Shown here piece after piece: positions 1 to 45,548 of a DNA stretch of 45,548 nt; positions within the stretch are counted from its first letter, which is position 1, and the number at the start of each line of letters is the position of its first letter. This DNA is from Pseudomonadota bacterium (GTDB taxonomy: Bacteria > Pseudomonadota > Gammaproteobacteria > Burkholderiales > Thiobacillaceae). Location: NCBI GenBank assembly GCA_021849595.1, contig JAJZSR010000002.1, positions 1 to 45,548 of the forward strand, in the 5' to 3' direction. Both the position numbers and the translations under genes were made by a program. The notes beneath the pieces were generated by a model. That model was not told the origin of the DNA and ran no database searches. It saw only the letters and a program-made list of their open reading frames with translations.

Positions 1-2
1 AG

Positions 3-476
3 ATGACCAACATCCTCAAGGACGTCTGGGAAGACCGGCGCCGGGGCGCCTGCTGGCTGCCGCGCGACGTCTTCCTGGCCCAGGGCTGTGATCTGAGCCG
101 GCTGGAACCGGGACGCGACAACCCGGGCTTCGCCCAGGGCATCGACAAGCTGATCGCCGACGCCCGCGCCTGCCTGAAAGACGCCCTGGACTACACCCTG
201 CTGATTCCGCGCGAGGAAGAAGGCATACGCAATTTCTGCCTGTGGGCCGCGGGCATGGCCATGCTCACCTTGCGCAAGCTGCACCGGCACCTCGATTTCA
301 CCGAGGGGCGGCAGGTCAAGATCACCCGCCGCAGCGTTGCGGCGACCATACGCGTGAGCCGTTTCGCAGCGCAACGCGACTGGCTGCTGCGCCAGTTGTT
401 CTTGGCCCTGGGCATAGGCCTGCCGCGCAGCGAGCGGCGCGCCGCCTGCGTGCGGCCGGCGACACCCGATGCGTGA
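3..476 (+). CDS. Squalene synthase family protein, C-terminal fragment
   Basis: This is the 3' end of a squalene/phytoene synthase-type gene whose start lies off the window. The frame is open to base 1, so the ATG at 3 is an internal methionine following a glutamine codon. The family condenses two farnesyl diphosphates head to head, giving the C30 precursor used by the cyclase next door. The fragment opens with the second aspartate-rich motif (TNILKDVWED), the helix that binds diphosphate through magnesium. A later segment, IPREEEGIRNFCLWAAGMA, resembles one-step squalene synthases more than the HpnC/HpnD pair; that subfamily call is inference. It overlaps or abuts shc, which supports a role in the same pathway. 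Confidence 0.85.
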   Translation: MTNILKDVWEDRRRGACWLPRDVFLAQGCDLSRLEPGRDNPGFAQGIDKLIADARACLKDALDYTLLIPREEEGIRNFCLWAAGMAMLTLRKLHRHLDFTEGRQVKITRRSVAATIRVSRFAAQRDWLLRQLFLALGIGLPRSERRAACVRPATPDA

Positions 477-2397
477 AGCCATGTCCGAGCAACCGCTGGG
501 CATGCCGCTAACCACGGATGCGCCGCTGGATGCGGCCATCGAACAGGCGCGCGCCGCCTTGCTCGGGCGCCGGCATGCCGACGGCCACTGGTGCTTCGAA
601 TTCGAGGCCGATTGCACCATCCCGGCCGAATACATCCTCATGATGCATTTCATGGATGAGATCGACGGCGCGCTGCAGGCCAAGCTGGCCCGCTACCTCC
701 GCGAGCGCCAGAACGCCGATGGCGGCTGGCCCCTGTACTGGGGCGGGCAGACCGACGTCAGTTGCGCGGTGAAGGCCTACTACGCGCTCAAGCTGGCGGG
801 CGACGACCCCGCGGCGCCGCATATGCGCCGCGCCCGCCAGGCGATCCTGGAATGCGGCGGCGCGGAACGCTCCAACGTCTTCACGCGCATCACGCTCGCC
901 TACTTCGGCCAACTGCCCTGGCGCGCGGTGCCCTTCATACCCGCGGAAATCATGCTGCTGCCGCGCTGGTTTTTCTTCCACATTTATAAAGTATCTTCCT
1001 GGGCGCGCACGGTGATGGTGCCGTTGTTCGTGCTGTGCACGCTCAAGGCGCGCGCGGCCAACCCCAGCGGCATCGGCATCCGCGAACTGTTCCATGGGGA
1101 TCCTCAGCAGATCAAGGACTACATGCGCGCCAGCGGCGCGACACTTTGGGGCCGGATATTCCTGCTCCTGGACAGCCTGGGCCGCGGCATCGAACCGCTG
1201 ATTCCCGCCGCCCTGCGCCGGCGCGCCATCCGTGCGGCGGAGCAATGGTTCACCGCGCGCCTGAACGGCGAAGACGGCATCAACGGCATCTTCCCGGCCA
1301 TGGTCAACGCCTACCAGGCACTGGCGCTGCTGGGCTATGCGCCGGATCATCCTTATCGGCGCCAGGCCGGCGCGGCCCTGCGGCGCCTAGTGATAGAGCG
1401 CCCCGAGGACGCCTACTGCCAGCCCTGCGTCTCACCCACTTGGGACACGGCGCTGGCCATCCACGCTCTGCGCGAAAGCGAACCACCCAGCCCGGAAATG
1501 CACAGCGCGGTGGACTGGCTCATGCAGCGCCAGATCACGGAAGCGGCGGGTGACTGGCAGGTCAACCACCGCGGCGTGCGCGGCGGCGGCTGGGCCTTTC
1601 AATACCACAACGACTATTACCCCGACCTGGACGACACGGCCGCGGTGGCATGGGCCATCGCGCGCGTGGCCGGGCCCCGGCAGCGCGCCGCCCTGGAACG
1701 CGCCGCGGACTGGCTGGTGGCCATGCAATCAAAAAACGGCGGCTTCGGCGCCTACGATGCCGACAACACCCATCATTACCTCAACGAGATACCCTTCGCC
1801 GACCACAAAGCCCTGCTGGATCCGCCGACCGCCGACGTAACCGCCCGCGTGGTCGCTTTCCTGGCCCATTTGGACCGCCCGCAGGATCACCCGGCGCTGG
1901 AGCGCGCCGTGCAGTTTCTCCTGCGTGAGCAGGAAAGCAACGGCGCCTGGTTCGGGCGCTGGGGCACCAACTATGTCTATGGCACCTGGTCGGTGCTCGT
2001 GGCCCTCGAACTGCTGGGCGACGCCCAGCCGCGGGAGGCGACGGAGCGCGCCGCGGCCTGGCTGATGTCCGTGCAGCAGGCCGACGGCGGCTGGGGCGAA
2101 ACCAATGACAGCTATCTCGATCCTGCTCTCGCCGGCCGCGGCCAGCCTTCCACCGCCGCGCACACAGCCTGGGCCTGCCTGGGCCTGATGGCCGCCGGCC
2201 AGGGACATAACCCGGCGGTACGGCGCGGCATAAGCTGGCTGATGGAACATCAGGAGGACGGCTGCTGGCGCGATCCCTATTTCAACGCCCCGGGCTTTCC
2301 GCGCGTGTTCTATCTCATCTACCACGGCTATCGCTGCTATTTCCCGCTCTGGGCGCTGGCGCGCTACCGGCGCATGATGGAAACGGCCGGCGCGTGA
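469..2397 (+). CDS. shc: Squalene-hopene cyclase
   Basis: The enzyme cyclises squalene to hopene or hopanol at the cytoplasmic membrane and is the committed step of hopanoid synthesis. The protein has 642 residues, normal for the family. The catalytic acid motif DxDDTA appears as DLDDTA at residues 386-391 from this start, with Asp388 and Asp389 as the likely proton donors. Several QW-type repeats are visible, for example QNADGGWPLYWGG near the N-terminus and QSKNGGFGAYDADN and QQADGGWGETND toward the C-terminus. Two starts are possible: ATG 469, overlapping the upstream gene by 8 bases, or ATG 481. Neither has a strong ribosome site. The stop overlaps hpnG in a GTGA. Confidence 0.96.
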   Translation: MREAMSEQPLGMPLTTDAPLDAAIEQARAALLGRRHADGHWCFEFEADCTIPAEYILMMHFMDEIDGALQAKLARYLRERQNADGGWPLYWGGQTDVSCAVKAYYALKLAGDDPAAPHMRRARQAILECGGAERSNVFTRITLAYFGQLPWRAVPFIPAEIMLLPRWFFFHIYKVSSWARTVMVPLFVLCTLKARAANPSGIGIRELFHGDPQQIKDYMRASGATLWGRIFLLLDSLGRGIEPLIPAALRRRAIRAAEQWFTARLNGEDGINGIFPAMVNAYQALALLGYAPDHPYRRQAGAALRRLVIERPEDAYCQPCVSPTWDTALAIHALRESEPPSPEMHSAVDWLMQRQITEAAGDWQVNHRGVRGGGWAFQYHNDYYPDLDDTAAVAWAIARVAGPRQRAALERAADWLVAMQSKNGGFGAYDADNTHHYLNEIPFADHKALLDPPTADVTARVVAFLAHLDRPQDHPALERAVQFLLREQESNGAWFGRWGTNYVYGTWSVLVALELLGDAQPREATERAAAWLMSVQQADGGWGETNDSYLDPALAGRGQPSTAAHTAWACLGLMAAGQGHNPAVRRGISWLMEHQEDGCWRDPYFNAPGFPRVFYLIYHGYRCYFPLWALARYRRMMETAGA

Positions 2398-3095
2398 GAG
2401 TTGGCATGGTGGTGGCCCTGCAAAACGAAGCCCGGACCTTGCTGCCGCGCGGTGACTTGCTCCGGAGCGCAACCGTGGCAATCGGTACTTCCCTCGCCCT
2501 GCGCCTTTGCGGTATGGGGCCGGAAAAGGCGGCCGAAGCGGCGCGTGCCCTGCTGGCGGACGGAGCTACCGCCTTGGTGAGCTACGGCCTGGCGGGCGCG
2601 CTGGCACCCGAGTTGGCGCCGGGCACCCTGCTGCTGCCCGAGCGCGTTGCCTTCCGGGGAGAGGATCGTGTCGTGGACTTGTCCTGGAGGCAGCGCATCG
2701 AGCAGCGCCTCTCGCCCCGCCCCTCGGGGGGACTGCTGCTGACTTTACCCCAACCGCTCGCCACGGCCGCGGACAAGGCGCGGATGCACCGTGAAACGGG
2801 GGCCGACGCCGTCGATATGGAGAGCGGCGCGGTACTGGAAGTGGCCGCTGCGGCGGGCGTGCCCGGCCTGGTACTGCGTGCGGTGGTGGACGGTGCCGCC
2901 ACCTCTCTGCCGCAGGCGGCGGTGGCCGGCGTCGATGCCTACGGTCGGCCGCGTGCCGCTCCCCTGCTGCGCGCTTTGCTGCGCCGGCCCCGGGAAATCG
3001 GGGACTTGCTGCGCCTGGGTGGTGATCTGCGGCTGGCGCTGAACAGCCTCAAGCGCGCCTGGTCGCAACTGGGCACGGAAGGGCTGGCGACGTGA
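2394..3095 (+). CDS. hpnG: HpnG, adenosylhopane nucleosidase/phosphorylase
   Basis: This 233-residue protein belongs to the purine phosphorylase/nucleosidase superfamily. HpnG homologues remove adenine from adenosylhopane to give the ribosylhopane used to build bacteriohopanetetrol. The fold is indicated by the N-terminal VGMVVALQNEA strand, a central glycine-rich SYGLAGAL turn and the DAVDMESGAV segment around residues 138-147, where Glu143 is in the ribose-binding position of the nucleosidase family. The GTG start at 2394 is part of a GTGA overlap with the shc stop, and its own stop makes another GTGA with hpnA. HpnH, which makes its substrate, is not in this window. Confidence 0.9.
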   Translation: MRVGMVVALQNEARTLLPRGDLLRSATVAIGTSLALRLCGMGPEKAAEAARALLADGATALVSYGLAGALAPELAPGTLLLPERVAFRGEDRVVDLSWRQRIEQRLSPRPSGGLLLTLPQPLATAADKARMHRETGADAVDMESGAVLEVAAAAGVPGLVLRAVVDGAATSLPQAAVAGVDAYGRPRAAPLLRALLRRPREIGDLLRLGGDLRLALNSLKRAWSQLGTEGLAT

Positions 3096-4102
3096 AGGCC
3101 TTGCTCACCGGGGCCTCGGGATTCGTGGGCGCGGCGGTGCAGCGGCGGTTGCTCGCCCAAGGCGTCGAGTTGCGCGTTCTGGTGCGCCCGGGCACCGACA
3201 CGAGCGCCTGGCGGCAGACAGATATCGAAGTCGTGACGGGCGATCTCAGGGATGCCTCCAGTCTGCGGCGGGCCGTGTCCGGCTGCCAGGCCCTTTTCCA
3301 TGTGGCAGCGGACTATCGCCTGTGGGTGCCCGATCCCGCTGCCATGTATGCCAGCAACGTGGACGGCACCGTGGCGCTCATGCGCGCGGCCCTGGACGCG
3401 GGACTGGAGCGCATCGTCTATACCAGCAGCGTGGCGGTACTGGGGAAGCGCTCCGACGGCCAGCCGGCCGACGAGGAAATACCGTCCAGCCTGGCGGACA
3501 TGGTGGGGCATTACAAGCGCTCCAAGTTCCTGGCCGAGGAAGCGGTGCGCGCGCTGTGCCGCGAAGCGGGGCTGCCGGCGGTCATCGTCAATCCCTCCAC
3601 GCCCATAGGCCCGGGAGACATCAAGCCGACGCCCACCGGGCGCATGGTGCGCGACGCCGCCGCGGGCCGCATGCCGGCTTATGTGGACACCGGCCTGAAC
3701 ATCGTGCACGTGGACGATGTGGCCCAAGGCCACTGGCTGGCCTTCCAGCGCGGCAGGATCGGCGAGCGCTACATTCTGGGCGGCGAGAATCTGCCGCTCA
3801 AGATGATCCTCGGGCGCATCGCGCAAATCGCCGGCTGCGCCCCGCCGCGCCTGCGCCTGCCGCGTCGCGCGCTCTATCCCCTGGCGGCCGGCGCCGAAGC
3901 CTGGGCGCGTCTGCGCGGCGGGCTGCCGCGGGTGACCCTGGACGAGCTGCGCATGAGCGCCGGGAAAATGTATTTCAATTCCGTCAAGGCGGAGCGTGAA
4001 CTGGGCTACGTCCACCGTCCGGCGCAGGAGGCCTTTGTCGACGCGGTGCGCTGGTTTCAGTGCGGCGGCTCACTCAGCGGCGCGTTAGAGGGCCAGGCAT
4101 GA
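3092..4102 (+). CDS. hpnA: HpnA, hopanoid-associated NAD-dependent epimerase/dehydratase
   Basis: This is a 336-residue extended short-chain dehydrogenase. The NAD-binding motif TGASGFVG lies at residues 6-13 and the catalytic Tyr141-x-x-x-Lys145 in GHYKRSKFLAEE. The stretch VNPSTPIGPGDIKPTPTGRM is typical of the hopanoid-associated subfamily as I know it. Its exact substrate is not settled; a role in modifying a sugar or the ribose-derived side chain is inferred from the operon. The GTG start at 3092 overlaps the hpnG stop in a GTGA, and the stop overlaps hpnI in an ATGA. Confidence 0.9.
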   Translation: MKALLTGASGFVGAAVQRRLLAQGVELRVLVRPGTDTSAWRQTDIEVVTGDLRDASSLRRAVSGCQALFHVAADYRLWVPDPAAMYASNVDGTVALMRAALDAGLERIVYTSSVAVLGKRSDGQPADEEIPSSLADMVGHYKRSKFLAEEAVRALCREAGLPAVIVNPSTPIGPGDIKPTPTGRMVRDAAAGRMPAYVDTGLNIVHVDDVAQGHWLAFQRGRIGERYILGGENLPLKMILGRIAQIAGCAPPRLRLPRRALYPLAAGAEAWARLRGGLPRVTLDELRMSAGKMYFNSVKAERELGYVHRPAQEAFVDAVRWFQCGGSLSGALEGQA

Positions 4103-5235
4103 TTTCGGCAACCGAACTGTTGCCGCTGTTGATCTGGCCGTCCCTGGTGTACGAAAGCGCAGCCATCGCGGCGCTCTTGCGCTGGCCGCAGCGCCCTGTG
4201 AACGCGGCGTCTTACGCGCCCCCGGTCACTCTCCTCAAGCCCCTGCACGGCGAGGAGCCGGAACTCTACGAGAACCTGCACAGCTTCGTGTGCCAGCGCT
4301 ATCCCGCCTTCCAGATCGTCTTCGGCGTGCACCATGCGAGTGATCCCGCCGTGGCGGTGGTGCGCCGCTTGCAGGACGAATTCCCGCAACTGGACCTGCA
4401 TCTGGTGATCGACGAGCACAACATCGGAGCGAACCGCAAGGTGGGCAATCTGCACAACATGCTGAGCAGCGCCCGGCATGACATCCTGGTGTTGAGCGAT
4501 GCCGACGTGCGCGTGGCACCGGATTATCTGCGCGACGTGGTGGCTCCTTTGGCGGACTCCTCGGTGGGCGTGGTGACTTGTTTGTACCGCGGCGTGCCCG
4601 ACCGGGGCATAGGTTCCCGCCTGCTGGCCCAGCAGATCAACGAGGGCTTCGCGCCATCGGTCCTGGTGGCGCAACGGCTCGGGCCAAACACCTTCTGCGG
4701 CGGCGCGACCCTGGCCCTGCGGCGCGCCACGCTCGATGCCATAGGCGGTTTTGCCGCCCTGGCCGACCACTTGGCGGACGACTATCTGCTGGGAGCGCGC
4801 GCGCGCGCGCACGGATTGCGTACCGTGTTGTCGCACCACCTCGTGGACACGCGAGTACACGAGGACAGCCTCGCGAGTTGCTATCGCCACGCCCTGCGCT
4901 GGTCCCGCACCGTGCGCGCAGTGCAGCCGCTAGGGCACGCTTTTTCATTTTTGACTTACCCCCTGCCCTTGGCGCTGCTGGCAGCGCCGCTGGGCGGCTG
5001 GGGCCTGGCCACCCTCGGCCTGGCGCTGGTCCTGCGGGGCGCGCTGCATCTGGTGGCGCAGCGCGCCTGGAAAGGCGTGACGCGCGCAGCGGACTGGACT
5101 TTCCTGGCGGCGGATTTCCTGGGCCTCGCCATCTGGCTGCACGCGCTGTTGGGCAGACAGGTGCATTGGCGGCAGGAGCATTTCTCCGTCCGCGCAGATG
5201 GGCGGATGGAAAAAACACATGGAGCATTGCGATGA
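4099..5235 (+). CDS. hpnI: HpnI, hopanoid glycosyltransferase (GT2/GT21-like)
   Basis: HpnI-type enzymes add N-acetylglucosamine to bacteriohopanetetrol; HpnK then deacetylates the product. The protein resembles ceramide glucosyltransferases. The metal and nucleotide-binding DAD is at residues 134-136 (VLSDADVRV), followed by FCGGATLALRR, an acidic ADDYLLG segment and HALRW at 264-268. The last stands in the position of the family's QxxRW, with histidine replacing glutamine. There is an N-terminal hydrophobic anchor and C-terminal hydrophobic helices from about residue 285. I prefer ATG 4099 over an in-frame ATG at 4060, because it forms an ATGA overlap with hpnA and has GAGGG a few bases upstream. 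This gives 378 residues. Confidence 0.9.
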   Translation: MISATELLPLLIWPSLVYESAAIAALLRWPQRPVNAASYAPPVTLLKPLHGEEPELYENLHSFVCQRYPAFQIVFGVHHASDPAVAVVRRLQDEFPQLDLHLVIDEHNIGANRKVGNLHNMLSSARHDILVLSDADVRVAPDYLRDVVAPLADSSVGVVTCLYRGVPDRGIGSRLLAQQINEGFAPSVLVAQRLGPNTFCGGATLALRRATLDAIGGFAALADHLADDYLLGARARAHGLRTVLSHHLVDTRVHEDSLASCYRHALRWSRTVRAVQPLGHAFSFLTYPLPLALLAAPLGGWGLATLGLALVLRGALHLVAQRAWKGVTRAADWTFLAADFLGLAIWLHALLGRQVHWRQEHFSVRADGRMEKTHGALR

Positions 5236-6653
5236 AAACCCTCTTTTTGCAGGCACCTTCTTTCGACGGTTTTGACGGCGGGGCCGGCGCGCGTTATCAG
5301 GCCAAGCGCGAGATTCGTTCTTTCTGGTACCCCACCTGGCTCGCTCAGCCCGCAGCGCTGGTGCAGGACAGCCGTCTGGTGGACGCCCCCGCATCCGGCA
5401 TCGACCTGGCGGAAACGCTGCGCATCGCGCGCGACTACGAGCTATGCGTGATCCACACCAGCACGCCGTCCTTCCCTTCCGACGTGCGCGTGGCCGAGGC
5501 GCTCAAACAAGCCTGCCCAGGCCTGATGATAGGCATGGTGGGGGCCAAAGTCGCAGTGGAGCCCGAGCAATCCCTGCAGGCCTCACCGGCCATCGACTTC
5601 GTGGCGCGCGAGGAATTCGACTTCACGCTCAAGGAGGTGGCCGAAGGGCGGCCGCTGGCGGAAGTGGACGGCCTATGCTTTCGGGACCATGACGGTCGCA
5701 TCGTCCACACGCCTCCGCGCGCCATGATCGAGGACATGGACAGCCTGCCCTTCGTCTCCAAGGTCTATCAGCGCGATCTACGCGTGGAGGACTATTTCAT
5801 CGGCTATCTCAAGCACCCCTATGTGTCCCTCTACACGGGGCGCGGCTGCCATTCGCGCTGTACCTTCTGCCTGTGGCCGCAAACCGTGGGGGGGCATCGC
5901 TACCGCGTGCGCAGCCCGGAGCACGTGCTGGAAGAGGTGAAATATATTCAGCAGGTCTTCCCGCAGGTGCAGGAAATTTTCTTCGACGATGACACCTTCA
6001 CCGACAACCGTCCGCGCGCCGAAGCCATTGCACGCGGACTGGGTGCGCTGGGCGTGACCTGGTCGTGCAACGCCAAGGCCAACGTGCCCTACGACACGCT
6101 CAAAGTGCTGAAAGACAACGGCCTGCGCCTGCTGCTGGTGGGCTATGAGGCGGGCAACCAGCAGATCCTCAACAACATCAAGAAAGGACTGAAGGTGGAA
6201 AAGGCGCGCGAGTTCACGCGCAACTGCCACAAGCTAGGCATCGCCATCCACGGCACCTTCATCCTCGGTCTGCCGGGCGAAACCAAGGAAACCATCGAGG
6301 AAACCATACGCTTCGCCAAGGAGATCAACCCCCACACCATACAGGTCTCCATCGCCGCGCCTTATCCCGGTACCTATCTCTACGAACAGGCCCAAAAAGA
6401 GGGTTGGCTGAGCACGGAGAGCCAGGATCATCTAGTGAACGACCGCGGTATACAGATCAGCCCGCTGAGCTATCCGCATCTGGGCGCCACCGAAATCTTC
6501 GATTCCGTGGAAACCTTCTACAAGCGCTTTTATTTTCGCGCCGGCAAGATCGCCGAGATCACCGGCGAAATGCTGCGCAGCACGCAAATGATGAAGAGGC
6601 GCCTGCGCGAAGGAGTGGAATTCATGCGCTTCCTGCGCCAGCGCCACAATTGA
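5232..6653 (+). CDS. hpnJ: HpnJ, B12-binding-type radical SAM protein
   Basis: This is a 473-residue radical SAM enzyme. An N-terminal B12-binding-like region covers about residues 60-160. The iron-sulfur motif CxxxCxxC follows at Cys206, Cys210 and Cys213 (GRGCHSRCTFCLWP). The family is reported to be needed to convert glucosaminyl bacteriohopanetetrol to the cyclitol ether. The frame stays open to 4578, but the start is set at ATG 5232, which overlaps the hpnI stop in an ATGA and gives the expected N-terminus (MKTLFLQAPSFDGFDGG). Its stop overlaps hpnK in a TTGA. Confidence 0.92.
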   Translation: MKTLFLQAPSFDGFDGGAGARYQAKREIRSFWYPTWLAQPAALVQDSRLVDAPASGIDLAETLRIARDYELCVIHTSTPSFPSDVRVAEALKQACPGLMIGMVGAKVAVEPEQSLQASPAIDFVAREEFDFTLKEVAEGRPLAEVDGLCFRDHDGRIVHTPPRAMIEDMDSLPFVSKVYQRDLRVEDYFIGYLKHPYVSLYTGRGCHSRCTFCLWPQTVGGHRYRVRSPEHVLEEVKYIQQVFPQVQEIFFDDDTFTDNRPRAEAIARGLGALGVTWSCNAKANVPYDTLKVLKDNGLRLLLVGYEAGNQQILNNIKKGLKVEKAREFTRNCHKLGIAIHGTFILGLPGETKETIEETIRFAKEINPHTIQVSIAAPYPGTYLYEQAQKEGWLSTESQDHLVNDRGIQISPLSYPHLGATEIFDSVETFYKRFYFRAGKIAEITGEMLRSTQMMKRRLREGVEFMRFLRQRHN

Positions 6654-7543
6654 GCGCGGACGCAGCGGAACACACGCCCGCGAAGCGCCTGATCGTCACC
6701 GCCGATGATTTTGGCCTGGACGACGCGGTCAACGAGGCGGTGGAACGCGCCTACCGCGACGGCATACTGACCACCGCCAGCCTGATGGTCGGTGCGCCGG
6801 CCGCTGCCGATGCGGTGGCGCGCGCGCGGCGGCTGCCGGGCCTGCGCGTCGGTTTGCATGTCACCCTGGTGGACGGACGCTGCATGCTGCCGCCGCGCGA
6901 CCTCCCCGACCTGGTGACCCCTGGGGGCGAATTCCGTGCCGGCCAATTCGGCCCGGGCGTGCGCTTCTTCTTTCTGCCGCGCGTGCGGCGCCAGTTGGCA
7001 TCTGAAATCCGCGCCCAGTTCGACGCTTTTCGTGCCACGGGCCTGGCCCTGGATCATGTGAACGCCCACAAGCACATGCACGTGCATCCCACCGTTCTAG
7101 CCCTGATCCTGGACATCGGCCGCGAACACGGCCTGCGCTGCGTGCGGCTGCCCTACGAGCCGTGGCGGACCGCGCGGTGCCTGAAGGGAGGCGTCGCCGG
7201 ACGGCTTGCCTGGTCGGCTTTTCTCTTGCCCTGGCTGGCCCTGCTGCGCCGGCGCCTGCGCCGTGCCGGCATCTGCCACAACGATTACCTCTTCGGGCTC
7301 GCTCACAGCGGCGCTTGGGATGAGGCAAGGCTGCTGCAACTGCTGCGCTGTCTGCCCGACGGCGTGAGCGAGCTTTATTTCCATCCCGCGGCGGCGCGCA
7401 CGGCCGAGCTCATGCGTCGCATGCCCGGCTATCGCCATGAAGATGAACTGGCCGCGCTTTTGAGCCCAGCCGTCAGGAGGGTTCTGGACGACCCACGCTA
7501 CCGGAGGATGAGTTTCAGTGAACTCCATTTGGCAGCGGGTTGA
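6650..7543 (+). CDS. hpnK: HpnK, YdjC/ChbG-type deacetylase
   Basis: This 297-residue protein is a YdjC-type carbohydrate deacetylase, expected to remove the acetyl group from the N-acetylglucosaminyl hopanoid made by HpnI. The metal-binding aspartates are in TADDFG (Asp19, Asp20) and histidines are in NAHKHMHVHP (His140, 142, 144, 146). The open frame extends back to 6404 inside hpnJ, but conserved sequence begins only at about 6680. The best start is TTG 6650, which forms a TTGA overlap with the hpnJ stop and matches the coupling at neighbouring junctions. No clear ribosome site is visible, so expression probably depends on re-initiation after hpnJ. Confidence 0.86.
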   Translation: MSADAAEHTPAKRLIVTADDFGLDDAVNEAVERAYRDGILTTASLMVGAPAAADAVARARRLPGLRVGLHVTLVDGRCMLPPRDLPDLVTPGGEFRAGQFGPGVRFFFLPRVRRQLASEIRAQFDAFRATGLALDHVNAHKHMHVHPTVLALILDIGREHGLRCVRLPYEPWRTARCLKGGVAGRLAWSAFLLPWLALLRRRLRRAGICHNDYLFGLAHSGAWDEARLLQLLRCLPDGVSELYFHPAAARTAELMRRMPGYRHEDELAALLSPAVRRVLDDPRYRRMSFSELHLAAG

Positions 7544-10199
7544 CCTGCGCCTGCGATCGCTGGGGCACCGCTACATGAAGGGTCTGCTGTGGCTGGTGGA
7601 GCACTCGCACAGCCATGCCCGTTCCGTGTTCATGGTCGCCCTGGCCCTGCTGCTCGCGGCTTCGTATTACGGCGCCACGCACTTCAGCATGGACACCGAC
7701 ACCAGCGGTATCCTGTCGCGCGACCTGCCCTTCCAGCGTTTAGAGCATGACTACCACCGGGCGTTCCCGCAGACCCGGAACACCCTCGTGGTAGTCATCG
7801 ACGGCGATACTTCCGCGCTGGCCGCGAGCGCGCTGGATCGGCTGGAGGCGTGGGTGCGCGCGCATCCCGAGCAGTTCACCGGGGTTTATGCGCCGGGCGG
7901 AGGCGAATTCTTCCAGCGCAATGGCCTGTTGTTCCTCGACACGCCGCAGTTGCAGCAGCTCGCCGACCGCATCGTCGCCGCCCAGCCGCTGATCGCCAGC
8001 CTGGCGCGGGATGCCAGCCTGAAAGGGCTCATCAATCTCCTGGATACCGCGATACAGCAAAGGCTCAGCGGCGGGCAGCAGATGGCAGGGCTCGCGCCCC
8101 TGCTGGACCAAATGACCCAGGCCGTGCAGGCACAGAGGGAGGGACGCGCTTACGAGGTGCGTTGGGGGGCCTTGATGTCCGGGAGGAAGGCGTCCGCTTC
8201 TGAGCGCCAACGCTTTCTCATCCTCAATCCCGTGCTGGATCACAGCTCCCTGGAACCCGCGGCCGTTCCGATCCGGGCCCTGCGCGCCGCACTCGGCAAG
8301 CTGGGCCTGGATGCGGCTCACGGCGTCCATGTCGGCCTGACCGGCGACGCGCTGCTGGATTCCGAGCAAATCAAGACGGTCTCGGAGGGGGCGGGTTTGG
8401 CTCTAGGGCTTACCCTGGGACTGGAGTTGCTGCTTTTGGCCATCGCCCTGCGTTCGGCACGCCTGGTGGTCGCAGTGCTGGCGAGCCTGCTCACCGGCAT
8501 GGTTCTGACCACAGCCCTGGCGCTCGCCTTCATCGGGCCGTTCAACCTGCTTTCCGTGGCATTTGCCGTGCTCTTCATCGGACTGGGTGTGGATTTCGGC
8601 ATCCAGTTCTGCCTGCGCTACAAGGAGGAAACCTACAACGGCGCCCCGCACCCGGTCGCCCTGCGGCGCGTGGCGGCGGGGATGGGCGGCGCGTTGAGCC
8701 TGGCCGCGACGGCTGCGGCCATCAGCTTTTTTTCCTTCGTCCCTACCCGCTATGCCGGCATGGTGGACTTAGGCCTGATCTCGGGCATCAGCATGTTCGT
8801 CGCGCTGCTGACGACGCTCACCCTGCTGCCGGCGCTGCTGACCCTCTGGCCGCCGCGCTCGACGGACACGGCGCAGTCGGTACTGAATGTGAAAGGCGGG
8901 GTGGTGATGGAGCGCCATCCCATCCACCGCTATGGCCGCTGGATCGTCGGGGGTGCTCTGCTGCTGTGCCTGGGTGCGATTCCGCTGATCGCCCAGGTGC
9001 GCTTCGACTTCGATCCCCTGAACATGATCAACCCGCACTCCGAAGGGGTGCGGGTATTCCGCAAGCTGCTGCAGAATCAACAGACCTCGCCCTACCGGAT
9101 CGAAGTCGTCGCACCCGATCTGGCCTCGGCCAAACAAACCGCGGCCCGGCTCCAGCAGTTGCCCGAGGTCTCCCAAGCCCTGACCCTGGCAAGCTTCATC
9201 CCCTCCCAACAGGACGAAAAACTGGCCATCCTGCAGAATCTCCAGCTTCTGGTGCCGCCTTTCTCGCTGCACGTCGCGGCGGTGCCGCCTCTGCCCGGCC
9301 CCGACCTGCCTGCGGCCATGGCGCGCTTCGAATCCGGCCTGCACGACCTGGCGGCGCACGATACCGACGCCGCCGTGCGCCGCAGCGCGGCCTCGCTCTT
9401 GGCTGCATTGCAGGGCTTTCATGCTCGCTTCCAGGACAGCGGCCAAAGTCTGGCCCAACTGCAGCGGCGCATCATGGGCGGGCTTCCGGCCGAGCTGAAT
9501 CGCCTGGCGCTGGCCCTGACGGCGGCGCCGGTCGCGCTCGACAGCCTGCCCCATGATTTGCGCAGCCGCTATGTGGCTGCTGATGGGCAGGCCCGCGTGG
9601 AAGTTTTCCCGAAACATGACCTCAGCAAGGCCTCGGCCATGGAGCGATTCGTCTCGGCCGTGCGGGCGGTGGCGCCTCAGGCGGTGGGAGCGCCGGTCAT
9701 GCTGGTGGACGGCGGCCAGGCCGTGGCAGGCGCGTTCCGCGAAGCCAGCGCCATTGCTTTGACCCTTATCGTGTGCCTGCTGCTGACGGTGCTGCGCCGC
9801 TGGGTCGACATGCTGCTGATCATGGTGCCACTGTTGCTGGCGGCCGCCTTCACCGTGGCGATCATGACGCTGTCGGGGTTGCCCTTCAACCTGGGCAACA
9901 TCATCGTCTTACCCCTGCTCATCGGGCTGGGCGTGGCCTTCGCGATCTATGTGGTGGCGCGCTGGCGCCAGGGCGTGAGCATTTCTCATCTGTTGCAGAC
10001 CAGCACGCCGGCCGCGGTCTTGTTCAGCGGCCTCACGACCCTGAGCTCCTTCGGCAGCATGGCCATTTCTTCCGATCCGGGCATGGCCAGCCTGGGCAAA
10101 ACGTTGAGCCTGGCGTTGGTCATGGTGCTGCTGTGCATACTCGTGGTGCTGCCGGCCCTGCTGATGCTGATGACCCCATCGCCCAGGGAAGAAAAGTGA
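7518..10199 (+). CDS. hpnN: HpnN, RND/MMPL-family hopanoid transporter
   Basis: The 893-residue protein has the RND layout: a first helix near residues 35-55, a periplasmic loop, a five- to six-helix block at about 290-445, a second single helix near 472-490, a second loop and a final helix block at about 744-890. HpnN is known to move hopanoids from the inner toward the outer membrane. The repeated NLLSVAFAVLFIGLGVDFG and NLGNIIVLPLLIGLGVAFA segments are the matching TM4-type helices of the two halves. The GTG start at 7518 is chosen because GGAGG lies 10 bases upstream; it overlaps the end of hpnK by 26 bases. The stop overlaps hpnL in a GTGA. Confidence 0.93.
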   Translation: MNSIWQRVDLRLRSLGHRYMKGLLWLVEHSHSHARSVFMVALALLLAASYYGATHFSMDTDTSGILSRDLPFQRLEHDYHRAFPQTRNTLVVVIDGDTSALAASALDRLEAWVRAHPEQFTGVYAPGGGEFFQRNGLLFLDTPQLQQLADRIVAAQPLIASLARDASLKGLINLLDTAIQQRLSGGQQMAGLAPLLDQMTQAVQAQREGRAYEVRWGALMSGRKASASERQRFLILNPVLDHSSLEPAAVPIRALRAALGKLGLDAAHGVHVGLTGDALLDSEQIKTVSEGAGLALGLTLGLELLLLAIALRSARLVVAVLASLLTGMVLTTALALAFIGPFNLLSVAFAVLFIGLGVDFGIQFCLRYKEETYNGAPHPVALRRVAAGMGGALSLAATAAAISFFSFVPTRYAGMVDLGLISGISMFVALLTTLTLLPALLTLWPPRSTDTAQSVLNVKGGVVMERHPIHRYGRWIVGGALLLCLGAIPLIAQVRFDFDPLNMINPHSEGVRVFRKLLQNQQTSPYRIEVVAPDLASAKQTAARLQQLPEVSQALTLASFIPSQQDEKLAILQNLQLLVPPFSLHVAAVPPLPGPDLPAAMARFESGLHDLAAHDTDAAVRRSAASLLAALQGFHARFQDSGQSLAQLQRRIMGGLPAELNRLALALTAAPVALDSLPHDLRSRYVAADGQARVEVFPKHDLSKASAMERFVSAVRAVAPQAVGAPVMLVDGGQAVAGAFREASAIALTLIVCLLLTVLRRWVDMLLIMVPLLLAAAFTVAIMTLSGLPFNLGNIIVLPLLIGLGVAFAIYVVARWRQGVSISHLLQTSTPAAVLFSGLTTLSSFGSMAISSDPGMASLGKTLSLALVMVLLCILVVLPALLMLMTPSPREEK

Positions 10200-11230
10200 A
10201 ACGCATCGCCCATCTCGGCATGTATTTCGCCGCCCTGCTGGGCATGATTCTGGCCACGGTGCTGGTGATCAGAGAGGGTGCCGGTGACATCTTCGGCATC
10301 CTGCTGACGGCAGGTTGGAGCCTGTTCTGGCTCGTCCCTTTCCATCTCCTGCCCATCGGCCTGGATGTCATCAGTTGGCGGAGGCTGTTGCGCGATGAGC
10401 CCCGGGCCGGTTTCCCTTTCCTGCTGTGGGTCGCCGGGGTGCGCGAATCGGTCAACGGCCTGCTGCCCGTCGCCCGGGTCGGCGGCGAACTGGTCGGTGT
10501 GGGCCTGCTATCCCGGCGCGGCATCGCCGGAGACGTCGCGGGTGCCAGCATCGTGGTGGAGGTCACCCTGACCCTGGTGAGCCAGTTTCTTTTCACGCTG
10601 GCCGGCATCGCCATTCTGGTGCATTACGTGCACGACCAAGCGCTCATCGCCGACACGCTGGTGGGCCTGTTGATCACACTGCCGGCCATCCTGGCGTTCA
10701 TCATGCTGCAACACCACTGGGGACTGTTTCAGCTCCTGGAGCGCGTGATAAGGGCGATCCTGGGGCGCCACAGCCCATGGGCCGGATCGGGTGCCATGGT
10801 GCGCCTGGATGAGGCCGTGCGCCATATCTACCGGCAGCGAGCGACCCTGGGCATCGCCCTGTTCTGGCAACAGGCCGGCTTGTTCATGGGAGCCGTGGAA
10901 GTGTGGTTCACCTTCCATCTGCTGCACCATCCCATCTCTCCGGCGATGGCGGTGATGCTGGAAAGCCTGGGCCAGGCCTTGCGCAGCGCGACGTTCATCA
11001 TGCCGGCGGGGCTGGGTGTGCAGGAAGGCGGCTTCCTGTTGTTCGGCGCGGCGGCTGGCATTTCCCCCGAGGTGGCGCTGGCTTACTCGCTGGCGCGCAG
11101 ATTCCGGGAACTGGCCTTCGGGATCCCGTTCTTATTGGCGTGGCAAGGCGTGGAAGGGCATAATCTGCATCGCCGCTGGCGCGCAAAAGGGGAGGGACGT
11201 GATGCCCTCCCGGGAAGGGGAAAATCATGA
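10196..11230 (+). CDS. hpnL: HpnL, hopanoid-associated integral membrane protein
   Basis: A 344-residue polytopic membrane protein with roughly seven or eight hydrophobic helices, related to the lysylphosphatidylglycerol synthase membrane domain (UPF0104-like). The conserved segment [17 protein letters not shown] near residues 266-282 is typical. HpnL proteins are repeatedly found in hopanoid clusters, but their biochemical role is not established; lipid flipping or transfer is a possible guess. The frame is open back to 9773 within hpnN, but GTG 10196 is preferred because it overlaps the hpnN stop in a GTGA and follows AGGGAAG. The stop overlaps the next gene in an ATGA. Confidence 0.85.
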
Positions 11231-12078
11231 CCGCAACAGCATTGCGCATAGGCTCGACTCAGCACAGAGACCTGTTCTGCGGTTTTTTTTCCGATACCCA
11301 CATACAGTTCGATGCGCGCGCCGTCGCCTGGCTGGCGTTGGACGAGGATGCCTACCAGCGTCTGGTGCGCCTGCCTTTCTGGGGCGAAGCCGTGGCCACG
11401 GAGAGCGCCACGGCGGGCAGGGTGCAGGCGGCCGCCATGGCCGAAGCCGGCCCTGTGGTGCGGGCCGCCATCGCGATGAATGGCGAGGAAGAACAACGCC
11501 ATGCCATTTTGTTGCAGAGCCTGGTGCAGCAGCATTACGGCATCGAGTTGCCGCCGCTGCCATCGGCGCCGACGCTCAAGGATCCCCACTGGGAATTTTT
11601 CTACATGGGCTATGGCGAGTGCCTGGATTCATTTTTTGCCTTCGGCCTGTTTGCGGTGGCGCGCGACTCGGGATTTTTTCCGCCCGCACTGGTAGAGATA
11701 TTCGAACCCGTCATGCAGGAAGAGGCGCGCCATATCATCTTTTTCATGAAGTGGCTGGCCTGGCACCGCGCGCGCCTGCCCTGGTGGCAACGCCCCTGGC
11801 TGCAATTGCAAATACTTTGGATCATCCTGCTGCAGGCCTGGAGCCGCATCCAGACGGCACGCGGCCTGGGCAATCAGGAAGGGGATAACTTTACCCTGAC
11901 GGGGCACAAGGAAATCAACGCCGACGTCACCCTGCGCTCGCTACTGGAACGCTGCCTGCATGAAAACGATGTGCGCTTCAGCCGCTATGATGCGCGCCTG
12001 CTGCGGCCCGGGCTTGCTCCCGCCGCCGCCCGGCTGCTGCTGAGAGTCCTGCCCAAAGGCAAGGAAGCGACGGCGTGA
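11227..12078 (+). CDS. Ferritin-like diiron protein in the hopanoid operon
   Basis: I do not know a named function for this 283-residue protein. The sequence has the paired E...ExxH arrangement of carboxylate-bridged diiron four-helix proteins: Glu54 or Glu59, then Glu89-x-x-His92 (EEEQRH), then Glu131 (MGYGECLDS), then Glu166-x-x-His169 (EEARH). A hydrophobic, tryptophan-rich helix follows at about residues 180-205 ([18 protein letters not shown]), suggesting membrane association. It sits mid-operon, starting in an ATGA overlap with hpnL and ending next to hpnM, so a role in hopanoid chemistry or transport is likely. An oxidative modification such as hydroxylation or desaturation is inference. 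Iron storage seems unlikely given the context and the single-gene coupling. Confidence 0.75.
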
Positions 12079-12119
12079 AGCATACGATGCGCCGCGCGCG
12101 CGCCAAGGAGAACACGACC

Positions 12120-12770
12120 ATGAAAAAACTGCCGCTGATTTTTTTGCTGCTCGGAGGATTGCCCCTCGCCTGGACACCCGCCGTCGCCTCGGCAGAACCC
12201 GCCCCCCCGCCGCCGAGCGCGGCAACGGCCGCCGCCGCACCCCGACAGGTCATTGAGCAGCTCGACAACGCCTTGCTCACGGCCATGAAAGAGGCGAAAA
12301 AACTCGGCTACGCCGGGCGCTATCGCAGCCTGGCGCCTGCGATCGAGCGCGTCTACGACTTTCCCGGCATCGCGGCCCTGGTGCTGGGCAGCCATTGGGC
12401 CAAGCTCAGCCCTGCCCAGCAGCGGGAGTTCATCGCCACGTTGCGCGATTACACCATAGCCACCTACGCCGCGCGTTTCGACGGCTATGCCGGCGAGCGC
12501 TTCGCCATCAAATCCGTCCAGCCTCTGCCCCCCAGCCGGGTCGTGGTCTCCAGCACTCTCACCGAAACCGATGGCAAGGTGCACACCCTCGACTATCTGC
12601 TGCAGCCCGTAGGCGGCGAATGGCGCGTCATCAACGTGGTCGCCGATGGCGTGAGCGACCTTGCCCTGAAACAGGCGGAGTTCACCCATCTTCTGGAGCT
12701 CAAGGGCTTTCCGGGCCTGATCGCCGGCTTGAAGGGCTACATCGCGCGCATGGCGCAGAGCGGGGTATGA
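12120..12770 (+). CDS. hpnM: HpnM, periplasmic MlaC/Ttg2D-like lipid carrier
   Basis: A 216-residue secreted protein of the toluene-tolerance Ttg2D/MlaC family, whose members carry lipids across the periplasm. The signal peptide is clear: MKK, a hydrophobic core (LPLIFLLLGGLPLAW) and an AVASAEP cleavage region. It is followed by a proline- and alanine-rich linker and the domain from about residue 40. The start is ATG 12120 with AAGGAG nine bases upstream. An in-frame GTG at 12075, overlapping the previous stop, would add 15 residues before the signal peptide and is less likely. The stop overlaps mlaA in an ATGA. Confidence 0.88.
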   Translation: MKKLPLIFLLLGGLPLAWTPAVASAEPAPPPPSAATAAAAPRQVIEQLDNALLTAMKEAKKLGYAGRYRSLAPAIERVYDFPGIAALVLGSHWAKLSPAQQREFIATLRDYTIATYAARFDGYAGERFAIKSVQPLPPSRVVVSSTLTETDGKVHTLDYLLQPVGGEWRVINVVADGVSDLALKQAEFTHLLELKGFPGLIAGLKGYIARMAQSGV

Positions 12771-13576
12771 CCGTGGCGCATCGCAGGAATTGGACGACGA
12801 TACTAGCGCTGGCGGCGACACTGGCCTCCCTGCAGGGTTGCGCGACGACCGGCGGCGAAACCAAACCCGGCCTGCATTCTGCCGATGCGGAAATCTCCGA
12901 CCCTCTGGAGCCCATGAACCGGAAGATATTCAACTTCAACATGGGGCTCTATGATTACGTGCTCGAACCCGTGGCCAGAGGCTACGAGAAGGTAACGCCT
13001 CAATTCCTCCGCACCAGGGTCGCCAATTTTTTCGCCAACGCCGGCTACCCTTACATCATACTCAACGACTTCCTGCAACTGCGGGTGCATCAGGGGCTGT
13101 CCGACCTGAGCCGCTTCGTGGGCAACACCATATTCGGCGTCGGCGGGCTCTTCAACTTCGCCGATCGCTTCGACCTGCCGCCGCATGAGAACAACCTGGG
13201 GGTGACCTTGGGCGTATGGGGCGTGCCGCAGGGTCCTTACTTGGTATTGCCTTTCTTCGGACCCTCCTCGCTGCGCAGCCTGCCCGGCGTTCCCGCAGAA
13301 ATCCTGGCCAGCCCGTTTTATTACGTGAACAGCACGCCGGCCCAGTGGAGCATCACCACCTTGGGCGTGGTGAACGAAGGCTACACCGAACGCGGCGCCG
13401 TAAAGGTGGTGAAGGAATCCGTGTTCCCCTATTACTTCGCCCGCAGCGCCTGGCTCCAGCATCAGGAGTATTTGATCCGCGGACGGGCCTTGAGCTCGCG
13501 CGAGCTTCTGGAGCAGCTTGGCCCTGAGCAGCCGGAGGAGTCGTCACCGGCAGGCGAAAAACCGGCCACCCATTGA
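12767..13576 (+). CDS. mlaA: MlaA/VacJ-family outer-membrane lipoprotein
   Basis: MlaA proteins sit in the inner leaflet of the outer membrane and pass phospholipids to periplasmic MlaC. This 269-residue protein has a lipoprotein signal ending in a lipobox LQGC, with Cys25 as the lipidated residue. The family core begins with DPLEPMNRKIFNFN and includes the GVTLGVWGVPQGPYLVLP segment. It starts in an ATGA overlap with hpnM, so carrier and receptor are made as a pair. No mlaFEDB genes are nearby. The link to the hopanoid operon suggests it handles hopanoids or hopanoid-rich lipid, which is inference. Confidence 0.93.
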   Translation: MTVAHRRNWTTILALAATLASLQGCATTGGETKPGLHSADAEISDPLEPMNRKIFNFNMGLYDYVLEPVARGYEKVTPQFLRTRVANFFANAGYPYIILNDFLQLRVHQGLSDLSRFVGNTIFGVGGLFNFADRFDLPPHENNLGVTLGVWGVPQGPYLVLPFFGPSSLRSLPGVPAEILASPFYYVNSTPAQWSITTLGVVNEGYTERGAVKVVKESVFPYYFARSAWLQHQEYLIRGRALSSRELLEQLGPEQPEESSPAGEKPATH

Positions 13577-13577
13577 A

Positions 13578-13606
13578 GTGTCGGTGTGACACCGCCGCGG
13601 CGGTTT
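13578..13606 (+). terminator. Possible weak terminator after mlaA
   Basis: Right after the mlaA stop there is a short hairpin (GTGTC, five-base loop, GACAC at 13578-13592). A fully palindromic CCGCCGCGGCGG follows at 13592-13603 with three T residues. The T-tract is too short for a confident intrinsic terminator, but this is the natural end of the hopanoid operon before a tRNA on the other strand. Confidence 0.35.
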
Positions 13607-13613
13607 CTGAAGA

Positions 13614-13687
13614 TGGAGCGGGTGAAGGGAATCGAACCCTCGTATGCAGCTTGGGAAGCTGCCGTTCTACCATTGAACTACACCCGC
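13614..13687 (-). tRNA. tRNA-Gly (anticodon CCC)
   Basis: Read on the minus strand, the 74-base sequence folds as a full cloverleaf. The acceptor is GCGGGTG paired with CACCCGC, followed by discriminator T and an encoded CCA. The anticodon stem GCAGC/GCTGC encloses the loop TTCCCAA, giving anticodon CCC, which reads GGG glycine codons. The T-loop GGTTCGATTCC is standard. It stands alone between two plus-strand operons. Confidence 0.96.
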
Positions 13688-13705
13688 ATGGTAGACTTTG
13701 TACAA

Positions 13706-13723
13706 GCCTTGCGCTCGCAAGGC
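13706..13723. repeat. Perfect 7-bp hairpin between tRNA-Gly and thiS
   Basis: GCCTTGC and GCAAGGC flank a GCTC loop in the 64-base gap between the divergent tRNA-Gly and thiS genes. There is no T-run on either side, so it does not look like a terminator. It may be a regulator site or a structured leader of thiS. No conserved thiamine riboswitch core (CTGAGA, ACCTGAT) is present. Confidence 0.45.
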
Positions 13724-13751
13724 AGGCATCTTACTGGAATTCCCCGCTCCC

Positions 13752-13961
13752 ATGAAGTCATTGAGCCTGACCATCAACGGCGAGCCCCGGTCTTTTCCCG
13801 TGCCCTTGACGGTGGCCGGCCTGGTGGAGGCCATGGAACTTGCCGGCAAGCGTGTCGCCATAGAACGCAACGGGGAGATCGTGCCGCGCAGCACCTACCC
13901 GGACACCTTGCTCGCCGACGGTGACAAACTGGAAGTCGTCGTCGCGGTGGGCGGCGGCTGA
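13752..13961 (+). CDS. thiS: ThiS, sulfur-carrier protein for thiazole synthesis
   Basis: A 69-residue ubiquitin-like sulfur carrier. Its C-terminus (VVVAVGGG) ends in the Gly-Gly that is adenylated and converted to a thiocarboxylate, the sulfur donor to ThiG in thiamine biosynthesis. The start at ATG 13752 gives the normal N-terminus [11 protein letters not shown]; an upstream frame extension lacks conservation. thiG follows 63 bases downstream on the same strand. Confidence 0.93.
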
Positions 13962-14024
13962 GGCCTGCTCTCGCCTTCGCGGGCGCGCCCATCAACCTTT
14001 GTTGCATCTTCGCTTGAGTAAGAC

Positions 14025-14807
14025 ATGGAACCTCTGGTCATCGCCGGCAAGGCCTACGCTTCCCGCCTCCTGGTAGGCACGGGCAAGTACAAAGATTTCG
14101 ACGAAACCCGCCGCGCCGTGGAGGCCTCCGGGGCGGAAATCGTCACTGTTGCCATCCGCCGCACCAACATCGGTCAGGATGCCGGTCAGCCCTCGCTGCT
14201 GGAGGCCCTGCCGCCCGCTCGCTACACCTACCTACCCAACACCGCCGGCTGCTACACGGCGGACGAGGCCATCCGCACCCTGCGCCTCGCGCGCGAGCTG
14301 CTGGACGGCCATGCGCTGGTGAAGCTGGAGGTGTTAGGCGATGCGCACACCCTCTACCCCAACGTGGTGGAGACGCTCAAGGCCGCCGAGGTGCTGATCA
14401 AGGACGGCTTCCAGGTGATGGTCTATACCTCGGACGACCCCATCATCGCCCAGCGCCTGCAAGACCTCGGCTGCGTGGCCGTGATGCCGCTGGCCTCGCT
14501 CATCGGCTCGGGCATGGGCATCCTCAATCCCTGGAACCTGCAGATCATGCGCGACCGCATCCGGGTGCCGCTGATCGTGGATGCCGGCGTGGGCACCGCA
14601 TCGGATGCGGCCATCGCCATGGAGCTGGGCTGCGACGGCGTGCTCATGAACACCGCCATCGCCGGCGCGCAGAATCCCGTGCTGATGGCCGAGGCGATGA
14701 AGCTGGCCGTGGGCGCCGGCCGCCGCGCCTACCTGGCCGGTCGCATGGCGAAAAAGATCTACACTGCCAGCCCCAGCTCGCCCACCGGCGGGCTCATCGG
14801 CCGCTGA
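14025..14807 (+). CDS. thiG: ThiG, thiazole synthase
   Basis: ThiG forms the thiazole phosphate ring of thiamine from deoxyxylulose phosphate, dehydroglycine and ThiS thiocarboxylate. The 260-residue TIM barrel starts with the conserved [19 protein letters not shown]. Lys100 in [11 protein letters not shown] is in the Schiff-base lysine position. Phosphate-binding segments [12 protein letters not shown] and [12 protein letters not shown] are present. Its neighbours are thiS upstream and trmB 51 bases downstream, an order seen in several betaproteobacteria. Confidence 0.96.
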
Positions 14808-14858
14808 GGGCGGCGACAACCCCCGGAGCCTGTCATCGACACCGCTTCCGCCAGCAAC

Positions 14859-15545
14859 GTGACCCACGCGCGTTTTTCCAGCCGCGCCGTGCGCAGCTTC
14901 GTGCTGCGCCAGGGACGCATGTCGCCGGCGCAAACGCGCGCTTATGAAACGCTGCTGCGCCAGTGGGGCGTGGCTTACCAGGCCACCGCGCTGGACCTGG
15001 ACGCGCTGTTCGGCCGCTGCAGCCCCAAGGTGCTGGAAATCGGCTCCGGCATGGGCGAAACAACCGCTGCCATCGCCCAGGCGCAACCGGAGACGGATTT
15101 TCTTGCCGTCGAAGTGCATACGCCCGGCGTGGGCGCCTTGCTCAAGCGCATTGAGGAGCTGTCCCTCGCCAATCTGCGGGTCTGCCAGCACGACGGCAAC
15201 GAAGTGCTGGAGCACATGATCGCCGACGGCGCGCTCGCCGGCATGCATATCTACTTTCCCGACCCCTGGCACAAGAAGCGCCACCGCAAGCGGCGCTTGG
15301 TGCAGCCCGCGTTCGCCGCATTGGCGGCGCGCAAGCTCGCCCCCGGCGGTTATCTGCATTGCGCCACCGACTGGCAGGACTACGCGGAGCAGATGCTGGG
15401 GGTGCTCGAAGCCGAGCCATTGCTGGCCAACAGCGCGGCGGATTTTGCGCCCCGCCCGGTCTGGCGTCCGCAGACCAAGTTCGAGGCGCGCGGGCTCAGG
15501 CTGGGGCATGGCGTGTGGGATTTGCTGTTCTACCGCCGCGCCTGA
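14859..15545 (+). CDS. trmB: TrmB, tRNA (guanine-N7)-methyltransferase
   Basis: TrmB methylates G46 in the variable loop of tRNAs using S-adenosylmethionine. The 228-residue protein has the SAM-binding [11 protein letters not shown] motif near residues 59-69, the family signature [16 protein letters not shown] and the C-terminal [16 protein letters not shown]. The start is taken as GTG 14859; no clear ribosome site precedes it and no other usual start codon lies between it and the thiG stop. The MarC-family gene begins one base after its stop. Confidence 0.94.
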
Positions 15546-15546
15546 C

Positions 15547-16185
15547 ATGGATCTCCAGGAACTCGCCAAGTTCACCCTGAGCCTGTTCGCCATCGTCGAT
15601 CCGGTGGGCAGCATCCCCGTGTTCCTGGCAGCGACCGACGGCTTCAGCGAGGCCCAGCGGCGCGCCGCCGCCCAGGTGGCGGCGATCACGGTGTTCGGTA
15701 TCCTGACCCTATTCGCCCTCGCCGGCACGGCGCTGCTGGATTTTTTCGGCGTGCGCCTGGCCTCGTTTTCCGTGGGCGGCGGATTTCTCCTGCTGCTATT
15801 GGCGATTTCCATGGCGCAAGCGCGCATCAGCCCCATCCGCCAGACGCCGGAGGAGGCCGAGGAGGCACTGGAAAAGGAGGCCGTGGGGGCAGTGCCGCTG
15901 GGGGTGCCGCTCCTGGCGGGCCCAGGCGCGATCACCCACGTGATCGTCAGCAGCGGACGCGGCAGCAGCCACGAATGGCTGCAACACGTAAGCCTGCTGC
16001 CTTCCATCCTCGTAGTGGCCTTTACCGTGTGGCTATCCTTCCGGCTGTCTCCCGTCATCGCCCGGCGCCTGGGCACCACGGGCATCCACGTGGTGACGCG
16101 CCTCATGGGCCTCATCATCGCCGCCATTTCCGTGGAAATGATCGCGCGCGGGCTGACCCAGCTGTTCCCCGGGCTGCTGGGCTGA
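15547..16185 (+). CDS. MarC-family integral membrane protein
   Basis: A 212-residue membrane protein of the MarC (UPF0056) family with about six hydrophobic helices. The N-terminal FAIVDPVGSIPVFLAAT and the mid-protein PLLAGPGAITHVIV are family hallmarks. The function is unknown despite the historical multiple-antibiotic-resistance name. It starts one base after trmB and its stop codon directly abuts the stop codon of convergent greB with no terminator between. Confidence 0.9.
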   Translation: MDLQELAKFTLSLFAIVDPVGSIPVFLAATDGFSEAQRRAAAQVAAITVFGILTLFALAGTALLDFFGVRLASFSVGGGFLLLLLAISMAQARISPIRQTPEEAEEALEKEAVGAVPLGVPLLAGPGAITHVIVSSGRGSSHEWLQHVSLLPSILVVAFTVWLSFRLSPVIARRLGTTGIHVVTRLMGLIIAAISVEMIARGLTQLFPGLLG

Positions 16186-16746
16186 TTATTCGATGGGCAG
16201 ATAGGCCACTTCGGCGATGTACAACTCGCGCCGGCCGCCGGGCGTCTGCAACATTACTGTATCGCCCTCGCGCGCTTTCAGCAGGGCGCGCGCCATGGGT
16301 GAGGTCCAGGCGATGCGGCCACGCCCGGCATCGGCTTCGTCCAGACCGACGATGCTGTAGGTGTGGCTGCCTTCGGCATCCTCGACCGTGACGGTGGCGC
16401 CGAAAAACACCTGATCGGTTTCTTCCCGGCCGGCAGGGTCCACCACCTCGGCCGCCTCCAGGCGCTTGGACAGATAGCGTATGCGACGGTCGATCTCGCG
16501 CAGGCGCTTTTTGCCGTAGATGTAATCGCCGTTCTCCGAGCGGTCGCCGTTGGAGGCGGCCCAGGCAATGGTTTCCACCAGCTTGGGGCGCTCGATCTTC
16601 CAAAGCTGGTCGAACTCCGCGACCGTGCGGGCGTGCCCGGCCGGGGTCATGTAATTCTTGCTGCCGGCAGGCAACGCGGGCAGACCTTCCTCGTCGTCCT
16701 CGAAGCTTTCCGGCGCGTCGCTTTCCTTGACAAAGGCTTTGTTCAT
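16186..16746 (-). CDS. greB: GreB, transcript cleavage factor
   Basis: GreB enters the secondary channel of RNA polymerase and stimulates cleavage of backtracked RNA. The 186-residue protein has the N-terminal coiled-coil with the acidic tip in SNGDRSENGDYIYGKKRLRE, where Asp68 and Glu71 are the catalytic-tip residues. A C-terminal FKBP-like domain follows. The NYMTPAG start of the coiled coil and the RIRYLSKRLE helix favour GreB over GreA. About 28 residues, many acidic, precede the conserved domain, longer than usual. The start overlaps the stop of the DUF2905 gene in an ATGA. Confidence 0.93.
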   Translation of the reverse strand: MNKAFVKESDAPESFEDDEEGLPALPAGSKNYMTPAGHARTVAEFDQLWKIERPKLVETIAWAASNGDRSENGDYIYGKKRLREIDRRIRYLSKRLEAAEVVDPAGREETDQVFFGATVTVEDAEGSHTYSIVGLDEADAGRGRIAWTSPMARALLKAREGDTVMLQTPGGRRELYIAEVAYLPIE

Positions 16747-16943
16747 TTCCTAAGCAACCACAAAATCAGGCTCAAGACCAGCGACACCAGGATGCTGCTG
16801 GTCAGCGGGAAGTAAAACACCTTATTGCCGCGCTCAATGCGGATATCGCCCGGCAGGCTGCCAAGACCCAGCTTCGCCAGCCATGGCCAAAGCAGGCCGG
16901 CAGCGACAAGTACCAACCCCAAGGTGACGAGCCATTTACCCAT
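16743..16943 (-). CDS. DUF2905 family small membrane protein
   Basis: A 66-residue protein with two hydrophobic helices separated by a short loop. The loop GLGSLPGDIRIERGN is the mark of the DUF2905 family. The function is unknown. It is the first gene of a two-gene unit with greB and ends in a four-base overlap with the greB start, so greB translation is probably coupled to it. Confidence 0.85.
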   Translation of the reverse strand: MGKWLVTLGLVLVAAGLLWPWLAKLGLGSLPGDIRIERGNKVFYFPLTSSILVSLVLSLILWLLRK

Positions 16944-16983
16944 TTTTATATTTTAGAATCCCTGTCTTGAAACGGAGTCACTT

Positions 16984-18234
16984 TTGCAAATCCACGAATT
17001 CTTCCTGATCCTCGCCGTGCTGTTGCTCACGGCGCGCCTGTTCTCGGAGGTGGGGACGCGCCTGGGCGTGCCGGGGGTCATCGGCGAACTGGCGGCGGGC
17101 CTGGTGCTGGGGCCTTCGCTGCTGGGCTGGGTGAGCCCAGATGCCACCATGAAGCTGCTGGCCGAAATTGGCGTGATCCTGCTGCTGTTCGAGGTGGGCA
17201 TGGATACGGACGTGTTCCGCCTGGCGCAAACAGGCGCCAAGCCCATTCTGGTAGCGGTGGGCGGTGTGCTGCTGCCGGCCGCAGGGGGCTTTGCCGTGGC
17301 GCGCTATGGCTTCGATCTGAGCCTGGCTGCCGCACTGTTCATCGCCGGTACGCTTACCGCCACCAGCATAGGCATCACCGTGCGCGTGCTTTCCGATCTG
17401 AACCGCCGCCATAGCCGGGAGGCGCAGATCGTGCTGGGCGCCGCGGTGCTGGACGACATCCTGGGCGTGCTGCTATTGGCCTTCCTCTATGATTTTTCCG
17501 TCAAGGGCGAAACCAGCATCGCCAATACCGCAAACGTCGCCGCCTATATCCTGCTTTTCCTGGTGCTGGGCCCCTTTCTGGCCAAGCTGGTGGCAAGTCT
17601 CATCGACCATTTCGATCTTAGGGCCGCCAGCCCCGGCCTGCTCGTCACCCTGGTACTGGCGCTCATTCTCTTCATGAGCTGGCTGGCGCATGCCGTAGGC
17701 GCACCCCCCATCCTGGGCGGCTTTGCCGCCGGCCTCGCCCTGGGCCAAGGCTTCCGTGCCAGCATCGCGCAGCGCCTGAAGCTGCCTTACACCTCGTTGC
17801 TCAATCGCCTGCTGCAGGAAAACCCGGCGCTCACGCATCGGCTGGAGGAGCAGATTCGCCCCTTGATCCACACCTTCACGCCGCTCTTCTTCGTCATGGT
17901 CGGCGTGTCCCTCAATTTGCGCGAAGTGGATTGGGGCTCGGGTTTCATCTGGGCGCTGGGCTTGGGCCTGCTGCTGGTGGCTTTCGTCGGCAAATGGCTG
18001 GCGGGCTTCTGCGCGCGCGAACCCCGCCTCACGCAATCCGCCATCGGCCTGGCCATGGTGCCGCGCGGCGAGGTGGGACTGATCTTCGCCCAGCTCGGGC
18101 TGAACAACGGCATCCTCAGCGGCGAACTCTATGCCGCGCTGCTCATTGTCATAGCGCTTACCACAGCCTTGCCACCCTTCCTGATGAAGGCCTTCTACCG
18201 CCGTTACGGCACACGCTTGCCTGCCGACGCGTGA
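16984..18234 (+). CDS. CPA2-family monovalent cation/proton antiporter (Kef-type)
   Basis: A 416-residue polytopic membrane protein of the cation/proton antiporter-2 family. Family features include GVPGVIGELAAGLVLGP, LLFEVGMD and the acidic pair in AAVLDDILGVLLL, which is the ion-translocation site. It ends after the membrane domain, without the TrkA-N domain of full-length Kef channels, so it is probably a Na+/H+ or K+/H+ antiporter. The start is TTG 16984, with GGAG six bases upstream. Its stop overlaps tcdA in a GTGA. Confidence 0.88.
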   Translation: MQIHEFFLILAVLLLTARLFSEVGTRLGVPGVIGELAAGLVLGPSLLGWVSPDATMKLLAEIGVILLLFEVGMDTDVFRLAQTGAKPILVAVGGVLLPAAGGFAVARYGFDLSLAAALFIAGTLTATSIGITVRVLSDLNRRHSREAQIVLGAAVLDDILGVLLLAFLYDFSVKGETSIANTANVAAYILLFLVLGPFLAKLVASLIDHFDLRAASPGLLVTLVLALILFMSWLAHAVGAPPILGGFAAGLALGQGFRASIAQRLKLPYTSLLNRLLQENPALTHRLEEQIRPLIHTFTPLFFVMVGVSLNLREVDWGSGFIWALGLGLLLVAFVGKWLAGFCAREPRLTQSAIGLAMVPRGEVGLIFAQLGLNNGILSGELYAALLIVIALTTALPPFLMKAFYRRYGTRLPADA

Positions 18235-18959
18235 ATCCCTTGCCGCAGTTCGAACGCACCCACATCCTGCTGGGCGACACAGGCTTGGCCCGCCTGGCCC
18301 AGGCCCACGTCCTGGTCGCCGGCCTGGGCGGCGTCGGCTCTTATTGTGCCGAGGCGCTGGCGCGCGCGGGCGTCGGCGCGCTCACCCTCATCGACATGGA
18401 CGTGATAGCGGAAAGCAACATCAATCGCCAATTGCCGGCGCTGCTTTCCACCGTCGGGCAAGCCAAGGTCGATCTCATGGCGGCGCGCATCCGCGACATC
18501 AACCCGGCCTGTCGCCTGACCACGCATCGTGTCTTCCTCACCCCCGACAACGTGGCGACGGAAATTCCGGCGACGGTCGATTATGTGGTGGACTGCATAG
18601 ACTCGCTCAACTGCAAGGTCGCTCTGGTGGCATCCTGCGTGGAACGCGGCATCCCTGTCGCCTCCAGCATGGGCGCGGGCAACAAGCTGGACCCGGCGCG
18701 CGTGCAGTTGGCCGACATTGCCCGCACACGTCAGGACCCCCTCGCCGCGCTCATGCGCAAGCGCCTGCGCCGGCGCGGCATCAGCCGCGGCGTGCTGACC
18801 GCGTACTCCGATGAACCCGGCCGTCCGCCGCGGCCGCCCGAGCCCGTCCAGGGGCATGGCCGCGCACGCGCGGTCAACGGCACCATCAGCTACCTGCCGC
18901 CGCTGTTCGGCCTCATGCTGGCCGGCGCGGTCGTAAAAGCCATTCTGGAACGTGTCTGA
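18231..18959 (+). CDS. tcdA: TcdA, tRNA threonylcarbamoyladenosine dehydratase
   Basis: TcdA uses ATP to cyclise t6A at position 37 of ANN-decoding tRNAs. This 242-residue E1-like protein has the nucleotide-binding GLGGVGS at residues 31-37, the NINRQLPALLSTVGQAK segment and the family signature SSMGAGNKLDPARV, which separates it from ThiF and MoeB. The GTG start at 18231 overlaps the antiporter stop. The end overlaps hemW by eight bases. A ThiF role is less likely because there are no CxxC zinc motifs. Confidence 0.92.
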   Translation: MNPLPQFERTHILLGDTGLARLAQAHVLVAGLGGVGSYCAEALARAGVGALTLIDMDVIAESNINRQLPALLSTVGQAKVDLMAARIRDINPACRLTTHRVFLTPDNVATEIPATVDYVVDCIDSLNCKVALVASCVERGIPVASSMGAGNKLDPARVQLADIARTRQDPLAALMRKRLRRRGISRGVLTAYSDEPGRPPRPPEPVQGHGRARAVNGTISYLPPLFGLMLAGAVVKAILERV

Positions 18960-20133
18960 ACATACTTTGCGTGGCCCCGGGCAGCTCGCGGCACCGCCCC
19001 CCCTGTCGCTCTACATCCACCTCCCGTGGTGCGTGCAGAAATGCCCTTACTGCGACTTCAATTCCCACGCCCTGCGTGACAAACTGCCTGAGGATGATTA
19101 CATCGCCGCCTTGCTGTGCGACCTGGAAGGTGCGCTGCCGCAGATCTGGGGGCGTACGGTCGAGACGGTGTTCTTCGGCGGCGGCACGCCCAGCCTGTTC
19201 TCGCCTGACGGCATAGACCGCCTGTTGAGCGAGATCCGCGCGCGCGTGCGCCTGGCGCCGCTAACGGAAATCACCCTGGAAGCCAATCCCGGCACGCTGG
19301 AAACCGATCGCTTCGGCGCTTTCCGCGCCGCCGGCATCACGCGGCTGTCATTGGGCATCCAGAGCTTCGACGCGGACAAGCTTGCCGCACTCGGGCGCAT
19401 CCATGACGCCGCGCAGGCGCGGCGCGCGGCAGAACTGGCAGCGCGCCATTTCGAGACCTACAACCTCGATCTCATGTATGCCCTGCCCGGCCAAAGCCTG
19501 GCGGACCTGCGCCGTGATCTGGACACGGCGTTGAGCTACGCGCCGCCGCATCTGTCCTACTACCACCTGACGCTGGAGCCCAACACCCCTTTCGGCCGCA
19601 CGCCGCCGCCCCATCTGCCGGACGACGATCTGGCAGCTGACATGCAGGCGCACATCGAGGCGCGCGCGGCGCAGGCCGGCTACGAGCACTATGAAACCTC
19701 GGCCTATGCGCGCGCGGGCCAGCGCTGCCGCCACAATCTCAATTACTGGCGCTTCGGCGACTATCTGGGCATAGGCGCGGGTGCCCACGGCAAGCTGAGC
19801 CTGCCCGGGGACATCGTGCGCGAAACGCGCGTACGCCATCCGCGTCAGTATCTGGAGGCGCTGCTGGCCGCGGCCCCCGCGGGCCACATTGCCGAGCGCC
19901 GCCACATCAGCGCAGCCGAACTGCCTTTCGAATTCATGATGAATGCCCTGCGCCTGAGCGAGGGAGTCGAGATGGATTTGTACGCCGTGCGCACCGGACT
20001 GCCGTCTTCCTCCCTGTCAGCGACGCTGGCACGCGCCCGGGCTCAGGGGCTGATGCGGGATGACGACACGCGCTTGCAGGCTACGGCCTTGGGGGCACGC
20101 TTTCTCAACGATCTTCTGCAATTATTCCTGTAA
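18952..20133 (+). CDS. hemW: HemW, heme chaperone (radical SAM, HemN-like)
   Basis: A 393-residue radical SAM protein with Cys27-x-x-x-Cys31-x-x-Cys34 (CVQKCPYCDF). The residue two after the last cysteine is phenylalanine, not the fourth cysteine of HemN, so this is HemW, which delivers heme to respiratory proteins rather than oxidising coproporphyrinogen. FFGGGTPSLF and LEANPGTLE are further family segments. GTG 18952 starts inside tcdA. It lies tail to tail with the cbb3 oxidase operon, which needs heme; a functional link is only suggested. Confidence 0.92.
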   Translation: MSEHTLRGPGQLAAPPPLSLYIHLPWCVQKCPYCDFNSHALRDKLPEDDYIAALLCDLEGALPQIWGRTVETVFFGGGTPSLFSPDGIDRLLSEIRARVRLAPLTEITLEANPGTLETDRFGAFRAAGITRLSLGIQSFDADKLAALGRIHDAAQARRAAELAARHFETYNLDLMYALPGQSLADLRRDLDTALSYAPPHLSYYHLTLEPNTPFGRTPPPHLPDDDLAADMQAHIEARAAQAGYEHYETSAYARAGQRCRHNLNYWRFGDYLGIGAGAHGKLSLPGDIVRETRVRHPRQYLEALLAAAPAGHIAERRHISAAELPFEFMMNALRLSEGVEMDLYAVRTGLPSSSLSATLARARAQGLMRDDDTRLQATALGARFLNDLLQLFL

Positions 20134-20172
20134 GCCCACACAGGAGAACGGGCGCCCGGCCGTGGCCGGCCG

Positions 20173-20292
20173 TCACAGCAGGCGGGTGAACAACTCGTAG
20201 GCCAGAACCGAAAGGATGCTGAACCAGGCCCAGACGATGAGGCCGGTAACGACGATGAGGGGGAGCTTCTGGGTGAGGAAGAACTTGTCCAT
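20173..20292 (-). CDS. 39-residue membrane peptide at the end of the cco operon
   Basis: I do not recognise this small gene. The 39-residue product begins MDKFFLTQKL. It has one hydrophobic helix of about 21 residues (roughly 11-31, PLIVVTGLIVWAWFSILSVL) and ends YELFTRLL. It starts 11 bases after ccoS and has a strong AAAGGA six bases before its ATG, overlapping the ccoS stop region, so it is very probably translated. Single-helix micro-subunits such as CcoM are known in some cbb3 oxidases; whether this is one is inference from size and position. Confidence 0.7.
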   Translation of the reverse strand: MDKFFLTQKLPLIVVTGLIVWAWFSILSVLAYELFTRLL

Positions 20293-20303
20293 GGCGCATC
20301 CTT

Positions 20304-20516
20304 TCAATCTTGAGGAATCTTATCCGAGCCGTCGGCCTTCTTCAATACACGGCGATTCTGCGGCAGCAGGGGGTCATCCTCGTCCATGAGGATACGCACC
20401 GCCGGGCCTTCCATGTCGTCGAACTGGCCGTTCTTTATCGCCCAAAACATGGCGACCAGCGCCTTGATGACGAACAGGCCGGAGAGGGAAAGCAGCAGCC
20501 AGAGTACGCCGCTCAT
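20304..20516 (-). CDS. ccoS: CcoS, cbb3 oxidase maturation protein
   Basis: A 70-residue protein with an N-terminal membrane helix and the CcoS segment MFWAIKNGQFDDMEGPAVRIL. CcoS is needed to insert heme and copper into the catalytic subunit CcoN. It starts in an ATGA overlap with the upstream FixH-domain gene and is followed after 11 bases by the 39-residue peptide gene. Confidence 0.92.
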   Translation of the reverse strand: MSGVLWLLLSLSGLFVIKALVAMFWAIKNGQFDDMEGPAVRILMDEDDPLLPQNRRVLKKADGSDKIPQD

Positions 20517-21286
20517 GGCACTTGTATGGTCCAGGAACGGTGCAGCACGGCCTGCCCCTTGCTTATGCGCATGTCGACGATCCAGCGGCCGGGGCCGTCG
20601 AAATCCAGAGTTCCTTCATAGGCATTGCCCTGCTCCTTGAACGCCACTGTGCTGGCTGCACCGCCCCCCGGTCTACTCACCGTCATGACGGCATCCAGGC
20701 CATGTACCCATAGGCTATCACTGTCCATGACCTTGATGTACACGGTGTTGGCGCCGCGGCGCGGCGCGGCCAGGCCCAGCACCTGCGCCTGCCAGCCCAG
20801 CGCCTGTTCGCGGTTGCTTTCGCTCAGCTCGGAGGCCACCGGGCTGGCCGCATCCTGGCCATGCTCGACCACCCCGGAAAAACCGGTGCGTATGGTCTTG
20901 TCGCCGGCATCGGGCAGGAAATAATGCACCCAGCCGCTGGGTATGCCCTGCGTGGAGACATAGAGAAAGCCGGCATTGAGCAGCACCAGGATGAAGACAT
21001 AGACCACAAAGGCCTTGGGTGCCCAATGCATTTTTTTCGTGCCGCTCTTGGCCTGCTGCTTGGCCATCACCACCATGACGAAGGCCGCCACCGCGAAGGT
21101 GGCGATATGCAGGCTCAGCACGTCCAGCCCCGGCCAGTAACGTACCGAGGCGACGGCATAGGCGATCAGCGGGAAGCCTGCCGCGACGATGCCGCGCAAG
21201 ACCGGCGGAATGCCCAGCCGGGCGCCGGCCACGAACAGCAGGATGACCGTAAACAGGCCACCGAACAGGGTCAGGAAAATGTTCAC
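20513..21286 (-). CDS. FixH-domain protein with an N-terminal four-helix membrane region
   Basis: A 257-residue protein. Its C-terminal half (about 180-257) looks like FixH/CcoH, a protein used in cbb3 oxidase assembly: a beta-rich periplasmic domain with LWVHGLDAVMTVSRPGGG and NAYEGTLDFDGPGRWIVDM. Ordinary FixH has a single N-terminal helix. Here there are about four (2-20, 29-48, 55-74 and 90-110), with a charged cytoplasmic stretch before the last. The GTG start at 21286 overlaps the ccoG stop in a GTGA and is preferred over the longer frame reaching 21343. The extra helices suggest a fusion with an unassigned membrane module. Confidence 0.75.
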   Translation of the reverse strand: MNIFLTLFGGLFTVILLFVAGARLGIPPVLRGIVAAGFPLIAYAVASVRYWPGLDVLSLHIATFAVAAFVMVVMAKQQAKSGTKKMHWAPKAFVVYVFILVLLNAGFLYVSTQGIPSGWVHYFLPDAGDKTIRTGFSGVVEHGQDAASPVASELSESNREQALGWQAQVLGLAAPRRGANTVYIKVMDSDSLWVHGLDAVMTVSRPGGGAASTVAFKEQGNAYEGTLDFDGPGRWIVDMRISKGQAVLHRSWTIQVP

Positions 21287-22734
21287 TCGTTGTCGCCGTC
21301 CGCCTCGCCCGCCGCGCTGAAGAAGCGCGCCACTCCCGTCCATGCCTTGTCCGGCTCCGAGCGCGGCGTGACGACGAAATGGAACCGGGAAATCTCCGCG
21401 GCCTGCTGGGGGCCCAGCCTCACCCAGGCATAGACCTCCACGCTGCGGCCGGTCTTGATGGGTACCTCATGGAAAGCCAGTTGCAGTGCCCCGACCGGCA
21501 GGCCTTGTGCGGAAATGGCATAGACCTCGTCGCGCCGCGAACTGTTGGTGATGCGGATGTGGTAGGCATCACGCACATCGCCGTTCGCCAGGGTGGTGTA
21601 CAAAGGCTGGCGCACCTGGTTCACCACCACCGCCAGGGGCTGGTGGGTGGCGATGTTGTAGACCAGAAAACCGATCATGAGCGCAAGCGCGATACCGTAG
21701 CCGATGACGCGGAAGTTGCGCAATTCGACGTGCGGCTTGGCCGGTACCGGCCGGGCCAGATTCTCCTCCGAATCATAGCGGATCAGCCCACGCGGGAAAC
21801 CCGCCGAGTCCATGATCTGATTGCAGGCGTCTATGCACAGGCCGCAGGAGATGCAGCGGTACTGCAAGCCGTCGCGGATATCGATGCCGGCCGGGCAGAC
21901 CTGCACGCAATAGCCGCAATCGACGCAATCGCCATGCCCCTGGGCATGCCGTTCTTCAAGCGTCTTGAGCCCCTGCCTGGGCACCAGGCGGCCCTTTTCG
22001 CCTTCGCCGCGGCGCACGTCATAATGCACCGCCAGAGTCTGAGGCGCGTACATCACGCTCTGGAAGCGTCCGTACGGGCAGACGAAGGCGCAAATTTGCT
22101 CGCGCATGAAGCCGGCAGCGAGATAAGTCGCGAGCGTGAGGATACCCGCGGTCATGTAGGCCGCAGGGGGTGCGGTGCCGATGAAGAACTCGCGCAGCAA
22201 CTGATCAGCAGGGGCGTAATAGACAACGAAGGTGAACGCGGTCCAGAAGGAAAGCAGCAGCCAGGCGACATGGGTGGCCCCCAGCTTGAGCGCCTTTTCC
22301 GCATTCCAGGGCTGCTTGTGCAGGCGGATGCGGGCGGGCCGCTCGCCCTGGATCTTGCTTTCGATCCAGATGAAAAAATCGGTCCACAGGGTCTGGAAAC
22401 AGTAATAGCCGCAGAACGCGCGCCCTACCAACCCGGTGACGAAGAACAGGAAGACGGCGGCGATGAACAGCAGCATGGCCAGCCACAACACGTCCTGCGG
22501 GTACATGACCAGATCAAAGACGTAGAAACGGCGGCCGGGGATGTCGAACAGAATGGGCTGCGACGGTCCGCCCTCGCGCGCCCAGGGCAGCCAGGGCAGC
22601 AGAAAATACACCGCATAGGCCAGCACCAGCATGCCCCATTTGAAGCGCCTGAACTTGCCTTTCACCGAGCGGGTGAAGATCGGCATGCGCTTTTGCGGCG
22701 CCGCCACCGCTTCCCCGTTCATACCTGCCTGCAC
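21283..22734 (-). CDS. ccoG: CcoG, cbb3 oxidase accessory ferredoxin-like protein
   Basis: CcoG (FixG/RdxA) is a membrane protein with two [4Fe-4S] clusters, implicated in copper reduction during cbb3 assembly. The 483-residue protein has cluster ligands Cys270, 273, 276, 280 and Cys294, 297, 300, 304. About five membrane helices lie in the N-terminal half, with CGYYCFQTLWTDFFIW and CAFVCPYGRFQ motifs, and a C-terminal Ig-like domain follows. GTG 22734 is favoured because GGAG lies six bases upstream; ATG 22722 is an alternative. It lies 61 bases downstream of ccoP, with a strong hairpin in the gap. No ccoI copper ATPase gene follows. Confidence 0.94.
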   Translation of the reverse strand: MQAGMNGEAVAAPQKRMPIFTRSVKGKFRRFKWGMLVLAYAVYFLLPWLPWAREGGPSQPILFDIPGRRFYVFDLVMYPQDVLWLAMLLFIAAVFLFFVTGLVGRAFCGYYCFQTLWTDFFIWIESKIQGERPARIRLHKQPWNAEKALKLGATHVAWLLLSFWTAFTFVVYYAPADQLLREFFIGTAPPAAYMTAGILTLATYLAAGFMREQICAFVCPYGRFQSVMYAPQTLAVHYDVRRGEGEKGRLVPRQGLKTLEERHAQGHGDCVDCGYCVQVCPAGIDIRDGLQYRCISCGLCIDACNQIMDSAGFPRGLIRYDSEENLARPVPAKPHVELRNFRVIGYGIALALMIGFLVYNIATHQPLAVVVNQVRQPLYTTLANGDVRDAYHIRITNSSRRDEVYAISAQGLPVGALQLAFHEVPIKTGRSVEVYAWVRLGPQQAAEISRFHFVVTPRSEPDKAWTGVARFFSAAGEADGDNE

Positions 22735-22751
22735 GATTTACTCCAAGACAA

Positions 22752-22774
22752 GGGCCCCCGCCGCGCGGGGGCCC
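22752..22774 (-). repeat. 10-bp GC hairpin between ccoP and ccoG
   Basis: GGGCCCCCGC at 22752-22761 and its exact complement GCGGGGGCCC at 22765-22774 flank a three-base loop. No T-tract follows on the transcribed strand, so it is not a classic terminator. In an operon, such a hairpin could protect the upstream ccoNOQP message from 3' decay and lower expression of the assembly genes below it. That role is inference. Confidence 0.65.
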
Positions 22775-22795
22775 CATGCAACAACGACCGCAATG

Positions 22796-23722
22796 CTATT
22801 GACCGCCGCCCAGATTATGAACGTAGAAGGTCAGTACCTTGATGTCCACCGGCGAGAGCCGGTCGCCCCACGCCGGCATGACACCCTTGTTCACGCCATT
22901 GTAGATGACCTTGCGGATGGCCTCGATCTTGCCTTGTGCGGTGCGGTGGGCAGGAACGTCGGCCCACAGCCAGATTTGGTCGGTCAGATTGGGAGCGCCG
23001 ATCACATGGCGGCCGGTGGCCTGCTCGCCATGGCAATAGAAGCACCCTGCCGTGTCGGAGTGGAACAGATGCTTGCCCGCGGCGACCTTGGCAGGGTCTG
23101 CCGGGATGCCCGACAGGCTCGCCACATAGTTGGCGAGATCGTCGATCTGCGCCGGTTCCAACACCTCGCCGAAGGTGGGCATGTAGCCGTGGCGGCCGTC
23201 GGTGATGGTGTAAGCGATCTGCGCGTAATGGCCGCCGTAGAGCCAGTCGTCATCCGTCAGGTTGGGGTAGTGGCCGACCAGCCCTTGGCCCCCGGTCTGG
23301 TGGCAGGAGGCGCAGTTGTTCTCGAACAGCGAATGGCCGGTCGCCATGACGAAGTTTTCCAGCTCGGGATCCTTGGCGATCTGTTCGTAGGGGGTGGCCA
23401 TGACCTTGTCGAAAAAAGGCTTCTGGAAAGCCGTGGCCTTGTTCATGTCCTCCATCAGGAGCGCGCGCGTATTCCAGTGGCTGGTGACCTTCTGGCCGGC
23501 CTTATCCACGTAAGTGATGGTATCGAAGCCCCTGGTGTAGGTGTTGCCGATAGGCCAGGCGGGGTAAATGAGCCAATAGCCGATGGCGAAGATGATGGTC
23601 GCGAAAAACGTGTACACCCACCAGGTCGGCAAGGGGTTGTTGAACTCCTGCAGATCGCCATCCCACACGTGTCCCGTGGTCTGCACCGCTTGCTGGCTCT
23701 GTTGGCTTGGGTTTTGGCTCAT
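22796..23722 (-). CDS. ccoP: CcoP, diheme cytochrome c subunit of cbb3 oxidase
   Basis: This subunit passes electrons into the oxidase. The 308-residue protein has a membrane helix at about residues 34-54. Two cytochrome c domains follow, with heme motifs CASCH (137-141) and CFYCH (227-231) and probable axial methionines in GYMPTFG and GVMPAWG. It is in the order N-O-Q-P, 12 bases after ccoQ. Confidence 0.96.
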   Translation of the reverse strand: MSQNPSQQSQQAVQTTGHVWDGDLQEFNNPLPTWWVYTFFATIIFAIGYWLIYPAWPIGNTYTRGFDTITYVDKAGQKVTSHWNTRALLMEDMNKATAFQKPFFDKVMATPYEQIAKDPELENFVMATGHSLFENNCASCHQTGGQGLVGHYPNLTDDDWLYGGHYAQIAYTITDGRHGYMPTFGEVLEPAQIDDLANYVASLSGIPADPAKVAAGKHLFHSDTAGCFYCHGEQATGRHVIGAPNLTDQIWLWADVPAHRTAQGKIEAIRKVIYNGVNKGVMPAWGDRLSPVDIKVLTFYVHNLGGGQ

Positions 23723-23734
23723 CTAAGACGCTTC

Positions 23735-23908
23735 CTATCGCTTGTCGTCGTCGTCAGAAAAAATCATGTTCTTGTGCGATTCGATGCGCTTGCCGCGCGC
23801 GCTGCTGCCATAGACGTAATAGCTGATGCCTACGAACAGCACCACCAGTATGACCAGCACCAGAGGCTGGGTATGGTCGAATTTGGTGAACCACATGAAC
23901 CATTCCAT
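23735..23908 (-). CDS. ccoQ: CcoQ, small subunit of cbb3 oxidase
   Basis: This 57-residue peptide begins MEWFMWFTKFD and has one membrane helix at about residues 15-33. A basic stretch (RGKRIESHK) follows, with an acidic tail SDDDDKR. Size, topology and position between ccoO and ccoP identify CcoQ, which stabilises the complex. GGAGG lies four bases before the ATG. Confidence 0.88.
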   Translation of the reverse strand: MEWFMWFTKFDHTQPLVLVILVVLFVGISYYVYGSSARGKRIESHKNMIFSDDDDKR

Positions 23909-23925
23909 GGCGCCTCCCCGCCCGC

Positions 23926-24675
23926 TCAGCGATCCTTGACGAGCTGGTTTTCGTTGACCTTGTTCCAGTCCACCTGATTGCCCAGGCCCTGCAGATAGGC
24001 GACGACGGCATCCATCTCCGTGATGGGGCCGTTCTTGCGCCCGTCATAATCGTTGGCGTTGGCCTGTTCGATCATGCTCTGCTGGGCATCGGGGATGTAA
24101 TACTGCTTGGCCAGCTCGGGGCCAAATTTTTTCACGTCGGCCTCGTATTCCTGCTTGGTCAGCGCATAGGGCACGCCGACGTCGCGCAAGGCCTTCATGC
24201 GCGCCCCGATGTCGGACATATCCAGCGGCGTAGTAGCCAGCCAGGGGAAGCCAGGCATGATGGATTGCGACACCACCGAGCGCGGATCGATCAGGTGCTG
24301 CACGTGCCAGGCGTTGGAATATTTGCCGCCGATGCGCGCCAGATCGGGGCCGGTACGCTCGGAACCCCATAGGAAGGGGTGGTCGTACTGCGACTCGGCG
24401 GCCAGGGAATAGTGGCCGTAGCGCAGTTCCTCGTCGCGGAAGGGACGAATCATCTGCGAGTGGCAATAGAAGCAGCCGTTATCCTGGTAAATGTCGCGGC
24501 CGCGCAGTTCCAGGGGTGTATAGGGGCGCGGGCCGGCCACGTTCTCCACCGTGCCCTTGATGAAGAACAGCGGGATGATTTCCACCATGCCCGCCACGCT
24601 GATGGCCAGCATGGTGATCACCACCATGAGGCCGATGTTGGTTTCGATCCACTCGTGCTTGAAGCCCAGTTTCAT
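23926..24675 (-). CDS. ccoO: CcoO, monoheme cytochrome c subunit of cbb3 oxidase
   Basis: The 249-residue subunit has an N-terminal membrane anchor (about 15-38) and one heme c motif, CFYCH at 68-72, followed by SQMIRPFRDEELRYG, which is typical of CcoO. The probable axial methionine is in SIMPGFPWL. CcoO transfers electrons from CcoP to the catalytic subunit. It lies 20 bases after ccoN and 17 before ccoQ. Confidence 0.96.
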   Translation of the reverse strand: MKLGFKHEWIETNIGLMVVITMLAISVAGMVEIIPLFFIKGTVENVAGPRPYTPLELRGRDIYQDNGCFYCHSQMIRPFRDEELRYGHYSLAAESQYDHPFLWGSERTGPDLARIGGKYSNAWHVQHLIDPRSVVSQSIMPGFPWLATTPLDMSDIGARMKALRDVGVPYALTKQEYEADVKKFGPELAKQYYIPDAQQSMIEQANANDYDGRKNGPITEMDAVVAYLQGLGNQVDWNKVNENQLVKDR

Positions 24676-24695
24676 CTTCGTCTACCCGTCCCCAA

Positions 24696-26186
24696 TCAGA
24701 CACCGGCCCCGGCAAGGCCGCCGGCGGCCAGTGCCTGCCTCTCCTCGCGCTTGCCCTGCAGGATAGTCATGGTGACGTTGAAGACCATCACCAGCACGCC
24801 GCTGAGGAAGAACACCCCGCCGATCATGCGCATCACATAGAAAGGATGGATGGCCGCCACGGATTCGATGAAGGAGTACTGCAGGTTGCCGAACTGGTCA
24901 TAAGCGCGCCACATGAGGCCCTGGGTGATGCCGGAAATCCACATGGCGACGATGTAGAGAACGATACCTATGGTGGCCAGCCAGAAGTGGACGGCGGCCA
25001 GGCGCACGCTGTAGAGGCGGGTATTCCAGAGCTTGGGAATGAGGTGATATAGCGAGCCGAAGGAAATCATTGCGACCCAACCCAGCGCACCGGAATGCAC
25101 GTGGCCCACCGTCCAGTTGGTGTAGTGCGAAAGCGCATTGACTTCCTTGAGCGCCATCATCGGCCCTTCGAAAGTGGACATGCCGTAGAAGGACAGTGCC
25201 ACGATCATGAAGCGCATCACCGGGTCGGTGCGCAGCTTGTCCCACGCGCCCGACAGGGTCATGATGCCGTTGATCATCCCGCCCCAGGAAGGCATGAGCA
25301 GGAGGATGGAGAAGGTCGCGGCCAGCGTCGAAGTCCAGTCGGGCAGGGCCGTCCAATGCAGATGGTGCGCACCCACCCACATGTACATGAAAGCCAGCGC
25401 CCAGAAGTGGACGATGGACAGACGGTAGGAATAAATCGGCCTGCCGGCCTGCTTGGGCACGAAGTAATACATCATCCCCAGGAAGGCCGCCGTGAGATAG
25501 AAGCCCACCATGTTGTGGCCGTACCACCATTGGGTCATGGCGTCCTGCACCCCGGAGAACAGGGAGTAGGACTTCATCGAGAACATGCTCACCGGGATGG
25601 CCAGGTGGTTGAAGACATGCAGGATGGCCACGGCCAGTATGAAGGCGAGGTAGAACCAGTTGGCCACATAAATGTGCGGCTGCTTGCGGCGCATGATGGT
25701 GCCGATGAAGAGATTCATGTACACCACCCACACCACCAGGATCAAGAGCGCGAGGGGCCACTCCATCTCCGCATATTCGCGCGAGGTCGTGTGCCCCATC
25801 ATGTAGGAGGCATCGGCCAGGATGACGCAGGCCTGCCAGCCCCAGAAGGTGAAGCTCGCGGCGAAGTCGGAAATCAAGCGCGCTTGGCAGGTGCGCTGGA
25901 CGATGTAATAGGAAGTAGCGAAGAGTGCGCTGCCGCCGAAACCGAGGATGACCGAGGTGGTGTGCACCGGCCGGAAGCGGCCGAATTCGATGTAGGGGAT
26001 GCCGAAGTTAAGGAAAGGCCAAGCCAACTCGGAAGCGATATAGACGCCTACCGACATCCCCACCACCGCCCACACCAGGGTCATGATGGTGAATTTCTTA
26101 ACTATATCGAAATTATATTCTTCGACGCCAGCGGCGGCGCGATCTGCGCCAAGGGCATACGGGCTGGCTGCTGCAACTGAGGACAT
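24696..26186 (-). CDS. ccoN: CcoN, catalytic subunit I of cbb3 cytochrome c oxidase
   Basis: CcoN reduces oxygen at a heme b3-CuB centre, giving high-affinity respiration coupled to proton pumping. The 496-residue protein has about 12 helices. Metal ligands are visible: His75 (RPVHTTS) for the low-spin heme, His224 (YGHN) and His274-His275 for CuB, and His362 and His364 (GHVHSG) for the hemes. The [14 protein letters not shown] segment contains the tyrosine region typical of cbb3 enzymes. The gene opens the cco operon behind a 154-base regulatory gap and has a GGGAG ribosome site. Confidence 0.97.
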
Positions 26187-26206
26187 GGCAACTCCCTGGC
26201 TATCGC

Positions 26207-26223
26207 CCGACCCCCCCGGTCGG
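26207..26223. repeat. Inverted repeat CCGACC-N5-GGTCGG in the ccoN leader
   Basis: A perfect six-base inverted repeat with a five-C centre lies 21 bases upstream of the ccoN ATG, within the predicted 5' leader. The same CCGACCCCC core recurs at 26260-26268 inside the promoter spacer, and GGTCGACC occurs at 26285-26292. Repetition of one core around a promoter is what an operator would show. The hairpin could also act in the mRNA near the ribosome site. Confidence 0.5.
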
Positions 26224-26249
26224 ACGCGACGATATGACGCAGGGATGAA

Positions 26250-26278
26250 AGTGTATCGGCCGACCCCCGATAAATCAA
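26250..26278 (-). promoter_or_regulatory. Predicted sigma70-type promoter of the cco operon
   Basis: On the minus strand a -35 element TTGATT (26273-26278) and a -10 element TACACT (26250-26255) are separated by exactly 17 bases. Transcription would begin near 26243, leaving a leader of about 57 bases before ccoN. The stretch around -35 (TTGATTTATC) resembles only one half of an FNR-type site, so oxygen control through FNR is not supported here. Confidence 0.6.
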
Positions 26279-26300
26279 GACAAAGGTCGACCGGAAAAGC

Positions 26301-26313
26301 AATAAAATTTATT
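26301..26313. promoter_or_regulatory. AT-rich palindrome upstream of the cco promoter
   Basis: AATAAA-A-TTTATT is a perfect six-base inverted repeat at the core of an AT-rich block (about 26295-26335) that stands out in this GC-rich window. It lies about 23 bases upstream of the predicted -35 element and next to the Rrf2 gene. It could be an activator or UP-type element, or a binding site for the adjacent regulator. No protein can be assigned from sequence alone. Confidence 0.4.
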
Positions 26314-26340
26314 TAAAATATAATTAAACTCGAATTGGCT

Positions 26341-26811
26341 TCACGCCACGGCGTCGAGTTCCGGGAACAGTTTCAACGGTACATCGGCAAGGCGGTATTT
26401 GCCCGATTTCACGGCCTCGGACAGCTTGTCCAGCGTGGTTTCGTTGAGCAGTTCGATGATGCGCTCCTTCACCGGCACCCAACGGAAATGCAGCGGGCAG
26501 GCCGTCTCCTTGGAACACTGCTTGAGGCCCAGGAGGCAGCTCTTGGTGAAAGTCGGCCCTTCCGTGAGCACCAGGATGTCCATCAGGCTGGTGCGCAAAC
26601 CCTCCGGGCGCAGACAGAACCCCCCCAGCCGCCCACGGAAGGATTCCAGCAGATTTCCCTTGGCCAGGGATTGCAATATCTTAGCCAGGTAGGGCGCAGG
26701 CACATTGAGGCGGGCGGCCACGTCCTTGTTCAGGATCGGCTGCCCAGGTTCCTGGGTGGCCATATAAATCATGGCCTGAACGGCGTATTGGCTGGTGCGT
26801 GAAAGGATCAT
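26341..26811 (-). CDS. Rrf2-family regulator with probable Fe-S cluster
   Basis: A 156-residue winged-helix regulator. The N-terminus MILSRTSQYAVQAMIYMA and the recognition region VPAPYLAKILQSLAKGNLL are Rrf2-type. Three cysteines, Cys92, Cys99 and Cys105 (SCLLGLKQCSKETACPLH), occupy the cluster-ligand region used by IscR and NsrR. It probably senses iron-sulfur status, oxygen or nitric oxide. It is encoded immediately upstream of the cbb3 operon on the same strand, which suggests it controls that operon. ATG 26811 matches family N-termini; a TTG at 26826 would add five residues. Confidence 0.88.
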   Translation of the reverse strand: MILSRTSQYAVQAMIYMATQEPGQPILNKDVAARLNVPAPYLAKILQSLAKGNLLESFRGRLGGFCLRPEGLRTSLMDILVLTEGPTFTKSCLLGLKQCSKETACPLHFRWVPVKERIIELLNETTLDKLSEAVKSGKYRLADVPLKLFPELDAVA

Positions 26812-26836
26812 GCGCTGATCCGCCAAGAATAATCCA

Positions 26837-26853
26837 AACTATATTCTATACTT
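26837..26853. promoter_or_regulatory. Imperfect palindrome upstream of the Rrf2 gene
   Basis: AACTATA-TTC-TATACTT is an inverted repeat with one mismatched pair, lying 26-42 bases upstream of the Rrf2 ATG in AT-rich sequence. Rrf2 regulators often control their own gene through sites near the start, so this is a candidate autoregulatory operator. Overlap with a promoter is possible (TTGAAT and TAGAAT about 16 bases apart on the minus strand). Confidence 0.4.
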
Positions 26854-26866
26854 TTTCATCCTAAAT

Positions 26867-27541
26867 TCAAGACAGGAATATCGCTTCCAGGGCCGGCCAG
26901 TCCAGCCCCGCGCCCGAAGCCCCATGGCCCAGGTATCCCAGGCAGGGCGCCGCGACGCGCTGGCGCAGCGTCTCCAGATTGGCCTCGGCTTCCGCCATGT
27001 CCGGATCGATGCCATTTGCGATCCATCCGGCCAGCGTCAGTCCCCGCGCCATGATCGCTTGCACGCTGAGCAAGGCATGGTTCAGGCAGCCCAGGCGCAT
27101 GCCCACCACCAGGAGCACCGGGAGGTCCAGCTCCCGGACGAGATGCGCCATGTCCTGACGCTCGTTCAACGGCACCAGCAAACCGCCCGCGCCTTCCACC
27201 ACGATGCGGTCGGCGCGTTCGCCCAGCCGGTCGAAAGCGTTCCTGATGACGGCCGGATCGATGCGCACCCCGGCCCGTTCCGCGGCGATATGCGGGGCGA
27301 TGGGGGGCGCGAAACAATAAGGGTTGACCCACTCCCAGGGCGCCTCGACGTTGGCCGCCGCGACCAGCGCCTCCGCATCCTCGCTTCTCGATACGCCACC
27401 GCGCAGCACGGCACCCGCAGCCACCGGTTTCATGCCGGCCACACGCAGCCCGCTCCGCGCCCAGGCGCACAGCAGTGCCGCCGCCACGCGCGTCTTGCCC
27501 ACGCCGGTGTCGGTACCGGCGATGAACACGCCGCGCGTCAT
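26867..27541 (-). CDS. bioD: BioD, dethiobiotin synthetase
   Basis: BioD closes the ureido ring of dethiobiotin with ATP and CO2. The 224-residue protein has the P-loop GTDTGVGKT at residues 9-17, the substrate region KPVAAG and the VEGAGGLLVPL segment. ATG 27541 overlaps the bioC stop in an ATGA and is preferred to an upstream extension to 27574. It is the last gene of the biotin operon. Confidence 0.95.
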   Translation of the reverse strand: MTRGVFIAGTDTGVGKTRVAAALLCAWARSGLRVAGMKPVAAGAVLRGGVSRSEDAEALVAAANVEAPWEWVNPYCFAPPIAPHIAAERAGVRIDPAVIRNAFDRLGERADRIVVEGAGGLLVPLNERQDMAHLVRELDLPVLLVVGMRLGCLNHALLSVQAIMARGLTLAGWIANGIDPDMAEAEANLETLRQRVAAPCLGYLGHGASGAGLDWPALEAIFLS

Positions 27542-28434
27542 GCGTGCCTCCGCCGGCGCGTTTCGATCTGCCACTGGATCACCGCACGCCCGTCCGCCAG
27601 CTCGCGCACCGGGCCGGCCCAGGCATGGCCGTAGATCACCTCATAGCTCGCCGGTAGGCGACCGTCCCGGCGATAGGCTTCGTAACGCTCCTCCATCAGA
27701 CTCCAGCGCGCCCGACCCATCAGGCCTCGCGCGCGCCCCTGGGCCGCGTTATGCCCCCCCACGCCGCGGATATCTTCGAGCAGCGCGCGCAGATCGGCAT
27801 AAGTGAGCACCAGCATCTCCATTTCCATGACCGGCGTCTCGAAACCGGCGTGCACCAGCATGTCGCCCAGGTCATGCATGTCAACGAAAGGGCTGACGTG
27901 GGGCAGACCGTCGATGCCGGCAAACGCGGCGCGCAACTCCTTGAGGGTGTCCGGGCCGAAAGTGGAGAAAAGCACCAACCCGCCGGGCCGCAGGGCACGA
28001 TGCCATTCGCGGAACACGGCCGCCGGGGAGTCGCACCACTGCAAAACCAAATTGGAGTGGACGAAATCGAGGCTGCCGGCGGCGACCGGCAGGCGCTGGG
28101 CATCGCCGCAGACGTAACTGGTCTGCCCCGTCGCAGCAGACAACAGGCGGCGCCAGGGCGCCGGCCGGGGATCGGCCTTTTGGCTTTGCGCCAGCATGGC
28201 GGGGGCGATGTCCAGGCCGATGAGCTGCGCCCCAGGGTAGCGGGCCCTGAGCAGTCTGAGGCCATGGCCCGTGCCGCAGCCCGTGTCGAGCACGCGTTGC
28301 GGCGCGACTTTGAGGTAGCCCAGCCGCTCCAGAAGTCTTGCGCCCACCTCGCGCTGCAGCACCGCATGCGCGTCGTAACCGGGCGCGGCGCGCTCGAAGG
28401 CGCGGCGCATCGCTGAGCGGTCCACCCAGCTCAC
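27538..28434 (-). CDS. bioC: BioC, malonyl-ACP O-methyltransferase
   Basis: BioC methylates malonyl-ACP so that fatty acid synthase can build the pimeloyl chain. The 298-residue protein has the SAM motif VLDTGCGTGHGLRLL at about residues 48-62, acidic motif LIGLDIAPAML and the HSNLVLQWCDSP region typical of BioC. The GTG start at 28434 overlaps the bioH stop in a GTGA. Confidence 0.94.
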   Translation of the reverse strand: MSWVDRSAMRRAFERAAPGYDAHAVLQREVGARLLERLGYLKVAPQRVLDTGCGTGHGLRLLRARYPGAQLIGLDIAPAMLAQSQKADPRPAPWRRLLSAATGQTSYVCGDAQRLPVAAGSLDFVHSNLVLQWCDSPAAVFREWHRALRPGGLVLFSTFGPDTLKELRAAFAGIDGLPHVSPFVDMHDLGDMLVHAGFETPVMEMEMLVLTYADLRALLEDIRGVGGHNAAQGRARGLMGRARWSLMEERYEAYRRDGRLPASYEVIYGHAWAGPVRELADGRAVIQWQIETRRRRHA

Positions 28435-29201
28435 GCCGCCTCCGCCAAAAAAGCGCGCAGCGCGGCCAGCGTTTTCGCTGTATGGGAAAGGAAGGGCGCA
28501 TGCGCCGCCTGCTCGATTTCCTCCAGGCGCGCTTGTGGCAGATGTGCGGCCAGCCAGCGCCCTGCCGCCACAGGCGTCAGCCGGTCCGCCGCGCCGTGCA
28601 GCACCAGGGTCGGCTGCGCTACCCAGGGCACGAGCGAACGCAGGTCGGTTTCACGCAGGTGCGCCAGGCCTTCCGCCAGGGCCTCGGCGCGCGCGGCAGG
28701 ACGCGCTCCGAGGTCGGCGCGCAAGCGCGTGAGCGCCGGGCGCATGTCGGCCGCGCCACGTACCTGCAGGGCCAGAAAGCGCTGCAGCGTGGCGGCAGGA
28801 TTGCGCAACAGATCGGCACCGAATTGCGCCAGCACGGCATCTTCCACCCCGTCTGCCCAATCCGACGCGTTGACGAAACGCGGCGTACTGGAGAGCAGGA
28901 TCAGCGCGCCCACGCGCGGCCCAAGCGCATGCGCCAGGCGCAAGGCGATCTGCCCGCCCAGCGACCATCCCAGCAGCACGCAGTCTTCCGGCAGCAGGGC
29001 GCTCAGCAGTTCTTCCGCCTGCGCCAGATGCTCGGCGTGGCTGAAGCCATGTCCGGGCAGGTCGACGCACCAGATCTCCGACTCTTCGGCCAGAGCATCG
29101 GCGAGATCACGGAATAGCCCGCCGTGCATGGCCCAGCCGTGCAGCATCACCAGCGGACGTCCGCTGCCCTGGCGCGTGACATGCAGCTCAGGCAAGCTCA
29201 T
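28431..29201 (-). CDS. bioH: BioH, pimeloyl-ACP methyl ester carboxylesterase
   Basis: BioH removes the methyl group placed by BioC, ending chain elongation. The 256-residue alpha/beta hydrolase shows the nucleophile Ser80 in GWSLGG, Asp206 in HGAADRLTP and His234 in AAHAPFLSH. These are within two positions of the catalytic triad of the E. coli enzyme. The start is ATG 29201 (MSLPELHV), 14 bases inside bioF; the frame continues upstream but that part is a shadow of bioF. Confidence 0.94.
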   Translation of the reverse strand: MSLPELHVTRQGSGRPLVMLHGWAMHGGLFRDLADALAEESEIWCVDLPGHGFSHAEHLAQAEELLSALLPEDCVLLGWSLGGQIALRLAHALGPRVGALILLSSTPRFVNASDWADGVEDAVLAQFGADLLRNPAATLQRFLALQVRGAADMRPALTRLRADLGARPAARAEALAEGLAHLRETDLRSLVPWVAQPTLVLHGAADRLTPVAAGRWLAAHLPQARLEEIEQAAHAPFLSHTAKTLAALRAFLAEAA

Positions 29202-30351
29202 TGAGCGCCCCGCACAAGGCCAGCACGTCGGCTTCGCCATGGGCCGCAGACAGCGAGATGCGCAGGCGCGCCGTGCCTGACGGCACGGTGGGTGGTCGTA
29301 TGGCGGGCACCCAAATGCCTCTTTGCCCGAGTTGCTCCGCGACCTCGACGGCCGCCGCGGCATCGCCCAGCACGAGGGGCTGAATGGGTGTCGAACTTTC
29401 CAGAAGCTTGCCCCGTCGCGGGCGCGCCGCACTGCGCAGCATGTCTATCCTGCGCATGAGCGCGACACGCCGCTGCGGCTCTGCCGCCATCACGTCGAGC
29501 GCGGCCAACAGTGCGGCGGCCAACAGCGGCGGCTGCGCCGTGGTGTAGATATAGCTATGGGCCTGCTGCAGCAGGGTTTCCATCACTTCTTCCGCGCCGG
29601 CGACGAAGGCCCCCGCCACCCCAGCCGCCTTGCCCAGGGTGGCCATGTAGACGATGCGCGGCGAGGCCAGGCGGAAATGCGCGAGCGTCCCGCGGCCTTC
29701 ACCCAACACACCAAAACCATGAGCGTCGTCCACGTAAAGCCAGGCGTCGTAGCGCTCACATAGCGCCAGAAGCTCAGGCAGCGGCGCGATGTCGCCGTCC
29801 ATGCTGAACACCGCATCGGTGGCAATGATCTTGCACAGGGCGCGGCTGGCGGCGAGCAGGCGTTCGAGTTGCGCCAAGTCGCCATGGCCGTAGCGCACCA
29901 GCCGCGCCCGCGCGAGCCGCGCGCCGTCGTTGAGGGAGGCGTGATTGAGGCGATCGGCGAAAATTTCGCCGTGGCGCTGCGCCAGCACCGTAAGCGCCGC
30001 GGCATTGGCCATGTAGCCGGCGGAAAAAGTGAGCGCGCGCGGCAGGCCGATCCACTGCGCCAGCCGTTGTTCCAGCGCGTCATGCAATACATGATGGCCA
30101 CTGATGAGATGCGAAGCACCGGCACCGACACCATAAAGCAGCGCGGCCTCGCTCGCCGCCCGCGCCACTTGAGGGTGGCCGGCCAGTCCCAGGTAATCGT
30201 TGCTGGCGAAGGCGAGCAGCGGCCGGCCGTCTATCAGGGGACGCGGCCCGCACGGGCCGTCTACCGTGTGCCGCTTGCGCTCCAGGCCGGCCTCGCGGCG
30301 CGTGGCCAGATCGCACCGCAAGCGACGCAGCGCGTGCCACTCCTCGCTCAA
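29188..30351 (-). CDS. bioF: BioF, 8-amino-7-oxononanoate synthase
   Basis: BioF is the PLP enzyme condensing pimeloyl-ACP with alanine. The start is set at TTG 30351, which overlaps the bioB stop in a TTGA and gives 387 residues, matching the usual length; the frame extends to 30480 without family similarity. Landmarks are [16 protein letters not shown], the [10 protein letters not shown] segment and the PLP lysine Lys241 in [11 protein letters not shown]. No strong ribosome site precedes the TTG, suggesting coupling to bioB. Confidence 0.94.
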
Positions 30352-31301
30352 GGAGCGACTGCCTGCGCGGGCGTGATGCCCAGCCGCTCGAACAGGGCGC
30401 GATCGCGGTCCGCCTCGGGGTTGCCCGTGGTGAACAGCTTGTCGCCGTAAAAGATGGAATTTGCGCCGGCCAGGAAACAAAGCGCCTGAAGTTCATCGCT
30501 CATCGCCTCGCGGCCCGCCGACAGGCGCACATGGCTTTTGGGCAAGCAGATGCGCGCCACGGCGACGGTGCGCACGAATTCCAGCGGATCCAGTGCCTGC
30601 ACGTCTGCCAAAGGCGTGCCCTCGACCCGCACCAGCAGGTTGATGGGCACCGACTCGGGCTGCGGCTCCAGCGCCGCCAGTTGGGCGATGAGGCCGGCGC
30701 GCTGGCTGCGCGCTTCGCCCATGCCGACGATGCCACCGCAGCATACGTTAAGGCCCACGCTGCGTACACGGCTCAAGGTGTCCAGGCGGTCCTGGTAATC
30801 GCGCGTGGTGATGACCTCGCCATAGAATTCCGGCGCGCTGTCCAAGTTGTGATTGTAGTAGTCCAGCCCCGCCTCCTTGAGTTGCTCGGCCTGGCCGTCC
30901 CGCAGTAGCCCCAGCGTCGCGCAGGTTTCCAGCCCCAAGGCCTTGACCTCGCGCACCATGGCCAGCACCGGTTCCAGGTCTTTCTGCTTGGGGCCACGCC
31001 AGGCCGCTCCCATGCAGAAGCGCGTGGCTCCTGCCGCGCGCGCCCGACGCGCCGCCTCTAATACGGAGGGCAGATCCATGATGGGCTCGTCCGCCACGGC
31101 CGTGCCATGGCGGCGCGACTGCGGGCAGTAGCCGCAATCCTCCGGACAGCCGCCGGTCTTGATCGACAACAGGGTGGACAACTGCACCTGGTTGGGATCG
31201 AAGTGCGCGCGATGGACCGTCTGCGCCTGATAAAGCAGATCGGCGAAAGGCAGCTCGAAGAGTGCCGCCACGGCGGCGGCGGAGCGCGGGGTTTCATGCA
31301 T
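30348..31301 (-). CDS. bioB: BioB, biotin synthase
   Basis: BioB inserts sulfur into dethiobiotin by radical SAM chemistry. The 317-residue protein has the cluster motif Cys52-x-x-x-Cys56-x-x-Cys59 ([13 protein letters not shown]). The segments YYNHNLDS and [11 protein letters not shown] carry the further conserved residues around the auxiliary [2Fe-2S] cluster. The ATG at 31301 lies eight bases inside the upstream membrane-protein gene. Confidence 0.97.
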
Positions 31302-31743
31302 TTTCGGACTCCTTGAGGATCACGTCTTGCCACTCTTCCCGTCCCGCACGCCAGATGTCCCACAGCGCCCAGGGAACCACGGCCAGGATCAGGATCGCCC
31401 AGATCAGGACAATGGACATGACGTTGCCCCAATGGCTCAGGTCGCCGGTCACGAAGAGGTCTTTGCCCATTTCGTACAGCGCCGGGCCGATCACCACCAG
31501 AGCGCCCACTGCGCCGTAGAATCGGTAGCCCGCCCAACGGTTGTAATGCACCGTGCGCGGATTGGGATGGTGCGCCACCGAGGCATAGACGAATATGGAG
31601 GCGCCGATCCAGAGCATGAGCAGGAAGGGGATCAGGATGGACACCACCGTGCCGATATTGAAAACGCGCGCCGCAAACTTGGCGGAATCCGCGCTGATGA
31701 CGCGCTGCGAGGGCATATACGGGAGACGGAAGAAAAGCGGCAT
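31294..31743 (-). CDS. Unassigned three-helix membrane protein preceding bioB
   Basis: I do not recognise this 149-residue protein. It has a polar N-terminus and three clear hydrophobic helices at about 33-54, 74-92 and 107-130. The loop after the first helix is [23 protein letters not shown], and the tail is charged ([18 protein letters not shown]). Its stop lies eight bases inside bioB, so it leads the biotin operon and is probably coupled to it. It does not resemble the BioY, YigM-type or other biotin transporters that I can recall. A role in biotin metabolism or transport is only a contextual guess. Confidence 0.7.
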
Positions 31744-31789
31744 TATCCCCGCCGCTTTCGCCCCCTGTAAATATTGAGTCTAAGGGAAA

Positions 31790-32500
31790 TTGAACGGTCG
31801 CCTATTTTTTGAGCAGCATTGCCTGCGTCGCCTGCCCCAGCGCTGTCGCCTGTGCGGCGGCGCAGCGCGTGGCCTGGGCCTGTGCGCGGCTTGCCGGGCC
31901 GATCTGCCTTGGCTGCCGCAGGCGCGCTGCCCGGTGTGCGCCCTGCCCAGTCCGGATGGGCAGGTCTGCGGCGCCTGTTTGCGCCACCCGCCGGCCTGGC
32001 AGCGCACTCGCGCCGCCCTGCTTTACGATTTTCCCGTCGACAGCCTGATCGGCGCACTCAAGTACCGCGGCGATCTGAGTCTCGCGCCGCTACTTGCGGA
32101 TTGCCTGGCCGGCAATGTCGAAGCCGGCGCCGTGGAGGTCCTGCTGCCCCTGCCGTTGCATCCGGCGCGGCTGCGGGCGCGCGGCTTCAATCAAGCGGCA
32201 GAACTCGCGCGCCCCCTGGCGCGCCGCTTGGGTCTGCCGCTGCTGCACTCCGCCGCCCAGCGCGTGCGCGACACTCCGCCGCAGGCCGGCCTGGACCGCG
32301 TCGCACGGCTGAAAAACCTGCGCGGGGCCTTCGCCGTGGTGCAACAAGAACAAGTTTGCGGGCGGCGCGTCGCCGTGCTCGACGACGTCATGACCAGCGG
32401 CGCCACCCTAGGAGAGCTGGCGCGCGCGCTGAAGCAGGCCGGGGCGCTCGAAGTGGAATGCTGGGTGATCGCGCGCGCCCTGCCGCCCGGTCAGGCCTGA
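31790..32500 (+). CDS. comF: ComF-family phosphoribosyltransferase-like protein
   Basis: A 236-residue ComF-family protein, linked to DNA uptake and recombination in other bacteria. Four CxxC pairs at Cys19/22, 32/35, 47/50 and 60/63 form the N-terminal zinc finger. The PRPP-binding motif [13 protein letters not shown] is at residues 194-206. TTG 31790 is the only usual start codon between an in-frame stop at 31781 and the first cysteine pair. It is divergent from the biotin operon, with only 46 bases between them, and its tail overlaps convergent tyrS by 10 bases. Confidence 0.9.
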
Positions 32501-33699
32501 CCCACCGTGACGCGCGCAAAGCGCCGCTTGCCCACCTGCGCGACCACGGTGGCACCGCGCGGCACCATCTGGCCTTTATCGCTGACTTTCTCGCCGTCGA
32601 GCTTCACCCCGCCACCGGCGATCTGACGCAGCGCCTCCGACGTGCTCGGCACTAGGCCGGCGAGCTTGAGCAGTTGCGCCACCGGCAAGGCCTCCTGGGC
32701 GCAATCCACGCGCAGCTCCGCCATGTCCTCAGGCAGTGCGCCGCGCTGGAAGCGCGCCTCGAATTCCGCCTGCGCCGCCTGCGCTGCGCCGGCGCCGTGA
32801 AAACGCGCCACGATCTCGCGCGCCAGCCGTACCTTCACGTCGCGTGGGTTCGCCCCCGCCTCCACCTCGCGCCGCCAGGCGGCGATGACGGCGAGCGGCT
32901 CGAAGGAAAGCAGTTCCAGATAACGCCACATGAGCGTGTCGGAGATGCTCATGAGCTTGCCGAAGATCTCCCCGGGCGCCTCGCTGATGCCGACATAGTT
33001 ACCCAGCGATTTGGACATCTTGTTGACGCCGTCCAATCCTTCGAGCAGGGGCATGGTCAGGATGGCCTGGGGTGCCTGGTTGTGCTGCTTCTGCAGCTCG
33101 CGTCCCATCAGGAGATTGAATTTCTGATCGGTGCCACCCAGCTCCACATCGGCGCGCAAGGCCACCGAGTCGTAACCCTGGATGAGCGGGTAGAGGAACT
33201 CATGGATGGCGATGGGCTGCTGCGCGGCGTAGCGCTTGGCGAAATCGTCGCGCTCCAGCATGCGCGCCACCGTATGGCTGGCCGCCAGCCTGATCATGCC
33301 GGCTGCGCCCAGCCCTTCCATCCACTCCGAGTTGAAGCGCACCTCAGTGCGTGCAGGGTCGAGGATTTTGAACACCTGCTCGCGGTAGGTACTGGCGTTT
33401 TCCGCCACGGCCTCGCGCGTCAGCGGCGGGCGCGTGGTGTTCTTGCCGGTGGGGTCGCCGATCATGCCGGTGAAATCGCCGATGAGGAAGATGACCTGAT
33501 GTCCCTGCTCCTGGAACTGGCGCAGCTTGTTGAGCAGCACGGCGTGGCCCAGGTGCAGATCCGGCGCGGTGGGGTCGAAGCCGGCCTTGACGCGCAGCGG
33601 GCGCCCTTCGGCCAGACGTTTTTCGAACTCCACGGCCGGCAGGATTTCATCGGCGCCGCGGGCGAGTTCTTCGAAGCTCGATTCCATGTTCGATTCCAT
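32491..33699 (-). CDS. tyrS: Tyrosyl-tRNA synthetase
   Basis: This class I synthetase charges tRNA-Tyr. The 402-residue protein carries the HIGH-type HLGH at 49-52, the KMSKS loop at 227-231 and a C-terminal S4 RNA-binding domain (about 340-400). The length and the [12 protein letters not shown] motif fit the TyrZ-type enzyme common in proteobacteria. It is divergent from the M23 peptidase gene across a 130-base gap with AT-rich promoter-like sequence near 33779. Confidence 0.97.
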
Positions 33700-33829
33700 G
33701 GCGATGCGGTGAAAAACCCAGCATTTTACCCGCGCACGGGGACAAGCCGCCGACCCTGCAAGGCCCGATCAAGCAGTCTGATAAAATGGCCGTTACTTAA
33801 GCCATCCTTTTTATTTACCGAACCCAGGC

Positions 33830-35125
33830 ATGCAAGGCCACCGCCACTCTCTGTTCGCCGGCATCCGGCCCAAGACCCGCTGGCTGCTGGCCGTATCCGC
33901 ACTGCCCCTGTTCGGCATGGTTGCCGCCTTCGGCGTAGCCCCCGATACCGACACCCGGCCCGTCCCCGCGCGTACGCTGGTGCAAAGCCTCACCCCCGCG
34001 CTGCCCGCGGCACCCGCCGAACAGACGTATTACCGCATCGACGAACTGGCGCGCGGCGACACCGTTGGCGATGTTCTGCGCCGCATGGGTGTGGACGATG
34101 CCGACATCCAAGCGCTGGTTGCCACGCCCGGCGTGGTCGGCGCCGGCCTCACGCGCCTACGCGCCGGGCAGCGCCTGGAGGGGCGCGTGGGCGACGACGG
34201 CAGCCTGCAGACCCTGGCGTTCGGCGCGCGCGGCCACGAAGTGCGCGTGCGGCGGGTGGGCGACGGCTTTGCCCTGGACACCCAACCGGTGGCCGTGGAA
34301 TATCAGGTGCTGATGCGCTCCGGCCGTGTCCGAGACTCCCTGTACGACGCGCTGGACGCCGCCCAGGTGCCCGAGGGCGTGGCGGAAAAAATGCTGGATT
34401 TATTCTCGGGCGATCTCGATTTCCGCCGTGACCTGCGGCCGGACGATCACTTTTCCGTGGTTTACCGCATGCGCTATCGGGACGGCGAAGCGGTGGGGGA
34501 ACCGCAGATTCTGGCCGCCGAATTCGTCAACCGCGGCCGCGCCTACCGCGCCGTGCTGTACCGCAATGCGCAGGGGCGGGAGGAATACTACACGCCCGAC
34601 GGCCAGCCGCTGAAAAAAGCCTTCCTCAAATCGCCCCTGGACAATTCGCGCATCACCTCCGGCTTCACCCTGGCGCGCTACCATCCCCTGCTGCACACCA
34701 TGCGCGCGCATAAGGGGATCGACTACGCAGCACCCATCGGCGCACGCGTGAAAACCGTAGCCGACGGCAGGGTGAGCTTCGCCGGCTGGCAAAACGGCTA
34801 CGGCCGCCTCGTGGTCGTCCAGCATGCCGGACTCTACAGCAGCGCCTATGGTCACCTGGCGGGCTTCGGCCCCGGCATACGCAAAGGCAGCCGCGTGACG
34901 CAGGGCCAGGTCATCGGCTACGTGGGTCAAAGCGGTCTGGCCACCGGGCCGCATCTGCACTATGAGTTCCGCATCGCCGGGGTGCAGAAGAACCCTCTGG
35001 CCCTCAATCTGCCCTCCGCCCGCACCCTGGCCGGCGCCGAGCGGGTACGCTTCCTGACCGCCAGCCGGATCTGGACCGCGCGCCTGGACCTGTTGCGCGG
35101 CACCCGCATCGCCGCCCTCGATTGA
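33830..35125 (+). CDS. M23-family peptidoglycan endopeptidase (MepM-like)
   Basis: A 431-residue envelope protein. An N-terminal membrane anchor covers about residues 17-37. LysM/OapA-like regions follow, and a C-terminal LytM domain has zinc ligands His294 and Asp298 (HKGIDYAAP) and His375-x-His377 (GPHLHYEF). Such enzymes cut peptide crosslinks in peptidoglycan. The stop overlaps the anmK start in a TTGA, linking wall cleavage with recycling of the released anhydro-muropeptide sugar. Confidence 0.93.
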   Translation: MQGHRHSLFAGIRPKTRWLLAVSALPLFGMVAAFGVAPDTDTRPVPARTLVQSLTPALPAAPAEQTYYRIDELARGDTVGDVLRRMGVDDADIQALVATPGVVGAGLTRLRAGQRLEGRVGDDGSLQTLAFGARGHEVRVRRVGDGFALDTQPVAVEYQVLMRSGRVRDSLYDALDAAQVPEGVAEKMLDLFSGDLDFRRDLRPDDHFSVVYRMRYRDGEAVGEPQILAAEFVNRGRAYRAVLYRNAQGREEYYTPDGQPLKKAFLKSPLDNSRITSGFTLARYHPLLHTMRAHKGIDYAAPIGARVKTVADGRVSFAGWQNGYGRLVVVQHAGLYSSAYGHLAGFGPGIRKGSRVTQGQVIGYVGQSGLATGPHLHYEFRIAGVQKNPLALNLPSARTLAGAERVRFLTASRIWTARLDLLRGTRIAALD

Positions 35126-36234
35126 ACCTCCCTGACGCCGCCACCGGCTACTACATCGGCCTCATGTCCGGCACCAGCCTGGACGGGGTGGATGCGGTGC
35201 TGGCCGCGTTCGGGCCCGATGCGGCCCTGCCCCGTCTGGCGGCCAGCCACTACCTCGCCTACACGGACGAGTTGCGCGAGCGCTTGCTGGCATTGAACGC
35301 CAGCGGCGCCGACGAGTTGCATCGCGCTGCCATGCTGGGCAACGATCTCGCCCGTCTGTACGGCCGGGCTGTCCAGGAACTGCTGCACAAGGCGGGCGCG
35401 CAAGCCGCCCAGGTCCGCGCCATAGGCAACCACGGCCAAACGGTGCGCCACCGCCCGGAACAGGGCTATACGCTGCAGATGGGCAATCATGCCCTCTTGG
35501 CCGAATTGACCGGCATCGACGTAGTGGGCGACTTTCGCAGCCGCGATATCGCCGCGGGCGGCCAGGGCGCGCCCCTGGTCCCGGCCTTTCACGCCCTGCT
35601 GGGCGACAGCCAGAAAAAGCGCGTGGTGGCCAACATCGGCGGCATCGCCAATCTGACGCGCCTGCATCCGGGGCTGCCGGTCATCGGCTTCGACAGCGGC
35701 CCGGGCAACCTGCTCATGGATGCCCATATTCGGCGTGCGCGCGACCTGCCTTATGACGCCGACGGCGCCTGGGCGGCCGGCGGCCAAATCCTGCCCGCCC
35801 TGCTGGAGAAGCTGCTGGCAGACCCATATCTGCAAAAAGCGCCGCCCAAAAGCGTGGGGCGCGAGGAATTCAACCTCGATATCCTCGACCACAACCTGAC
35901 GCCAGATATGGCTGCCGCGGACATTCAGACCACGCTGCTGGAATTCACCGCCGTGAGCCTGGCCGACGCCATCCGCCGCCATTGCCCGGGCAGCGAGGAA
36001 ATCTATGTCTGCGGCGGCGGCGCGCACAATTCGGCGCTGCTGGCGCGCCTGAGCGCGCTGGTGCATCCCGCACGCGTGACCGGCAGTGGCGCACTGGGGA
36101 TAGACCCCGACTGGATGGAGGCCCTGGCATTCGCCTGGCTGGCGCGCCAGACGCTTTTACGCCTGCCGGGCAACCTGCCGGAAGTGACGGGCGCGCGCGG
36201 CCCGCGCGTTCTGGGCGCGATCTATCCGGCCTGA
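35122..36234 (+). CDS. anmK: AnmK, anhydro-N-acetylmuramic acid kinase
   Basis: AnmK phosphorylates and opens anhydro-MurNAc for cell-wall recycling. The 370-residue protein has the nucleotide-binding YYIGLMSGTSLDGVDAV at its N-terminus, the IGNHGQTVRH segment and the NIGGIANLT motif. The TTG start at 35122 overlaps the upstream stop in a TTGA. Its tail overlaps the DUF721 gene on the other strand by 13 bases. Confidence 0.95.
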   Translation: MNLPDAATGYYIGLMSGTSLDGVDAVLAAFGPDAALPRLAASHYLAYTDELRERLLALNASGADELHRAAMLGNDLARLYGRAVQELLHKAGAQAAQVRAIGNHGQTVRHRPEQGYTLQMGNHALLAELTGIDVVGDFRSRDIAAGGQGAPLVPAFHALLGDSQKKRVVANIGGIANLTRLHPGLPVIGFDSGPGNLLMDAHIRRARDLPYDADGAWAAGGQILPALLEKLLADPYLQKAPPKSVGREEFNLDILDHNLTPDMAAADIQTTLLEFTAVSLADAIRRHCPGSEEIYVCGGGAHNSALLARLSALVHPARVTGSGALGIDPDWMEALAFAWLARQTLLRLPGNLPEVTGARGPRVLGAIYPA

Positions 36235-36662
36235 GTCGGCCCTTTGCGATGGCGCTGAACCATGCGCTGCAAAGCCGCCCGCAGGGGGCCGTCGTCCAGG
36301 CGTTGCGAGGCCTGTTCGAGTTCCCCGAGGGCCCTGTCCGACAGGGGCCGGCGCGCTACCTTGACCGGCCGGGCGAGCTGCAGATGGGGCACGACCCGCA
36401 CGCGCAGGTCCTGGACATCGCCGGCTTCGGCCAGGGTCTTTATTAGTCGCGGCGCCAATTGGCGCAGGCGGCTGGCCGCGGCACCGCTACCGCAAGCGAG
36501 CATGAGCATGCCGTCGCGCCAGCCGGCCACAACGACAGCGCCGCGCAATTCCCCCGGCAGCGCGCAATCCACCGCCGCCTGCCAGACCAGCAGGCGGCGC
36601 GCCCCCGCCCATAGGGGGTCACGCATCTCACCCAGCCAACGGTGCAACGAGATCGGTTTCAA
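36222..36662 (-). CDS. DUF721/DciA-like protein
   Basis: A 146-residue protein of the DUF721 family. DciA members of this family load the DnaB helicase in bacteria that lack DnaC. The core WQAAVDCALPGELRGAVVV and LMLACGSGAAASRLRQLAP fits the KH-like domain. TTG 36662, preceded by GGGGA, is the most likely start; a TTG at 36647 and an ATG at 36626 are alternatives. The assignment to DciA rests on family similarity and short length only. Confidence 0.75.
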   Translation of the reverse strand: MKPISLHRWLGEMRDPLWAGARRLLVWQAAVDCALPGELRGAVVVAGWRDGMLMLACGSGAAASRLRQLAPRLIKTLAEAGDVQDLRVRVVPHLQLARPVKVARRPLSDRALGELEQASQRLDDGPLRAALQRMVQRHRKGPTQAG

Positions 36663-36765
36663 AACTGAACTATCCCCGTAAAACGCTCAAGCGCGCAGCG
36701 GTGGCGCCGTAAAATGGCTGGACGGCGCGAAGTTCCCGCCGCCGACAACGATACAGGGATTTATC

Positions 36766-39700
36766 ATGAGTGCGAATGCGTCGGGTGCCGACAAACGCCA
36801 GCAAATCCGCTTTGCCGTCATCCATCCGGCGATGCTGCTGCTGGACGGCCGGGAGCGGGTCGCAGGCGAGATTCGGGACTTCTGCATGGGAGGCGTCTTT
36901 TTCCGCTTCACCCCGCCCGCCCCGCCGCAGGACTTCTGGTTGAACCTGAAAAACCCCTTGACGCAAATCCAGTTCGAGGCGCCCGGAAAGGGCGGCAACC
37001 GCAGCTTCAGCCTGGCCACCCGCCTGGTCCGCGTCAACGACCTGGGCGCCGGCCTGGTGTTTTCCGAGCCGCCCTTCGAGGCCTTGCGGGCGTTGCAGAA
37101 AATCTCCGTGCGCGCCCGCTTGCAGAAATTCTCCGCGCGCATCTACGGCGAAGACGGCGCCCGCCTGCGCGAAGAGGCCAAAAGCCTATTGCTCGACATT
37201 CTGGAGCGCAGCACGCAGGAGTGGCTCGCGGCAGCGGCGGAAAAATTGCAACTGGAAGCCGCCCGCGCGCCCGGCATGGACGAATATCGCGGCCTGCTCG
37301 CGGCCCAGGAGGAAGTGAAGCTATCCGGAAAAGCGACGGTGACGGACTTTGTGGCGCGAGTGGAAGCGGGCTTCACCCGGCCCAGGGCCGCAGAAACCAC
37401 CTCCCCCTGGGTGGACTCGTCCTTCGCCCTGGTGGAAAAGGAAGAATTCGAGGACTGGCTGTCCGTTGCCGGAGAAGCCAACCGCATCGTCGAAAACCTG
37501 GCCGAAACCTGGTACCGGGTCGATCGCGGCCTGGAGGCCGTGTACGGCTTCGCCCAGCAGGGACGCGAAAACCCCTTCGCCGCCGCGCCCCTGCTGGACG
37601 CTTTCCGCCACGCCTGTCAGGAACTGAAAGTCAGCCCGCGCGCGCGCCAAGTTCTCTACAAGGCCTACAGCGAGGCCGTCGGCCCGCACCTGGAAGTGCT
37701 CTACGGGCGGCTGGCCGAGATTCTGCCCGCCCCGGCGGAAGCCCCGCAGACGACACCGGAACCCGCCGAGGCGCACGCGCCGGACGCCTCCGCGCCTCCA
37801 GAAACCACCGGCGGGAACCAGCCCGCCGCCGCCCTGCCTACGACCGGCGAACCCGCCCGAAGCGCAGCCGCCTCCCCACCCCAAGGGCCGGGCGCTTTCA
37901 GCCGCATGGCAAACGCCTTGTTCGATTTGTTCCGCAGGTTTCCGGGCAGCGCATCGGCACCGCCGGCTCCTGCCCTGGGCGGCAGCGCAGGCAGCGGCCA
38001 GCCCGGCGCACCCTTGCAGGCGGGCCCGGCACTGGCGCAAAAATGGCGTGAACGCCTGACCCGCACGCCCGATCCCGTGCTGGCCGAGAAGCTCGGAGCC
38101 GCGCAGAGCGACCCCAAGGCACAGCAAAGCCTCAATGTTTTCGGTAGCCTGCTGGACGCCATCCACAGCGAAAAATCCCTGGCCGCCGGTGCGCGCCCCT
38201 ATCTCGATCGCTTGGAAGGGCCGCTGTTGCGCATGGCCATGACCGATCCGCGCTATCTCAATTCGCCCGGACATGCCGCCCACCGCGTGGTCAACGCGCT
38301 CGACCGCCTCACCTTGGTGGCAAGCGACGACGGCCGCATCACCGACGAGCAATTGCTCAAGATCATCAACCGCTGGACCCAGCGCATCGAGGCCGAATCC
38401 GCCAGGAACCCGGCGGTTTTCGAAGAAGCGCGCATGCAACTGGAAAAAGTGCTCAAGCCGCTGCTCAAGGCGCGCAGCCTGCGCATCACGCGCCTGCTGG
38501 AAGTCTGCGAGGCGCGCCAGCACATGGAAAAAATCCGCCGCGACGTGGAACGGCGGCTTTTCGAGCGCCTGGGCACCGATCCCGTTCCGAAGCTCATCCT
38601 GGAGCTGATCGACGGCGGCTGGCAGGCCTATCTTTTGCGCCTGACCCTGCGTCAGGGCGAAGGCGCGGAAGAAACCCTGCACGCCTGGGAAGTGCTCGAC
38701 CGGTTGCTGGCCTTGGCCGGTGGCACCGCCTTGCCGCGACGCGAGGCGCGCAGCCTACTCGAATATGTGGAAACGCGCCTGGCACTCGTCAACCCCGATG
38801 TCCGGGAACGCGATCAGCTCGCCGACGCCCTGGCCGGCTGGCTGCTCGGTCATGCCCCCGAGCCTGAGCGCGCCAGCTACCGCATGCGTGCGGACGACGC
38901 CGGCCTGCTGCCGCCGGGCGAAAGCGCGCTCGCGCAATTGGGCCGGGTGCAGTTGGGAGACTGGTATCAATTCGAGGGCAGCCCCCTGCCCCTGCAACTG
39001 GTCTGGCTGGGCGAAGACCCCGCCCTTTACGTCTTCGCCAACTACCGGGGCATCCGCAAGCTGGAATGGAAGGCTCACGAACTGGCGGAACGCCTCGAAT
39101 CGGGCCAGGCGCGCCGCTGCGAAAACCTGGATCAGCCGCTCATGGACCGTTCCTTCAGCGCCATGATCGAACACCTGCACCGCTATCTGCTGCAGCAAAC
39201 CAGCCACGACGCGGAAACCGGGCTCATGGACCGCAAATCCTTTCAGCGCGAGTTGCGCCGCGGTCGCCATCTCACGCCCGCCAAGGCGGACCAGGGCCAG
39301 GCGGTGGCGGTGCTGGACGTGGAGGATTTGCGCCTGCTCAAGGACGGCGCCGCACCCGCGGACTATCAGGAACAGATCAAGGCGCTGGTCGAGCTGCTCG
39401 CCAAAAATCTGCCGCCCGAAACCCCGCTGTGCCGCTTCGGCGAATACAGCTTCGCCCTGCACCTGGCCCGCATCAGCCAGGACAGCCTGCGCCTGCTCCT
39501 GGAACGGCTCATTCATCAAGTCAACCAGGTCACCTTCCGGCGCGGCGAGACGCCCCTGTCGTTGACCATCAATGCCGGCGCCGTGTGGTACCGCGAAGGC
39601 TTTCGCGCCGAAGAGCTGCTGCATCGGGCCGATGCCGCCTGTGTGGCCGCCAAGCACGAAGGCCGCAACCGCATGGTATTCGAGCAGGATGCCGGCGAGG

Positions 39701-40488
39701 AAAGCGATGCCCACGCCGAACTCTCGCATTGGGCAGCCCGGCTCAATGACTTGACGGCCTCTGATCGGCTGAGCGTCGTTTGCCAGCCCGTGCTGCAAAC
39801 GGGCAACGTGTTCGCGGCACCGGTGTTCTACGAAGTGCTGCTGAACCTGCACGACGCCGACGGCGATGGGATTTCCACCCAGGATTTCATCGACGCGGTC
39901 GAGCGGCTGCATCGCATGGCGGAACTGGACCGCTGGATGGTCGCCCATATCTTCGCCTGGCTGCGCGCCCATCCGGAGGCCTTCGGCCATGTCGGCGGGC
40001 TGTCCATCAATATGTCGGCGCAGTCCATCAACAGCGGCAGCTTTCTTGATTTTCTGGTGGAAGAACTGGAAACCGGCGGCTTCGCCGCGAACAAGATCGT
40101 GTTCGAGATCACCGAAGGCGCCGCCTTCGACAACTACAGCCAGGCCGAGCGCTTCATCCGTCAGGTGCGGCGCTACGGCTGCAGTTTCGCCCTGGACGAT
40201 TTCGGCACAGGCTTTTCGCAATACGCACATTTGCGCAACCTGACCGTCGATTACCTGAAGATCGACGGCGCCTTCATCCGCGAGCTGGACAAGAGCGAAG
40301 TGGATCAGGCCCTGGTCAGCTCCATGAAGGAAACCGCCGCCTTCCTGGGTGTCAAAACCGTGGCGGAATTCGTGGAAAACCGCGCCGTGCTCGACAAGCT
40401 CAGGGAACTGGGGGTCGATTATGTGCAGGGCTTCCACTTCGGCCGCCCGCTGCCCCTCGAAACCCTGCTGAGCCCCGCCGCCGCCTGA
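36766..40488 (+). CDS. PilZ-DUF1631-degenerate GGDEF-EAL protein
   Basis: This 1240-residue cytoplasmic protein is a probable c-di-GMP effector and phosphodiesterase. An N-terminal PilZ domain has R11-x3-R15 and D38-x-C40-x-x-G43, where cysteine replaces the usual serine. A long helical DUF1631 region follows, with a proline- and alanine-rich linker at about 325-385. The GGDEF domain (about 820-990) reads GEYSF at 892-896, so it is unlikely to make c-di-GMP. The EAL domain keeps its signature as EVL (1023-1025), with INMSAQS, EITEGA, DDFGTGFS (Asp1144, Asp1145), LKIDG, AEFVE (Glu1201, Glu1204) and QGFHFGRPL, so it should be active. ATG 36766 has AGGGA seven bases upstream. Confidence 0.9.
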   Translation: MSANASGADKRQQIRFAVIHPAMLLLDGRERVAGEIRDFCMGGVFFRFTPPAPPQDFWLNLKNPLTQIQFEAPGKGGNRSFSLATRLVRVNDLGAGLVFSEPPFEALRALQKISVRARLQKFSARIYGEDGARLREEAKSLLLDILERSTQEWLAAAAEKLQLEAARAPGMDEYRGLLAAQEEVKLSGKATVTDFVARVEAGFTRPRAAETTSPWVDSSFALVEKEEFEDWLSVAGEANRIVENLAETWYRVDRGLEAVYGFAQQGRENPFAAAPLLDAFRHACQELKVSPRARQVLYKAYSEAVGPHLEVLYGRLAEILPAPAEAPQTTPEPAEAHAPDASAPPETTGGNQPAAALPTTGEPARSAAASPPQGPGAFSRMANALFDLFRRFPGSASAPPAPALGGSAGSGQPGAPLQAGPALAQKWRERLTRTPDPVLAEKLGAAQSDPKAQQSLNVFGSLLDAIHSEKSLAAGARPYLDRLEGPLLRMAMTDPRYLNSPGHAAHRVVNALDRLTLVASDDGRITDEQLLKIINRWTQRIEAESARNPAVFEEARMQLEKVLKPLLKARSLRITRLLEVCEARQHMEKIRRDVERRLFERLGTDPVPKLILELIDGGWQAYLLRLTLRQGEGAEETLHAWEVLDRLLALAGGTALPRREARSLLEYVETRLALVNPDVRERDQLADALAGWLLGHAPEPERASYRMRADDAGLLPPGESALAQLGRVQLGDWYQFEGSPLPLQLVWLGEDPALYVFANYRGIRKLEWKAHELAERLESGQARRCENLDQPLMDRSFSAMIEHLHRYLLQQTSHDAETGLMDRKSFQRELRRGRHLTPAKADQGQAVAVLDVEDLRLLKDGAAPADYQEQIKALVELLAKNLPPETPLCRFGEYSFALHLARISQDSLRLLLERLIHQVNQVTFRRGETPLSLTINAGAVWYREGFRAEELLHRADAACVAAKHEGRNRMVFEQDAGEESDAHAELSHWAARLNDLTASDRLSVVCQPVLQTGNVFAAPVFYEVLLNLHDADGDGISTQDFIDAVERLHRMAELDRWMVAHIFAWLRAHPEAFGHVGGLSINMSAQSINSGSFLDFLVEELETGGFAANKIVFEITEGAAFDNYSQAERFIRQVRRYGCSFALDDFGTGFSQYAHLRNLTVDYLKIDGAFIRELDKSEVDQALVSSMKETAAFLGVKTVAEFVENRAVLDKLRELGVDYVQGFHFGRPLPLETLLSPAAA

Positions 40489-40529
40489 AAGCGCCACGCC
40501 GGGGGCGCAAAAAGGCCGCCTCGGCCGTA

Positions 40530-40538
40530 TGCTAATAT
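40530..40538 (+). promoter_or_regulatory. Possible extended -10 promoter of secA
   Basis: TGCTAATAT is an extended -10 type element in the 115-base gap between the c-di-GMP gene and secA. It follows a short GGCCG-CCT-CGGCC hairpin (40514-40526) that could weakly end the upstream transcript. There is no good -35 element, as is usual for extended -10 promoters. Confidence 0.4.
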
Positions 40539-40603
40539 GTTTGTTTTTCGGGTCCGCTCGTCGTCCAGCCGGGCGGGCACTCGCCTTCCAGTGACCTGTC
40601 CCC

Positions 40604-43336
40604 ATGCTGCAGACCCTGCTCAAGAAAGTCATCGGTAGCCGCAACGACCGGCTCATCAAACAGTATCGGCAGAAAGTTCAAGCCATCAACGCACTGGAAG
40701 CCGGCACGCAGCAGCTTTCGGACGAAGCGCTCAGGGCCAAGACCGAGGAATTCCGCGCGCGCCATCAGAAAGGCGAAGCCCTGGATGCCCTCCTCCCGGA
40801 AGCCTTCGCCGTCGTGCGGGAAGCCGGCCGCCGGGCGATGGGCATGCGCCACCACGACGTGCAGCTCATCGGCGGCATGGTGCTGCATGACGGCAAGATC
40901 GCGGAAATGCGCACCGGCGAAGGCAAGACCCTGGTGGCGACGCTGCCTGCCTATCTCAACTCGCTGGCGGGCAAGGGCGTGCACGTGGTCACGGTGAACG
41001 ACTACCTGGCCAGCCGCGACGCCGAATGGATGGGGCACATCTATCGCTTTCTGGGATTGACGGTGGGCGTGAACCTGTCGCAGATGCCCCACGGTGAAAA
41101 GCAGGCTGCCTATGCCGCGGACATCACCTATGGCACCAACAACGAATTCGGCTTCGATTACCTGCGCGACAACATGGTGTTCCAGCCGAGCGAAAAGGTG
41201 CAGCGCAGCCTGTCCTATGCCATCGTCGACGAAGTCGACTCCATCCTCATCGACGAGGCACGCACGCCGCTCATCATTTCCGGCCACGCCGAGGACAGCA
41301 CCGAACTGTACCAGCAGGTGGATGGCATCCCGGCCCGGCTCACCCGTCAGGAAAAAGAAGACGGCGAAGGCGACTACTGGGTCGACGAAAAAGCCCACCA
41401 GGTGCTGATTTCGGAAACCGGCCATGAAAAAATCGAGGCCGCACTCACCGAGATGGGCTTGCTGGCCGAGGGCTCCAGCCTCTACGACGCGGCCAACATC
41501 CGTCTCATGCACCATATCAATGCCGCGCTGCGCGCCCACGCGGTCTATCACCGCGATCAGCATTATGTCGTGCAAAACGGCGAGGTAATCATCGTCGACG
41601 AATTCACCGGGCGGCTCATGGCCGGCCGGCGCTGGTCCGAAGGCCTGCATCAGGCCGTGGAAGCCAAAGAGCGGGTGGAAATCCAAAAGGAGAACCAGAC
41701 GCTGGCCTCCATTACCTTCCAGAATTACTTCCGCATGTACGAGAAGCTTTCCGGCATGACCGGCACGGCGGACACGGAGGCCTACGAATTCCAGCAGATC
41801 TACGGGCTGGAAACCGTGGTGATCCCCACTAACAAGCCCATGATCCGCAAGGACGAGCATGACCAGGTATACCGCACCCTCAAGGAAAAATACCAGGCGG
41901 TCATCAAGGATATCCGCGACTGCCGCGACCGCGGCCAGCCGGTGCTGGTGGGCACCACTTCCATCGAGATCAACGAGTATCTATCCCAGTTGCTGACCCA
42001 GGAGAAGCTGCCGCACCAGGTGCTCAACGCCAAGCAGCACGCGAGCGAAGCGCAAGTGGTCACGCAGGCCGGCAAGCCCGGCGCCATCACCATCGCCACC
42101 AATATGGCGGGGCGCGGCACGGACATCGTGTTGGGCGGCAACATCTCCAAGGAACTGGACGCGATAGACGCCGACGAGGCACTGAGCGAGGCCGACAAGG
42201 CAAGCGGCAAGGAAGCACTGAAAGCCGGTTGGCAGCAGTTGCACGACCAGGTATTGGCCGCCGGCGGGCTGCACATCATCGGCACCGAGCGCCATGAATC
42301 CCGCCGCGTGGACAACCAACTGCGAGGCCGCTCAGGCCGCCAGGGCGACCCCGGCTCCTCGCGTTTTTATCTATGCCTGGAAGATCCCCTGCTGCGCATA
42401 TTCGCGTCCGACCGCGTGGCCGCCATCATGGATCGGCTGAAAATGCCCGAGGGCGAAGCCATCGAGCATCCCTGGGTCACGCGCGCCATCGAAAATGCCC
42501 AACGCAAGGTGGAAGCGCGCAACTTCGATATCCGCAAGCAGCTTCTGGAATACGACGACGTCGCCAACGACCAGCGCAAGGTCATCTATGCCCAGCGCAA
42601 CGAGCTTTTGGCCAGCGTCGACGTGGCGGAAACCATCGCCGCCATGCGCGCCGACGTCGTCAACGGCCTCATCGACCAATACCTACCGCCCGGCTCGATG
42701 GAGGAACAATGGGATGTAGCCGGGGCCGAAAAAGCCCTGCTGGGGGAATTGAACCTCGATGTGCCTCTGGCACGCTGGCTGGAGGAAGACAAATCCCTGG
42801 ACGAGCAAGGATTGCGCCGCAAAGCGGTGGAGGCCGGCGACACCGCAGCCCAAGTGCGCGACGAACAGGCCGGCGCCGAGGTCATGCGCCAGTTCGAGCG
42901 CGCCGTCATGCTGCAAAGCCTGGACACCCATTGGCGCGAGCACCTCGCTGCGCTGGACCAGCTGCGGCAAGGCATCCATCTGCGCGGCTATGCGCAGAAA
43001 AACCCCAAGCAGGAGTACAAGCGCGAGGCCTTCGAGCTGTTTTCAGCCATGCTGGATGCCATCAAGTTCGAGGTGACCCGCGTCGTGTCCACGGTGCAAG
43101 TGAAGGGCGCGGAGGACGTGGCGCAAGTGGAAAGCGAGCGCGAAACCCTCGCGGATGTGCAGTTCCAACACGCCGAGTATGCGCAAGAAACCTTGCCCAC
43201 TGAGCCTGTACCGCCGGAACCCCCCCCCGCCGCTAGCCAGCCTTATCACCGCGATTTCCCCAAGGTCGGGCGCAACGACCCCTGCCCCTGCGGCTCCGGC
43301 AAGAAATACAAGCACTGCCACGGCCAACTGACCTGA
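40604..43336 (+). CDS. secA: SecA, preprotein translocase ATPase
   Basis: SecA drives protein export through SecYEG. The 910-residue protein has Walker A MRTGEGKT at 102-109, the same numbering as in E. coli. The DEAD-like Walker B is in [13 protein letters not shown], the second nucleotide fold includes [11 protein letters not shown], and a C-terminal zinc-binding tail has Cys894, Cys896, Cys905 and His906 ([14 protein letters not shown]). A proline-rich linker precedes the tail. Confidence 0.98.
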
Positions 43337-43372
43337 AGGCCTCGCTCGGCCGCCGCTGGTAGAATTTTGCGC

Positions 43373-43819
43373 ATGTCCGAGTACAACGAAGACGCTTATC
43401 GCCAGGCGCGCAAGGATTACATCCCCACGCCCTGCCCCTTCGAGCGCGCCCTGCTGTCGCTCTGTGTCGGCTGCAGCCGAGCAAGAAAGCTGAACCTGGC
43501 AGAACGCGAAGCCATCGGCTGCGGCGATGCCGCAGTGCAGCCGCATTGCCGCGCGCTCTATCAGGCTCTGCACGACAATGCCCGCTTCGCCCTCAAGGTT
43601 CAGCAAGGCATGGCGTGGCCTTTCGGCAAGGAAATCCGCGCCCAGTGCGGTGGACTGCGCGGGCTCGCGGCGGTGATGGGCGGCGACGGCGGCTATGTGG
43701 ACGACGCCGCCGGCGTGGTGCTGGCTGCGCTCGATCGCCACGGCGAAATCGCCGCACTGCCCTACCCTGAAATCATGCGCGGCGTGGTGCATTACCAGCC
43801 GCGCCAGCGGCGCCGCTGA
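43373..43819 (+). CDS. Cysteine-rich conserved-looking protein of unknown function
   Basis: I do not recognise this 148-residue protein. Its N-terminal third carries Cys21, Cys31, Cys34, Cys50 and Cys59, with a CVGC motif (31-34). This suggests a bound metal or an iron-sulfur cluster. Residues 90-125 contain a glycine- and alanine-rich stretch (GGLRGLAAVMGGDGGYVDD). ATG 43373 is preferred over a TTG two codons earlier. It lies 36 bases after secA and before a strong terminator, so it may be cotranscribed with secA. Confidence 0.7.
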   Translation: MSEYNEDAYRQARKDYIPTPCPFERALLSLCVGCSRARKLNLAEREAIGCGDAAVQPHCRALYQALHDNARFALKVQQGMAWPFGKEIRAQCGGLRGLAAVMGGDGGYVDDAAGVVLAALDRHGEIAALPYPEIMRGVVHYQPRQRRR

Positions 43820-43855
43820 ATCACTGCGGCACTGGCGCGCTGCCACGCAGCCATA

Positions 43856-43883
43856 AAAAAGCCCCGCGAACGCGGGGCTTTTT
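43856..43883. terminator. Strong bidirectional terminator
   Basis: AAAAAGCCCCGCG and CGCGGGGCTTTTT form a long GC stem with a tight GAAC loop, flanked by A-runs on the left and T-runs on the right. It works in both directions: it ends the secA-side transcript on the plus strand and groEL on the minus strand, lying 36 bases after one stop and 49 bases after the other. Confidence 0.93.
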
Positions 43884-43932
43884 GTTGCCGGCCGCAGGAC
43901 TCTGCATGGTCGGCCGGGGAACGCGACCGGAC

Positions 43933-45539
<1,607 letters not shown>

Positions 45540-45548
45540 AGATCGGAA
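45540..45548 (+). other. Probable sequencing-adapter remnant at contig end
   Basis: The last nine bases, AGATCGGAA, equal the first nine bases of the common Illumina TruSeq adapter. They also break the groEL reading: the codon before Gln-Lys-Met would be TGC (Cys) rather than the arginine codon expected in the family. The biological sequence probably ends at 45539. Confidence 0.8.

What the first reader, a model, noticed from the sequence alone, without database searches (positions are those of the whole stretch)
12120..13576. HpnM-MlaA pair suggests a dedicated hopanoid route across the envelope
An RND exporter (HpnN), a periplasmic MlaC-like carrier (HpnM) and an outer-membrane MlaA lipoprotein are encoded in one operon, and hpnM-mlaA share an ATGA overlap. 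The usual inner-membrane partners MlaFEDB are absent here. This allows a complete inner-to-outer-membrane chain, HpnN to HpnM to MlaA, distinct from retrograde phospholipid Mla transport. The direction and cargo are inference.
Basis: partly seen in the sequence, partly recalled or inferred. Interest (0 to 1): 0.62.

Follow-up and report, generated by a model that had tools for sequence, protein, structure and literature searches.

The report
Hopanoid-operon MlaA outer-membrane lipoprotein
In this bacterium, and in many relatives in two phyla, the genes for making sterol-like hopanoid lipids come with their own version of an outer-membrane lipid-transfer protein (MlaA) next to a periplasmic carrier (HpnM), which points to a separate delivery line for these lipids alongside the ordinary phospholipid one.

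Summary
In detail: hpnM (12120-12770) and mlaA (12767-13576) overlap by ATGA at the end of a shc-hpnG-A-I-J-K-N-L operon. But that mla operon carries a TolC-like gene between mlaD and mlaC. Five of the six order genomes with this TolC have no MlaA at all, and the sixth is this one; at class level 38 of 44 have none. So its Mla system probably does not need this MlaA. Hopanoid-linked MlaA (after hpnM or before shc) from Acidithiobacillia, beta-, gamma- and zetaproteobacteria and Nitrospirota form one strongly supported clade apart from Mla-linked MlaA; Burkholderia-type hpnN-mlaA pairs arose separately. A second MlaA in a genome goes with hpnN (8 of 9). Against exclusivity: in 17 further genomes the hopanoid-linked MlaA is the only MlaA beside an mla operon without TolC. 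Best reading: an MlaA subfamily serving an HpnN-HpnM-MlaA hopanoid route; cargo and direction are inferred. A VacJ lipoprotein needed for HpnN function in Burkholderia is in print, as unpublished data.

The parts
12120..12770 (+). hpnM: periplasmic MlaC-like carrier of the HpnM family
   Evidence: TIGR03481 233.7 bits, cut-off 160.1; AlphaFold model pLDDT 90.7, best PDB matches are MlaC/Ttg2D structures
12767..13576 (+). mlaA, hopanoid-linked type: predicted outer-membrane lipoprotein
   Evidence: PF04333 217.6 bits; lipobox with C25 and Ala at +2; profile matches 5nuo/8i8r MlaA at E 2.2e-48 and 2e-46; model pLDDT 68.2 matches 5nuo_B
12767..12770 (+). ATGA overlap of hpnM stop and mlaA start
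   Evidence: sequence; an ATG at the same -4 position is available in 12 of 41 adjacent hpnM-mlaA pairs
7518..10199 (+). hpnN: RND/MMPL inner-membrane hopanoid transporter
   Evidence: TIGR03480 1000.2 bits, cut-off 751.85; NF052374 739.3 below its cut-off of 1100
10196..11230 (+). hpnL-like integral membrane protein (LPG_synthase_TM)
   Evidence: PF03706 73.2 bits; the name HpnL is recalled
11227..12078 (+). diiron/ferritin-like protein of unknown function in the operon
   Evidence: no NCBIfam match; AurF PF11583 18.9 bits, below cut-off; conserved in Acidithiobacillus hopanoid operons
469..7543 (+). upstream hopanoid genes shc, hpnG, hpnA, hpnI, hpnJ, hpnK
   Evidence: NCBIfam TIGR01507, TIGR03468, TIGR03466, TIGR03472, TIGR03473 over cut-off; radical SAM at 5232-6653 (the name HpnJ is recalled)
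13614..13687 (-). tRNA-Gly (ccc), boundary of the operon
   Evidence: ARAGORN

Best explanation
The window encodes a trans-envelope hopanoid route: HpnN (RND pump, inner membrane) loads hopanoids onto the soluble MlaC-like carrier HpnM, which hands them to an outer-membrane lipoprotein of a hopanoid-specific MlaA subfamily; that protein passes them into the outer membrane. Shown here: the genes, their families, their overlap, the conserved linkage, the separate MlaA clade and the TolC-type Mla operon elsewhere in the genome. Inferred: the hand-over order, the cargo, export as the direction, and that MlaA's channel releases hopanoids into the outer leaflet. In this genome the MlaA is probably dedicated to hopanoids; in lineages with only this MlaA and no TolC it may also serve Mla.
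For: Linkage: 53 of 80 HpnM loci hold a same-strand MlaA, 41 directly after hpnM and 12 in the order hpnM-hpnN-mlaA-shc. Copy number: of 120 order genomes 9 have two MlaA matches and 8 of those are among the 12 hpnN carriers (Fisher 5e-9, not corrected for kinship; one second match, G025, is a fragment). Ten of the 12 carriers have an MlaA beside hpnM, hpnN or shc. Phylogeny: 42 hpnM- or shc-linked MlaA plus 5 unlinked paralogues form one clade, SH-aLRT 99, of 99 rows; 36 versus 38 rows at 100/99 in the careful tree. TolC: this genome's mla operon is mlaF-E-D-TolC-C-B; 5 of 6 TolC genomes of the order lack MlaA while 113 of 114 others have one; in the class 38 of 44 TolC genomes lack MlaA. The near relative G485 repeats the pattern (TolC in mla, single hopanoid-linked MlaA), and in G486, which has a related hopanoid operon, the same slot of the mla operon holds a second MlaA. 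Literature: insertion in a VacJ lipoprotein of the B. ubonensis hpnN operon lowers meropenem resistance and the protein is said to be required for pump function (PMC7157819, passage, unpublished data there); [quoted passage not shown]
Against: The window's MlaA is the only MlaA in the assembly, which is 91% complete. In 17 genomes with a single, hopanoid-linked MlaA the mla operon has no TolC, and G079 is likewise, so a shared role cannot be excluded. 27 of 80 HpnM loci have no MlaA nearby (seven of them have under 5 kb of downstream sequence), and the methanotrophs and deltaproteobacteria examined have one MlaA away from hpnM. TolC and MlaA are not strictly exclusive: G191, G205, G229, G294, G477 have both without hopanoid linkage. 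Direction and cargo rest on HpnN alone.
Confidence: 0.62

Rival explanations
1. The hopanoid-linked MlaA is simply the cell's Mla outer-membrane component that happens to be encoded in the hopanoid operon; HpnM alone, or HpnN alone, handles hopanoids.
For: Only MlaA in the genome with mlaFEDB elsewhere; 17 further genomes with the same single copy and no TolC in the mla operon.
Against: The genome's mla operon has TolC, and TolC genomes otherwise mostly lack MlaA; two-copy genomes keep a canonical MlaA besides the hopanoid one; a separate clade.
Confidence: 0.17
2. HpnM-MlaA is a retrieval arm: MlaA extracts hopanoids (or phospholipids displaced by hopanoids) from the outer leaflet and HpnM returns them to the inner membrane, opposite to HpnN.
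For: Canonical MlaA-MlaC is held to work in the retrograde direction (PMC10665443 abstract); two Nitrospirota genomes place mlaE-F-D-C straight after shc-hpnG (L334, L336), an inner-membrane partner that could take hopanoids back.
Against: In the window no mlaFED is linked to the pair; HpnN is the only linked inner-membrane partner, and in 12 loci it lies between hpnM and mlaA.
Confidence: 0.15
3. The operon's MlaA is a general outer-membrane stabiliser co-expressed with hopanoids, with no direct transfer from HpnM.
For: Linkage alone cannot show contact; no complex was modelled.
Against: Conserved direct adjacency and overlap with hpnM, and PDB 8i8x shows that MlaA and an MlaC can form one complex (title only).
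Confidence: 0.06

Closest known systems
Mla system, MlaA-MlaC-MlaFEDB
   Same: MlaA family lipoprotein and MlaC-fold carrier acting between the two membranes
   Different: Linked inner-membrane partner is the RND protein HpnN, not the MlaFEDB ABC complex; this MlaA lies in another clade than Mla-linked MlaA
Burkholderia hpnN operon with a VacJ family lipoprotein (called HpnM in PMC7157819)
   Same: hpnN with an MlaA/VacJ lipoprotein, reported there as required for efflux pump function, unpublished data
   Different: There the lipoprotein follows hpnN directly and is itself named HpnM; here HpnM is the MlaC-like protein. Burkholderia-type hpnN-linked MlaA (G055, G116, G029) fall outside the hpnM-linked clade; that these three genomes are Burkholderia-like is inferred from the gene order
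HpnN/HpnM hopanoid transport genes
   Same: Both families are over their cut-offs
   Different: PMC12583986 passages call HpnM's function elusive and name no outer-membrane partner (no occurrence of MlaA in its text)
BstA-BstB-BstC sterol transport of Methylococcus
   Same: RND protein related to HpnN plus a periplasmic protein and a further lipid-binding protein encoded with the lipid's biosynthesis genes (PMC10942540 passages)
   Different: BstB and BstC belong to other families (phosphonate-binding; T-component), so it is an analogue, not a relative, beyond the RND part
Mla of Veillonella with mlaEFD followed by tolC and tamB
   Same: TolC homologue beside mla genes and no MlaA (PMC10665443 passages)
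   Different: There MlaC is missing and MlaD is long; in this genome MlaD is 160 aa and MlaC is present

Membership tests
MlaA (PF04333) | domain match over gathering score | tested here: met
   217.6 bits, cut-off 25
MlaA equivalog NF011672 | score over the equivalog cut-off | tested here: not met
   108.1 bits against 375; this model is named for phospholipid-binding MlaA
MlaA (PF04333) | lipoprotein signal and outer-membrane location | tested here: inconclusive
   lipobox and Ala at +2 present, lipobox found in 40 of 41 adjacent homologues; location itself not testable
HpnM (TIGR03481) | score over cut-off and location beside hopanoid genes | tested here: met
   233.7 bits, cut-off 160.1; operon
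HpnN (TIGR03480) | score over cut-off | tested here: met
   1000.2 bits, cut-off 751.85; the narrower NF052374 not met
Canonical Mla system | MlaA working with MlaC and MlaFEDB; in the clade of Mla-linked MlaA | tested here: not met
   not with the 11 Mla-linked MlaA; mlaFEDB on another contig with TolC. Physical partnership not testable
Hopanoid-linked MlaA clade | groups with hpnM/shc-linked MlaA | tested here: met
   99/93; SH-aLRT 99; 100/99
Hopanoid transporter chain | binds and moves hopanoids to the outer membrane | not testable with these tools
   needs lipid binding and membrane fractionation

The most novel reading that the evidence does not exclude
MlaA split long ago into two subfamilies, one for phospholipid asymmetry and one for hopanoids. 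The second, with HpnM and HpnN, is a general trans-envelope delivery line that places hopanoids in the outer leaflet of the outer membrane across Pseudomonadota and Nitrospirota, and it persists where Mla has swapped its own MlaA for a TolC-like protein.
Probability: 0.4. Interest if true: 0.76.

Novelty: new variant of a known kind. Interest (0 to 1): 0.6.

Why it matters
How hopanoids, the source of abundant molecular fossils, get from the inner to the outer membrane is known only for the first step, HpnN. A conserved carrier plus outer-membrane partner would complete the path, give a sequence marker for it, and make the question testable with two gene deletions. It would also show that MlaA and MlaC are not phospholipid-only parts, and it warns that MlaA counts in genomes mix two subfamilies. 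The TolC replacement of MlaA inside mla operons is a separate lead on how Mla reaches the outer membrane.

Tried and rejected
Rejected: chance neighbourhood (53 of 80 loci). Rejected: one common origin for all hopanoid-linked MlaA including the hpnN-linked ones (AU p 0.014 for the 10 rows; the long branch of G029's copy makes this weaker). Tried: a difference of residues between the two MlaA groups, 47 rows against 52; several positions that are charged in most other MlaA are neutral in most of the hopanoid group (for example 178: D in 47 of 52 versus S/A, E in 6 of 47; 94: D in 40 of 52 versus Y/M; 193: R in 27 of 52 versus Q/T/S), but I could not place them on a structure, so nothing is built on it. 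Tried: the AlphaFold model of MlaA is only fair (pLDDT 68), so no pocket or channel comparison was made; no complex of HpnM with MlaA could be modelled. Tried: promoter and terminator scan of 11900-13760 gave nothing above shuffles.

Literature: searches for hopanoid with HpnM, VacJ, MlaA, MlaC, toluene tolerance and HpnN gave no paper in the listings or in the passages I read that describes an hpnM-mlaA pair or a hopanoid MlaA subfamily; PMC7157819 is the nearest. Only open-licence PMC papers were searched. One search (MlaD, TolC, MlaA, MlaC, operon) listed nine papers, of which I read passages of one (PMC10665443). Passages were also read of PMC10853474, PMC12013268, PMC12583986, PMC8886135, PMC11131202 and PMC10942540.

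Full report
What is there. The window holds a hopanoid operon: shc (469-2397), hpnG, hpnA, hpnI, hpnJ, hpnK, hpnN (7518-10199), an LPG_synthase_TM protein (hpnL), a diiron-like protein (11227-12078), hpnM (12120-12770) and mlaA (12767-13576). The hpnM stop and mlaA start share ATGA at 12767-12770. HpnM passes TIGR03481 (233.7 bits, cut-off 160.1) and is far below the MlaC equivalog; MlaA passes PF04333 (217.6 bits, cut-off 25) but is far below the MlaA equivalog NF011672 (108.1 of 375). The HpnM model (pLDDT 90.7) matches MlaC/Ttg2D structures; the MlaA model is fair (68.2) and matches MlaA of 5nuo and 8i8x. A tRNA-Gly on the other strand follows at 13614-13687.

The rest of the genome. The assembly (2.63 Mb, 229 contigs, 91% complete) has one MlaA, the window's, and two MlaC-family proteins, HpnM and a canonical MlaC on contig C1. 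C1 carries mlaF, mlaE, mlaD, a TolC-like outer-membrane efflux protein, mlaC, mlaB.

Why the Mla operon probably does not need this MlaA. A profile of the mla-operon TolC (alignment A1, 4 rows) finds it in 6 of 120 genomes of the order: G000, G007, G033, G077, G103, G118. MlaA is absent from 6 of the same 120: G007, G033, G077, G087, G103, G118; G087 also lacks any MlaC-family match. Hence 5 of 6 TolC genomes have no MlaA, the exception being the window genome, and 113 of 114 genomes without TolC have one (Fisher 2e-7; genomes are related, so the number overstates the evidence). In the class, 44 of 370 genomes have the TolC; MlaC lies next to it in 43 of 44 and MlaA is missing from 38 of 44. 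The six with MlaA are the window genome, G191 (a second mla set with MlaA), and G205, G229, G294, G477 (MlaA with none of the searched hopanoid or mla genes near it). The near relative G485 (record of L134, HpnM 84% identical) repeats the pattern: TolC in mla and one MlaA, in the hopanoid operon. In G486, whose hopanoid operon is related, the slot between mlaD and mlaC holds a second MlaA (L333).

The association elsewhere. The scan of genome contigs with an HpnM profile found 422 relatives and kept the best 80, so the sample leans to near relatives. MlaA lies on the same strand in 53 of 80; in 41 directly after hpnM, in 12 (Nitrosospira, Nitrosovibrio and kin) in the order hpnM-hpnN-mlaA-shc-hpnG. 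The 27 without are methanotrophs, deltaproteobacteria, Nitrosomonas and others, some with short loci. In three order genomes (G014, G062, G104) the extra MlaA sits directly before shc instead. Of 120 order genomes 12 carry HpnN and 9 have two MlaA matches; 8 of the 9 are HpnN carriers (one of these second matches, in G025, is a fragment; without it 7 of 8). Ten of 12 carriers have an MlaA beside hpnM, hpnN or shc; G025 (fragmented) and G089 do not.

Phylogeny. In a first tree of 50 MlaA the 7 hpnM- or shc-linked rows form a clade (99/93); the 3 hpnN-linked rows (G029, G055, G116) fall elsewhere, and forcing all 10 together is rejected (AU p 0.014). In a tree of 99 rows, which used 35 of the 53 linked MlaA of the scan plus 7 from the order and window, all 42 hpnM- or shc-linked rows fall in one clade (SH-aLRT 99) with 5 unlinked paralogues from Nitrosospira-type and Mariprofundus genomes; the 11 Mla-linked rows and the 3 hpnN-linked rows lie outside. 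A careful tree of 74 rows (25 of the 99 left out as near copies, long branches or to save time, among them G029's hpnN-linked copy) gives the split 36 against 38 rows at 100/99, with the bootstrap not fully settled. The clade spans Acidithiobacillia, beta-, gamma- and zetaproteobacteria and Nitrospirota. The four Nitrospirota genomes have a hopanoid-linked MlaA inside it and further copies outside. Trees are unrooted, so which type is older is open; transfer between lineages is likely in places (the window's copy sits near Acidithiobacillus).

Evidence against exclusive dedication. In the 50 genomes examined for MlaA number (50 of the 80, chosen by me), 19 have a single MlaA that is hopanoid-linked. 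For 18 of them I read the canonical mla region (G489 is the same genome as G056 by its coordinates): one (G485) has TolC, 17 do not. The nineteenth, G495, has no second MlaC. There the hopanoid-linked MlaA may serve Mla as well, or Mla may run without MlaA. A TolC elsewhere in those genomes was not searched for.

Mechanism. From the anatomy, HpnN would move hopanoids out of the inner membrane, HpnM carry them across the periplasm, and MlaA pass them into the outer membrane. HpnN's role is from the literature (PMC12583986 passage citing Doughty 2011 and Kumar 2017). The best outside support for an MlaA partner is PMC7157819 (passage): in Burkholderia ubonensis a transposon in a VacJ family lipoprotein in the hpnN operon lowers meropenem resistance, and the authors state, as unpublished data, that the protein is likely in the outer membrane and required for pump function. 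They call it HpnM, a name that TIGR03481 gives to the MlaC-like protein; in my survey the hpnN-mlaA arrangement is phylogenetically separate. Direction is inferred: a retrieval role is a live rival, and two Nitrospirota loci with shc-hpnG-mlaE-F-D-C in a row (L334, L336) show that an MCE module can also be tied to hopanoids.

Verdict. It is a new variant of a known kind.

Noticed in passing
L007 2897-4255 (own genome contig C1); loci L117, L119, L124, L311: A TolC-like outer-membrane efflux gene sits between mlaD and mlaC; the profile finds it in 6 of 120 order genomes and beside mlaC in 43 of 44 TolC genomes of the class; 38 of those 44 have no MlaA, which suggests that TolC replaces MlaA in these Mla systems.
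   Followed up: partly
L334, L336 (and L335): In Nitrospirota genomes mlaE-mlaF-mlaD-mlaC follow shc-hpnG directly (in L335 my profiles show only mlaC after hpnG), so an MCE lipid transporter appears to be part of the hopanoid gene cluster.
   Followed up: partly
window 11227-12078: A diiron/ferritin-like protein without a family model over cut-off lies between hpnL and hpnM, overlaps hpnL by ATGA, and is conserved in the same place in Acidithiobacillus hopanoid operons.
   Followed up: no
L099, L107, L094: hpnN-mlaA pairs (Burkholderia-type order) recruited MlaA independently; in G116 the hpnN-linked copy is sister to the genome's own Mla-linked MlaA.
   Followed up: partly
L341, L342, L350, L348, L349: Nitrosospira-type and Mariprofundus genomes carry further MlaA copies of the hopanoid clade that are not beside the searched hopanoid genes.
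   Followed up: no
literature naming: The name HpnM is used for the MlaC-like protein in TIGR03481 but for a VacJ/MlaA lipoprotein in PMC7157819.
   Followed up: yes

What the first reader, a model, noticed from the sequence alone, without database searches (positions are those of the whole stretch)
20173..20292. Unannotated 39-residue membrane peptide in the cbb3 operon
A short frame with a strong ribosome site (AAAGGA, six-base spacing) starts 11 bases after ccoS and encodes a single-helix peptide. It is below usual gene-calling limits. By analogy with CcoM, it could be a structural or assembly micro-subunit of the oxidase.
Basis: partly seen in the sequence, partly recalled or inferred. Interest (0 to 1): 0.62.

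Follow-up and report, generated by a model that had tools for sequence, protein, structure and literature searches.

The report
Hidden micro-protein of a respiratory oxidase
The 39-residue frame is a real, previously unnamed gene: a single membrane helix that ends the cbb3 oxidase operon in many beta- and gammaproteobacteria, occurs with only one branch of these oxygen-using enzymes, and is probably a tiny overlooked subunit of them.

Summary
On the minus strand (20292 to 20173) an ATG frame of 39 codons follows ccoS by 11 bases and has AAAGGA six bases before the start. It encodes one hydrophobic helix. It is a gene, not a chance frame: 101 of 117 genomes of the family (Thiobacillaceae by record titles) carry it, and so do many other families of the order and class. 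Selection on the protein is strong (pooled dN/dS 0.17 over 38 independent pairs). No Pfam, NCBIfam or PDB family matches it.

It belongs with the oxidase. Outside Thiobacillaceae 32 of 40 order-level loci and 17 of 20 class-level loci sit at the end of cco gene clusters; the other 8 order-level loci are second copies. In the class sample 53 of 53 carriers have ccoN, against 172 of 315 non-carriers. In a tree of 106 CcoN, the carriers' peptide-associated oxidases form exactly one clade (support 99), with none of 52 CcoN from non-carriers. The one carrier without any haem-copper oxidase has uniquely lost the peptide's conserved core.

Best reading: a single-helix micro-subunit or stabiliser of this cbb3 clade. 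It works like CcoM or CydX but shows no similarity to CcoM. Binding to the oxidase is inferred, not shown.

The parts
20173..20292 (-). Micro-protein gene, 39 aa, single transmembrane helix; last gene of the cco operon
   Evidence: open frame, conserved in relatives, dN/dS 0.17, one helix
20299..20304 (-). Shine-Dalgarno-like AAAGGA, six bases before the ATG, overlapping the ccoS stop codon
   Evidence: GGAG/AAGG-type sites precede most homologues
20304..20516 (-). ccoS (FixS), cbb3 assembly protein
20513..21286 (-). ccoH/FixH-like gene (weak FixH match, below cut-off)
21283..22734 (-). ccoG (4Fe-4S, FixG_C)
22796..23722 (-). ccoP
23735..23908 (-). ccoQ (FixQ)
23926..24675 (-). ccoO (FixO)
24696..26186 (-). 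ccoN, member of the CcoN clade that occurs with the micro-protein

Best explanation
The frame encodes a real micro-protein: one membrane helix with a conserved core (N-L-P-M ... L-I ... W-x-W-x-S-x-x-S-V). It is made from the end of the cco operon and packs against the membrane part of one particular clade of cbb3 oxidases, most likely as a small structural subunit that stabilises the complex, or possibly as a helper in its last assembly steps. SHOWN: it is a gene under purifying selection, it is the last gene of the operon in many lineages, and it tracks one CcoN clade. INFERRED: physical binding to CcoN/O/P, and a stabilising role.
For: Conserved frame with ATG and ribosome site; pooled dN/dS 0.17, Sd 305 of 893 sites against Nd 210 of 2863, codon-position differences 151/62/302. 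Position after ccoS or other cco genes in 32 of 40 order-level loci outside the family, the other 8 being second copies in genomes that have a linked copy, and in 17 of 20 class-level loci. Class sample: 53 of 53 carriers have ccoN against 172 of 315 non-carriers, p = 3e-13. CcoN tree: 35 linked CcoN plus the 6 from carriers with unlinked peptides form one clade of exactly 41 rows (SH-aLRT 99), with 0 of 52 from non-carriers. In 22 operons of other lineages with a traceable ccoS, no membrane micro-ORF with a ribosome site follows ccoS, while the same script finds one in 72 of 80 linked loci. In the window's genus the peptide is with the operon, away from rpoH. G014 lacks every PF00115 oxidase, and its peptide alone among 117 has lost S25, S28 and V29.
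Against: No physical or expression evidence. In most Thiobacillaceae genera the gene stands alone beside rpoH, away from cco, and 8 sampled genomes carry a second solo copy. Conserved residues do not form a statistically clear helix face (p 0.13-0.57). The tree used a quick search, and the non-carrier CcoN rows are a chosen sample. G014 is a single case.
Confidence: 0.74

Rival explanations
1. Assembly factor rather than subunit: the helix works with CcoS (and CcoI/CcoH) in haem or copper insertion for this oxidase clade and leaves the finished enzyme.
For: It follows ccoS nearly everywhere; in family f26 a ccoS-peptide pair occurs with no ccoNOP within the fetched 14 kb.
Against: CcoS occurs in the other cbb3 lineages examined too, whereas the peptide tracks one CcoN clade; in several Thiobacillaceae genera the peptide is separated from ccoS.
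Confidence: 0.3
2. The gene belongs functionally to rpoH (heat shock) and neighbours the cco operon only by inheritance.
For: rpoH lies convergent about 180-250 bp downstream in most loci, including those without cco.
Against: In the window's genus the gene is not beside rpoH but still follows ccoS, next to hemW; the CcoN clade tracking is not expected from a link with rpoH; second copies lie away from rpoH.
Confidence: 0.05
3. Free small membrane peptide with a stress or toxin-like role that happens to be cotranscribed.
For: Single hydrophobic helix; solo second copies exist.
Against: Strict conservation at the end of one operon and with one CcoN clade. No antitoxin or regulatory RNA was looked for specifically.
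Confidence: 0.04
4. Chance open frame.
For: 150 stop codons in the window are preceded by an ATG 30-45 codons away, so short frames are common.
Against: dN/dS 0.17 and conservation across families.
Confidence: 0.01

Closest known systems
CcoM of Pseudomonas stutzeri cbb3 oxidase (PDB 5djq chain N, 36 aa; Kohlstaedt 2016, described in PMC10433244 and PMC9264385)
   Same: One-helix micro-protein of a cbb3 oxidase, about the same length
   Different: No detectable similarity (hhalign probability 0.2); CcoM lacks the NLPM...W-W-S core. That ccoM lies outside the cco operon is from memory, not tested
CydX / CydY / CydZ of cytochrome bd (PMC4325964)
   Same: Micro-protein encoded in or beside an oxidase operon; CydX is tied to one class of the catalytic subunit (long Q-loop CydA), and orphan copies outside the operon exist
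   Different: Different oxidase superfamily; no Pfam YbgT_YccB (CydX) match for any of 42 members
CcoQ / FixQ (PF05545)
   Same: Small one-helix cbb3 component in the same operon
   Different: A separate ccoQ is present at 23735-23908; the peptide does not match FixQ
CcoS / FixS (PF03597)
   Same: Small membrane protein, adjacent gene
   Different: No FixS match; no acidic C-terminal tail; the peptide occurs with one CcoN clade only

Membership tests
CcoM (P. stutzeri cbb3 micro-subunit) | Sequence similarity to 5djq chain N | tested here: not met
   hhalign of A2 against CcoM: probability 0.2, one aligned column; profile search of the PDB does not list 5djq
CcoM (P. stutzeri cbb3 micro-subunit) | Present in the purified cbb3 complex | not testable with these tools
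   Needs mass spectrometry or structure of an oxidase of this clade
Micro-subunits of terminal oxidases (functional kind) | About 30-50 aa, one transmembrane helix | tested here: met
   39 aa, helix 2-38, hydrophobic maximum 2.4
Micro-subunits of terminal oxidases (functional kind) | Genetic linkage and co-occurrence with one oxidase class | tested here: met
Micro-subunits of terminal oxidases (functional kind) | Binds the oxidase and affects its stability or activity | not testable with these tools
   No experiment or complex prediction available
CydX (YbgT_YccB) | Match to the Pfam CydX family | tested here: not met
   No match among 42 members
FixQ / FixS | Match to PF05545 or PF03597 | tested here: not met

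The most novel reading that the evidence does not exclude
An unrecognised further structural subunit defines a whole clade of cbb3 oxidases in beta- and gammaproteobacteria. It arose independently of CcoM, so one-helix micro-subunits were recruited more than once by the same oxidase family, as with CydX/CydY/CydZ in cytochrome bd.
Probability: 0.5. Interest if true: 0.7.

Novelty: new member of a known kind. Interest (0 to 1): 0.58.

Why it matters
cbb3 oxidases are the main high-affinity oxygen reductases of many proteobacteria, yet their structures come from lineages outside this clade as far as I know (established knowledge, not tested here). If the micro-protein is a subunit, subunit lists, purifications and models for a large set of environmental proteobacteria, sulfur oxidisers such as Thiobacillus among them, are incomplete. 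Its strict link to one CcoN clade also makes it a marker that separates cbb3 lineages which often coexist in one genome.

Tried and rejected
Helical face: conservation along the helix shows no significant periodicity, so no interface claim is made. FNR boxes: none upstream of ccoN in the window, and too few near solo copies to argue from (2 of 20 against 0.46 expected). Terminator after the peptide: no consensus match and no unusual fold. Homology to CcoM rejected. PDB matches of the profile are weak mineralocorticoid-receptor stretches (E 0.08-0.4), taken as chance. Plasmid collection: no match. The mBio 2016 CcoM paper is not held. Paper searches found no description of this gene, but only open-licence papers are searched.

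Full report
WHAT IS THERE. The finding lies on the minus strand. From 20292 down to 20173 an ATG frame encodes MDKFFLTQKLPLIVVTGLIVWAWFSILSVLAYELFTRLL (39 aa). Its start is 11 bases after the stop of ccoS (20304-20516), and AAAGGA at 20304-20299 stands six bases before the ATG. The frame stays open to an upstream TTG, but homologues support the ATG. All genes from ccoN (24696-26186) through O, Q, P, G, H and S run on the same strand, so the peptide is the last gene of the operon; hemW lies convergent downstream. The product is predicted as one helix (residues 2-38, pLDDT 86.5).

IS IT A GENE. The peptide matches the two other genomes of its genus at 92% and 85% identity, and most of the family in frame. 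A profile (A1) finds it in 110 of 117 family genomes at E 1 or better; leaving out 9 weak matches, 101 remain (my count). Record titles place the family as Thiobacillaceae/Hydrogenophilales. Homologues start with ATG (rarely GTG), mostly after a GGAG-like site. Over 38 independent pairs synonymous differences are 305 of 893 sites and nonsynonymous 210 of 2863, dN/dS 0.17; differences per codon position are 151, 62 and 302. It is a gene under purifying selection.

HOW FAR IT REACHES. The profile finds 42 strong carriers among 300 genomes of the order (my count at E below 1e-5) and 53 besides the window's own among 369 of the class (E below 1e-4). A phylum sample of 78 genomes gives only one weak hit besides the window's own genome. 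None of 42 diverse members matches an NCBIfam family; Pfam gives one marginal match (E 0.051) for one member, at chance level. No PDB chain matches beyond weak chance. The family core, from 117 distinct peptides, is P11 (98%), L18 (92%), W23 (94%), S25 (93%), S28 (92%) and V29 (90%).

WHERE IT SITS. Outside Thiobacillaceae, 32 of 40 order-level loci carry cco genes upstream on the same strand, usually ending in ccoS a few dozen to 300 bases before the peptide (four of them with ccoS but no ccoNOP in the fetched stretch). The other 8 are second copies in genomes that also have a linked one. In 17 of 20 class-level loci cco genes also lie upstream on the same strand. A CcoI-type copper ATPase, recognised by its CPC and DKTGT motifs, lies between ccoH and ccoS in three such operons inspected directly. 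rpoH is convergent about 180-250 bp downstream in most loci. In Thiobacillaceae three arrangements occur: operon-linked with rpoH downstream; solo beside rpoH, with cco elsewhere; and, in the window's genus, linked to ccoS but away from rpoH. The last case separates the two neighbours: there the peptide stays with the oxidase operon.

WHICH OXIDASE. In the class sample all 53 carriers have ccoN, against 172 of 315 non-carriers (Fisher p 3e-13). In the order sample 40 of 42 carriers have it; the two exceptions (G149, G236) show cco genes beside the peptide up to a contig end. Many carriers have two ccoN genes. A tree of 106 CcoN puts all 35 peptide-linked ones, and 6 further CcoN of carriers with solo peptides, into one clade of exactly 41 rows (SH-aLRT 99), with none of 52 CcoN from non-carriers and none of the carriers' 13 other CcoN. 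Peptide-negative genomes of other lineages have cco loci (CcoN 52-64% identical to the window's), yet no significant match to the family profile. In 22 of these loci no membrane micro-ORF with a ribosome site follows ccoS, while the same script finds one in 72 of 80 linked loci. Limits: quick tree search, chosen rows for the non-carriers, and no exhaustive search for clade members without the peptide.

A NATURAL EXPERIMENT. G014, a Thiobacillaceae genome of 97% completeness, has no haem-copper oxidase at all but keeps a peptide frame. Among 117 distinct peptides it is the only one with more than one departure from the six core positions: S25, S28 and V29 are all replaced. This fits relaxed constraint after loss of the partner, though it is one case.

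MECHANISM. Most likely the helix packs into the membrane part of this cbb3 clade and stabilises it, as is reported for CcoM in Pseudomonas stutzeri (established knowledge; PMC10433244 calls it a subunit) and CydX in cytochrome bd. The operon position, dependence on one catalytic-subunit class, and occasional orphan copies parallel CydX (PMC4325964). The binding step is inferred. A role in late assembly beside CcoS is the main rival. The peptide is not CcoM: hhalign finds no similarity to 5djq chain N. I recovered that chain by a query recalled from memory; the sequence used for comparison is the one the database returned.

VERDICT. It is a new, unnamed micro-protein family of a known functional kind. 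Binding, stoichiometry and effect on the enzyme need experiment.

Noticed in passing
L165, L167, L169, L171, L176, L180, L189, L191 (order-level genomes): Second, solo copies of the micro-protein away from cco and rpoH, in genomes that also have an operon-linked copy; neighbours differ between lineages.
   Followed up: partly
L172, L173 (G150, G366) and L251 (G496): Tandem duplicates of the micro-gene: after ccoS in L172 and L173, and beside convergent rpoH in L251.
   Followed up: no
L053 (G002): A second copy, 82% identical, in a relative of the window's genus, with neither ccoS nor rpoH found on its 6.2 kb contig; contamination of that genome (5%) is possible.
   Followed up: partly
L178, L179, L183, L197 (family f26): A ccoS-peptide pair stands convergent to rpoH with no ccoNOP in the fetched stretch; in L178, L179 and L197 a dynamin-like GTPase gene precedes it.
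   Followed up: partly
window 20304-21286: No copper ATPase gene (ccoI) between ccoH and ccoS here or in the related Thiobacillaceae operons, whereas three other operons inspected have one there.
   Followed up: partly
window 26341-26826: An Rrf2-type regulator gene lies directly upstream of ccoN, on the same strand; a 61% identical one is also upstream of cco in L162. No FNR box was found upstream of ccoN.
   Followed up: partly
L310-L340: A separate cbb3 lineage with ccoN-O-P-G and usually ccoS but without the micro-protein; CcoP only about 29-40% identical to the window's.
   Followed up: partly
window 20513-21286: The ccoH-position gene is 257 aa and only a sub-threshold FixH match; it diverges faster than its neighbours (about 21-45% identity in other genera and families).
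   Followed up: no
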